From Candidatus Saccharimonadota bacterium (lineage in GTDB: Bacteria; Patescibacteriota; Saccharimonadia; Saccharimonadales; Saccharimonadaceae), in contig JAUMZA010000002.1 in NCBI GenBank assembly GCA_030528355.1, positions 1 through 43,059 on the forward strand: a stretch of 43,059 bases of DNA, read 5' to 3'. Of the stretch, positions 1-43,059 are shown in pieces. The notes under the pieces are model-generated. The model was not told the DNA's origin and made no database searches. It saw nothing but the letters and a program-made list of their open reading frames with translations. Positions within the stretch are counted from its first letter, which is position 1, and the number at the start of each line of letters is the position of its first letter. A program made the position numbers and the translations under genes.

Positions 1-1785
1 AGCGAAGTCAAAGCCGAACTACCACACCGCTTTGACACCGAAGCCGAGGCTGAGGCGTTCCTACGTAGCCTGCTTAATGCCACCTTCACTATCACCGACA
101 TTAAAACCACGCCTGGCACCCGCAACCCAAGTGCACCGTTTACCACCAGCACCTTGCAGCAAGACGCCAATGCCAAACTTGGCTTTGGTAGCAAGGCAAC
201 CATGGCGGCGGCTCAAAAGCTCTACCAGGCGGGTAAAATTACCTATATGCGAACCGATAGCGTTAACCTTAGTAGCCAAGCAGTGGCGGCAGCGGCCAGC
301 TTTATTACAGAAGAATTTGGTGCTGAATATTCGCAGGTTCGTAAGTTCAAAACCAAAGCTAGCGGCGCGCAAGAAGCTCACGAGGCAATTCGCCCAACTG
401 ATATTCGGGTTGCCAAAGCATCAAGCAGCGAATACGATCAAAAACTGTATGATTTGATTCGTCGCCGCACGCTGGCCAGCCAAATGGCACCAGCCAAGCT
501 CGAAAAAACAACCGTTACCATTGCTGTGTCGGGTAGCCAGCATCACTTTGAAGCCAAGGGCGAAGTCATTTTGTTTGATGGCTTTTTGAAGGTTTATGGC
601 GGCAGCAAAAAAGAGGCCGACATTCTACCAGCCATGCACAGTGGCGATACACTACACCTGCACGAAGCCACTGCTCGCCAAACCTTTGCCCGCCCGCCAG
701 CCCGCTACACCGAAGGTTCGCTGGTGAAGAAGCTTGAAGACCTTGGCATTGGCCGCCCATCAACCTACGCCACCATTATCGATACCATTCAAACCCGCGG
801 CTATGTTGAAAAGGGGATGGGCGAAGGTGCCAGCCGTGATGTTGTGCTGTTTAGCTTGGCTGATGGCGAGGTAGTGCGTGATATTGTGCAAGAAAAAACC
901 GGTGCCGATAAAGGCAAACTTATCCCAACCCCAAGCGGTGAACTCATTGCCGACTTTTTAACCGAACATTTTACCCAAATTGTTGATTACGGCTTTACCG
1001 CCAATGTTGAAGAAGAGTTTGACGCCATTGCTGCCGATAAATTGGCTCGCAACACCATGCTGCAAAACTTTTACACACCATTTAGCAAACTGATTGCCGC
1101 CTCGGGCGGGATTGACCGCAGTAAGGTTGGTGCTAATCGTGAAGTTGGTACCGATCCAAAAACTGGCAAGCCAATTATTGCTCGCTTTGGCCGCTTTGGC
1201 CCAATGTTGCAACTTGGCTCAACCGAAGCAGACGACAAACCGCAATTTGCCCCAATGCCTGCTGGTGCCAAGATTGAAACCGTCACACTCGAACAAGCAC
1301 TAGAAATGTTTAAGCTGCCACGCCTGGTTGGCCAGACTGCCGACGGGCAAGATATTAAAGCCAACATTGGCCGCTTTGGCCCGTACATTCAGGTTGGCAA
1401 ATTATTTGTCAGCATCAAGCCAGAAGACCCCCACACCATTACGCCTGAAAAGGCACGTGAACTCTACGACGAAAAACTCAAAGCCGAAGCCGCTAAAAAT
1501 ATCGCTGATTTTGGTGATGGTATAAAAGTGCTCAATGGACGCTATGGTCCGTATGTTACTAATGGCGCCAAGAATGTAAAGATTCCAAAAGATACCGACC
1601 CAGCCACCATCACCCACGAACAAGCCAAGGAAATGCTCGATGCTGCACCAGCTGCCAAAAAACGCGCATCCAGTAAAACCACTGCCAAAGCCACCAAAAA
1701 GGCAGCCAAAACGACCACCAAAGCCAAGGCGAGCACCCGCAAAACTACTGCCAAAAAAGCTACTACCCGCAAAAAAGGCGAGTAA
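1..1785 (+). CDS. topA: DNA topoisomerase I (type IA), C-terminal part, 5' end outside window
   Basis: Type IA topoisomerase that relaxes negative supercoils by transient single-strand cleavage. The frame is open from base 1 and the start lies upstream of the window; about 594 residues are visible. The active-site tyrosine sits in the motif ITYMRTDS, with the Tyr codon at 244-246. A second family block is LGIGRPSTYATII (about 745-783). The C-terminus carries three repeats with the pattern GRFGPxxQxG or GRYGPYVTNG (about 1190, 1370 and 1540) in place of Cys4 zinc ribbons, as in topoisomerase I forms that lack zinc fingers. It ends in a Lys/Ala/Thr-rich basic tail of about 45 residues, probably for DNA binding. 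No convincing terminator follows; the small hairpin at about 1789-1801 has no T-run. Identification is firm; only the N-terminus is missing. Confidence 0.97.
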   Translation, partial: SEVKAELPHRFDTEAEAEAFLRSLLNATFTITDIKTTPGTRNPSAPFTTSTLQQDANAKLGFGSKATMAAAQKLYQAGKITYMRTDSVNLSSQAVAAAASFITEEFGAEYSQVRKFKTKASGAQEAHEAIRPTDIRVAKASSSEYDQKLYDLIRRRTLASQMAPAKLEKTTVTIAVSGSQHHFEAKGEVILFDGFLKVYGGSKKEADILPAMHSGDTLHLHEATARQTFARPPARYTEGSLVKKLEDLGIGRPSTYATIIDTIQTRGYVEKGMGEGASRDVVLFSLADGEVVRDIVQEKTGADKGKLIPTPSGELIADFLTEHFTQIVDYGFTANVEEEFDAIAADKLARNTMLQNFYTPFSKLIAASGGIDRSKVGANREVGTDPKTGKPIIARFGRFGPMLQLGSTEADDKPQFAPMPAGAKIETVTLEQALEMFKLPRLVGQTADGQDIKANIGRFGPYIQVGKLFVSIKPEDPHTITPEKARELYDEKLKAEAAKNIADFGDGIKVLNGRYGPYVTNGAKNVKIPKDTDPATITHEQAKEMLDAAPAAKKRASSKTTAKATKKAAKTTTKAKASTRKTTAKKATTRKKGE

Positions 1786-1831
1786 ATAATTCTGCGGCAG
1801 AACAATAGGGCGGCATTCAATTGTCGCACTA

Positions 1832-1860
1832 TTGCATTTATATTAAATATCTGTTATAAT
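1832..1860 (+). promoter_or_regulatory. Sigma70-type promoter for the 146-aa gene
   Basis: -35 TTGCAT at 1832-1837, a 17-nt spacer and -10 TATAAT at 1855-1860, with an upstream TGn extension (TGT). Transcription would start near 1867, giving a 5' UTR of about 90 nt that contains two direct copies of GGCTAT (near 1892 and 1901). The transcript would run through the gene at 1958 into the hammerhead ribozyme. Confidence 0.7.
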
Positions 1861-1957
1861 AAGAAGATTGAGGTTTTATTGTTTGTGAGAGTGGCTATCA
1901 GGGCTATTCGCAATAAATCCTCGCTCCTTGACAACCAATCGAAAGGAGAAGACGCTC

Positions 1958-2398
1958 ATGTCTTCTTTGTCCCCAGCTAACATGTTGCGTCGCCTGCATG
2001 AATGTATCAGCGACGTGACAGTACGTAAGCACACCATCGCCTTGGCAGAAGATGATATCACGGTTAAAACACGTGTTTCGTTCAAAGCAGACCGCCAGCT
2101 TGCAAAAGAGCAGCAATACGACGAACTGTACAGTCAGCTTGTCGATTACACCCACAAGCTACTACACCTAGTGAGCAAGCTACCTCCAGAAGAAGACTAC
2201 ACGTACCGCCATCATAACACCTTCACGAACGATCACCACATCGAGTACGGCTCGGCCATTGTGTGTATCAAGGTGACTATCAAGGCACCGCCACGCACGA
2301 GCGACACCCCCTTGAAGGACTACGAAATGGACGATAAAGTCGGTACGATTGTAGAAGATAAGATGTTCCGTGCAGCCAAAGCACTGGTAAGCCCATAA
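1958..2398 (+). CDS. Unrecognised 146-aa protein, host gene of the hammerhead 3' UTR
   Basis: I do not recognise this protein. The ATG at 1958 is chosen because GAAAGGAGAAG (1941-1951) gives a good Shine-Dalgarno at about 9 nt; an in-frame ATG at 1928 has none. The 146-aa product has no signal peptide or membrane segment. It is mixed alpha/beta in look, with a helical first third (SSLSPANMLRRLHECI), many His and Tyr residues in the middle (YTYRHHNTFTNDHH) and a final helix. It is transcribed alone from the promoter at 1832-1860. The 3' UTR contains a hairpin and then a hammerhead ribozyme that starts 42 nt after the stop. A small cytosolic RNA- or ribosome-associated protein is conceivable, but nothing in the sequence proves it. 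Confidence 0.75.
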   Translation: MSSLSPANMLRRLHECISDVTVRKHTIALAEDDITVKTRVSFKADRQLAKEQQYDELYSQLVDYTHKLLHLVSKLPPEEDYTYRHHNTFTNDHHIEYGSAIVCIKVTIKAPPRTSDTPLKDYEMDDKVGTIVEDKMFRAAKALVSP

Positions 2399-2442
2399 AA
2401 CTCGACACTGCGGACTCCTGCCTTTCATTCGGTTGTTGAGTT
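2399..2442 (+). other. Hairpin in 3' UTR just before the hammerhead
   Basis: CTCGACA (2401-2407) pairs with TGTTGAG (2434-2440) with one G-U pair. It can be extended by AA (2399-2400) with TT (2441-2442). A small inner stem GCGG/CTGC is possible within 2410-2422. There is no T-run, so it is not a terminator. Its lower base pairs use the first two bases of hammerhead stem III, so the two structures could compete. Confidence 0.5.
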
Positions 2443-2523
2443 CGCTCTGTAATTTTGGCGATTACACTGATGAGTCCCGTGGCAACCTACTACACAAATT
2501 GCCGCACCAAGGACGAAAGCGAA
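2441..2523 (+). ncRNA. Hammerhead ribozyme, type III
   Basis: Self-cleaving RNA with the complete hammerhead core. Stem III is TTCGCT (2441-2446) with AGCGAA (2518-2523), 6 bp. The cleavage triplet CTC ends at C2447, so the cut falls between 2447 and 2448. Stem I is TGTAA (2448-2452) with TTACA (2462-2466), perfect, with loop 2453-2461. The core CTGATGA is at 2467-2473. Stem II is GTCC (2474-2477) with GGAC (2511-2514), extended past an asymmetric internal loop by GTGGCAA (2479-2485) with TTGCCGC (2499-2505, one G-U), leaving a terminal loop at 2486-2498. The core GAA is at 2515-2517 and A2518 pairs with T2446, as the fold requires. All invariant nucleotides (CUGANGA, GAA, A15.1-U16.1, H17) are present. 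Because the 5' and 3' ends meet in stem III, the type is III. The internal loop in stem II and the large loop I could make the usual stem I-stem II tertiary contact. It lies between two genes. Confidence 0.93.
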
Positions 2524-2572
2524 TACTGGACTATCTCATAACCATAAGAAATATAAAAGTCCTAAAACATTG

Positions 2573-2603
2573 TTTACAAAAATCGTAAAAAACGTGCTAT
2601 AAT
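2573..2603 (+). promoter_or_regulatory. Upstream promoter P1 of the sigma4-HARE gene
   Basis: -35 TTTACA at 2573-2578 and an extended -10 TGC-TATAAT (TATAAT at 2598-2603). The 19-nt spacer is long, but the TGn extension compensates. It lies downstream of the hammerhead, so its transcripts would not contain the ribozyme. Confidence 0.5.
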
Positions 2604-2624
2604 AGTATAAATTATGGTATGTAT

Positions 2625-2653
2625 TTGACATGAAATTAAATATGTTATATAAT
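2625..2653 (+). promoter_or_regulatory. Main promoter P2 of the sigma4-HARE gene
   Basis: Perfect consensus: TTGACA at 2625-2630, a 17-nt spacer and TATAAT at 2648-2653. Transcription would start near 2660, giving a leader of about 60 nt with the Shine-Dalgarno GAGAGGA at 2711-2717. Confidence 0.8.
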
Positions 2654-2722
2654 ACAAAACATAGCGAAACATAAGTCAATAATAAGTAAACGTAATTCTG
2701 AGGTGAGGCAGAGAGGAACCCC

Positions 2723-3781
2723 ATGAGCGAAGCTCCGACGCAAGAACAGGTTATCGATATTAAAGCGGCTGTAAAAGCCATTATTGATTCAATCGAACAA
2801 GAGCGTGAGCGTGAAATTATCACACGCCGCTTTGGACTATACGAACGCAAGGAAACACTCGAGCAGATCGGAGAACTGCTTGGTATTACCCGTGAGCGTG
2901 TCCGACAGCTCGAAAAAGCGATTCTTATTCGAGTCAAAATGATGGCAGAACGTGGCGACCTGCCAGATATCACTGCCAGCGAGAAGGTAATTATCCGCAC
3001 CCTTAGCGACCTTGGCCGTACCGCCCGTGTACAAGACCTTACCGACACCTTACTTGGCAAAAAAAGCGACGCCCGTGAACGTGCCCACATTGCCTTTATT
3101 GCCGAGCTTGCACCGCATCTTACTGTCATCAACGAAACCGATAATTATCACCACGGAGTGGCAATCGCAGAGTATGGCGATGAAAAGAAAATCCGCAAAC
3201 AAGTGGATGAAATTCTCAAAACCATCAAAACTCATAAGCAACCGCTTTCGATTGAAGAACTGCACGATAAGCTCAGCTACGAGCATCCAAATCACGTGAA
3301 GGCACTGGCCAGTATCTCGAAGCACCTTGCTCACCTGAAGGATATCTGGGGGCTTACCAAGTGGCCAACCGTTAATCCAAAGAATATTCGCGATAAAATC
3401 TTTGTAATCTTGAATGAAGCCGGCAAACCGCTGCACTTTTCTGAAATTGCTGATGCCATCAAAGAAAGTGACTTTAACCGTAAAGACGTTACCACACAGG
3501 CTATTCACAACGAGCTTATTAAAGATAAGCGATTTATCCTGATTGGTCGTGGTATTTACGCACTCGATAGTTGGGGCTACAGCAAGGGTACTGTCACTGA
3601 TACCATTACTGATGTACTGACAAAAGCCGGCGAGCCGCTCCATCGTGATGAAATTGTTCGACGAGTGCTTGAAAGCCGCCAAGTCAAAGAAACTACCATC
3701 TTGCTTAATTTGCAAAGTAAGCCACAGTTTAAGCGTGTGGCCAAAGCTACTTACGCACTGGCTGATACAAATAAAGCGTAG
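2723..3781 (+). CDS. Sigma-70 region 4 / HARE-HTH fusion, RNA polymerase delta-like regulator
   Basis: Putative DNA-binding transcription factor of 352 aa. Residues about 20-75 resemble sigma-70 region 4: REIITRRFGLYERKETLEQI, then the helix-turn-helix LLGITRERVRQLEKA, which normally reads the -35 box. No sigma region 2 is present, so it cannot be a complete sigma factor. The rest contains at least two HARE-HTH winged-helix repeats, as in RNA polymerase delta (RpoE): one near residues 225-285 (AGKPLHFSEIADAIKES, ending GRGIYALDSWG) and one near 295-345 (AGEPLHRDEIVRRVL, ending KATYALAD). A weaker copy may lie near residues 170-215. It has its own tandem promoters and a Shine-Dalgarno, GAGAGGA. 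A role at promoters is inferred from the domains; its targets are unknown. Confidence 0.8.
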   Translation: MSEAPTQEQVIDIKAAVKAIIDSIEQEREREIITRRFGLYERKETLEQIGELLGITRERVRQLEKAILIRVKMMAERGDLPDITASEKVIIRTLSDLGRTARVQDLTDTLLGKKSDARERAHIAFIAELAPHLTVINETDNYHHGVAIAEYGDEKKIRKQVDEILKTIKTHKQPLSIEELHDKLSYEHPNHVKALASISKHLAHLKDIWGLTKWPTVNPKNIRDKIFVILNEAGKPLHFSEIADAIKESDFNRKDVTTQAIHNELIKDKRFILIGRGIYALDSWGYSKGTVTDTITDVLTKAGEPLHRDEIVRRVLESRQVKETTILLNLQSKPQFKRVAKATYALADTNKA

Positions 3782-3791
3782 GCATTTCAGG

Positions 3792-3813
3792 TATCACCAA
3801 TAGGTGATATGAT
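3792..3813 (+). promoter_or_regulatory. Inverted repeat overlapping a -10 box before the VirD4-like gene
   Basis: TATCACC (3792-3798), loop AATA, GGTGATA (3803-3809): a perfect 7-bp inverted repeat. Its right arm overlaps a possible -10 TATGAT (3808-3813), 11 nt before the ATG at 3825. This is the layout of a repressor operator; no T-run follows, so it is not a terminator. The repressor is unknown. Confidence 0.45.
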
Positions 3814-3824
3814 AGAGAGGTAGT

Positions 3825-6800
3825 ATGTCGTTTTTTGTCGAATTCTTACAGCTTATCCTCTCACCGTGGGTGTGGGTGCCAGTTTGTATTATATTAGGAT
3901 TTTTAACCTGGCAAAATAATCGACGAGCCCGTGAGATTCTTACGGTTGAAAGCACGTTATTGGTGCTTGAAATCCCTAAAACTAACGACAAATCCGAGCT
4001 TGCCGCAGAGCAGTTATTTGCCAGCTTACATGGTATTTTGCGTGACGCCGCCGATCTAAAAAAGAGCGGGGGAGTGCAAGAGCATCTTAGTTTTGAAATT
4101 GCCAGCGTCAATGGGCAAATTCGTTTTTACGTCTGGACACCAAAAACCCTGCAAAGTTTTGTTGAGGGGCAGATTTATTCACAATACCCAAGTGTACAAA
4201 TTCATGAGGCTACCGAAGATTACGTGGCACACGAACGACACCATAATGTAATCCACACCGCTGAAATTACCGTGACCGATAGTCAATTTTTGCCAATTAA
4301 AACCTTCCAGAGTTTTGAGGTTGACCCGCTAGCCGGCATTACCGGTACGCTTGCCAAGCTAGAAGACACCAACGAAGAGTTGTGGGTACAGATGCTCATT
4401 CGCCCAATCCCTGATGCCTGGCACAAAGATAGCTACCAGTGGATTGACCAAGTCAAAAGTGGTGGCGGTGGCTTGTTTGGTGGCGGTGGTATGCAGTGGC
4501 TAGGCATGCTATTTGCCGCCCTTTGGAAAGCACCAGAACAAGGTGATGATGGTAGTGCAAAAGTAGAGCTATCCGAACGTGATAAAAATCGCATTGCCGA
4601 AGCCGAAAAGAAGGCGGCCAAGCTTGGCTATCAGGTAAAAATTAGGCTAGCCTATCTTGGCAACAGCCCAGCCAACGCCAGATTGCGCATGCAGGCAATT
4701 GTAGGAACATTCAAACAATATAACAGCACCAATCTAAATGGCTTTAAGGTGGCCAACCCCTCGTTTGAAAAAGAATCAATTGCCGCCTATCGCAACCGTT
4801 TGTTTGCCGATGATGGCTTTATTTTGAATATTGAAGAGCTGGCTTCTGTCTTCCACCTGCCACACACCAATGTAGAAACGCCAAATATTGTATGGGCGAG
4901 CACCAAAACAGCCGAACCGCCAGCCAAACTACCAGTGATTACTGGCAATCCTGCCAATGATGAAAATATTTCTGCATTTGGGCTCACTAACTTCCGGGGG
5001 ATTAACCACCAATTTGGCATGTTGCGTTACGACCGCTCGCGCCATGTCTACATTATTGGACAAACTGGTGCCGGTAAGTCTGGGTTGCTTGAATTATTTG
5101 CGTTGAGTGATGTATTCCACAATCAAGGCTACGCCATTATCGACCCGCACGGCGACTTTGCCATCAATAATATGAAGTTTATTCCACCGCACCGTATTAA
5201 AGATGTGATTTACTTTAACCCGGCCGATACCTCATATCCAGTTGGATTTAACCCGCTTGAAGTGACCGATCCAAATATGAAAAGCAATATTTCATCAGAG
5301 GTGATTGGCGTGCTCAAGCGCATGTTTGGCGAAAGCTGGGGGCCACGCCTAGAATACATTTTACGCTACACGATTTTGGCACTACTTGACCGCCCAGAAA
5401 CCACCATGCTTGATATTGCCCGCATGCTAACCGATAAAAAGTTCCGCAAAGAAACGCTTGATTACTGCCAAGACACCGTGGTGCTGCAATTTTGGAAGCA
5501 AGAATTTGGCCAGTGGGGCGACAAGCAGGTGAATGAAGCGATTGCACCAGTGCTGAACAAGGTGGGTGCGTTTACCGCCAACCCAGTAATTCGCAATATT
5601 ATTGGACAGCCAAAATCAACATTTAATATTCGCAAAATTATGGATGAAGGCAAGATTTTGGTGGTAAATCTTTCAAAGGGTTTGATTGGTGAAGACAACG
5701 CCGGCATTTTGGGTAGCTTTTTGGTAACAAAAATTCAGCTGGCCGCCATGAGTCGTTCGGATATTCCAGATGTGAAAGATCGCCGGCCATTTTATCTATA
5801 TGTGGATGAGTTTCAGAACTTTGCTACTGATTCGTTTGCCACCATTCTTTCAGAGGCACGTAAATATGGCTTAAATTTGACAGTTGCCAACCAATATATT
5901 TCGCAGATGACCGAAACGGTGCGCGGGGCAGTGTTTGGTAATGTTGGCACGATGATTTCGTTCCGTGTTTCGGCCGAAGATGCCCAGGTGCTTGCACAGC
6001 AGTTTGAGCCACAGTTTGAAGCCTCAGATCTACTGCAGATGCATAATCGACATTTTATTATCAATATGGTGATTCAGGGTGAAAAAGCCCCCGCCTTTAG
6101 CGCCACCACACTTAACTTGCCACCGCCACGAGTGGATAATTCACCAGCCATCATTGAATCATCTCGTCAGCAATTTAGCCGCCCTCGTGCTGATGTAGAG
6201 GCAGCCATTAATGCAATTATTCAACCACCCGAAACGCTTAAAAAGCCAAAGCAGCCAGCCCAGCCGCAAAGGCCAGCCATGCCACGGCAGCCGCACGTTG
6301 CCAGTCCTCAGCCTCAGCCACGGCCAACACCGTCTACACCGCAACGTACAGCTGCTCCTGCACCAACTCCACCACAAAAGCCAGCTACTAGCCTTGTAGA
6401 ATCCCTGCAAGCCTCACGGGCAAATGCTACGGCCAGGCCGCTACCAATCGCCAAACAAGCCCCTTCGGGCAAACTACAGCGTTTAGAAGCCCTGCCTGAC
6501 ACCCCTACACCAGCCACCACACCACAACCTACACCAGTTGCGCAAGTCATTCAAAAAGATGGGGAAGTGCGAGTCAATCTACGTCAGCGGTCGGTTGCTA
6601 TGCCACAACCAACCAGAACAGTCTCAGCCCCAGCCGAACCCGCCATAGATGCCCCGCAAACTGCCCCAGAGGCTCCACAGGCTGCCACCACGCCACCATC
6701 GGCTCAAGCAGCCACTACACCAAATACAGCCGCTGAGACCGCTCCTGGGCCGAAAAAACGCCGTCGCCGTCGCCGTCGCAAAAAACCAGCAGGCGATAGC

Positions 6801-6836
6801 ACTACCACGCCACCAGCTGCCACACAGCAATCGTAA
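3825..6836 (+). CDS. Membrane-anchored VirD4/TraG-like ATPase with Pro-rich, Arg-rich tail
   Basis: Large AAA+/HerA-VirD4 family ATPase, 1003 aa. An N-terminal membrane segment (about residues 8-26, SPWVWVPVCIILGFLTW) is followed by a domain of about 380 residues without a clear match. The motor domain has Walker A GQTGAGKS at residues 412-419, followed by AIIDPHGDFA, and Walker B YLYVDEFQNF with Asp at 661. ANQYISQM near residue 690 resembles the TraM-recognition region of coupling proteins. After residue 780 there is a long Pro/Ala/Gln/Thr-rich linker, ending in a run of Arg and Lys near residue 985. Family knowledge suggests moving DNA or protein across the inner membrane, as in conjugation-like type IV secretion or competence. 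No other type IV secretion genes lie in the window. Shine-Dalgarno AGAGAGG precedes the ATG; an inverted repeat overlaps the promoter. A terminator follows. Confidence 0.85.
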   Translation: MSFFVEFLQLILSPWVWVPVCIILGFLTWQNNRRAREILTVESTLLVLEIPKTNDKSELAAEQLFASLHGILRDAADLKKSGGVQEHLSFEIASVNGQIRFYVWTPKTLQSFVEGQIYSQYPSVQIHEATEDYVAHERHHNVIHTAEITVTDSQFLPIKTFQSFEVDPLAGITGTLAKLEDTNEELWVQMLIRPIPDAWHKDSYQWIDQVKSGGGGLFGGGGMQWLGMLFAALWKAPEQGDDGSAKVELSERDKNRIAEAEKKAAKLGYQVKIRLAYLGNSPANARLRMQAIVGTFKQYNSTNLNGFKVANPSFEKESIAAYRNRLFADDGFILNIEELASVFHLPHTNVETPNIVWASTKTAEPPAKLPVITGNPANDENISAFGLTNFRGINHQFGMLRYDRSRHVYIIGQTGAGKSGLLELFALSDVFHNQGYAIIDPHGDFAINNMKFIPPHRIKDVIYFNPADTSYPVGFNPLEVTDPNMKSNISSEVIGVLKRMFGESWGPRLEYILRYTILALLDRPETTMLDIARMLTDKKFRKETLDYCQDTVVLQFWKQEFGQWGDKQVNEAIAPVLNKVGAFTANPVIRNIIGQPKSTFNIRKIMDEGKILVVNLSKGLIGEDNAGILGSFLVTKIQLAAMSRSDIPDVKDRRPFYLYVDEFQNFATDSFATILSEARKYGLNLTVANQYISQMTETVRGAVFGNVGTMISFRVSAEDAQVLAQQFEPQFEASDLLQMHNRHFIINMVIQGEKAPAFSATTLNLPPPRVDNSPAIIESSRQQFSRPRADVEAAINAIIQPPETLKKPKQPAQPQRPAMPRQPHVASPQPQPRPTPSTPQRTAAPAPTPPQKPATSLVESLQASRANATARPLPIAKQAPSGKLQRLEALPDTPTPATTPQPTPVAQVIQKDGEVRVNLRQRSVAMPQPTRTVSAPAEPAIDAPQTAPEAPQAATTPPSAQAATTPNTAAETAPGPKKRRRRRRRKKPAGDSTTTPPAATQQS

Positions 6837-6846
6837 ATAATCGACT

Positions 6847-6874
6847 CCGCCTCTGTTACTACAGAGGCGGTTTT
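6847..6874 (+). terminator. Rho-independent terminator after the VirD4-like gene
   Basis: CCGCCTCTG (6847-6855), loop TTACTA, CAGAGGCGG (6862-6870): a perfect 9-bp GC-rich stem followed by TTTT. It lies 10 nt after the stop codon. Confidence 0.9.
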
Positions 6875-6908
6875 ATAACAACAAGGTAAATTCTACAATG
6901 GCTTTTGG

Positions 6909-6936
6909 TTGACATACGCTATATATTGGGTATACA
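6909..6936 (+). promoter_or_regulatory. Promoter of the nrdDG operon
   Basis: -35 TTGACA at 6909-6914, a 16-nt spacer and -10 TATACA at 6931-6936. The first NrdR box fills the spacer and the second lies just downstream of the expected transcription start, a geometry that allows repression. Confidence 0.7.
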
Positions 6937-6964
6937 GTGAATACATAAGCACTATATATAGTGT
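6916..6964 (+). promoter_or_regulatory. Tandem NrdR boxes upstream of nrdD
   Basis: Box 1 (6916-6931) is ACGCTATATATTGGGT. Box 2 (6949-6964) contains the perfect 14-bp palindrome CACTATATATAGTG. Both match the NrdR consensus (acaCwAtATaTwGtgt), and their centres are 33 bp apart, about three helical turns, as in known NrdR operators. NrdR is the ATP/dATP-sensing repressor of ribonucleotide reductase genes. nrdR itself is not in this window. Confidence 0.85.
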
Positions 6965-6988
6965 AGTTAATACAAAATAATCACACAA

Positions 6989-8920
6989 TTGACGCAAACA
7001 ACGCTGCCCCTTGGCTTGCATAAGGGGTGTGTTTTTGACGCCAGCAGACGAGGGGGCTTCGTGAAACACGCTACTGCACCAAACAAACAAATAACCAAGG
7101 CATACATCCAACTCATTGATGACTACCTGGCAGAACTAGACTGGAAGGTGAAGGAAAACTCCAACATGGACTACAGTCTACAGGGACTAAATAACTATAT
7201 CTCAGCCGAGGTAACTAAAACCTATTGGCTCAACAAGGTATACACACCAGAGCAAGGCGAGGCTCATCGACGAGGCGATATCCACATTCACGACCTCAAC
7301 CTACTGAGTGTCTACTGTGTTGGTTGGGACTTAATGGACCTACTGCAAACCGGCTTTACTGGCGTAAAGGGCAAGGTTGCCTCAAAGCCAGCCAAGCATT
7401 TTCGGGCGATTTTAGGGCAAATTGTCAACTTCTTCTACACCCTCCAAGGCGAGGCTGCTGGGGCACAAGCCTTTTCTAATTTTGACACGCTACTGGCACC
7501 TTTTATTCGAGCAGACAACCTTACGTACACAGAAGTAAAACAAGCACTGCAGGAATTTGTGTTTAACGTAAATGTACCGACTCGAGTTGGCTTTCAGACA
7601 CCATTTACAAACATCACCCTCGACCTAGAATGCCCTTCACACCTAGCAGGCAACCCGGTAATTATTGGCGGGGAAGTACAGGACACAAATTATGGCGACT
7701 ACCAGACCGAGATGAATATGCTCAATAAAGCCCTGCTGGAAGTACTGGCCGAAGGCGATGCCTCGGGGCGAGTCTTTACCTTCCCAATCCCGACCTATAA
7801 TATTACCGCTGATTTTAATTGGGACAATCCTGTCATTGAAACGCTATGGGAAGCCAGTGCCAAGTATGGCATTCCGTACTTTTCGAACTTCGTTAATTCT
7901 GATATGAATCCCGAGGATGCTCGCTCGATGTGCTGCCGCCTGCGGATTGACAATCGCCAGCTAGAGTACCGAGGCGGGGGATTATTTGGCTCCAACCCAA
8001 TGACTGGCTCGGTGGGCGTAGTTACCATCAACCTGCCTCGACTAGCACTCGCCAGCAAGACCGAAGCCGAATTTATGAAGGGTTTGATAGCACGTATGGA
8101 TATGGCCCGTGACACGCTTGAAGCCAAGCGTAGCTTACTTGAGAAATTGACCGATGCAAATCTATACCCGTACACCAAGTTCTATTTGCGTGGTATTAAG
8201 CAGCGTTTTGATGAATATTGGAAAAACCACTTTTCAACTATTGGACTGATTGGCATGAACGAAGCGGCACTGAATCTCTTGGGAGTTGATATTGGCACCG
8301 ACGAAGGCAGGGCATTTGCCGAACGAGTGCTCGATACAATGCGTGAACAGCTCGTGCACTACCAAGAAACAACCGGCAATAATTACAATCTCGAAGCTAC
8401 ACCAGCCGAAGGTACCACATATCGACTAGCTCGCCTTGATAAAGCCGACTTTCCTAATACAGCCCATTTTGCCAATGGAATTGGCAGTGCGGTTGAACAT
8501 CCATTTTACACCAACTCAACCCACTTGCCAGTTAACTATACCGACGACCTATTTGAGCTACTCGATCTGCAAGATGAGCTGCAAACTAAATATACCGGAG
8601 GTACCGTCATTCATTTCTTTTTAGGAGAACGCATGGACGACCCGCAAACGTTAAAGAAGCTAGTCAAAACTATCTGCACCAACTACAAGCTGCCGTACTT
8701 TACCTTTAGTCCAAGCTTTAGTGTCTGTGTCAACCACGGTTATATTGCTGGCGAACACAACACCTGCCCGCAATGCGGCAGCGAAACTGAAATCTACTCA
8801 CGAGTGGTGGGCTTTTTGCGACCAACTTCTCATTGGAATAATGGCAAAAAAGCCGAATTTGCCATGCGTGAACATTATGATAAGGCGGCAAATCATGCCA
8901 GCGTCACTGCCGCTCAATAG
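6989..8920 (+). CDS. nrdD: Anaerobic (class III) ribonucleoside-triphosphate reductase
   Basis: Glycyl-radical enzyme that reduces NTPs to dNTPs without oxygen, 643 aa. Visible blocks are RGDIHIHDLNLLSVYCVGWD (residues about 93-112), VPTRVGFQTPFTNITLDLE, and the MCCRLRIDN region with paired cysteines. The C-terminal zinc site has a CPQCG motif preceded by CVNHG. The radical loop is SRVVGFLRP, where Gly608 (codon 8810-8812) carries the radical. The call uses a TTG start at 6989, because an in-frame stop lies at 6968-6970 and no ATG occurs before codon 60. There is no clear Shine-Dalgarno, so the exact start is uncertain. It is the first gene of the operon with nrdG, a flavin reductase and a Cys protein, under the NrdR boxes. 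Confidence 0.95.
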   Translation: MTQTTLPLGLHKGCVFDASRRGGFVKHATAPNKQITKAYIQLIDDYLAELDWKVKENSNMDYSLQGLNNYISAEVTKTYWLNKVYTPEQGEAHRRGDIHIHDLNLLSVYCVGWDLMDLLQTGFTGVKGKVASKPAKHFRAILGQIVNFFYTLQGEAAGAQAFSNFDTLLAPFIRADNLTYTEVKQALQEFVFNVNVPTRVGFQTPFTNITLDLECPSHLAGNPVIIGGEVQDTNYGDYQTEMNMLNKALLEVLAEGDASGRVFTFPIPTYNITADFNWDNPVIETLWEASAKYGIPYFSNFVNSDMNPEDARSMCCRLRIDNRQLEYRGGGLFGSNPMTGSVGVVTINLPRLALASKTEAEFMKGLIARMDMARDTLEAKRSLLEKLTDANLYPYTKFYLRGIKQRFDEYWKNHFSTIGLIGMNEAALNLLGVDIGTDEGRAFAERVLDTMREQLVHYQETTGNNYNLEATPAEGTTYRLARLDKADFPNTAHFANGIGSAVEHPFYTNSTHLPVNYTDDLFELLDLQDELQTKYTGGTVIHFFLGERMDDPQTLKKLVKTICTNYKLPYFTFSPSFSVCVNHGYIAGEHNTCPQCGSETEIYSRVVGFLRPTSHWNNGKKAEFAMREHYDKAANHASVTAAQ

Positions 8921-9632
8921 TACTGACAGCCCATTGCCAAACGTAGCGATTGGCGGGGTGCAGAAGCTATCGCTGGTTGATTATCCAGGGCATGTTGCCG
9001 CTGCACTGTTTTTGACCGGCTGCAATATGCGGTGCGGCTACTGCCACAATCCAGAACTGGTACTGCCAGAACGGCTTGCACCCAGTATTCCAATTGATGA
9101 AATCCTGCTATTTTTACGCTCACGCATTGGCAAGCTTGATGGCGTAGTGATTTCTGGCGGCGAGCCAACCATACATGATGAACTACCAGGCCTGGTGCGA
9201 CGTATCAAAGCCATGGGTTACCACGTTAAGCTTGATACCAACGGCACTAATCCTGACATGGTGACGGCCATGCTTGATGAGGGTCTGCTTGATTTTATCG
9301 CCATGGATATCAAAGGGCCGCTCGAAAAGTATATTGCTATTGCGGCTCGTCCGATTGACCTCGATGCCATCACTCGCACTATCCGTTTGCTGATTGAGAG
9401 TGGCGTGGCTCACGAGTTTCGCACCACCGTTGTAAAGGGGCAGCTAGAGGTGGCGGACTTTGAGAAGATTGGCACACTGGTGGCAGGGGCGGAGCGATTT
9501 GCCTTACAGCACTTTCGCCCAGGCACCGTACTGAGTCCGCAATTTCAGCACGCCACCACTTTTACTGATGAAGAATTTACCGCCGCCAAGGTAATTATGG
9601 AAAGGTATGTAGCTACATGTATGATTCATTAG
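8895..9632 (+). CDS. nrdG: Anaerobic ribonucleotide reductase activating protein (radical SAM)
   Basis: Radical SAM enzyme that makes the glycyl radical on NrdD, 245 aa. The 4Fe-4S/SAM motif CNMRCGYC gives C43, C47 and C50 from the chosen start. Other family marks are a YPGHVAAALFLTGC lead-in, the GGEP motif (SGGEPTIHDE) and KLDTNGT. The ATG at 8895 is preferred because AAGG (8882-8885) lies 9 nt upstream; an alternative ATG is at 8877. It overlaps the end of nrdD by 26 nt, implying translational coupling. It is longer than E. coli NrdG (about 154 aa) and closer to the radical-SAM NrdG type of about 230 aa. Confidence 0.93.
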   Translation: MPASLPLNSTDSPLPNVAIGGVQKLSLVDYPGHVAAALFLTGCNMRCGYCHNPELVLPERLAPSIPIDEILLFLRSRIGKLDGVVISGGEPTIHDELPGLVRRIKAMGYHVKLDTNGTNPDMVTAMLDEGLLDFIAMDIKGPLEKYIAIAARPIDLDAITRTIRLLIESGVAHEFRTTVVKGQLEVADFEKIGTLVAGAERFALQHFRPGTVLSPQFQHATTFTDEEFTAAKVIMERYVATCMIH

Positions 9633-10279
9633 CAGTCACTATCACCAACGTCCGCCAAGAAAACCCGGATGTCACAACGCTCTACTTTGCTCGCCCGTTT
9701 GAGTTTATCGCCGGCCAGTATATTACTGTTTTTATACCCGGCAGCAGCACACCACAGGGCAAGGCATACAGCTTGTCAAGCAGGCCGCACGAACCGCTTG
9801 CCTCTATCACAGTTAAAGATGTGGGCGGCGAATTTTCACACTTTTTATGCAGCCGAAGCACAGGTGATACAATCCACATCAGCCCAGCCTATGGTAACTT
9901 TAATCCACACACCAACCGACCACTCGTTGGCATTACTGGCGGATGTGGACTGAGTCCAATTTGGAGCATTCTAGCCGACGCTCCGCAAGCCACGTACCTA
10001 TATTTTAGCCATCAATCACCTGAGCATACCATTTTCAGCGAAGAGCTGACTGCTTCACGCATTACAGTAAAGCATTTTAGCACCCGCCAGCAAATAGAGG
10101 AGGGGGGTGGCTGGTATAACGGACGGTTTTCAGTTGCTCGCATTGTCCAAGAAGTGCCGAGCGATGCACATTTTTTAGTATGCGGTAGCGTGACATTTGT
10201 GCGTGACGTGTGGCAGTCGCTTGTCGCCGCAGGCGTAGCCGAAACCGCCATTTCAACGGAGACATTTTTTGAGATATGA
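9617..10279 (+). CDS. FNR-type flavin/NAD(P)H oxidoreductase in the nrdDG operon
   Basis: Ferredoxin-NADP+ reductase-fold protein of 220 aa. The FAD-binding domain carries the KAYSLSS motif (residues 49-55, a variant of RxYS). The pyridine-nucleotide domain carries GGCGLSP (108-114), a later VCGS (near 184-187) and an aromatic-containing C-terminus (TETFFEI). There is no 2Fe-2S ferredoxin domain. It overlaps nrdG by 16 nt and the next gene by 4 nt (ATGA). The likely job, inferred from position, is to pass electrons from NAD(P)H, directly or through a small carrier, to the iron-sulfur cluster of NrdG or to restore reduced NrdD. General flavodoxin-reductase function elsewhere in the cell is the alternative. 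Confidence 0.85.
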   Translation: MYDSLAVTITNVRQENPDVTTLYFARPFEFIAGQYITVFIPGSSTPQGKAYSLSSRPHEPLASITVKDVGGEFSHFLCSRSTGDTIHISPAYGNFNPHTNRPLVGITGGCGLSPIWSILADAPQATYLYFSHQSPEHTIFSEELTASRITVKHFSTRQQIEEGGGWYNGRFSVARIVQEVPSDAHFLVCGSVTFVRDVWQSLVAAGVAETAISTETFFEI

Positions 10280-10692
10280 CACACAACAACGAACAGCCAC
10301 CCAACACAGAGCTACCATCCAATCCAGCCACTTGCACGCAACCGCTTGGGGCAGCCGCCTGCCTACAGTGCGTTGCCGCACCACACTGCCCAATCTTGCA
10401 GCTAAAACGAGCGAGCGAGCAGCAAGTAGCCGCACCAAACAAAACTAGCTACCAAAAAGAATTATTAGCCGATAACGATTCTTTTGTTATTGCTGGCTAC
10501 GAAGAGCGTAATGTACCGCCCAAGCCAGCACCACCGCCAAAACCGCAGCTAATCAAAAAAACTGCTCCTAGGCCAGCTACACCAATCATACCAGCTCGCC
10601 GCAAACTCGAGCGTTCACTGGCTGCACAGTTTTTAGCAAACACCGAAGCATTAGCACTGCAGTCGCTCGCCCAAAAAATGACACGACGCTAA
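10276..10692 (+). CDS. Small Cys-cluster protein, last gene of the nrdDG operon
   Basis: Unrecognised 138-aa protein. Four cysteines near the N-terminus are spaced C20-x8-C29-x2-C32-x5-C38, which could bind zinc or an iron-sulfur cluster. The middle is Pro/Lys-rich (PPKPAPPPKPQ) and probably disordered; the last 35 residues look helical and basic. It starts at an ATGA overlap with the flavin reductase, so it is translated in the same operon. It could be an electron carrier or adaptor for NrdG activation, but the context is the only support. It converges on the next gene with a 4-bp overlap of stop codons. Confidence 0.7.
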   Translation: MTHNNEQPPNTELPSNPATCTQPLGAAACLQCVAAPHCPILQLKRASEQQVAAPNKTSYQKELLADNDSFVIAGYEERNVPPKPAPPPKPQLIKKTAPRPATPIIPARRKLERSLAAQFLANTEALALQSLAQKMTRR

Positions 10693-12212
10693 TATCGCCA
10701 CTGTCGCATATCGCGAGTATAAGCGGTAATAATATGCGGCTGCAGTACAGTTGACACTTTACCCGCTGGCGGAGTAGCTGGCTGTGAGAGTAGTGAAAAT
10801 TGCAAACGAGCGGCCGTTTGATACGATAACCCCGCTGGGAGCGGCTGTGTTGCTATATGCTGCGGCGTACGAGTTGCTAGTACAAATCCCCATTCGCCAA
10901 ATGAAGGTATGTTGACCGAAAAGGGGAGGACTTGGGTGGTTGGCTGTGCCGCTCGCACCGTTGCTACCACGGAACCAAACGCATGCGGAGTAAAGAATGA
11001 TGAAGTCGCCTGTGTGACCATTACACCCTGCGAGGTTATAATATCGGCCACCCGTTGATAAAATTGCCGTGAGTATAATTTCGCCAGTCGTTCATTTGAT
11101 GGATCAACTAAATCAATCAACACCGCATCGTACTTTTGCCTCGTGCGAAACGCAAATACAAAGGCGTCCTCGTTTACAATATTAACCCGAGCATCTTGTA
11201 GTGCATGCCGATTCAGCGTGCTCACTGCCGGGTGAGTACGGGCAAGCTCAGTCACTGCCGGGTCGATATCAACCAATGTAATGTGCGTAACGGTCGGGTA
11301 GCGAAGCACCTCACGAGCCAGCAACCCATCACCGCCGCCCATAATAAGCACCCGTCGTGGTTGCGGCACTGAGGTTAGGGCGGCACCTGCAAGTGTCTCG
11401 TGATACCGAGCCTCATCTAGGCTTGAAAATTGCAAATTATTATTCAAGAATAGCCGGAGATCATCACCATATTTTGTTAGAACGATTTTTTGATACGCCG
11501 ACTGCTGCTGCAAGATAACCGGGTCACGGTACACTTTGCGGTCAATTGCGCGTTCAATATCGTACGCCCATATGCCCAAACAACCTAGTAGCACAGCAAT
11601 TGCAATGCCGCCAGCCAACAAAGGCCGTGAACTTTTTAACTGCAGCAACATTAGTATCGCAACAACACTGTTCAAAAAAGCCACTATATACGCACTTCGC
11701 AATAAACCAAGGTGCGGCAAAAGTAGCAAAGGAAACGCCAGCGAGGCAATCAACGCACCAAAATAATCCAACGCTAATATCTTACCAAGCAGTTCGGCTG
11801 ATGACGGCCGCCCTAATTGCTGAAATAACTTCACTAGCAGCGGTATTTCCATACCTATTAACACCCCGATCACTAAGCTAATGCTGCCAAACGCCACCCA
11901 ATGTAGTTGCGTAAAATTAAACGCCATATAGAGCAACAGCACCGAATTGCCGCCGATGACACCAAGTACTAATTCGTTGATCGCAAAACTTTTCACCGGG
12001 TGCCAGGTGATGCGAGTAGCCAGTAGCGACCCAATCCCCATACCAAACAATGTAATGCCAGTTGCCAAGCTAAAACTTAAAATCGAATCACCCAATAAAT
12101 ACGAAGCGGCCGTGCCTAGTATGAGCTCATAAATCAGGCCGCCAATCGCTACCAGCAGGGCAGCGGCAAACAGTGTCACATAATCCGACTGGTTCGTCTT
12201 GCTTCGTGCCAT
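10689..12212 (-). CDS. Membrane spermidine-synthase-like protein (polyamine aminopropyltransferase family)
   Basis: 507-aa protein with about seven N-terminal membrane segments (residues about 12-215) and a C-terminal class I methyltransferase-fold domain of the spermidine synthase family. Visible marks are VLIMGGGDGLLAREVLRY (nucleotide-binding loop), THITLVDIDPAV and the block DLVDPSNERLAKLYS, typical of membrane PAPT proteins. In the family these enzymes transfer aminopropyl groups from decarboxylated SAM, but no speD gene is nearby, so the substrate is uncertain. It is the last gene of a minus-strand trio with DUF350 (11 nt upstream) and DUF4178 proteins. This grouping recurs in other bacteria and suggests a shared envelope-related role. 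Confidence 0.82.
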   Translation of the reverse strand: MARSKTNQSDYVTLFAAALLVAIGGLIYELILGTAASYLLGDSILSFSLATGITLFGMGIGSLLATRITWHPVKSFAINELVLGVIGGNSVLLLYMAFNFTQLHWVAFGSISLVIGVLIGMEIPLLVKLFQQLGRPSSAELLGKILALDYFGALIASLAFPLLLLPHLGLLRSAYIVAFLNSVVAILMLLQLKSSRPLLAGGIAIAVLLGCLGIWAYDIERAIDRKVYRDPVILQQQSAYQKIVLTKYGDDLRLFLNNNLQFSSLDEARYHETLAGAALTSVPQPRRVLIMGGGDGLLAREVLRYPTVTHITLVDIDPAVTELARTHPAVSTLNRHALQDARVNIVNEDAFVFAFRTRQKYDAVLIDLVDPSNERLAKLYSRQFYQRVADIITSQGVMVTQATSSFFTPHAFGSVVATVRAAQPTTQVLPFSVNIPSFGEWGFVLATRTPQHIATQPLPAGLSYQTAARLQFSLLSQPATPPAGKVSTVLQPHIITAYTRDMRQWRY

Positions 12213-12223
12213 TACCGTATATA

Positions 12224-12457
12224 CTAACTATTAATCGTGCCTGCAATAATAATTGCCAGTGCAATCGCCACACCAGCCAGGGCAATACCGAGGGCAATAT
12301 TATTATCTTTCACCAATTCTTTGCGAACGTCCAACTTGTAGATCATATTCACAATGCTCACAAACGCCATAAACAACACCATGCCTAGCACTGCGTATAA
12401 AATAGTGCCCAGAAATGCCTCCCAGCTTAATCCGTGTAGTAGTTTATCGATATTCAT
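12224..12457 (-). CDS. DUF350 family small membrane protein
   Basis: 77-aa protein with two membrane segments: residues about 14-38 (FLGTILYAVLGMVLFMAFV) and about 53-74 (NIALGIALAGVAIALAIII). This matches half of the four-TM DUF350/YjfL family. The cytosolic loop has KLDVRKELVKDNN, the usual DUF350 linker. Shine-Dalgarno AAAGGAAT precedes the ATG. It sits between the DUF4178 and spermidine-synthase-like genes in one operon. Its molecular role is unknown. Confidence 0.8.
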   Translation of the reverse strand: MNIDKLLHGLSWEAFLGTILYAVLGMVLFMAFVSIVNMIYKLDVRKELVKDNNIALGIALAGVAIALAIIIAGTINS

Positions 12458-12475
12458 ATCTATTCCTTTCGTTTA

Positions 12476-13159
12476 TTATTTACCTAATCCGCCACCGCCT
12501 CCGCCATACACGCTTCGGCCAGAGGCATTTGATGATTCGTTGCGATATTCATCAATTAGCGACCAGCCAACCAGTAGCACCACCAAGGCGATAAAAATCC
12601 ATTCAAACCACGGTAGTGGGGTGATAGTGCGTCCAAATAGTCGCTTTTGCCGTTGCGACGATAGGGTTATCTTTTTATAGGCATCATACTCACGATCGTT
12701 ATACTTTTCAACCGTGACTGTTTGCTTACCTGTGCCGCCTTGGCGAGTCATTTGCAGCGTAGCGTACGCCATTCGTTCACCCTCAAATACCTGATAGGTG
12801 TTTTTACCACGAATTGCTACAATCTCACCTTCGCCAACCTCCTGCACCCGTACGTCGTAAGCTGTACCTGCAGCATCGTTCAGTGTGAGCGTTTGCCCAG
12901 TGCAAAACGACTTTGGGTCGATAGCAGTCGCAAATCGCACTGGCTCATACAGCGAAACCTTCCTCTCGTAATGGTCGTACTCAACCCAACTGTCGTAATG
13001 TTCTAACCCTAGCAGCTCCCACTCTTCCCAGTAGTACCAGCGTTTATCCGCCGCATCCCATTCACGAAACAACAAACAACCTTCCACCCGAAAATTGGTT
13101 TTGACACCCCGCAAAATACCACCAATTTTTAGGCGAGCTTTTGTCTTTCGTAAAAACAT
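12476..13159 (-). CDS. DUF4178 domain protein with C-terminal membrane anchor
   Basis: 227-aa protein. The N-terminal 150 residues match the DUF4178 style: a beta-rich domain with KRWYYWEEWELL (about 39-50) and DSWVEYDHYERKVSLYEP. A single membrane segment lies near residues 183-205 (FEWIFIALVVLLVGWSLI), and the protein ends in a Ser/Gly-rich tail (GGGGGGLGK). The -10 box TAAAAT lies 6 nt before the ATG, so the transcript is probably leaderless. It is the first gene of the DUF4178-DUF350-spermidine-synthase-like operon and is divergent from the ABC transporter. No enzymatic function can be seen. Confidence 0.72.
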   Translation of the reverse strand: MFLRKTKARLKIGGILRGVKTNFRVEGCLLFREWDAADKRWYYWEEWELLGLEHYDSWVEYDHYERKVSLYEPVRFATAIDPKSFCTGQTLTLNDAAGTAYDVRVQEVGEGEIVAIRGKNTYQVFEGERMAYATLQMTRQGGTGKQTVTVEKYNDREYDAYKKITLSSQRQKRLFGRTITPLPWFEWIFIALVVLLVGWSLIDEYRNESSNASGRSVYGGGGGGLGK

Positions 13160-13165
13160 ACCTTC

Positions 13166-13171
13166 ATTTTA
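13166..13171 (-). promoter_or_regulatory. Extended -10 box, leaderless, of the DUF4178 operon
   Basis: TGC-TAAAAT on the minus strand, 6 nt before the ATG at 13159. It shares a 50-bp divergent spacer with the promoter at 13197. Confidence 0.55.
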
Positions 13172-13196
13172 GCACACATTTTTTACAAAGCAGTGC

Positions 13197-13202
13197 TATA
13201 CT
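13197..13202 (+). promoter_or_regulatory. Extended -10 box, leaderless, of the amino-acid ABC operon
   Basis: TGC-TATACT with only AAAAGT before the ATG at 13209 (6 nt). No proper -35 is visible, as expected for an extended -10 promoter. Confidence 0.6.
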
Positions 13203-13208
13203 AAAAGT

Positions 13209-14021
13209 ATGACGAGGGTACAGACACAGCGTCTATTTGGCACAAGCTGGCTGGTTGGCTTACTACTATTTGCCGGGGTGATTAGCTGGATGCTGTTTGA
13301 TATATTGCAGCGAGACGGGGTAACAGGGCAGCGTGAAGATGTGCTTGTTATGGGCACAAACGCCGGCTTTAAGCCATTTGAATACAAACAAAATAATGAA
13401 ATTGTTGGATTTGATATCGACCTTGCCCAGGAGATTGCCAAAGCAGCCGGCAAGACACTTAAGATTGAAGACATGGCCTTTGATGGCCTTCTGCCCGCAC
13501 TCGCTTCGGGGCAGGTAGATATGGTGGTGGCTGGCATGTCAGTTACGCCAAAACGGCAGCAAAATGCACTGTTTTCTGATTCGTACTATTCAGCCGCTCA
13601 GCGTATTATTGTACGCAAAGGTAGCCCTATCACTAATAAATATCAGCTTGATAATCAAAAAATTGGCGTACAGCTTGGCACCACCGGTGACACGTTTGCC
13701 GCTCAGCACCTAAAGGGTGCTCACGTTGCAAAGCTTCCCACCGCACCAAGCGTTTTAACCGAGCTTAACGCCGGTGGAGTTGATGCTGTCATTCTTGATA
13801 ATGCCCCAGCCGAACAATACATCGCCGGCTTTCCAAACCTGACTATTTTACCAGGGGCACTCAGCAACGAACAGTATGCTATTGCGATCAAAAAGGGGAA
13901 TGACGCACTCTTGCAGCAAGTTAACCAAACCATTGCCGATATGAAAAAAGACGGCCGCTACGATGCGTTGATACGTAACTATTTTGGGGCTGCTGCCGAT
14001 AAAACAGGAGCCAACTCATGA
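13209..14021 (+). CDS. Polar amino-acid ABC transporter, substrate-binding protein
   Basis: Extracytoplasmic binding protein of the SBP_bac_3 family, 270 aa. Residues about 12-32 form a hydrophobic signal anchor (SWLVGLLLFAGVISWMLF) with no lipobox Cys, so it is probably membrane-tethered. Family marks are MGTNAGFKPFEYK (45-57), VGFDIDLAQEIAK (64-76), DGLLPALASGQVDMVVAGMSVTP (about 87-110) and GVQLGTTGD. The acidic and aromatic residues fit a polar or basic amino-acid ligand, but specificity cannot be read. It is the first gene of a three-gene operon and overlaps the permease gene by 4 nt (ATGA). Confidence 0.93.
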   Translation: MTRVQTQRLFGTSWLVGLLLFAGVISWMLFDILQRDGVTGQREDVLVMGTNAGFKPFEYKQNNEIVGFDIDLAQEIAKAAGKTLKIEDMAFDGLLPALASGQVDMVVAGMSVTPKRQQNALFSDSYYSAAQRIIVRKGSPITNKYQLDNQKIGVQLGTTGDTFAAQHLKGAHVAKLPTAPSVLTELNAGGVDAVILDNAPAEQYIAGFPNLTILPGALSNEQYAIAIKKGNDALLQQVNQTIADMKKDGRYDALIRNYFGAAADKTGANS

Positions 14022-14728
14022 ATATGTTTGAGGTAATTTTTGGCGATGGCCGCTGGCTCTACCTATGGCACGGGCTTGAAGTTACACTAGTGCTAACAGT
14101 ACTCTCACTCTTGCTTGGCACCGTTATTGGGGTAATTGTCGCCTTGCTACGCACCTCACACGTGCAGCCATTACATCGCCTAAAGGGTGGTCGCTTTCAT
14201 AAACTACACACCTTCAATCCACTCGCTGCCATTGCAAAACTGTACGTAGATATCATTCGTGGTACACCGCTGCTTGTGCAGCTGTTAATTATGTATTATG
14301 TAGTGTTTGGCTCATATACCTTTATGCCAAAACTATTTGTAGCGGCTATTGCGTTTGGCGTAAATGCCGGTGCCTACATTGGCGAGATTATCCGTGGCGG
14401 CATTGAAAGTATCGACAAAGGCCAGATGGAAGCTGCCCGCTCACTAGGGCTAAGTCGTTGGCAGGCCATGCGATTTGTTATCTTGCCGCAAGCCTTCAAA
14501 AACTCACTCCCTGCCTTAATTAGCGAATTTATCGCACTTCTTAAAGAGACATCGGTGGTAGGCTGGATTGGCCTAAACGACATTATGCGCGGGGCTGATA
14601 ATATCCGCTTCGAAACCGCCACCGCCTTCCAGTCGTTATTTGCCGCCGCCCTGATGTACCTTACCCTCACAGCAATATTCACACGGGTGATGGCTCGAGT
14701 TGAAAGGAAACTAAAAGATGATGATTAG
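14018..14728 (+). CDS. Polar amino-acid ABC transporter, permease
   Basis: 236-aa inner-membrane permease of the HisM/GlnP type. Hydrophobic segments lie near residues 17-43, 84-112, 165-185 and 205-228. The EAA loop that docks the ATPase is EAARSLGLSRWQAMRFVILP (about residues 145-164). The start overlaps the binding-protein stop. A single permease subunit suggests a homodimer. The end overlaps the ATPase start. Confidence 0.93.
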   Translation: MNMFEVIFGDGRWLYLWHGLEVTLVLTVLSLLLGTVIGVIVALLRTSHVQPLHRLKGGRFHKLHTFNPLAAIAKLYVDIIRGTPLLVQLLIMYYVVFGSYTFMPKLFVAAIAFGVNAGAYIGEIIRGGIESIDKGQMEAARSLGLSRWQAMRFVILPQAFKNSLPALISEFIALLKETSVVGWIGLNDIMRGADNIRFETATAFQSLFAAALMYLTLTAIFTRVMARVERKLKDDD

Positions 14729-15437
14729 CGTAAAAAACCTCAAAAAATACTTTGGCAGCAACCGTGTTCTGCGTGATATTGATGTTGAGATTACCCAAGG
14801 CGAAGTGGTCGTCGTGGTTGGCTCGAGCGGCTCCGGTAAATCAACGTTTTTACGTTGCCTTAATCTACTAGAAGAGCCGACCGGTGGCAGTATTTATATC
14901 GATGGAGTTGAAATCACCAGCCCAAAAATTGACCTTAACAAGCTTCGCACAGATGTTGGTATGGTCTTTCAATCATTCAATCTTTTTCCGAACTTGAGCG
15001 TCATCGAAAATATCAAGCTTGCACCCAAAAAACTCCTTAAGCTATCCGACCGTGATGCCACCAAACGAGCCAAAAAACTCCTGGCAGATGTTGGCCTTAG
15101 CGATAAAGCACACGCCCTGCCCAAAAGTCTCTCTGGCGGACAGAAACAGCGTGTTGCCATTGCTCGTGCACTTGCTATGAAGCCCAAAATTATGCTGTTT
15201 GACGAACCAACCTCTGCACTCGACCCCGAAATGATCGGCGAAGTGCTAGATGTTATCCGTGAAGTTGCAAACCAAGGCATGACCATGGTAATCGTGACGC
15301 ACGAAATGAAGTTTGCACGTGAGGTCGGTACTCGTATGTTGTTTTTGCATAAGGGGGAGATCATCGAAGACGGCACACCAGCTCAGGTGATGGACCACCC
15401 AACCACCGACCGAGCCAAGCAGTTTTTTGGAGTTTAG
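14718..15437 (+). CDS. Polar amino-acid ABC transporter, ATP-binding protein
   Basis: 239-aa ABC ATPase of the GlnQ/HisP type. Walker A is GSSGSGKS (residues 35-42), the Q-loop is in MVFQSFNLFPNL, the signature is LSGGQKQR, Walker B is IMLFDEPTSALDPE and the switch His is in VTHEMKFA. Two adjacent ATGs (14718 and 14721) are possible starts; GAAAGGAAA lies just upstream. It overlaps the permease gene by 11 nt. It powers import by the neighbouring permease. Confidence 0.95.
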   Translation: MMISVKNLKKYFGSNRVLRDIDVEITQGEVVVVVGSSGSGKSTFLRCLNLLEEPTGGSIYIDGVEITSPKIDLNKLRTDVGMVFQSFNLFPNLSVIENIKLAPKKLLKLSDRDATKRAKKLLADVGLSDKAHALPKSLSGGQKQRVAIARALAMKPKIMLFDEPTSALDPEMIGEVLDVIREVANQGMTMVIVTHEMKFAREVGTRMLFLHKGEIIEDGTPAQVMDHPTTDRAKQFFGV

Positions 15438-15448
15438 CAACAAGCTGT

Positions 15449-15454
15449 TATACT
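15449..15454 (+). promoter_or_regulatory. Extended -10 box, leaderless, of the thioredoxin-rhodanese gene
   Basis: TGT-TATACT followed by 7 nt (AAATTAT) and the ATG at 15462. Confidence 0.55.
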
Positions 15455-15461
15455 AAATTAT

Positions 15462-16373
15462 ATGAATAAGCGTCATATTGGAATTATCGCAGCTTTAGGT
15501 GTGTGTATTGCCCTAATTGGCACCGCCGCCCACTTCTCAACACAGCAAACCCCTCAACCCCGAAACACACCATCCGCAGAGCAGGCCGCTCAATCATCGG
15601 ATGCAAAAAAGTTTCACACACTATATCCGCTCACTGCAATCAATAACCGATTCGCCATCTCCGATCCAGCCACCGTGCTTGATGTATTCGAAAAGGGGAG
15701 TGGTCTTATATTCCTTGGCTTCCCAAGCTGCCCATGGTGCCAACAACTTGCCCCAATGGTCGATCAAGCTGCTCATGCCGAAAATCTTGCAAAAATCTAC
15801 TATCTTGATATTAGCACCGCCCGAGCCAAAAATGATGACACCTACCAAAAGATAGTCGCCAAATTAAAAGACTATCTCAAGGTGGATGAGCAGGGCAATC
15901 CACGAGTGTATGTACCAGATGTAACCGCACTACACAATGGACAAATCGTGGGACGCTTTGTACAAGAACCGCTTAAAGAAGGGGAGCAGCCCAAAAATGC
16001 CGCTGAATACTGGAAAGATAGTGGCCGCCGTGACCGAGCTAAAGCACAGCTACGTAGCATCATCCGTGCCACCAAAGCACCAAAAGACATCACCGCAGCC
16101 ATCCAGCAAGGTGCACAGCTTATTGATGTACGCACCCCAGCCGAATATAAGCAGTCCCACATTAGCGGAGCCATCAACCTGCCGCTCACCGAACTCGAAA
16201 AAGGCAAGACACCCGCTTCAACGCAAAAGGATACTCCAATCTACCTATATTGCCGTAGTGGCAACCGCTCCGGTAGGGCAGCCACCATCCTCAAAGATGC
16301 CGGATACACCCGTGTGTACAATTTAGGTAGCCTGGAAGATGTTGAAAAGCTTGGCGGCACCGTTAGGCAGTAA
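15462..16373 (+). CDS. Exported thioredoxin-like / rhodanese fusion protein
   Basis: 303-aa two-domain protein outside the membrane. A signal anchor (residues 6-23, IGIIAALGVCIALIGTAA) is followed by a thioredoxin-like domain with the redox motif CPWC at residues 90-93 (FLGFPSCPWCQQL). A rhodanese domain follows from about residue 205, with LIDVRTPAEYKQSHISGAIN and the active Cys264 in YLYCRSGNRSGR. Thioredoxin-like domains shuffle disulfides; rhodaneses carry sulfur as a persulfide. Joined outside the cell they may handle disulfides or sulfane sulfur on surface proteins; this is inference. A bacteriocin-transport-accessory-like protein is an alternative for the first domain. It has its own leaderless promoter. 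Confidence 0.88.
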   Translation: MNKRHIGIIAALGVCIALIGTAAHFSTQQTPQPRNTPSAEQAAQSSDAKKFHTLYPLTAINNRFAISDPATVLDVFEKGSGLIFLGFPSCPWCQQLAPMVDQAAHAENLAKIYYLDISTARAKNDDTYQKIVAKLKDYLKVDEQGNPRVYVPDVTALHNGQIVGRFVQEPLKEGEQPKNAAEYWKDSGRRDRAKAQLRSIIRATKAPKDITAAIQQGAQLIDVRTPAEYKQSHISGAINLPLTELEKGKTPASTQKDTPIYLYCRSGNRSGRAATILKDAGYTRVYNLGSLEDVEKLGGTVRQ

Positions 16374-16402
16374 CTAGTCAAACAAAAGTTGCTTATTGTA
16401 GT

Positions 16403-17410
16403 ATGTTTGCGTTTTTTGATACGTTTACTCACTCGTTTCTTATGTCGATTGCCCTGTGGCCGTTTGCCTCAGCCCTGTTAACCTTTCCGCTACTACTTGT
16501 CCACTACATACGATTTCGCTACATATCACTGCCGCACGCCCTGCTAACCTATGGCGGGGTGCTATATTTGCTTGCACTCGCCGCATTCACCCTCTACCCA
16601 TTCCCCGAAAATGCCACGCAATTCTGCCACACCTACACACTTTCGCCAAACCTCACTCCATTCGCTTCTGTGGCCAGCATTAGCACAGAAGGGCAACGAG
16701 CTATACTACAAATACTTGCTAATATCATCTTTTTTGTACCGCTTGGCGTATTTTTATGGACGCTGTTTCGCTACAATCCAGGCACAATCACACTGATTGC
16801 CCTGGCCGTATCACTCACCATCGAAACTGCTCAGCTCACTGGCGTATTTGGACAGTACCCGTGTAGCTATCGGCTATTTGATATCGATGATCTAGTATGG
16901 AACGTGTTGGGCGGGGTAGTGGGGATGCTAATCGCCAGCCTCCTGCCGCCACTACGCCATGATACGTCTCGCAAGATGGTCATCACCACCCAGCCTGGCC
17001 TTGTGCGACGTATCACCGGTTTTAGTGTGGATATCATCGTGGTTGAAGTACTATCGCTACTGACATATGTTCCGCTCCTGCTCGCCCACATCATCACCAG
17101 CGATAATAATGGCATTCGAGCTATCATCTTTTGGTTGATGCTGGCAGCCACACAAATTATCCTACCATTCTTTACTCACGGCAGAACGATAGGTGGCTAT
17201 ATAGTTGGCATGTCTCTGGATAATCAGCCCCGAGGCCGCACAGGTCGGCTTGCGGCATACCTCACTCGCATGCTATATATTGTATGTCTGCTAATAAACC
17301 CCCTTGCACGCACATTTGCCGTTATCCTTACTTGTATCACCTGGATAAAATGGCGAATACTGCCATACCACCTGATAGACACCCTGCAGCGACCAGCCCG
17401 CCATAAATAG
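16403..17410 (+). CDS. VanZ-like / RDD domain membrane protein
   Basis: 335-aa membrane protein. Residues about 15-190 form a VanZ-like domain with several membrane segments and the marks LTPFASV, NIIFFVPLGVFLWTLF, SLTIETAQL and RLFDIDDLVWNVLGGVVGM. Residues about 205-330 form an RDD domain (LVRRITGFSVDIIVVEVL at its start and GGYIVGMSL). VanZ-family proteins are linked to glycopeptide (teicoplanin) tolerance and cell-surface change; RDD proteins are often channels or exchangers. The two are sometimes found fused. The first ATG is used; it has no strong ribosome site, and an ATG 13 codons later (MSIALWPF) is an alternative. Confidence 0.85.
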   Translation: MFAFFDTFTHSFLMSIALWPFASALLTFPLLLVHYIRFRYISLPHALLTYGGVLYLLALAAFTLYPFPENATQFCHTYTLSPNLTPFASVASISTEGQRAILQILANIIFFVPLGVFLWTLFRYNPGTITLIALAVSLTIETAQLTGVFGQYPCSYRLFDIDDLVWNVLGGVVGMLIASLLPPLRHDTSRKMVITTQPGLVRRITGFSVDIIVVEVLSLLTYVPLLLAHIITSDNNGIRAIIFWLMLAATQIILPFFTHGRTIGGYIVGMSLDNQPRGRTGRLAAYLTRMLYIVCLLINPLARTFAVILTCITWIKWRILPYHLIDTLQRPARHK

Positions 17411-17418
17411 GGTAGAGT

Positions 17419-17435
17419 AGCAGTCAGTCACTGCT
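17419..17435 (+). other. Hairpin after the VanZ-RDD gene
   Basis: AGCAGT (17419-17424), loop CAGTC, ACTGCT (17430-17435): a perfect 6-bp stem. No T-run follows, so it is a weak terminator candidate at best. Confidence 0.35.
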
Positions 17436-17446
17436 GGCGCAAGTAC

Positions 17447-17501
17447 ACCTCCCCTGTATACTACAGCCACAATCCCCGGTAAGCCTGGGTAATATGGAGG
17501 T
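17447..17501 (+). ncRNA. Candidate structured RNA, three-way junction
   Basis: Closing stem ACCTCC (17447-17452) with GGAGGT (17496-17501). Inner hairpin CTGTA (17454-17458) with TACAG (17462-17466). Inner hairpin CCCCGG (17474-17479) with CCTGGG (17484-17489), one mismatch, loop TAAG. Together these make a compact three-way junction that sequesters a perfect Shine-Dalgarno GGAGGT, although no start codon follows at the right distance. No known RNA class was recognised, and covariation cannot be tested here. Confidence 0.35.
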
Positions 17502-17505
17502 AAAT

Positions 17506-17527
17506 TTTATAGAACAAAAATAGAACA
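17506..17527. repeat. 22-bp direct repeat, copy 1
   Basis: Identical to 18358-18379. The core is ATAGAACA-AAA-ATAGAACA, itself two copies of an 8-mer, preceded by TTT. The two copies are 852 bp apart and bracket the AT-rich region. Confidence 0.8.
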
Positions 17528-18150
17528 CAATTCATAACCGTGTACGCCGAGATTTTTTGAGACGAGCACGATAAACACACACCACAAGACATCTCCGCAA
17601 GCCAGAAGCCCTAAAGCAAATAATATAATAGCAATCAACAAAACAAGCAAGGTCAGCCACATACAGAAATGATTTATAAAAAACATTCATATATCGGCAA
17701 GCTGATAACCACACGAGGGGGTGGCGTGAATTTGTATGCGTATGCAATACTGTACGATTATATTTTTACACACAAAAACCCAGCAGGGCAGCATTGTGTA
17801 TATGTTTTTTAGATATAAGCTTAACGTCGCACAATATAGCTTTTACGTTACTAAATATTTACACACTGGATGATTGCTGGATGCGTGGCATATATATCTA
17901 ACATAGCTTCATCTATCTAGTTTTATTACACCTTTGGCGATAAAAGGGTGGTTATACTTTTTACTATAGATGGTTTTAGTTTTGTTCGCTTTTTATTTTA
18001 TTTATAAATTAATTCCGGTAAGACATTCTTTTGTAATCAAGCATTATACGCCTCCAGAAGCCCTCCGCAAGCAGCCTCCGTCCTAGATTGCCAACTAGCC
18101 AGCTTTCGTGACAATCATCACAACAATCCCGCATTGCCACAATCAAGGCT

Positions 18151-18321
18151 ATTTGACTTTTTGTGAAAATTTGACTTTAATATGTTTTTTCATGCTCGTA
18201 TAGTTTTTTACAGCTTACCAACAAGCCATTTGAGAAGTTTTCCACAAAGATTTGACTTTTTGTATTTTTTATTTCCCTACTACCCCACTCACCTATATAA
18301 ACCTCATAATTTGACTTTTTA
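18151..18321. repeat. Four TTTGACTTT(TT) motifs
   Basis: ATTTGACTTT begins at 18151, 18169, 18250 and 18309; three copies continue as TTTTTG or TTTTTA. A fifth copy of TTTGACTTTTTA lies upstream of mraZ at 26853-26864. Repeated protein-binding sites are likelier than chance in such a short span, but the AT-rich background lowers certainty. Confidence 0.5.
18238..18246 (+). promoter_or_regulatory. DnaA-box-like site
   Basis: TTTTCCACA fits the DnaA box pattern TTWTNCACA. It sits 3 nt before a TTTGACTTTTT motif, and the same pair of motifs recurs near 26853-26904. A single box does not make an origin. Confidence 0.4.
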
Positions 18322-18357
18322 TAATTTTGATTACAAAATATGTTTTTTGTTATATTA

Positions 18358-18379
18358 TTTATAGAACAAAAATAGAACA
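18358..18379. repeat. 22-bp direct repeat, copy 2
   Basis: Identical to 17506-17527; see that entry. It lies 55 nt from the end of the ftsQ-like gene. Confidence 0.8.
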
Positions 18380-18385
18380 ATCTCA

Positions 18386-18413
18386 CAAGCAGTGGGGTAG
18401 CCCACTCCCCTTG
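18386..18413 (-). terminator. Possible terminator hairpin after the division cluster
   Basis: CAAG/CTTG plus AGTGGG (18391-18396) with CCCACT (18401-18406), loop of four, with a small internal bulge. It lies 21 nt after the ftsQ-like stop. A T-run is missing, so it may be an RNA end structure rather than a true intrinsic terminator. Confidence 0.35.
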
Positions 18414-18434
18414 CCTACCATAAGACTTCGCTGA

Positions 18435-19400
18435 CTACTCTCGGTAGAACGCCTTACCCTTCACTCGCACATCAACATATCGTGGAGTCGCACCTGTTTT
18501 ATGAAAGTGGGCTCGTACCCGCAGCACATCCTCAATCTGCTCCCCTGGCGACCTATCAATCGATAGGATGAACGGGTATGAGGCATCTTTTGTGCTTAAC
18601 TCTACCTGACGAGAAGTACCCGCCGGAATTGTCACTTGTTGTACGCTTAGTTTATTTTGCTGTGCCAAAGCTACCGCCTGACCAACAAAGCCCAAAAAAC
18701 GCGCACTTGCAATAGCAGTACCTGGCGTATGCCGCACGCCGCTGCTATCAACAATCGTGACAGATGGAGCAGCAAAGACATTTTTCGTAAATGACACACC
18801 ATGAGCATCAACAAAATACTGAGCCGCATCAACTCGCCAACTTACCACCGGCTTACGCAACTGCACAAGAAACGCTGTTTTTGTAAACCCAGCCGAACCT
18901 TGCTGGGCAATGCTGAGCACCTCTGGATGGTGCCGTGCGACAAACTCATTTAGTTGCATCTGGCGGAGGTTTATGCGTAGTCGTTCGGTGGGATTATCGG
19001 CAAAATAGCGCTGAATTGTTTTTGCGTAATCATCCAAATCAGCCTGCGGAACACTGTAGGCTGCAGTAGTTTGCAGTACTACACTCGCAGTAAATTGCCA
19101 CAACACTATCAATAAGACAGTTACACAAGCCAGTACAATGCCAAATGCACCCGCAATACGCCGCCTCACATAGGCAAGGTGGTGAAGCTTTTCACGAGGG
19201 GTGGCTGTTTTTACCGCCCGGGCTTCGCTCGCCTGCAGACGTGCAGAAGTCGTACCCGGTAGTGTCCGACCACGACGGAATTGCGAGGCATGCACCGATG
19301 CTGTGCGTGTCGGCTCCTCGTTCGCACGACGTTCAAGCTCTGCTGTTCGACGACGAGCAGGCACAGGCAAAGCTGGCTTTTTTTTGCGAAATACCCCCAT
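18435..19400 (-). CDS. ftsQ: FtsQ/DivIB-like cell division protein
   Basis: 321-aa bitopic protein. An Arg/Ala-rich cytoplasmic N-terminus of about 85 residues is followed by one membrane segment (about 88-112, IAGAFGIVLACVTVLLIVLW) and an extracytoplasmic domain that fits the POTRA/FtsQ plan (NEFVARHHPEVLSI and AQYFVDAHGVSF). FtsQ/DivIB bridges FtsL/FtsB to the septal synthase. Sequence similarity is weak, so the call leans on topology and on position directly after murG. A -10 box TACAAT lies 10 nt before the start, so it has its own short-leader promoter. Confidence 0.72.
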   Translation of the reverse strand: MGVFRKKKPALPVPARRRTAELERRANEEPTRTASVHASQFRRGRTLPGTTSARLQASEARAVKTATPREKLHHLAYVRRRIAGAFGIVLACVTVLLIVLWQFTASVVLQTTAAYSVPQADLDDYAKTIQRYFADNPTERLRINLRQMQLNEFVARHHPEVLSIAQQGSAGFTKTAFLVQLRKPVVSWRVDAAQYFVDAHGVSFTKNVFAAPSVTIVDSSGVRHTPGTAIASARFLGFVGQAVALAQQNKLSVQQVTIPAGTSRQVELSTKDASYPFILSIDRSPGEQIEDVLRVRAHFHKTGATPRYVDVRVKGKAFYRE

Positions 19401-19410
19401 ACTACTTATG

Positions 19411-19416
19411 ATTGTA
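19411..19416 (-). promoter_or_regulatory. Extended -10 box of the ftsQ-like gene
   Basis: TGA-TACAAT on the minus strand, 10 nt before the ATG at 19400, in the gap after murG. The expected leader is only a few nucleotides. Confidence 0.45.
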
Positions 19417-19427
19417 TCAGTTTTAAG

Positions 19428-20594
19428 CTATTTTCGCGACTGTTTTTTATGTGCTTGTAAAATCAGGTCGGCCGTGTCACGAGCGGCATGTGGCTTTGCA
19501 AAAGCACCAACTGCCTGCCGTAGCTGCTTTTGCCTATCAGGCGACCGCACCAGAGCAACAATTGCTGCCGAGAGCAGCTGCGGATCATCTTTAAAGCGTT
19601 CTTCATCAGCCAAGCAGACCGCATCCGCATCGGCATACACTTTTGCATTTTTAAGCTGGTGCCCGCCCGTTAAACGCCCATTTGGCACTAAAATTGTAGG
19701 AGCACCAACTGCAGCCAGTTCCAAAAGCGAAGTCGCCCCCGCCCGTGCCACTACGACATCAGCCGCACCGAGCAAGCGTGCCATACCATCAGAGACAAAG
19801 GCAGTAAGCTGAAAGACGTCTGTGTTATCACCAAGCTGCTTGCGGAGCTCATCGTACTGCCCTACCCCACTCACGAGCAGTATCGATGCCTCCTTGGTAA
19901 GTTGCGGCAACATTGCCGCTACGGCATCGTTAATACGTTTTGCACCTAGGCCGCCGCCAGTAATCACCACGAGCGGCCTATCAGCAGCAAAACCAAGCGA
20001 TAACTTGATAGCACGACGTTCCGCTACACCGTATGGGCGGAACTCCTGCCCCACCGGAATACCAACATAGCGAGATTTTTCTGCTGGATATGAATAGTAC
20101 TTAAGCGGGGCACCTGTGGCGATTCGTACAGCACCTGACGCCAACAGTCGATTGGTGAGCCCAGGGTGTGCATCACTATCATGAATGACGTACGGAATAC
20201 GCAGTACGCGCGCTGCCCAGCCAACCGGTAAACACACGTACCCGCCCTTCAAAAAAATCACATCTGGCCGCCACGCAACCAATTTACAAAATGACTGCAC
20301 AAACCCCGCCGCCACCTTGACAACATCAAGCAGATTAGGAAATAACACTGAAGGAATCAGCAGATGTTGCCATAGTGTAAGATGATGATAGCGTCGCAAC
20401 TTGCCTGCCGTAATGGTAGAAACTGGCATAGCAGGGTCGAACTTTTTCATAATACGGCGAGCCTGCACGCCAAACTTTTTATCACACCAAAAGCGCATTT
20501 CGTGCGATGCATCACGCTGTTGTAGCTCAGCGAGTACTGCGACGACCGGCGTAACGTGTCCGCCCGACCCGCCGCCCACTGCGAGAATCTTCAT
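19428..20594 (-). CDS. murG: UDP-GlcNAc--(pentapeptide) pyrophosphoryl-undecaprenol GlcNAc transferase
   Basis: 388-aa GT28 glycosyltransferase that adds GlcNAc to lipid I to make lipid II on the inner face of the membrane. The N-terminal loop GGGSGGHVTPVVAV (residues 7-20) is the lipid-acceptor motif. The second-domain motif VITGGGLGAKRIN and the sugar-nucleotide site RAGATSLLELAAVGAPTILVPNG with GGHQLKNA are also present. The start is set by AAAGGAGG 7 nt before the ATG. It overlaps the end of ftsW by 68 nt. Full length for the family. Confidence 0.97.
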   Translation of the reverse strand: MKILAVGGGSGGHVTPVVAVLAELQQRDASHEMRFWCDKKFGVQARRIMKKFDPAMPVSTITAGKLRRYHHLTLWQHLLIPSVLFPNLLDVVKVAAGFVQSFCKLVAWRPDVIFLKGGYVCLPVGWAARVLRIPYVIHDSDAHPGLTNRLLASGAVRIATGAPLKYYSYPAEKSRYVGIPVGQEFRPYGVAERRAIKLSLGFAADRPLVVITGGGLGAKRINDAVAAMLPQLTKEASILLVSGVGQYDELRKQLGDNTDVFQLTAFVSDGMARLLGAADVVVARAGATSLLELAAVGAPTILVPNGRLTGGHQLKNAKVYADADAVCLADEERFKDDPQLLSAAIVALVRSPDRQKQLRQAVGAFAKPHAARDTADLILQAHKKQSRK

Positions 20595-21825
20595 GTCGTA
20601 CCTCCTTTATTTCTGACTGATGAACTGTATATTGTGAAACTTGGAATACCAGCCCTAATGCGGCCGCAATGAATACCATGCTGGTACTGCCAAAGCTCAA
20701 AAACGGCAACGTAATACCTGTCAATGGGATCATGCCAATCATTGCCATCACATTGATAATCACATGCGATGCAATCCAACCAAATACGCCAGCTGCCAGC
20801 AAACGATAGCGGACATCAGGCAGCCGCTCCATCACCCGAATAATTCGCCGCAATAACATGTAAAACAGCCCCAGTACCAACAGCAGCCCAACAAAGCCAA
20901 AGGTTTCTCCTAAAATTGCAAACACCGAGTCGTTAATTGCCTCTGGAAGATAGCCTGCCGCCTGCACACTATTGCCGATACCGACACCGAACAGCCCGCC
21001 AGAGCCAATTGCAATTTTTGCGTGAGCAACATGGTATGAACCAGGGTCATTCACCGAAGTCTCATCCCCCTTCAAAAAGGTTGCCACACGAGCAATACGA
21101 TGCGGAGCAGCAATAATCATCACCAAGCCTGAAATCAACAATCCTCCAAGTAGAAACATGCCGATTTTTTTATCGATACCAGCCATCATCCCCATTGCCA
21201 CCATAATAGAAATCAACGCCACGCCCGTACCAAGGTCACGCTGCAACCAGATTACCAATACTGCACACACAACCAGCACACCAAGTAATGGAATAATAGT
21301 TTTTTCAGTATCGTTGATGATGCCCTTCTGCAAGCGATATGCCAAAAATCCCGCTAAATAAATAAGCACGCCAAACTTTAATAATTCGGCCGGCTGAAAG
21401 GTGCCTACTCCGGGAATAATCAGCCAGCGACACGCCCCCAGAGCACATTGGGCAACCGATTCGACATGTAAGATATTACCAAATAATACCAGTAGCAGAC
21501 TAGCAGCAATACCTGCACCAAAAATCCACGCTTTGTACTGCAAAATCTTCTCAAATCGAAATAAAAAAGAAAACGCAAAAAATGCCACCACCGCCAATGC
21601 CACGCCGACCGTCTGCTTCACGATAAAATGTGAGTCGCTCAGATTACTGCCCGAAGATTCATTCAGCAAATTGGCTCGCTGCGGGCCAATCGCAAAGATA
21701 ATAATCAAACCAATCATCACCAGCAGTGCGGCGTACGCAATAATGCTATAGTCGGGCCGATGTTTGCGAACAAAATCAGCAGTTCTGGCAGACGCTTGAC
21801 GCACCCGACGAGCCGTGCGTTGCAT
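20527..21825 (-). CDS. ftsW: SEDS-family septal peptidoglycan glycosyltransferase FtsW
   Basis: 432-aa membrane protein with about ten membrane segments. It polymerises lipid II with its cognate penicillin-binding protein at the septum. Family marks include DLGTGVALISIMVAMG, the large loop before the later segments with AAPHRIARVATFLKG, and ITLPFLSFGSTSMVF near the end. The start ATG at 21825 is preferred over one at 21867, because AGGGGGT lies upstream and only one nucleotide separates it from the mraY stop. The C-terminal tail of about 25 residues runs into murG in another frame. Confidence 0.95.
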   Translation of the reverse strand: MQRTARRVRQASARTADFVRKHRPDYSIIAYAALLVMIGLIIIFAIGPQRANLLNESSGSNLSDSHFIVKQTVGVALAVVAFFAFSFLFRFEKILQYKAWIFGAGIAASLLLVLFGNILHVESVAQCALGACRWLIIPGVGTFQPAELLKFGVLIYLAGFLAYRLQKGIINDTEKTIIPLLGVLVVCAVLVIWLQRDLGTGVALISIMVAMGMMAGIDKKIGMFLLGGLLISGLVMIIAAPHRIARVATFLKGDETSVNDPGSYHVAHAKIAIGSGGLFGVGIGNSVQAAGYLPEAINDSVFAILGETFGFVGLLLVLGLFYMLLRRIIRVMERLPDVRYRLLAAGVFGWIASHVIINVMAMIGMIPLTGITLPFLSFGSTSMVFIAAALGLVFQVSQYTVHQSEIKEVRHEDSRSGRRVGRTRYAGRRSTR

Positions 21826-21826
21826 G

Positions 21827-22855
21827 CTAGATATGACCCCCTGCGAGTGCAAGGTATACGCCCACAAAGCCCATCACGCAAGCAATTACCCAAAAACGCA
21901 TTGTCACCTTTGTTTCTGGCCAGCCGCCCGCCTCGAGATGATGATGGATTGGTGCGGATACAAAAATCTTTTTACCGAGCAATCGTTTGCTCGCAATTTG
22001 CAGCAGGCTTGAGCCAGCTTCAATCACAAAAATAATGCCAATCACCGGCAGCAAAAAGAGCGTATTGGTGAGCATTGCAACGATACCCAAACTCACACCA
22101 AAGGCAAAGCTACCAACATCACCCATAAAGAAACGGGCTGGGTAGATATTAAACCACAGATAGCTTAGCAACGCCCCTACCGCCGTAAAACAAAAGCCCG
22201 CAAGTGCCACATGGCCTTGCAGCAGTGCAATCACCCCGAACGCCCCAAAGCTACTCGCCAACAAGCCACCAGCCAAGCCATCAAGTCCATCGCTAATATT
22301 TACCGCATTGCCAGTTGCTACTACCGCAAACGCAAATAACGGCACCATCAACCAGCCCAAGGTAATATCGCCAAAGAACGGAATGTGCACTGCCGTATAG
22401 CCAAGCTTTGCAAAAAAGAACCAGCCCAAGGCAAGCCCAATAATACTAATCATTAAAAATTTTACACTACTACGCATGCCAGCCACACCGCTGCCATCAC
22501 CACGTAAATTGATGATATCGTCAATCAAGCCAACAATACCGCCACCCAGTAAGCCAGCCAATGGCAGCCAGGTTTGCCCACGGTCGAGATTGGCGGCCAG
22601 CGTCACTGCCGCAATCGAAAGCACGCCAATTGCCCCTGCCATGGTAGGGATATTACGCTTAAACTTATCTGAATGCAACTTCAAAAATACTTTGAGCTTT
22701 TCGCCTGTGGTACTGGCTTCGCGTTGCTTTTTCCAAAACTTATATTTGTATGCTAAAAAGGTGTATACTGGCGTGAGCATCATCGACACCACAAACGCAA
22801 TTACGCTTAAAACAAGTACATGAGTGAGTTCGTTAGTGATGAGTGCTGATGTCAT
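21827..22855 (-). CDS. mraY: Phospho-N-acetylmuramoyl-pentapeptide transferase
   Basis: 342-aa integral membrane enzyme that makes lipid I from UDP-MurNAc-pentapeptide and undecaprenyl phosphate. Catalytic marks are GLIDDIINLRGDGSG, NAVNISDGLDGLAGG and YPARFFMGDVGSFAFG, followed by the HHH cluster (PIHHHLEAGG). The ATG at 22855 is chosen because AGTAGGA, overlapping the ftsI stop, lies just upstream; a longer reading into ftsI is unlikely. It is tightly coupled to ftsI and ftsW. Confidence 0.97.
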   Translation of the reverse strand: MTSALITNELTHVLVLSVIAFVVSMMLTPVYTFLAYKYKFWKKQREASTTGEKLKVFLKLHSDKFKRNIPTMAGAIGVLSIAAVTLAANLDRGQTWLPLAGLLGGGIVGLIDDIINLRGDGSGVAGMRSSVKFLMISIIGLALGWFFFAKLGYTAVHIPFFGDITLGWLMVPLFAFAVVATGNAVNISDGLDGLAGGLLASSFGAFGVIALLQGHVALAGFCFTAVGALLSYLWFNIYPARFFMGDVGSFAFGVSLGIVAMLTNTLFLLPVIGIIFVIEAGSSLLQIASKRLLGKKIFVSAPIHHHLEAGGWPETKVTMRFWVIACVMGFVGVYLALAGGHI

Positions 22856-22859
22856 ATTC

Positions 22860-24608
22860 CTACTTTCTTGGTTGTAGTTGATAATAGTTAAGCAGCCAAT
22901 TTGATAGCTCGGTAAAAATCGGCATTGCGTGCTTATTACCCTCAAGGTTCATATTCTTACCCGATACTTGTACCATTATAACGTATTTTGTATCAGTATC
23001 GGTACCCCCAAACCCTAAATAAGTGCCGATTGTTTGATTACTAACGTAGCGACCATCCGACCCAATCGTCTGCGAGGTGCCCGTTTTACCACCCACGTAA
23101 TAGCCGGGTGTATCATCTTTAGTGTATTGCACACGTGCCTGATGTACCATCTCACGTGCCTGTGCTGATGCTGTACGGCTCATGACATTTGAACGCACTT
23201 GCTTTGGTGGGTCTGCCTTCAGCGAACCCTGTGTGTATTTTCCTGCAATCATCGTTGGCTGATAATACGTGCCGCCATTGATAATTGCACTAAACCCTGC
23301 CACTACTTGCAACATTGTCACATCTAAACCCTGCCCAAACGACATATTAGAATACCGCACCGCATTACCTTGGCCACTTGCAGCATCCGGGGCAACCACA
23401 ATCCCCTTACTCTCCCCCGCTACTTCAATACCAGTAGCTTTACCAAGCCCAAAGCGATGGTGAAAATAATCATATAATGTATCACGAGCCCCCCGTGTGA
23501 TATGCTTACCATCACCCAGCCGCTGGGCGATTGTCACCATGCCGGTATTCAACGAGTTATTTAGTGCCGTCTGCATGCTAATTGTCCCGGTAATACCCTT
23601 TAGTGCATTCGTAATAGTGCGGTCATCAACCTTGATTTTATCGGTATTATTGAAGGTTGAGCCCGCAGTAATCACTCCCTTATCAAGCCCGGCCGCCACC
23701 GTAAAAGTTTTTAGCACCGACCCAGGCTCGTATGGCGACATCGTCACACCATTTACAAACGCCGAGGCATCCTGCACCTTGGTAAACTCAGCCGGCTTGT
23801 AGGTTGGCAGATTTGCCATGGCGAGCACATGCCCATTTTTTGGATTAATCGCCACTACGCTGCCGTGCGTTGCACCAGTTTTACGCAGCCCGTTGGCGAG
23901 TGCCTCCTCGGCTTTTGCCTGCATATTACGATCAATCGTTAGCACAACCGTATCACCATCAACTGGATCTTTGCGGATGTTGTCCTTCCCGATCGAAAGC
24001 GGCACATTAGCCACATCAGTGACCGATTTTAATAAGCCGTCTTTACCACGCAAACGATCATCAAGCGACTCCTCTACCCCATACTGCCCTTTACCTTCGT
24101 GATTCACAAAACCAAGTAACTGTGCCGCCAATGAGCCTTCCGGGTAGGTGCGACGTGACGTTTTTTGAAACCCAACACCCTGTAGCTTCTTTGCCTTAAT
24201 AAGCTCTGCCTGTCGCAGACTAATACCCCTAGCCAGCACTTTATATTGCGATGTTTTATCCGCCAGCAATGTCTGCATATTACCCTTTACCGCTTCGCCA
24301 CCAGCGATGGCACGCACCGCCTCTTCAACCGCACGAGGCTGCGTTACTACCGTTGGATCAGCAAATACTGTATACACCTGCTGGTTCATTACCAGCGGCA
24401 CCGGCGTACTGCCATCAAGTGCATAAATCTGCCCACGAGCTGCAGGAATAATGTGCGATTTTACCTGTTCACCACGAGCCAATTGTACGTAATGCCCATG
24501 CTGTACAATTTGCAAATAAAAAAGCCGCACCACAATCAGCAGCATTGCACCCGAAAGTACAAGCAACAAGAGTTGTGAACGGCTTATGGCTACTTTAGTA
24601 TCTATCAC
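22860..24608 (-). CDS. ftsI: Septal penicillin-binding protein (transpeptidase) FtsI
   Basis: 582-aa class B penicillin-binding protein that cross-links septal peptidoglycan. It has one N-terminal membrane segment (about residues 12-32), a pedestal/dimerisation domain and a transpeptidase domain. Active-site motifs are SVLK (Ser297-Lys300, in PGSVLKTF), the SLN triad in NNSLNTG, and KTG at 508-510 (GGKTGTSQT). No PASTA domains are present. The start is a GTG at 24608 without an obvious Shine-Dalgarno, 12 nt after the ftsL stop, so it may depend on translational coupling. Partner of FtsW. Confidence 0.95.
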   Translation of the reverse strand: MIDTKVAISRSQLLLLVLSGAMLLIVVRLFYLQIVQHGHYVQLARGEQVKSHIIPAARGQIYALDGSTPVPLVMNQQVYTVFADPTVVTQPRAVEEAVRAIAGGEAVKGNMQTLLADKTSQYKVLARGISLRQAELIKAKKLQGVGFQKTSRRTYPEGSLAAQLLGFVNHEGKGQYGVEESLDDRLRGKDGLLKSVTDVANVPLSIGKDNIRKDPVDGDTVVLTIDRNMQAKAEEALANGLRKTGATHGSVVAINPKNGHVLAMANLPTYKPAEFTKVQDASAFVNGVTMSPYEPGSVLKTFTVAAGLDKGVITAGSTFNNTDKIKVDDRTITNALKGITGTISMQTALNNSLNTGMVTIAQRLGDGKHITRGARDTLYDYFHHRFGLGKATGIEVAGESKGIVVAPDAASGQGNAVRYSNMSFGQGLDVTMLQVVAGFSAIINGGTYYQPTMIAGKYTQGSLKADPPKQVRSNVMSRTASAQAREMVHQARVQYTKDDTPGYYVGGKTGTSQTIGSDGRYVSNQTIGTYLGFGGTDTDTKYVIMVQVSGKNMNLEGNKHAMPIFTELSNWLLNYYQLQPRK

Positions 24609-24620
24609 GTAAATTATACT

Positions 24621-24961
24621 TTATTGCGTATATTGCACACTGCTTGGCTGTGTCATCGCCTTGGCAACATCGCTATTTTTAACAGTTTCGAGCGAACTGA
24701 GACGAGCGTTTTCAACCTCAAGGTCGGCCTTTTTGGTAGCGAGTTCAGAAATCTTGCGATTTCGCTTGCACGATAATCGTACGAAGTTACTCCGCTTGCC
24801 TGTGTTAAGTATATCAAACCCAGCACCAGAATCATAAGAGCAACCATCACGGTATGTGTCACTGGCCCCAGTGTAACAGGAGAAACAAATCGAGTAGTGT
24901 TTTGATTGCGTCCCCAGCTCTGCTGGCGTCGAGTGGCTTGATAGGTACGTTGATATGACAT
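24621..24961 (-). CDS. ftsL: FtsL-like division protein, interrupted by a one-base frameshift
   Basis: Small bitopic protein before ftsI. The first frame gives a basic, Gln/Arg-rich N-terminus, one membrane segment (TVMVALMILVLGLIYLTQA) and the typical VTSYDYRASEI. The reading then leaves frame and would end at 24653. The other frame continues correctly as KISELATKKADLEVENARL, a coiled coil, and ends QPSSVQYTQ at a TAA at 24621-24623, 12 nt before ftsI. One missing base near 24748-24762 explains this; restoring it gives 113 aa. No slippery heptamer is present. A sequencing or assembly error is the simplest reading, because FtsL is needed for division. Confidence 0.8.
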
Positions 24962-25071
24962 TTCGCTTCTTTTTGTATTAGTGTTGATGTTTGATGGATT
25001 GGTAGCAAAAAGCAGCGCAGCGAACCACGCTACTTCTTGCCCCTGAGTAAGTTATAGGTAATCTGATACGA

Positions 25072-25137
25072 TTACTTTACACGTACTGCAACTTTTTGTT
25101 CTGCTGATACGTTTTGTACTTTGATTTGGATTGGCAT
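25072..25137 (-). CDS. 21-aa small ORF between rsmH and ftsL
   Basis: ATG at 25137 preceded by GGAAGGGGG four nt upstream, an unusually strong ribosome site. It encodes 21 residues (MPIQIKVQNVSAEQ, then KVAVRVK) and stops at TAA. It starts 19 nt after the rsmH stop. Lys/Val/Gln-rich, with no membrane segment. The ribosome site, the placement in the operon and the clean ORF argue for translation; whether the peptide is conserved cannot be seen from here. A leader peptide for ftsL is an alternative. Confidence 0.5.
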   Translation of the reverse strand: MPIQIKVQNVSAEQKVAVRVK

Positions 25138-25156
25138 AATGCCCCCTTCCCTGTGT

Positions 25157-26074
25157 TTATTTTTTCACTGCACCACGCAGTTTAGCACTACGTGAACGCG
25201 GATTGTGAACATCGTAAGTCGCCCCATCAAGAGGTTTCTTGTTGAGCAGTGCTAGCTCGGCTTCAAAACCAGCCTCAGCCTGCTCCTTAAAGAACCGCTT
25301 CACTAGGCGATCTTCAAGACTATGGAAGCTTATCACCCCTACCCTACCATTCTGGTGTAAAAGACGGGGCAGGAGTGGTAATAAGGCCTCCACTTGCGCG
25401 AGTTCTTGATTGACCTCAATACGCAAGGCTTGAAAGGTGCGCGTCGCAGGGTGGGTTTTTTGCCACCTGCCACGATGGATTTCGACAATCAGCGAGGCAA
25501 GCTCGCCTGTGCTAGCAAATGGCCTTCTTTTACAGATTTCCGTCGCAATTCGCATTGCAAACTGCGGCTTCTCTTCGCCGTACCGCACAATCAACTGAGC
25601 TAGCTGCTGTGGGGAGTAGGTGTTCACAACAGTTGCCGCTGAAAGTGGCTGACGAGGATCCATTCGCATATCGAGTGGACCATCATGTGTAAAAGAAAAC
25701 CCTCGTGCACCTTTGTCGAGTTGTGGTGACGACACCCCCAAATCAACCATAATTACATCAAATAGCTCACCCGCTTGCACCAATTGCTCCGCCGCCGATA
25801 CAAAATCGGTGTGCAGCAATTGTGCCCCTTGGGCGGCAAAACGCTGAAGCTCGGCAATCGCATTCTCATCACGATCAACCAATACGGCGTTTGCAGTAGT
25901 ATTTGTCAATGCTAAAAATGCCTCCGCATGGCCGCCGTACCCCGCCGTTAGGTCGAGATATCTCTCGCCTACTTTGGGCTGTAGCAGCGTCAGCGACGCA
26001 TCGAGTAGCACTGGAACATGTAAATCATACGAACGGTTCGCATGAAGTTGTGGTGGATGTTCTTTAATACTCAT
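25157..26074 (-). CDS. rsmH: 16S rRNA (cytosine1402-N4)-methyltransferase
   Basis: 305-aa SAM-dependent methyltransferase (MraW) that modifies C1402 in the ribosomal P site. Marks are HVPVLL (residues 19-24), the SAM loop DLTAGYGGH (41-49), VDLGVSSPQLD, FSFTHDGPLDMRMD and VISFHSLEDRLVKRFF near the C-terminus. The start ATG at 26074 follows GGAGGA directly. A -10 TATACT ends 6 nt before it, so the mRNA is probably leaderless and the short ribosome spacing may not matter. A longer reading frame upstream to 26179 has no support. Confidence 0.95.
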   Translation of the reverse strand: MSIKEHPPQLHANRSYDLHVPVLLDASLTLLQPKVGERYLDLTAGYGGHAEAFLALTNTTANAVLVDRDENAIAELQRFAAQGAQLLHTDFVSAAEQLVQAGELFDVIMVDLGVSSPQLDKGARGFSFTHDGPLDMRMDPRQPLSAATVVNTYSPQQLAQLIVRYGEEKPQFAMRIATEICKRRPFASTGELASLIVEIHRGRWQKTHPATRTFQALRIEVNQELAQVEALLPLLPRLLHQNGRVGVISFHSLEDRLVKRFFKEQAEAGFEAELALLNKKPLDGATYDVHNPRSRSAKLRGAVKK

Positions 26075-26379
26075 TCCTCCAGTATAAACCAGAGGGCTCG
26101 AGATCACCAAACCAGCAGTGTAGCTTGTGTTTGTGTTCGCAGTGAAATGTTTGTGTTTGTAAAAGTCATTCTCCATCATTATGAGTATGGTCGCAGTGCA
26201 ACCGGTACAGAAGGAGAATATGTGAGAGACTTATGTGTGTGAGGTGGAGTTTTTTGGGAGGTGTGTGTTAAGGAAGGTTCGCCGAATAGGTTTTGTGTGG
26301 CTTCGGAGGGTCCACTACTACACTGCCAGATTGGTTATCTCGAGGATTTTCATCAATTTGTTAAGGTGCCTACAACCAG
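26075..26379. other. 305-bp spacer between mraZ and rsmH
   Basis: It holds the -10 box AGTATA (plus-strand reading, 26081-26086) for rsmH. Otherwise I see no gene, terminator or convincing structure; short open frames here lack ribosome sites. Such a long gap is unusual inside this cluster. Confidence 0.5.
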
Positions 26380-26742
26380 CTACGCACGTTCAATGCGCCA
26401 GTACTTGCCTGCCCGTGTTGCCACGATATCACGCTCAATACCTGCGTATTCTAGCAAATGCTGTTCGATGGTGACACGACCCTGTTTTTGGTCGAGCTCA
26501 TCAGCTATTTTGCCACGCCGAAATTGTACGTTGAGATCGGCAACCTGCTCATCAAGGATACTCCCCTGCAGAGCCGGTTCGACTTCCCCATCCCAGACCG
26601 CTTGCGGATACAGGTGGAGATACTGCTTGAAGCCTCGGGTGATAACAACGCCGCTAGAAAATTCATCACGTAGCTCGGATGGAATGGTCAAACGCCGCTT
26701 CTCATCTAACTTGCGTTCAAAATAATCTATTGTTGTCGCCAT
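26380..26742 (-). CDS. mraZ: Transcriptional regulator MraZ
   Basis: 120-aa DNA-binding protein with two SpoVT-AbrB-type repeats that represses or tunes the division/cell-wall cluster. Marks are KLDEKRRLTIPSELRDEF in the first repeat and a divergent second repeat with LDQKQGRVTIEQHLLEYAGI. The start is set by AAAGGA shortly before the ATG. It reads first in the cluster, behind its own promoter and MraZ box at 26816-26848. Confidence 0.95.
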   Translation of the reverse strand: MATTIDYFERKLDEKRRLTIPSELRDEFSSGVVITRGFKQYLHLYPQAVWDGEVEPALQGSILDEQVADLNVQFRRGKIADELDQKQGRVTIEQHLLEYAGIERDIVATRAGKYWRIERA

Positions 26743-26815
26743 ACGTTCCTTTTGGCTTTAGTTTTGGTTGGTAGTGGTCTTGTTTGTTTTTGCTTCTTTG
26801 CTTGCCACTAATTTC

Positions 26816-26848
26816 ATCATATCACCCACTTTTACCCACTTCAACCCC
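26816..26848 (-). promoter_or_regulatory. mraZ promoter overlapped by a three-repeat MraZ box
   Basis: On the minus strand three repeats GGGGT, TGGGT and TGGGT follow each other at exact 10-bp steps (plus-strand ACCCA at 26824-26828 and 26834-26838, ACCCC at 26844-26848). This is the TGGGN-N5 pattern of known MraZ operators. The promoter is interleaved: -35 TTGAAG (26839-26844), 17-nt spacer and -10 TGA-TATGAT (26816-26821). MraZ binding would cover the spacer, so autorepression is expected. Confidence 0.88.
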
Positions 26849-26852
26849 CATT

Positions 26853-26904
26853 TTTGACTTTTTATTATTTGATGCTACAGTTTTCCACATTTTTGTGGAA
26901 AACT
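26853..26904. other. TTTGACTTTTTA motif and 11-bp inverted repeat of DnaA-box-like sequences
   Basis: AGTTTTCCACA (26879-26889), loop TTTT, TGTGGAAAACT (26894-26904): a perfect 11-bp stem in which both arms contain TTTTCCACA, which fits TTWTNCACA. It sits next to TTTGACTTTTTA (26853-26864). The same pair of motifs occurs near 18238-18262. It may be a regulatory site upstream of mraZ (DnaA as a regulator, for instance) or an RNA hairpin. Confidence 0.55.
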
Positions 26905-26923
26905 ATTTGCCGTAACAGAGAAA

Positions 26924-26947
26924 GCCCCTGCAGATCATCGCAGGGGC
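26924..26947 (-). terminator. Terminator of the Lys/Ala-rich membrane protein gene
   Basis: GCCCCTGC (26924-26931) with GCAGGGGC (26940-26947), a perfect 8-bp GC-rich stem with an 8-nt loop. On the minus strand it is followed by TTTCT. It lies about 40 nt after the stop at 26989 and isolates the mraZ promoter from upstream transcription. Confidence 0.7.
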
Positions 26948-26988
26948 ATTGTGACAAAAAATACCACAATATAGTGAGCACTATATGC

Positions 26989-27351
26989 CTATCGAATAAA
27001 CAAGAAGCGGGCCAATTCTAGGTCGTAACGAGTAGTGATTTGCAGCGTCACCCACGCAATCAGGAAGAAGAGATTGAAAATGAGCGATACAATCAGCACA
27101 GCGTTCTTCATCGCATCAAACGTGCCAGGACATTGCACGACTGGTGCTTCCGCTACCGCTGGCTGCGTTGCAACAGCCTTTTTAGGAGCAGCCTTCTTGC
27201 GAGTTGCCGCAACGGTGGTTGCCTTTTTTACTGTTGTCTTGGCAGCTACCTTTTTAGGAGTAGCCGTCTTTGCTGCAGCAGTACGAGTCGCTGCTGATTT
27301 GGTCGTTTTTGTGGTTTTGGTTGTTTTTGTGGTTTTTTTATTTTGTGTCAT
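26989..27351 (-). CDS. Lys/Ala/Thr-rich protein with a C-terminal membrane segment
   Basis: 120 aa. The first 70 residues are a low-complexity basic repeat (KTTKTTKTTK, then AAKTATPKKVAAK), like the tail of histone H1 or AlgP. One membrane segment follows (residues about 84-106, VLIVSLIFNLFFLIAWVTL) and a short charged end. The basic part would face the cytoplasm, where it could bind nucleic acid and tether it to the membrane; this is inference. It has a consensus promoter with the ATG 10 nt after the -10 box, and it ends at a terminator. Confidence 0.75.
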   Translation of the reverse strand: MTQNKKTTKTTKTTKTTKSAATRTAAAKTATPKKVAAKTTVKKATTVAATRKKAAPKKAVATQPAVAEAPVVQCPGTFDAMKNAVLIVSLIFNLFFLIAWVTLQITTRYDLELARFLFIR

Positions 27352-27361
27352 AATACTTTTA

Positions 27362-27390
27362 ATAATAGCATAAGCATTTTATAATGTCAA
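27362..27390 (-). promoter_or_regulatory. Promoter of the Lys/Ala-rich membrane protein gene, near-leaderless
   Basis: Minus strand: TTGACA (27385-27390), 17-nt spacer and TGC-TATTAT (27362-27367). Only 10 nt separate the -10 box from the ATG at 27351, leaving a leader of about 3-5 nt. Confidence 0.75.
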
Positions 27391-27431
27391 TACTTATACC
27401 CTATTTTTGAATAAAAAGAAAATATCTGCTG

Positions 27432-28442
27432 CTATTTAACTAATGACATAACTGCTCGTGCGACCGCATCAGGGTCATGTCGAATAAGTGTACGAGCTGA
27501 CGCAATCGGATCGCTGGCGTTAGGATTGTGCCAAATCTCGCCAGACAATAAATTGGTGCCGACTGCTCGATACGGAGCTCGTGCTAATCGCTCGGTATTG
27601 TATTGCACGCTATTTTCGCCATCCTTGGCGTATTTTTCAAGTAAACTTTGTGATGGCGTGGCCGTATTATACAACACCACATCCAAAAAACGATACCCGG
27701 CTAGTCGCTCGATCTCATCAGCAAAATCACTGACCTCAAAGCCATCAGTCTGCCCCGGCTTAGTTACCAAATTACACACATACACCTTCGTACCTCGAGC
27801 CTCCGCTAAAGCTTGGCCAATACCTGGCACAATCAGTGCTGGAGCTAAACTGCCATACAGGTTGCCTGGTGCTACCACAATCACGTTAGCCTCACAAATT
27901 GCCTGTAGTGCACGAGGGTTAGCGACCGCATCTGGCGTCAAAAAAAGCTCTGGTCGCTTGGCTGCAAAGTGCTCATGGGCAATCTGAAACTCACCAATCA
28001 CCTCATCGCCCTGCACATCACGCATACCTAGCTTTACGTTACTGAGTGTGACCGGCTCTACTATGCCTGCGATATTAAGCACCTCACTGGCAAGTTCAAC
28101 CGCACGGCCAAAATCACCCGTCATCTTCTCGAGTGCAGTGAGAAATAAATTACCAAATGCATGTCCCTCTAGACTGCCATTATCAAAGCGATAATTGAAC
28201 AGGTCTCGCAGCTCTGGCGTACGACTCAGCGCCACTAAACACTGCCGCACATCGCCTGGCGGCAACACTCCAAGCTCATCACGCAGCTTCCCTGTGCTGC
28301 CACCGTCATCGGCCATATTTACCAATGCGGCAATTTTACGAGTATACTGTTTTAGGCCGCTCAGCACCGTAAAACTGCCCGTGCCGCCGCCAATTACCGC
28401 CACCTTTACATCAGTGGAGCGAGAAAATATATCACCATTCAC
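27432..28442 (-). CDS. yvcK: YvcK/CofD-like protein (gluconeogenesis factor family)
   Basis: 336-aa Rossmann-like protein of the CofD/YvcK family. YvcK binds UDP-sugars and is linked to central carbon metabolism and cell-wall homeostasis. Marks are VAVIGGGTGSFTVLSGLK at the N-terminus, ADDGGSTGKLRDELGVLPPGD, HAFGNLFLTAL and VVAPGNLYGSL. The start is a GTG at 28442 that overlaps the stop of the GH1 gene (TAGTG), with AGGA about 9 nt upstream. Full length for the family. The usual neighbours rapZ and whiA are absent here. Confidence 0.92.
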   Translation of the reverse strand: MNGDIFSRSTDVKVAVIGGGTGSFTVLSGLKQYTRKIAALVNMADDGGSTGKLRDELGVLPPGDVRQCLVALSRTPELRDLFNYRFDNGSLEGHAFGNLFLTALEKMTGDFGRAVELASEVLNIAGIVEPVTLSNVKLGMRDVQGDEVIGEFQIAHEHFAAKRPELFLTPDAVANPRALQAICEANVIVVAPGNLYGSLAPALIVPGIGQALAEARGTKVYVCNLVTKPGQTDGFEVSDFADEIERLAGYRFLDVVLYNTATPSQSLLEKYAKDGENSVQYNTERLARAPYRAVGTNLLSGEIWHNPNASDPIASARTLIRHDPDAVARAVMSLVK

Positions 28443-29701
28443 TACTTTGTCCTAATGTACTTAATTACTTTGCCAAACCATTTTGCACTCGGCCGCAAGG
28501 TTCGCTCAAGTGTGCGATAATCCACCTCCGCCAAGCCAAATCGAGGCCAACGGCCATATGCCCATTCAAAATTATCCACCAAGCTCCAGTGCAGGTAACC
28601 TAGTAGTTTCACTTCTTGATTCATGGCATTTTGCATGGCGGAGATTGTTTTAAGCAACCAATCCTGCCGAAGCTCATCATCACCATCGGCAATGCCATTT
28701 TCGGTAATTATGATCGGCAGTTTGTATTTATCCCACAATCGCACCAATGCATATTCAAGATGCTCCGGAGTAACATCCCAGCCCAAATCAGATACTGCAG
28801 CATGCGGATTGTGCACCCGATAGCCATAGACTCGATTACTAAAATAATAATTTACGCCCAAAAAATCACAATGCTTGGCAACCTTTTTCAAGAAATAATC
28901 ATCCGCACCCCACTGCATTACCGAGGCAGAAGTGCGACTCAACCACGCATCATCACCCGCATACACATAACTCGAATTATACGCCACTGACACCCTAGCT
29001 CGTCGCTGCAGTTGCTTAATGACTCGGCGTGATTGTTTATGTGCCCGTGCCAAATTATGTAGCACCGCCAGCATCGCCCGCTTGTTTTGCACGTTTGGCG
29101 GCCAATGCCCTTCATGGTAACTTTCGGCCGCATACACCGACGGCTCATTGATAGTGATAATATACCGCAAATGCGAACCAAGTTCGGTCATCACCTTTTC
29201 TACAAACCGCACAAAATACGCCACATTGCTACGTTTTTCAAAGCCGCCAAGCTCATCAAACCACACTGGTAGCGTAAAGTGGAATAACGTTGCGATAGGC
29301 TCGATTCCCCGCTTTTTAAGCGATAAAATATATTCTTTGTAATGATTAATTTCTTCGGCATTCCACGAACCTTCTTGCGGCTCGATACGTGACCATTCGA
29401 TACTAAAACGAAACGCATTCATATGCATACTTTCAAGCAAATCAAAATCTTGCTCGTAGCGATTATAATGATCAACCGCCTTGCCCGAAACATAGTTTGC
29501 TGGCGTAGTTGCAGCCCGCTTAATCTTGCTCCACTTCGGCAGTTCATTGTCACGATGAGCTGCCTGAGCCGCCAGTGATTTGGCATTTTCAAGCTCCCAC
29601 ACCGACCACTGATTATGCGTGTTGCCCTCCACTTGGTGAGCACTGGTTGCGGCTCCCCAAAGAAAACTTTTAGGAAATACGATGCTCGTTTTCTTCTGCA
29701 T
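28442..29701 (-). CDS. Glycoside hydrolase family 1 (beta-glucosidase/6-phospho-beta-glucosidase type)
   Basis: 419-aa retaining beta-glycosidase. Marks are SFLWGAATSAHQVEG (residues 12-26), the acid/base Glu186 in TINEPSVYA, the nucleophile Glu334 in ITENGIADG, and YLHWSLVDNFEWAYG. No signal peptide, so it acts inside the cell on imported or internal beta-glycosides. Which sugar it uses, and whether the substrate is phosphorylated, cannot be read safely. A -10 TATAAT lies 9 nt before the ATG. It is followed without a gap by yvcK, so the two are co-transcribed, linking sugar use with a metabolic regulator. Confidence 0.95.
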   Translation of the reverse strand: MQKKTSIVFPKSFLWGAATSAHQVEGNTHNQWSVWELENAKSLAAQAAHRDNELPKWSKIKRAATTPANYVSGKAVDHYNRYEQDFDLLESMHMNAFRFSIEWSRIEPQEGSWNAEEINHYKEYILSLKKRGIEPIATLFHFTLPVWFDELGGFEKRSNVAYFVRFVEKVMTELGSHLRYIITINEPSVYAAESYHEGHWPPNVQNKRAMLAVLHNLARAHKQSRRVIKQLQRRARVSVAYNSSYVYAGDDAWLSRTSASVMQWGADDYFLKKVAKHCDFLGVNYYFSNRVYGYRVHNPHAAVSDLGWDVTPEHLEYALVRLWDKYKLPIIITENGIADGDDELRQDWLLKTISAMQNAMNQEVKLLGYLHWSLVDNFEWAYGRWPRFGLAEVDYRTLERTLRPSAKWFGKVIKYIRTK

Positions 29702-29710
29702 ACATATACT

Positions 29711-29716
29711 ATTATA
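29711..29716 (-). promoter_or_regulatory. Extended -10 box of the GH1-yvcK operon
   Basis: TGG-TATAAT on the minus strand, 9 nt before the ATG at 29701. Confidence 0.55.
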
Positions 29717-31223
29717 CCACTACATCTTCCCCAAGTAACTTTTTCAGCCGCAATAGCACCGAATTTTCATGTCGACCAAACCGCTTACATAGCTGTGCGA
29801 TTGATTCGCCCTGCTGAAAATACTGCACCAATTCAACATCATCGTGCCTCGACCATGGCTTGTAGGCGTTAGGATGTGTTTCACGCATTTTGGCAACTTT
29901 TTCTGCCCACGACTGCCCCTTTTTTACTACTGGCGGGTTTGCTTGTGATTGTCGTGCCGCCTGCGTTGCTAATTCGGCAAATCGAGCTGCGTCCTGAGCC
30001 GATTGCGATAGCAACACCTCATTAATTGCCACCGCATCTTCACTAATCTGTAGTGCGGTGCGATTAATGCCATACAGATACAGATTATCAAGACTCCGCA
30101 CTCGGCTCAATGCCACATACCCCATGCCTGGCACAAACGCTTTACGCAAATCAATCCTGGCTGCATCCAGCGTCATGCCCTGGCTCTTATGTACGGTAAT
30201 TGCCCACGCCAACCGTAGCGGTATTTGCGAGATTGAGGCTCGCTTTTTGTCGCCATCACGCAGCTCCCAACTATCCGGCACCATCGTTACTGTCCGGCCG
30301 TTCTTAAATAGCACAATTGGATATTCCGTGACTGGCTCAAAATCTACCACCGTACCAATGCTACCGTTGGCAAATTGACGGGTTGGTGAGTTCTTTACCG
30401 CCATCACCAACGCTCCTTTCTTTAGCACCAGTTCTGCCGGTGCTAGCACTGATCGCTGCAGTGTCTCCACATAGCTCGCCGCGCCTGTTGTCACTTGCTC
30501 ATAGTAACACGCCTCCCCTGGCAGGGTTGCAAGCTTATCAGTGTTGATTGTATCAACATCCATATTTACCGTGTGGAGTTCAGTCACCTCTTCATCCGGC
30601 ACCATATCAACCCGCTCTAGTAACGCCTCGGCGTGGTGGCGGCGAATATCATCCGCCCGTAAGGCATTCAAGATAGTCAACAATGCCTCATCTGTTTGAC
30701 GATATTGCTCCTGCAAATATAAAATTGCCGGTGCTAGTTCATCCCACACCAGCGAACTCACCACAAAGCCACCCGCCCGAGCCGCCGGACGATTGACTGG
30801 TGGCAGCTGAAAGAAATCGCCACTCATCACCACCTGAATGCCGCCAAATGGCACATCGTTGCGTCGCACCAAGCGACAAACCTCATCCACCATATCAAGC
30901 CGAAAATCATGTAACATACTAATCTCATCAATAATCAGCACATCAGTTTTTTCGATAGTTTCACGACGGGTCTTGGGCATACTATCCACAAACCCTTGCG
31001 GCAGACTATCTCGCACACCAATGCCACTCCAGGCGTGAATCGTATTACCGCCTAGATGTGTCGCTGCCAAACCGGTAGTAGCCGTTACTGCCACCTTTTT
31101 GCCATCAGCCTTGGCTTGCCGAATAAATTTATTGAGCACAAAAGTTTTACCCGCCCCAGCCGGCCCGGTCAGTAGTGCGCTGTGCCCCTCACGTAAAATT
31201 GCCAGTGCCAGCTCTTGCTTCAT
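29712..31223 (-). CDS. Pif1-like ATP-dependent DNA helicase
   Basis: 503-aa superfamily 1B helicase. Walker A is GPAGAGKT (residues 20-27), motif Ia is VTATTGLAATHLGGNTIHAW, Walker B is DEIS (99-102, LIIDEISML), and motif VI is near FVPGMGYVALSRVRSLDNL with TVHKSQGMTLD before it. The C-terminal 50 residues form a small helical domain, YKPWSRHDDVELVQYF and later RFGRHENSVLLRLKKLLG, probably a helix-turn-helix for DNA binding. Pif1 enzymes unwind forks, G-quadruplexes and R-loops. The gene starts 7 nt after the stop of the DUF4868 gene, so the two are in one unit together with rnhA. Confidence 0.92.
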   Translation of the reverse strand: MKQELALAILREGHSALLTGPAGAGKTFVLNKFIRQAKADGKKVAVTATTGLAATHLGGNTIHAWSGIGVRDSLPQGFVDSMPKTRRETIEKTDVLIIDEISMLHDFRLDMVDEVCRLVRRNDVPFGGIQVVMSGDFFQLPPVNRPAARAGGFVVSSLVWDELAPAILYLQEQYRQTDEALLTILNALRADDIRRHHAEALLERVDMVPDEEVTELHTVNMDVDTINTDKLATLPGEACYYEQVTTGAASYVETLQRSVLAPAELVLKKGALVMAVKNSPTRQFANGSIGTVVDFEPVTEYPIVLFKNGRTVTMVPDSWELRDGDKKRASISQIPLRLAWAITVHKSQGMTLDAARIDLRKAFVPGMGYVALSRVRSLDNLYLYGINRTALQISEDAVAINEVLLSQSAQDAARFAELATQAARQSQANPPVVKKGQSWAEKVAKMRETHPNAYKPWSRHDDVELVQYFQQGESIAQLCKRFGRHENSVLLRLKKLLGEDVVV

Positions 31224-31229
31224 ATAGTT

Positions 31230-32222
31230 TTAGCCTCGTGGCGGCTCGCCTTCTGGGTCATCAAGCAGCTTTTTGCTTTTAATTTCGTATCGTTTGCCAG
31301 TGATTTGGCTGGTAATATAATCTTCATTGATAAGGTTTACGAACGTATCAAGGTCGTTTCCATCCATAATAATAATCGCCCCGTTATCATCCGTCATTAA
31401 ATCAAGCTGCATATCATCGGCATACTCAACCGCCTGCTCCTGACTTACACTGCCAATCTCGAGCTTTTGCAGTTTATTGACAATTTTTTTACGATCTTTT
31501 ACGAGTTCGTGCAGCGTTAAGCCCTCTGGAAAACTAAGCTTATACTCACGTTCAATTTCTGCCACTCGAGCATCAGCAATGGCTTGCTTTTTGTATTCGT
31601 ACTGGAATAATTTCTCAAACTTGGCCTGGTTAAAGACAAAAATATCCTGCCCTACAATCATCACCTGGTTATCCGTTGGCAGTTTTAAGCCCACATCTGC
31701 CTTAAAGCTTTCAAATCGCCCCTCTCTGAATTCCCACGCTGTAGCACCCTTTAGTACATTGCTTTGTTGCACCGCCTTAATAATATAGAAGGTTTTATCT
31801 GGCGAATCTTTCAGCGTAAATCGTGCCACGATACCCTTAATACGCTTAAATTCATGCTCTTCTTCGCTAAACTCAACAATATCGTGACGCTCGTGTTCAA
31901 TCAGATGAATCAATGTTTCGGCACGACCAACCTTTGCCAAGTCGGTCCGCAGCAATACATTTTCTTCACCATCAGACAGTTCAAATTCACGCACGCTCAA
32001 ACCAGTGCCTGCCCCCATCGTGACAAATCCTAAAATATCAAACAAAAAAAGTGGTTTAATTTGAGCGTTCAAATCGCTCGCGAAACTCGTGCTATATGGA
32101 GTGTAGTTTTTATTAAAGAGAAAAAACTCGACATCAAGTTCGTTTTTTACTGCATCTGTTTGATTTGCCCACAAAAAAATATCAGCCGGTTCCCGTTCGG
32201 GAGTTGGAGTTGTTTCGGTCAT
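31230..32222 (-). CDS. DUF4868 family protein, KwaB-like
   Basis: 330-aa cytosolic protein that resembles the DUF4868 family, which includes KwaB of the Kiwa anti-phage system. Supporting blocks are EHEFKRIKGIVARFTL, QQSNVLKGATAWEFREGRF, DIFVFNQAKFEKLFQY and LMTDDNGAIIIMDGNDLDTF. Start ATG at 32222 is set by AAGAAGGTAGGG just upstream. KwaB binds DNA and acts with the membrane sensor KwaA, but no KwaA-like four-TM gene adjoins. The gene is instead flanked by RNase HI and a Pif1 helicase, which hints at a role in nucleic-acid repair, replication or defence. The family call is from remembered patterns and should be verified. Confidence 0.6.
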   Translation of the reverse strand: MTETTPTPEREPADIFLWANQTDAVKNELDVEFFLFNKNYTPYSTSFASDLNAQIKPLFLFDILGFVTMGAGTGLSVREFELSDGEENVLLRTDLAKVGRAETLIHLIEHERHDIVEFSEEEHEFKRIKGIVARFTLKDSPDKTFYIIKAVQQSNVLKGATAWEFREGRFESFKADVGLKLPTDNQVMIVGQDIFVFNQAKFEKLFQYEYKKQAIADARVAEIEREYKLSFPEGLTLHELVKDRKKIVNKLQKLEIGSVSQEQAVEYADDMQLDLMTDDNGAIIIMDGNDLDTFVNLINEDYITSQITGKRYEIKSKKLLDDPEGEPPRG

Positions 32223-32268
32223 CACCCTACCTTCTTTTGTTATGTAATTCTTTATTATTTTAGCAGAA

Positions 32269-32691
32269 TTATGGCAATCTTTCACCCTCTCGGGCTTTAT
32301 TTGCCCAAGTATCGGCCAGTTCATTGCCTTCATGCCCTACGTGGCCGCGCACCCAGGTTAGTGTTGCCTGCGATTGCTGATACAGCGGGTACACCTCTTG
32401 TACAATATCAAGGTTTTTAATCTCGCCACCCTTTTTCTTCCAGCCTTTCGCTTCCCAGCCAGGCGCCCATTTGGTAATTACATTAATCCAAAATTCGCTA
32501 TCAGTGCGGATTTCGCACGGCTCGCCTGTCGCATCTTGCAGTGCGGCAATAATCGCCTTGCCTTCCATGCGAATATTGGTTGTATCACCGTCTTCGCTGC
32601 CTAAAATATGTGGCTTCATATCTTTAATAACCGCAAAGCCACCTGGGCCAGGATTTGGCACCGCCGAACCATCAGTATAGTATATTATCAT
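32269..32691 (-). CDS. rnhA: Ribonuclease HI
   Basis: 140-aa enzyme that cuts RNA in RNA-DNA hybrids. Catalytic residues are D7 (YYTDGSA), E43 (RMEGKA), D64 (RTDSEFW) and D127 (GNELADTWA), plus a conserved His in VRGHVGHEG. It keeps a basic stretch KGWKKKGG like the E. coli handle region. A -10 TATACT lies 6 nt before the ATG, so it is leaderless. It is followed by the DUF4868 and Pif1 genes. Confidence 0.96.
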   Translation of the reverse strand: MIIYYTDGSAVPNPGPGGFAVIKDMKPHILGSEDGDTTNIRMEGKAIIAALQDATGEPCEIRTDSEFWINVITKWAPGWEAKGWKKKGGEIKNLDIVQEVYPLYQQSQATLTWVRGHVGHEGNELADTWANKAREGERLP

Positions 32692-32697
32692 AACTCT

Positions 32698-32703
32698 AGT
32701 ATA
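32698..32703 (-). promoter_or_regulatory. Extended -10 box, leaderless, of rnhA
   Basis: TGC-TATACT on the minus strand with 6 nt (AGAGTT) to the ATG at 32691. Confidence 0.6.
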
Positions 32704-32711
32704 GCATTTTA

Positions 32712-34292
32712 CTACTGCAAGCTATCAATCATGTACCAGGTTTGGGCATCACGCTGACTGCGAATAATTGAATCTGGGTTAGCAGATAGTTCGCCAACGT
32801 GGTCAATCATGTGCCGTTTGCGTCGATATAGCCCTTCTAGCAATTTAGCGGCCGCCTTTCGCTGCTCTTTACTATAAAAGTTGCCGTCAGTTTCAAATTT
32901 ATACAGAATATGAGCCGTTTCACCCCGACGGGCATCCTGGCGGTCTTGCTTAGTTAAAAACTGCAGCTCAACTGGCAGCTGGCTATCATACGTCAAACAA
33001 GTAAACTTTGCCACCCGAAAGCCATCTTTAGGGATGATCTGGACATTTTCATCGATAAACTCGGGCGAAAGATATTTGCACACCTGAGCGGTATATTCGT
33101 CATCGCCCTGCACAATAATAGCCTTTTCTTTTGACGGAGCCTTTTGCAACTGCAGCATATCGCTTTCACGAGCCCGCTGCACTAAACGGGTAAAATCAAT
33201 CGCCATATCCTCAATCGTTTCGGATATAACTGTGCCGCCAAATATATCCATTGGAGCTTCGCCTGTGTACTGTGAATCGCGCAATAATTTATCCACCAAA
33301 GAACCGACCGACTTTTCGCGCCAATTACCTACAATCGGGCGATCATCACCCAAATCAAGGGCAAATTCACCCAGCTGCACACTTTCGTAGGGTATTTCAC
33401 CCTGTGCTAAATATTGCGGAGGGTTCACCGCACTCGATAGTGCCATGTGCTCCTCATCATCAACCAAGCAAGCAAAAAACTCTCGTGCCCCCGCACCCTG
33501 GATGGAGTGCAAATATTCATGGGCTCGCAGCACCGTTTCGGTATTACCCTGCTGCACAAATCTCAGTTGCTTCGCCTGGCTACGCAACTCCATTGCCAAG
33601 CCATCAAACCCTAGCACTTCACAAATTGGGCCGTAAAACGTTTCAGCCTCAATCACATTATTCAGTGCGGCCGTATCTTCACCCGGACGCATCGCTCCTT
33701 GCAATACCACCTGGCGACCACCTGCCACCAATGCATCAAGACACACCACCGACTTTAGCAGTACCGACTCGATATTCACCCTGTCGGCTACCTCTGCCAT
33801 ATCTTCAATTCGAGCTGGTGCTGCAGCCTTATTCCAGGCATCACCATTGCCGTTAGTATGCTGAATATATACCTCATCATGCGTGTAATGCTGGGCGTAG
33901 GCATCGATGTAGCGCATATCATTCAGAATTGCAGGCATATACGCCTCAAGACCTGGCCGAGTGTGCGGAGCGGTAAGATATTCAGTGCGTGCCGTTGCTG
34001 CCCGCTGGCTATGCATATCACTTTTATCAGCGTCACGGTCGATCACGTACAGCATGCCAATATCTAGTGCCTCTTTTGGCATCACGTTGCCTGCAAATAC
34101 GTTCATATAATCACGTACCCGGTGGGCACTATCAATCAGTAACTCTCGCTCGGCAGTGTTGGCATACATATCATTTGCATAGCCCTCCACTGCCTGCAGG
34201 GCTGCCTGATAGGAATATTCAGCATGGAATTCACGCTGTTCTTGCTGAAGTCGCACTGACGGATAACGGTATGAGGTCGGTAACCTGTTCAT
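32712..34292 (-). CDS. Divergent RelA/SpoT-like protein with altered catalytic residues
   Basis: 526 aa, related in layout to long RelA/SpoT enzymes that make and break (p)ppGpp. The N-terminal part resembles the HD hydrolase: AHRVRDYM with H57, then GMLYVIDRDA where family members have ALLHDVVED, and ETFYGPICEVLGFDGLAMEL like the ETLxIYAPLAxRLG block. The synthetase part has the exact R-x-K-x3-S-x3-K spacing (R325, K327, S331, K335 in WREKSVGSLVDKL), DIFGG (349-353), GFRVAK where GYQSxH is usual, and VELQFLTK with GETAH like EIQIRT and AAH. Several key residues are changed: no HD pair, Tyr to Phe and His to Lys. No TGS or ACT domain follows. It may be inactive, regulatory, or use another nucleotide. 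The homology is inferred by eye. Confidence 0.55.
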   Translation of the reverse strand: MNRLPTSYRYPSVRLQQEQREFHAEYSYQAALQAVEGYANDMYANTAERELLIDSAHRVRDYMNVFAGNVMPKEALDIGMLYVIDRDADKSDMHSQRAATARTEYLTAPHTRPGLEAYMPAILNDMRYIDAYAQHYTHDEVYIQHTNGNGDAWNKAAAPARIEDMAEVADRVNIESVLLKSVVCLDALVAGGRQVVLQGAMRPGEDTAALNNVIEAETFYGPICEVLGFDGLAMELRSQAKQLRFVQQGNTETVLRAHEYLHSIQGAGAREFFACLVDDEEHMALSSAVNPPQYLAQGEIPYESVQLGEFALDLGDDRPIVGNWREKSVGSLVDKLLRDSQYTGEAPMDIFGGTVISETIEDMAIDFTRLVQRARESDMLQLQKAPSKEKAIIVQGDDEYTAQVCKYLSPEFIDENVQIIPKDGFRVAKFTCLTYDSQLPVELQFLTKQDRQDARRGETAHILYKFETDGNFYSKEQRKAAAKLLEGLYRRKRHMIDHVGELSANPDSIIRSQRDAQTWYMIDSLQ

Positions 34293-34364
34293 TAGTATAT
34301 ATTTCTATTTTAGCATAATATTGCCAAAATAGCAATAGCGTTATACCACAAGGTTATCACGTTA

Positions 34365-35165
34365 CTACTTACGACTCTTTTTGCCAGCAGTTTTTGCCGG
34401 GCGAGTATGTGCTGCTTGCTGCTTTAAATATTCTGCGGCATCCGTAATCAAGAACAAGCTAACATCGTCTTGCGTTTTGCCTGCCTTGTGGAACGGCGTT
34501 GAAATCACTCGAATCAAAATTAACATATAAATCAACACAAAGCTCATCAACCCCACCATGGCTAGCCCACCATAAAACGGATCGATATCTGTAATCAGTA
34601 GCAAACCAATCAGTGCTGCCACGATTGAGCGAGCCAAAATAGTAGCCGATGGAATAAAACGAATGCGCTGGATATAGTTCACTCGGTGACGACTACGCAA
34701 CAACGCCACCTGCTGCTGCTTTAACTTTACAATAAAGTTGGCTGGCACTCCGCCTTTTTCCATGGCACTAAAATACTGTGCCAATCCCCTAATATCCTGG
34801 CGAGCATCGTACGAACGGCGGCGAGCATCCTCATTAAAGCCCAGTGCAACCGATCGCAGCTGTGCCCGAAAACCGTCCAAATCAAACACCGGATAGGTTT
34901 GATGAATTGCTACCGCATCATCATACATGTCTTCAATCTGTGCAGCAAAATCAGACGGAATACGCTCCGACTCTTTATAATCTGCAATCGTGGCAGACAG
35001 CAAAAAACCTATCACAAACGTTACGCTTGATATTACGCTATTGAGTATTGAGTTTTGCTCAACCGGCTCGAAATGCAACATATGTAGCACATACTTGGCC
35101 GCTACAATGGCCGAGGCTGCCCCAAGTGCAATCCAAAAAATACGAAACAATTTTTTATGTACCAT
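34365..35165 (-). CDS. Membrane protein of unknown family
   Basis: 266 aa. Two membrane segments lie near the N-terminus (about residues 8-28 and 41-60), then a cytosolic helical domain of about 100 residues (DFAAQIEDMYDDAVAIHQ), then two more segments (about 170-190 and 196-218), and a basic tail rich in Lys and Arg. No known family was recognised; the four-TM plan with a middle cytosolic domain is the main feature. The ATG at 35165 lies 7 nt after a TGC-TATAAT box, so it is leaderless; a longer start at 35186 overlaps this -10 box and is unlikely. Confidence 0.72.
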   Translation of the reverse strand: MVHKKLFRIFWIALGAASAIVAAKYVLHMLHFEPVEQNSILNSVISSVTFVIGFLLSATIADYKESERIPSDFAAQIEDMYDDAVAIHQTYPVFDLDGFRAQLRSVALGFNEDARRRSYDARQDIRGLAQYFSAMEKGGVPANFIVKLKQQQVALLRSRHRVNYIQRIRFIPSATILARSIVAALIGLLLITDIDPFYGGLAMVGLMSFVLIYMLILIRVISTPFHKAGKTQDDVSLFLITDAAEYLKQQAAHTRPAKTAGKKSRK

Positions 35166-35172
35166 ATGTGTG

Positions 35173-35178
35173 ATTATA
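35173..35178 (-). promoter_or_regulatory. Extended -10 box, leaderless, of the four-TM protein gene
   Basis: TGC-TATAAT on the minus strand, 7 nt before the ATG at 35165 and just after the terminator at 35191-35215. Confidence 0.6.
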
Positions 35179-35190
35179 GCACACAAAGGG

Positions 35191-35215
35191 AAAACCCCCT
35201 CGTGACAGAGGGGGT
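35191..35215 (-). terminator. Rho-independent terminator after the coiled-coil protein gene
   Basis: On the minus strand ACCCCCTC, loop TGTCAC, GAGGGGGT, then TTTTCCC. An 8-bp GC-rich stem with a T-run, 32 nt after the stop at 35247. Confidence 0.85.
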
Positions 35216-35246
35216 GTGGCTCCTTTCTAGAATACGTGATGGTAGA

Positions 35247-36194
35247 TTAACGATTCAGCTGACGCTGCCTTGCCGCAGTGCGGCGATATTCAACGAAATT
35301 CCTCGGACCATGTGCCTGACCTTCATCACGACGATAAAATTCGCAACCATCGCTGATGCTGATCTGGGAGTGGCCGTGTCCTTCGCCGTATGCATTGTCG
35401 CCAACGCTGCAAAAATACAAGTGCAATACACCGCTATCGCTCGTCCTAGCACTCAGATTTGGTGCATCGATCTCAAGGTCGGTAGCAAGGAGTCGGATAA
35501 ACTCCCGCCTCGCTTGACGCAATTCCACAAAGGGCTTTTGCATCGACTGTCGCAGCTGACTGGCATATTGCTTGAGTCGAGTATCCGCCTGGGCACAAGC
35601 TAGTTCCGCTTGACGCAAAACGCACTGTGCTTGCTCGGCATCATACTTCAACTGTTTGAGTGCTAGCTCGCAATCGCACAGTTCTTCGACAAGCCACAAG
35701 ATGTCATCGTCATACGCATCCCACCTATCCGAAATGATACCGTTCTGCACCTCGCGCAACATAGCACGAAGGCTGGATTTGGTCTCATGACGGCACACCT
35801 GACGCAGCTCTGCACGGAGTTCACTCCGACGCCGCTGCAGGTCATCAATACCCTTTGCGTGAAAACGTGCGTCTTCGGCATCACGTGCGGCCACATCACG
35901 AGCATCCTTGGCATCGCTAATTACCTGAAGTGTCTGATAGTAGGCAGCAACTGCCTTATCATACTCTTCGGTACGCAGATGCCTTGGAAGCGTGAGCATG
36001 TCGTATTGGCTCCTCATCAACCGGGCAAGCGTTTCGCAATCCCGTTGCAGATAGTACACCTTCCGCACAAGATAGCCGGTTGCACACCGTGCCATAATGT
36101 GGTCTTCGGGGTTGTGTTCGGCATCCTTACGAGAGGTAACATCCTCTGAGCGAGCAGATTCCTTCTTACGGCGTACCATATCTGGTAGCACCAT
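35247..36194 (-). CDS. Unrecognised coiled-coil protein
   Basis: 315 aa, no recognised family. It is soluble, very rich in Arg, Ala, Glu and Gln, and long helical stretches (residues about 75-240) with heptad-like spacing suggest coiled coil (QRRRSELRAELRQV and QLKYDAEQAQCVLRQAEL). The last 70 residues look globular, with GVLHLYFCSVGD and the His-rich GEGHGHSQISISDG. AAGGAAGG directly precedes the ATG at 36194; the GTG at 36191 or the ATG at 36179 could be the true start. It ends at a strong terminator. Like the 146-aa gene at 1958, it is a stand-alone orphan. Confidence 0.7.
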   Translation of the reverse strand: MVLPDMVRRKKESARSEDVTSRKDAEHNPEDHIMARCATGYLVRKVYYLQRDCETLARLMRSQYDMLTLPRHLRTEEYDKAVAAYYQTLQVISDAKDARDVAARDAEDARFHAKGIDDLQRRRSELRAELRQVCRHETKSSLRAMLREVQNGIISDRWDAYDDDILWLVEELCDCELALKQLKYDAEQAQCVLRQAELACAQADTRLKQYASQLRQSMQKPFVELRQARREFIRLLATDLEIDAPNLSARTSDSGVLHLYFCSVGDNAYGEGHGHSQISISDGCEFYRRDEGQAHGPRNFVEYRRTAARQRQLNR

Positions 36195-36276
36195 CCTTCC
36201 TTGTTAAAGGGCCTACGCTACACCAATTGGCATAGCTATATATATTATATCATAATATTATAAAAAATGAAAGAGC

Positions 36277-37168
36277 TTATTGTTGGCGAGGATGGTTGAC
36301 ATACCCAAACGCTCGCATTCTATCTTCAAGCGTAGTAAAGAAGTCCTGGATTTGCCCGTCGGTCGGCTGTTCTGGCATTAAAGCAATCGAACCTAAAATC
36401 GCAGTACGAAGACCGTATGCATGACTTTCAACCTCTGGCTTATTTAAAAGATAATCGAGCTGCAGCGTAAATTGATCGTACCGCTTTCTATCGAACGCAG
36501 GATTGCCGGCCTCTTGCGCCGTTTGCGCTTCTGGGTATATCAGATTAGCCTTCATGCCACCCACCTGATCACCACTAGCCCTTGCTTGCAGCGGATTATC
36601 GTACATATAAATCCAATTGTTCATGCCCGGCTGGTGCGAAGGGTACTCCAGCAAATGCCGCATACCCTGCTGGTTATAGCCTCGTGGCCCTGCCAATGCA
36701 TCTGCCGGCAAATTAAGCGTACGTTCTAACACCCAGCCAGCCAACTCTTCCGTACGTCGCTGAAATGGTGGCATTGAGTCCTTTGACTCCTCTGTACGCC
36801 CAATGACAACAATCGCATGATCATCAAGCATATCCGCAACCTGATGAGCAATTTCTGGCGTTGATGGCTTTTCCGGCTCGTGCGTAATAATCTTCTCGCC
36901 GCCCGCTTGCAGAACGTAGCGAGCACCCTCTTGTCGCTGACTAGCAATACCAGGCTGCCGTGCTGGCACTACCGTTGCACCACGTGCACGAAATGCCCCC
37001 CCCAACTCTCTCATCTGGTGATGCATCAACCATCACAAGGGGCAGCTCTTGCTCGTGCCACTGCTTTGCCGTATCGAGTGCAATCTCAAAACGAACGTCA
37101 TCGAGGTCGGTATAATACGTTCCAGTTACCCCGGTGACTGGGGCTTTATCGATACGATAATGCTTCAT
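36277..37168 (-). CDS. Putative nucleotide-sugar transferase-like protein, split at a G8 run
   Basis: Two overlapping frames join into one protein of about 296 aa if the run of eight G (plus-strand C at 36996-37003) is read as seven. The first part is MKHYRIDKAPVTGVTGTYYT and ends VDASPDERVGG; the second continues AFRARGATVVPARQPGIASQ. The TDLDDVRFEIALDT and LVMVDASP pattern with a later HEPEK resembles a GT-A-like nucleotide-sugar transferase fold, but this is a weak call. A promoter (TTGCAT at 37238-37243, TATAAT at 37215-37220, 17-nt spacer) precedes it. The shift may be a sequencing error, a pseudogene mutation, or a slippage switch. Confidence 0.55.
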
Positions 37169-37214
37169 ATGCGGTGTGTCTTTATCCTTGCGTATATAAC
37201 TTAATTCTTTATTT

Positions 37215-37243
37215 ATTATATCATTTATTGTCAATAAATGCAA
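37215..37243 (-). promoter_or_regulatory. Promoter of the split sugar-transferase-like gene
   Basis: Minus strand: -35 TTGCAT (37238-37243), 17-nt spacer, -10 TATAAT (37215-37220). The start codon at 37168 is about 46 nt downstream of the -10 box. Confidence 0.65.
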
Positions 37244-37264
37244 TTTTTTGATGCACATCTAAAT

Positions 37265-38731
37265 CTATGCTAGAGCCTCGATACCTACCCTTCTCTGCTC
37301 CGTCGTATCCCGCTCGCGCACGGTCACCGTGCCGTCCTCCAGCGTTTGGAAGTCGATCACCACGCAGTGCGGCGTGCCGATTTCGTCTTGGCGGCGGTAG
37401 CGTTTACCGATATTGCCGTTGTCGTCCCACATCACGGCGCCGTGCTTTTTCTTCAGCGCGCGGTAGACTTCGCGGGCTTTTTCCACCAGTTCTGGCTTGT
37501 TTTTCAGCAGCGGCGACACGGCAAATTTCACTGGCGCCAAATGCTCTGGCAAGCGAAGATACACCCGCTTTTCGCCATTCACTTCATCTTCAGTATAGGC
37601 CGCTGACAGCACTGCCATCACGGCACGCTCCACACCAAAACTCGGCTCAATCACATGCGGCACAAACTTTTCATTCGTCCCCTTCACCTGGTACTCCATG
37701 CTCTTTTTGCTGACACGCTGGATGTTACCAAGGTCAAAATCGGTGCGGTAGGCAATGCCCATCAGCTCTTCTTTACCAATTGGATACTCATACTCAATAT
37801 CGATGGTTTTTTTGCTGTAATGCGCCCGGTCTTCCTCTGGCACGTCAAGTTCGTGGATGTGCTCTGGCTTGAGGCCAAGTTTGCCCAAAAACTCATGCGT
37901 GCTGGCCAGCAGTTCATCAAATGCCGCCTGCCACTCATCTGGGTGCACAAAATATTCGATTTCCATTTGCTCGAACTCGCGCGAACGAAAGATAAAGTCG
38001 CGCGGCGCGATTTCGTTACGAAACGCCTTGCCCATTTGCGCCAAGCCAAACGGTAGATTTGGATAGAACGTATCAACCACGTTTTTGAAATTGGTAAAGA
38101 TGCCTTGAGCGGTTTCAGGACGAAGATAAACAAGAGACGGAGCTGATGGGTCATCCTCCCTTGCAATAGTTGCATTGCCTGTGATAGAAATAGAATTTGT
38201 CGATGTACCGTCTGAGTGGCGTTCTTTTTCGATAACCACAGGCTTTGCCGCTTCCGGAAAGGCTGCACCAATGTGGGTTTGAAACATCATATTGAAGGTG
38301 CGCGATTTACTGAGCGGATTGCCATCTGGGCTTTTGATGCCGTGCTCGGCGATCGCTTCGTCCATCTGCTCCATCGTCATGCCGTCTGGATTCACGCCAT
38401 TATCCTTCAAAATATGGTCGGTGCGGTAGCGGCGTTTATTGACCGTGTCTTCACACAGCGGATCGACAAAGGTATCGACATGCCCACTGGCCTGCCATAC
38501 TTTTTGGTTCATCAAAATCGCGGCGTCAATACCGTACATATCGTCCCGCGCATCCACAAAATGCTGCCACCACAAGTTCATAATATTACGCTTGAGTGCC
38601 ACACCTAGCGGGCCGTAATCCCACGTACCGCTCAGGCCGCCGTATACTTCTGACCCCTGATAAATAAATCCACGACGCTTGGTGAGTGAAACCAACGCCT
38701 CCATTTTTTCGTTCTTCATTTGCTTGCTCAT
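37265..38731 (-). CDS. glyS: Glycyl-tRNA synthetase (single-chain, alpha2 type)
   Basis: 488-aa class II synthetase that charges tRNA-Gly. It is the eukaryote/archaea/Gram-positive type, not the alpha2beta2 bacterial form. Marks are RRGFIYQGSEVYGGLSGTWD at the N-terminus, LRPETAQGIFTNF, motif 2 GKAFRNEIAPRDFIFRSREF and motif 3 VIEPSFGVERAVMAVL, then the anticodon-binding domain. The ATG at 38731 is chosen because an extended -10 (TGG-TATAAT) lies 10 nt before it; upstream ATGs overlap the promoter. The gene uses more GCG, CGC and CGG words than its neighbours, which may reflect transfer or selection for high expression. Confidence 0.97.
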   Translation of the reverse strand: MSKQMKNEKMEALVSLTKRRGFIYQGSEVYGGLSGTWDYGPLGVALKRNIMNLWWQHFVDARDDMYGIDAAILMNQKVWQASGHVDTFVDPLCEDTVNKRRYRTDHILKDNGVNPDGMTMEQMDEAIAEHGIKSPDGNPLSKSRTFNMMFQTHIGAAFPEAAKPVVIEKERHSDGTSTNSISITGNATIAREDDPSAPSLVYLRPETAQGIFTNFKNVVDTFYPNLPFGLAQMGKAFRNEIAPRDFIFRSREFEQMEIEYFVHPDEWQAAFDELLASTHEFLGKLGLKPEHIHELDVPEEDRAHYSKKTIDIEYEYPIGKEELMGIAYRTDFDLGNIQRVSKKSMEYQVKGTNEKFVPHVIEPSFGVERAVMAVLSAAYTEDEVNGEKRVYLRLPEHLAPVKFAVSPLLKNKPELVEKAREVYRALKKKHGAVMWDDNGNIGKRYRRQDEIGTPHCVVIDFQTLEDGTVTVRERDTTEQRRVGIEALA

Positions 38732-38741
38732 ACTAGCAACC

Positions 38742-38747
38742 ATTATA
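38742..38747 (-). promoter_or_regulatory. Extended -10 box of glyS, near-leaderless
   Basis: TGG-TATAAT on the minus strand, 10 nt before the ATG at 38731, lying between the recO stop and glyS. Confidence 0.55.
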
Positions 38748-38757
38748 CCATAACAGA

Positions 38758-39435
38758 TTAGCGAACAGCCGCATGCCGCAAGGCAACGTTGGCACATTCA
38801 ACCACATATTGCTGCACGCCGCCCACCAATTGTACTGTAGCAAGCGTTTGCGTTTGCAGCACGCGCAGCAGTTTGATGTGATTTTCGCCCAGCGTACCGT
38901 GCGGATCTACCACCAAACTTTTACTGGCAACATCATACCGGTACTGCGTGGCTGGTTGGATTTTTTCGCCCGCACCATCGCGCCACAGGCTTAATTCTTC
39001 GCCCAGCAGCTTGGCATACTGCAAATAAAACCAGGTTTTTACAACGGCAAAATTACTAGCCGGGCGATCAAGCGCCGCCAACACGCTATCTAGCACCGTA
39101 AACCACTCTGGTTCGTCGACCGTTTCAGCGGCACGATTCACCAATTGCATGACCTCGTAGGCAAATTGCAGGCGGTCGTAATCGCCCAAAATATGTTGAT
39201 AAAACCCCTGCATACGCGCCTGCACCAGCGTGGCGATATCTCCCCTGCCATGCCGCAATACCACCTGCGATTTACACAATAGCTCAATCCCGCCGGCCAG
39301 TTTTGACTTTGGCTTACGCACACCCTTTGCCATCACCGTACGACGGCCAAGTGGCGTGCATAACTGCACAATGCGGTCGGCCTCGCCGTAGTTGGTACGT
39401 CGCAGCACAATTGCCTCGGTCGTTTCGGATTTCAT
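38758..39435 (-). CDS. recO: DNA repair protein RecO
   Basis: 225-aa recombination mediator that helps RecR load RecA at gaps. The N-terminal OB fold carries TEAIVLRRTNYGEADRIVQL, then MAKGVRKPKSKLAGGIELLC. A helical domain follows. The four-Cys zinc site seen in some RecO proteins is not present. It overlaps the response-regulator gene by 4 nt, so it is coupled to the two-component pair. Confidence 0.93.
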   Translation of the reverse strand: MKSETTEAIVLRRTNYGEADRIVQLCTPLGRRTVMAKGVRKPKSKLAGGIELLCKSQVVLRHGRGDIATLVQARMQGFYQHILGDYDRLQFAYEVMQLVNRAAETVDEPEWFTVLDSVLAALDRPASNFAVVKTWFYLQYAKLLGEELSLWRDGAGEKIQPATQYRYDVASKSLVVDPHGTLGENHIKLLRVLQTQTLATVQLVGGVQQYVVECANVALRHAAVR

Positions 39436-39803
39436 AGCCCTACCGCCCGCAAGGCCACAATGATATCATCTGGGTGCATAGTTGCCTTGTCGATGCTTCG
39501 CACCACGCCATAATCCGCAAGATCAACACCAGCCAGCTGCTGGGTCATGTTGCTGCATAGCACCACCGGAATCGACCCGAGCACCGTGTCCGACTGCAAC
39601 TCGTTTAGTAATGTAAAAATCGTTTCGCCAGCCAGTAAAATATCCGCCACAATCGCCACTGGCGGCTGCTGCATGATATGTGCCATAGCTTGATTGAGTG
39701 TGGCTGCCTGTTGTGTGGCAATATTGTGCCGCTGGGCGGTCTGTTGGTAGATATCGCACTGCCACGCATCGTCATCAACCACTAGCACATACGACTGACT
39801 CAT
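39432..39803 (-). CDS. Single-domain response regulator receiver
   Basis: 123-aa CheY-like receiver without an output domain. The acidic pocket is D10-D11-D12 (LVVDDDAW), the phospho-acceptor is D54 (IVADILLAG), and the conserved Lys is K106 (SIDKAT). It overlaps the histidine kinase by 4 nt and recO by 4 nt. It would be phosphorylated by the neighbouring kinase and act by protein contact, not on DNA directly. Confidence 0.9.
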   Translation of the reverse strand: MSQSYVLVVDDDAWQCDIYQQTAQRHNIATQQAATLNQAMAHIMQQPPVAIVADILLAGETIFTLLNELQSDTVLGSIPVVLCSNMTQQLAGVDLADYGVVRSIDKATMHPDDIIVALRAVGL

Positions 39804-40498
39804 AACAACCTCAGCTGTTCTGATTGTGACATTTCCACGTAGTACGTCATACCATCACGATGCCGAGTCACCCCTAGCGTGCCGTGCATCACCTGGGCGA
39901 ATTTCTCTGCAATCGACAACCCAATGCCGCTACTTTCAGGACGATAAATACGCTGCTGCTGAATGGGCTCACCCACTACTACCGGGCCAAAATCTCGCAG
40001 CCCAATCCGCACACGATCATCTCTTTGCCACAAGCGAAACACCGCCTGTTGCCCGCTCGTGTATTGCAGGGCATTATCGCCAAATCCAAGCAAAATTCGC
40101 CGCAACAAATCACGATTCGCCACCACCAACGGCATGCGACGACGCTTTTGCACGACCAGTTCACGATTATATGCCCTGTATAGCGGAGTTAGCTCGTGTG
40201 CGACCTCTTCACATAGCTGCTGTGCATTGACAGGCTCGGTCGCAAATAGCGTTGCTGTGGCAGCGTGGGCTCGAGTGAGGTTTTCGGTAAGCCGCAACGA
40301 ACGTTCACTCACGAGCGTAATTCGCTGCAGCATATCTGCCCGCACCGCTGCATCATCTACCAACTCCGCACTTAACGCCAACTGACGAATTAATGCTACT
40401 GGGCTTTTTAGTTCATGAGCCGCCGCAATCACACCAAAAGACCTGTCAAAACATGACAGGTCACTCTGGTAATTCCCCTCCTGCGACCCCTTGTTCAT
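39800..40498 (-). CDS. Minimal soluble histidine kinase
   Basis: 232-aa kinase with only a dimerisation domain and an ATPase domain, no sensor or membrane segment. The phospho-acceptor is H28 (AAAHELKSPVALI). The N box is DNALQYT, and the G box is GIGLSIAEKFAQVMHG. The ATG at 40498 lies 7 nt after an extended -10 (TGC-TATTAT); the ATG three codons earlier overlaps that box. An 8-bp hairpin followed by TTTT lies inside codons 13-20, and a GTG just after it (MIAAAHEL) could be an alternative start. Works with the receiver encoded next to it. Confidence 0.88.
   Translation of the reverse strand: MNKGSQEGNYQSDLSCFDRSFGVIAAAHELKSPVALIRQLALSAELVDDAAVRADMLQRITLVSERSLRLTENLTRAHAATATLFATEPVNAQQLCEEVAHELTPLYRAYNRELVVQKRRRMPLVVANRDLLRRILLGFGDNALQYTSGQQAVFRLWQRDDRVRIGLRDFGPVVVGEPIQQQRIYRPESSGIGLSIAEKFAQVMHGTLGVTRHRDGMTYYVEMSQSEQLRLL
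40436..40462 (-). terminator. Terminator-like hairpin inside the 5' end of the kinase gene
   Basis: On the minus strand GACCTGTC, loop ATGTTTT, GACAGGTC, then TTTT: a perfect 8-bp stem plus T-run (stem 40440-40447 with 40455-40462). It lies about 40 nt after the start codon, where it could act as an attenuator. Confidence 0.5.
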
Positions 40499-40505
40499 AC
40501 TTCTC

Positions 40506-40511
40506 ATAATA
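40506..40511 (-). promoter_or_regulatory. Extended -10 box, leaderless, of the kinase operon
   Basis: TGC-TATTAT on the minus strand, 7 nt before the ATG at 40498. Confidence 0.5.
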
Positions 40512-40552
40512 GCATGTTTGGGCAGGAATCGGTATTGCTTATGGTGAGCGTT

Positions 40553-41206
40553 TTACTGCTCGAAGGTGATAGTTTGGATCAGTTTATCGAAATCTGCTTT
40601 AAAGGTTGAATCGGCGTCGGTGCGGATAGTGGCAGTTTTATCACGCAGCTTGTAAATCACGGCTGAGCCACGAATATTCTTGTTAAAGTTACCGTCAAGG
40701 CGAGTACCGGTATTACCCTGTGATGACGTGCTCGAGCTACGCAAATCGCCCTTCTTTACCAAGCTATCATATTGCTGCACAACACGGTCATAATCTTTAT
40801 TTTCAATTAACACACGCACTGCAAATCGTTGTGAATCTGACACTGGCGGCACTTTTTCTGGGTGGATGTAGGCTTTATAGTCACCACCACGTGCGATGTC
40901 GGTCGCTTCATACAAGCTCCAGGTTTTTGGATACTTAAATGTGAGGCGACCGTAATCATCCGGGCCAACAAATTCGTAGTTTGGTTCTTTTTCACGTTCG
41001 GCAAATTTTTGCTCATCCTTTTCGGCTTGATCTTTTTCTGCCTGGCTTACTGCTAGTTTTATTTTTGATTCGACATCGTTACTGGCACTTTCATATTGCA
41101 TATATGCCCAGATTGCGATGCCACCAAATGCAACCGACAATACCGCAAACACTGCAACAAGTACGCCCAAGATAACGCTACCCTCTTGTGTATCTACCTT
41201 ATTCAT
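40553..41206 (-). CDS. Membrane-anchored extracytoplasmic protein of unknown function
   Basis: 217 aa. One N-terminal membrane segment (residues about 11-36, VILGVLVAVFAVLSVAFGGIA), then a coiled-coil stalk rich in Lys and Glu (ESKIKLAVSQAEKDQAEKDE), then a globular domain (YGRLTFKYPKTWSLYEA) of the PsbP-like or surface-lipoprotein type, with an internal Ser/Gly linker. Probably a surface protein with a beta-rich domain. The promoter is strong and leaderless. No enzymatic motif is visible. Confidence 0.75.
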   Translation of the reverse strand: MNKVDTQEGSVILGVLVAVFAVLSVAFGGIAIWAYMQYESASNDVESKIKLAVSQAEKDQAEKDEQKFAEREKEPNYEFVGPDDYGRLTFKYPKTWSLYEATDIARGGDYKAYIHPEKVPPVSDSQRFAVRVLIENKDYDRVVQQYDSLVKKGDLRSSSTSSQGNTGTRLDGNFNKNIRGSAVIYKLRDKTATIRTDADSTFKADFDKLIQTITFEQ

Positions 41207-41213
41207 ACACCCT

Positions 41214-41242
41214 ATTATACTTATGTTTTGAGAGGCTGTAAA
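41214..41242 (-). promoter_or_regulatory. Promoter of the membrane-anchored protein gene, leaderless
   Basis: Minus strand: -35 TTTACA (41237-41242), 17-nt spacer, -10 TATAAT (41214-41219), and 7 nt to the ATG at 41206. The -35 lies inside the end of the methyltransferase gene. Confidence 0.7.
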
Positions 41243-41745
41243 GGTAAGATTTTATAAAGATAGTGTGCATTATGCTGCCGCTGATGAGCAACCCCCGGCA
41301 CCGCAAAGCCATAACTGATAAACTCAATTGTTCGCCCTTGCTGGCGTGCCTGTGCCGCCACATAGTCATACATCCGGGCAATGTCTCGTGATTCACCAAA
41401 CGTATACACCACGGTTACATCCTGAGGGATGGCTGCATGCCAAAAATTACGCCACTGCACCACATAATTACCCTGCCGCATGCATCGCAGCCAGGTAACC
41501 GCCACAAGTAGCGGATTAATCTCGTAGCCAATTACTTTACCAGCACCAGCCTGTAACGCTTCTTGCAGTACCACTCCATCGCCACTACCAATATCAAGCA
41601 CTGTATCGTGCGAAGTGAGCGGCCGCAATACTGTAAATGCCGCCCGAGCCTGCGAGCGATGTGTTGGCACATACGGAGCCCCGACAAGGGCTGTCAATAA
41701 AAACACACCCGCCACAGCTCCTATCAGCACCGCAACGAACATCAT
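41221..41745 (-). CDS. Membrane-anchored class I SAM methyltransferase
   Basis: 174 aa. An N-terminal membrane segment (residues about 2-22, FVAVLIGAVAGVFLLTALVG) precedes a Rossmann methyltransferase domain with the SAM loop DTVLDIGSGDGVVLQEAL and the acidic GYEINPLLV. A later VVYTFGES may form the substrate side. The substrate is unknown; similar small anchored enzymes act on lipids or proteins. It starts next to the xseB stop, so it belongs to the xseA-xseB operon. Confidence 0.82.
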   Translation of the reverse strand: MMFVAVLIGAVAGVFLLTALVGAPYVPTHRSQARAAFTVLRPLTSHDTVLDIGSGDGVVLQEALQAGAGKVIGYEINPLLVAVTWLRCMRQGNYVVQWRNFWHAAIPQDVTVVYTFGESRDIARMYDYVAAQARQQGRTIEFISYGFAVPGVAHQRQHNAHYLYKILPLQPLKT

Positions 41746-41940
41746 CTAGTCCTCCTTGGTGACTACCGTGATGGTCTGCTCGAGTTCATGCAGTTCCTGT
41801 TCGATTGCCTGGCTAGCTGCCGCTACCTGCTGATATCGCTCTATGGCTTCATCGAGCGTAAATTCATCACTTTCAAACCACGCCACCTCACGTTCTAATT
41901 GTTGAATTTTTTCTTCTATGGTTGGGTTATTTTTTATCAT
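41746..41940 (-). CDS. xseB: Exodeoxyribonuclease VII small subunit
   Basis: 64-aa helical protein that joins XseA to form exonuclease VII, which degrades single-stranded DNA from both ends. The pattern EEKIQQLEREVAWFESDEFT with LDEAIERYQQ is typical. It overlaps xseA by 14 nt, as is usual for this pair. Confidence 0.93.
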   Translation of the reverse strand: MIKNNPTIEEKIQQLEREVAWFESDEFTLDEAIERYQQVAAASQAIEQELHELEQTITVVTKED

Positions 41941-43033
41941 ATGCCACTACCTTTGCTGTAATATTATGCGTTGCTGTTTCGATATTAATCACCCCATCTT
42001 TGCAGGCTGGGTCACCACGGACGATTGCATAACCACGCTGCAACACCGCCCGTGGGTCAAGTGAACGAATCACTCGCTGCAAGGCCGCTACATTGGCCTG
42101 CTGTCGTGCAATGCGAGCATGTAGCTGAGTGGCCGCACTTCTGCGAAGCTCCACCACCCAAGTGCGACGCTCTGCCATCAACCGCAGCAACAAAGGACGC
42201 AACTCTAAAAGTGGGTGTCGCACTCGCTGCAAGACTTCATCGACAGAAGGCAGTAGCACGACCGCCGCATGAGTTGGTGTTGATGCGCGTACATCTGCAG
42301 CCAAATCAGCAAGCGTAGTATCAATCTCATGCCCAATACCCGTCAGCACCGGCACACGGCTTGCTGCAATGGCTCGCACTACTCGCTCATCGTTAAATGC
42401 TGCCAAATCATCCGCACTGCCGCCACCCCGTAATAACACTACGACCTCTGGGGTGGTAGCACGCTCATTCACGCGCCGCAGTGCAGCTGCAATCGCCTCT
42501 GGTGCATCAATCCCCTGCACCTGCACCGGGTAGACCAAAAACTCAACCCCCGATACACGGCCTGCAGCTACTTTTATAAAATCGGTATACCCTGCCGCCT
42601 GCTGGCTACTAATGACCGCCACCTGCCGTGGCCACCATGGCAATGAACGCTTACGATCCGCCGCAAACAACCCTTCTTTCTCGAGCGTCGCACGCAGTAG
42701 TTCAAAACTTTTTTTCACACTCCCCTCGCCAACTGGCTGTATTGTGTGCACAGTGAGACTAAACTTTCCCCACTGCGTTAGCTTGGCTTGTGCTCGCACT
42801 CGCACCTTCATGCCGTCCTGTAGTGGTGTGTGTAGTGAAAACAACATCATAAAACAATTAATGCTCGCATTTGCATCCTTTAGATCAAAAAAGACAAATT
42901 TACCCTGGTTCACCTTAAACGAAGCCACTTCGCCTTCAACAATCACACTAGGATAGATAGTTTCTAGTGCTTGGTTGGTGATGGCGACAAAATCGCTAAC
43001 TTGTAGAATCGGAGCGTGTGCGTCGTTTTCCAT
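41927..43033 (-). CDS. xseA: Exodeoxyribonuclease VII large subunit
   Basis: 368-aa catalytic subunit of exonuclease VII, a little shorter than the usual 400-450 aa. The N-terminal OB fold has VIVEGEVASFKVNQGKFVFF; the catalytic domain has VAVISSQQAAGYTDFI, VVLLRGGGSADDLAAFND and GIGHEIDTTLADLAADVRASTP, and a helical part follows. The ATG at 43033 is complete in the window. It heads the xseA-xseB-methyltransferase group. Confidence 0.96.
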   Translation of the reverse strand: MENDAHAPILQVSDFVAITNQALETIYPSVIVEGEVASFKVNQGKFVFFDLKDANASINCFMMLFSLHTPLQDGMKVRVRAQAKLTQWGKFSLTVHTIQPVGEGSVKKSFELLRATLEKEGLFAADRKRSLPWWPRQVAVISSQQAAGYTDFIKVAAGRVSGVEFLVYPVQVQGIDAPEAIAAALRRVNERATTPEVVVLLRGGGSADDLAAFNDERVVRAIAASRVPVLTGIGHEIDTTLADLAADVRASTPTHAAVVLLPSVDEVLQRVRHPLLELRPLLLRLMAERRTWVVELRRSAATQLHARIARQQANVAALQRVIRSLDPRAVLQRGYAIVRGDPACKDGVINIETATHNITAKVVAYDKK

Positions 43034-43059
43034 GTTTGATAATTGCCTGTTGATAAAAT

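Follow-up and report, generated by a model that had tools for sequence, protein, structure and literature searches.

A type III hammerhead ribozyme in the 3' untranslated region of a Saccharibacteria orphan gene, with a candidate role in mRNA 3'-end formation

Hammerhead ribozymes of bacteria and prophages, type III examples included, flank single genes of varying identity, and many are associated with prophages and integrases (Perreault et al. 2011, PMC3088659). For the prophage hammerheads, the proposed task is to divide long transcripts into pieces the length of a gene, and some of the ribozymes in that set use a pseudoknot between loop I and stem II (PMC3088659). The function of bacterial hammerheads has been described as an open question (PMC6155905). 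Subscription journals and preprints aside, we found no literature linking hammerheads with Saccharibacteria, Patescibacteria or the candidate phyla radiation. The ribozyme class is known; the lineage and the 3'UTR arrangement reported here appear to be new. In contrast to the set of Perreault et al., the Saccharibacteria hammerheads are surrounded by core chromosomal genes, and most of them follow a hairpin within a 3'UTR.

The DNA analysed here (the window, 43,059 nucleotides of contig JAUMZA010000002.1 from a Candidatus Saccharimonadota bacterium, assembly GCA_030528355.1) belongs to an 835-kb genome. An initial annotation had placed a complete type III hammerhead at 2441-2523 on the + strand. 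This is confirmed at the level of sequence, with self-cleavage predicted: every element it named was found where it was placed, and positions 2440-2524 (+) match the Rfam type III hammerhead RF00008 end to end with 36.3 bits. The match is significant when a 341-base stretch is searched against all 4227 Rfam families (E = 2e-6) and when the whole 835-kb genome is searched (E = 1.1e-6). It is the sole RF00008 match in that genome at E ≤ 10; there is no second type III hammerhead, and the one match to type I is at chance level. A lineage model (R1), built from 61 other Saccharibacteria members with the window ribozyme left out of training, recovers it with 45.4 bits (E = 8.3e-11, 580 kb searched). 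Its parts are as follows.

2440..2524, + strand: type III hammerhead ribozyme, whole match (RF00008, model R1)
2441..2446, + strand: 5' strand of stem III, UUCGCU, pairing with 2518-2523 (RF00008 alignment, fold)
2447..2448, + strand: predicted cleavage between C2447, of the CUC triplet, and U2448 (alignment to RF00008)
2448..2466, + strand: stem I, UGUAAU/AUUACA, with loop UUUGGCG at 2454-2460 (RF00008 alignment, fold)
2467..2473, + strand: core CUGAUGA (sequence, RF00008 alignment)
2474..2514, + strand: stem II, GUCC/GGAC, with extension GUGGCAA/UUGCCGC (2479-2485/2499-2505) and right shoulder ACCAA at 2506-2510 (RF00008 alignment, fold)
2507..2510, + strand: CCAA, which could pair with UUGG of loop I at 2455-2458 in a pseudoknot-type contact (inspection)
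2515..2523, + strand: core GAA (2515-2517), then the 3' strand of stem III, AGCGAA (2518-2523) (sequence, RF00008 alignment)

Like the type III hammerheads of RF00008, the window ribozyme has the invariant core CUGANGA...GAA, the A15.1-U16.1 pair (A2518-U2446 is present beside the cut), three helices, strand ends in an open stem III, and an NUH cleavage triplet. It differs from them in its stem II arm, which is 41 nt long and has an internal loop, in a score under the gathering cut-off and in its place in a Saccharibacteria chromosome. Stem I had been described as perfect with 5 bp; it spans 6 bp, or 7 with a U-G pair. The 6 bp of stem III (to which an outer G-U is added) and the extended stem II are as originally drawn. 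The minimum free energy structure is the hammerhead, at an unexceptional energy (z = -1.4), and the contact between UUGG of loop I and CCAA of stem II is plausible and not significant (p = 0.39, composition-preserving shuffle). There are no tandem hammerheads flanking a unit, as in a retrozyme or viroid-like circular RNA element, and the ribozyme is single copy in the 835-kb genome.

A default Rfam scan is silent at this position because 36.3 bits falls under the RF00008 gathering score of 48.5, a cut-off that is a database convention and not a biochemical feature. The low score is probably due to the long stem II. Only 3 of 295 genomes of the same family have any match above 48.5, so the cut-off reflects the limit of the model for this lineage. 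At E ≤ 1e-4 the same model finds 78 matches in 48 of the 295 genomes, and matches in 14 of 287 genomes of a phylum-wide sample; at the looser E ≤ 0.1, a single genome has as many as eight. A sequence-only pattern of core plus stem II matches 58 times in 38 of 394 genomes, and its reversed counterpart never. Among 53 pattern-selected cores, for which stems I and III played no part in selection and most of whose loci are also found by the Rfam model, both of these stems form in 50, against 0.4% with shuffled flanks. The RF00008 and R1 E-values, the core-pattern counts and this stem-formation test together rule out a chance match.

The stems covary strongly in relatives, a check named in the initial annotation, but at other loci, since no relative has a ribozyme at this one. 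Across 61 compact members, standard pairs fill 96.3% of the pair cells, with a covariation of 0.81 against 0.22 when shuffled; these members were chosen by structure, so the test on the 53 cores is the cleaner one. Of 93 family members, 19 have the CUC triplet. No stem III strand is commoner among relatives than that of the window, UUCGCUC (9 of 92 other members). Stem III is free to vary, and the sharing suggests common descent with those members. The window ribozyme departs from them in its long stem II arm and in its loop I, which lacks the UGYGUA-like motif. That motif is found in none of 11 long-arm members and in 56 of 82 compact ones (p = 1e-5), and the joint occurrence of a long arm and loss of the motif suggests a tertiary contact of another kind. 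The distribution of the family is patchy: a large genus (g2) lacks exact-core matches. At one locus (L123, G026:C13:3900-9900) four hammerheads lie within ~2 kb, flanking tandem small orphan genes, and at another (L406, G146:C21, ~1553-1640) a hairpin is followed by an apparent hammerhead minus stem II and most of the core. At least 120 stretches with the hammerhead core pattern occur in viral contigs (L216-L295 and more).

In the window, the predicted cut lies 49 nt past the stop codon of a 146-aa gene, a position that supports the original proposal that the ribozyme is placed to cut this gene's mRNA.

1852..1860, + strand: extended -10 promoter TGTTATAAT of the orphan gene, with transcription start inferred near 1867 (read from sequence)
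1942..1948, + strand: ribosome binding site AAAGGAG, 9 nt ahead of the ATG at 1958 (sequence)
1958..2398, + strand: 146-aa orphan gene, with the ribozyme in the 3'UTR of its mRNA (codon usage)
2625..2653, + strand: perfect promoter, TTGACA-17-TATAAT, of the downstream sigma4-HARE gene (12 of 12 in hexamer scan)

Codon usage at 1958..2398 fits coding in that frame only. The -35 element is poor (TTGCAT at 1832), and the orphan promoter was missed by a two-hexamer scan. The encoded protein has no match in Pfam, PHROG or PADLOC, no convincing homologue in the 295 family genomes and no homologue in viral contigs; we do not believe a weak match in G166 (E = 0.0026, internal stop) to be a homologue. 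Its AF2 model is of low confidence (pLDDT 62), with no usable PDB match. A strong hairpin is also predicted in the 5'UTR of the gene (1867-1960; 94 nt, ~-28 kcal/mol). No terminator-like site, with a hairpin followed by a T-tract, occurs on the + strand between the orphan gene and the HARE gene.

The neighbours are topA, sigma4-HARE and a TraG/TrwB-like ATPase, in a gene order matching Candidatus Saccharibacteria; TM7 oral taxon 348 is a same-genus genome. At the locus, conserved sequence gives out close to where topA ends and picks up again, with the HARE promoter region, at ~2550. In one same-genus relative (L034), only 257 nt separate topA from HARE, a near-empty site, and in other relatives different small genes lie between the two. 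The hammerhead is absent from all of 80-odd syntenic loci searched with a descriptor and a covariance model. With conserved sequence interrupted and the ribozyme missing from these loci, the segment from 1786 to ~2549 is lineage-specific, and a locus-conserved regulator of the HARE gene is ruled out. On the explanation we favour, the orphan would be a recently gained accessory gene.

A similar placement recurs across the family. A same-strand stop codon lies within 180 nt upstream of 64 of 92 family ribozymes, and of the nearest genes upstream, 38 share the strand of the ribozyme and 11 are on the opposite one (genes in relatives were called by a longest-ORF rule, by which single assignments can be wrong). 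A convergent gene follows within 150 nt of at least 19 of the 64, which often leaves no sense gene downstream that could be separated. Eight of 50 members have a divergent gene upstream and a sense gene downstream, and for these a leader role is possible. Terminator-like sites follow the ribozyme in about one sixth of the family and precede it in some members; substitution for a terminator is therefore not general.

The upstream genes are small, mostly orphans, with most of their proteins matching no Pfam or PHROG family. The few matches include NUDIX, an RNA polymerase alpha C-terminal domain, an exonuclease and one Tad4: the gene directly before one hammerhead (alignment A1) matches this anti-Thoeris protein, an inhibitor of type I Thoeris, with E = 6.5e-24, and the orphans may thus include accessory or counter-defence genes. 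The neighbouring genes of family members have core chromosomal functions, by which a prophage setting is ruled out for the sampled loci; neither the window, with the neighbours named above, nor the relatives sampled have a prophage or integrase context. Of the earlier expectation that hammerheads lie near mobile or unknown genes, the second half is borne out by the orphans upstream, but a prophage link was not seen around the members examined. A site behind a tRNA-Trp gene (identified by eye) in the close relatives G145 and G178 is a small integration hotspot: it holds an orphan gene and a hammerhead at L173/L395 (G145:C41) and a 3.3-kb set including an OLD/RecF-like ATPase, likewise identified by eye, at L376 (G178:C79).

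Taken together, we consider that a functional type III hammerhead in the 3'UTR of the orphan gene probably, though far from certainly, serves 3'-end maturation of the orphan mRNA. The DNA itself shows the ribozyme and where it lies, the orphan gene, a near-empty site in a relative and, across the family, the pattern of placement in 3'UTRs. In the proposed mechanism, polymerase would read past the 146-aa gene, which has no intrinsic terminator, and the RNA would fold and cut itself after C2447. Such cleavage in vivo, which we infer, would leave the orphan mRNA with a defined 3' end, a 2',3'-cyclic phosphate directly after a 3'UTR hairpin, and would detach any read-through RNA, making the ribozyme a post-transcriptional 3'-end former with presumed effects on stability or expression. 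An upstream hairpin might then take up the freed strand UUCGCUC, which would favour release of the downstream piece. As with intrinsic (rho-independent) terminators, the mRNA end would be set behind a hairpin; unlike them, the ribozyme would act after transcription by predicted RNA self-cleavage, and the window has no T-tract.

Folding before the cut is in keeping with this. Segments from stop codon to cut have a mean folding z of -3.6 (n = 50), against -1.9 in 86 other 3'UTRs from the same loci. One subfamily has a 24-bp hairpin with several G-U pairs that ends at the cut and takes in the stem III strand.

2410..2445, + strand: possible capture hairpin GCGGACUC...GAGUUCGC, 8 bp, competing with ribozyme stem III (fold, shuffle)
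2400..2441, + strand: alternative hairpin ACUCGACA...UGUUGAGU, compatible with the ribozyme and abutting stem III (constrained fold)
L391:7372-7464 (- strand), L392:1335-1427 (+ strand), L030, L125, L126 and L136: loci of the dispersed 24-bp hairpin

In the window, the stop-to-cut segment has z = -2.7, and the capture hairpin reaches p = 0.035 against shuffles, as one of 71 tests. The extended 3'UTR has two nearly equal folds, capture at -32.4 kcal/mol and ribozyme at -30.8, and its minimum free energy structure disrupts the ribozyme, by 1.6 kcal/mol. The predicted smaller hairpin of the window, laid out as in the 24-bp subfamily, and these near-equal folds are suggestive only. The window ribozyme has no conserved 24-bp hairpin (hairpin model R2 gives no match), and the conserved GTCTGCTTGTCAT box finds a weak match only (p = 0.03). 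Stem III capture by an upstream hairpin is rejected as a universal rule, with 11 of 71 members at p < 0.05 (Fisher p = 0.007), and holds for a subset of the family only. The 24-bp inverted-repeat hairpin GCGAATRTGGCAAGT...CTTGTCATATTCGC is dispersed behind unrelated genes, with a hammerhead attached or not. Where the ribozyme is missing, a T-tract or a terminator hairpin comes next instead (L391, L392, L405), and a 3'-end-forming role is preferred for this reason. A more speculative extension, on which we place limited confidence, is that hairpin and hammerhead form a 3' module that is dispersed, moves horizontally and would serve the accessory genes of Saccharibacteria as a self-cleaving substitute for a terminator; capture of the freed stem III strand by the upstream hairpin would make cleavage irreversible and leave the mRNA 3' end fully paired.

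The initial annotation had the ribozyme split a dicistronic transcript, separating the orphan gene from the sigma4-HARE mRNA and giving the latter a 5'-OH end. The two genes follow one another on the same strand without a terminator-like site between them, so read-through would be cut, and hammerheads flanking single prophage genes provide a precedent (PMC3088659). This claim is nonetheless weakened, and we now regard it as unlikely: a perfect HARE promoter starts 178 nt past the predicted cut, in a region conserved in relatives that lack the ribozyme, and a convergent gene lies downstream of many related ribozymes. As HARE has its own promoter beyond the cut, a 5'-OH HARE mRNA would be at most a read-through effect.

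Could the ribozyme instead belong to a mobile gene cassette or element, in which a homologous 3' hairpin-hammerhead module is common to unrelated orphan genes and the task of the ribozyme, or of its DNA, is movement and not mRNA processing? A hairpin-ribozyme block of ~145 nt is ~77-93% identical across genera behind unrelated genes, and homology stops at the 3' edge of the ribozyme (median -1 nt), which for short matches is trivially the motif itself. The G145 insert behind the tRNA gene has its right edge at the ribozyme end, where G178 has other genes, and the window shares the commonest stem III strand. However, no recombinase was seen among the immediate neighbours of the window ribozyme, which is present once in its genome; ribozymes are kept in place between orthologous species pairs, and the conserved G-U pairs of the hairpin point to pairing in RNA rather than DNA. 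We doubt this reading to much the same degree. A decayed or neutral relic, once active and now without effect on the host, seems more improbable still: the ribozyme is not conserved at its locus, the family is patchy to the point that genus g2 has no exact-core matches, and the G146 member (L406) looks deleted, but the core and all three stems are intact in the window, and across the family the cores are uniform and the pairs covary strongly.

For 3'-end formation, the preferred role, the consistent 3'UTR placement behind hairpins makes a direct test possible by RNA end mapping. Some Saccharibacteria have been cultured with their hosts, so RNA work should be feasible. As the default Rfam cut-off misses nearly all of these ribozymes, under-annotation is likely. 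Many known hammerheads are tied to phages, and here dozens are found in the ordinary chromosomes of bacteria with tiny genomes, where the scattered set probably trims the ends of accessory-gene messages.
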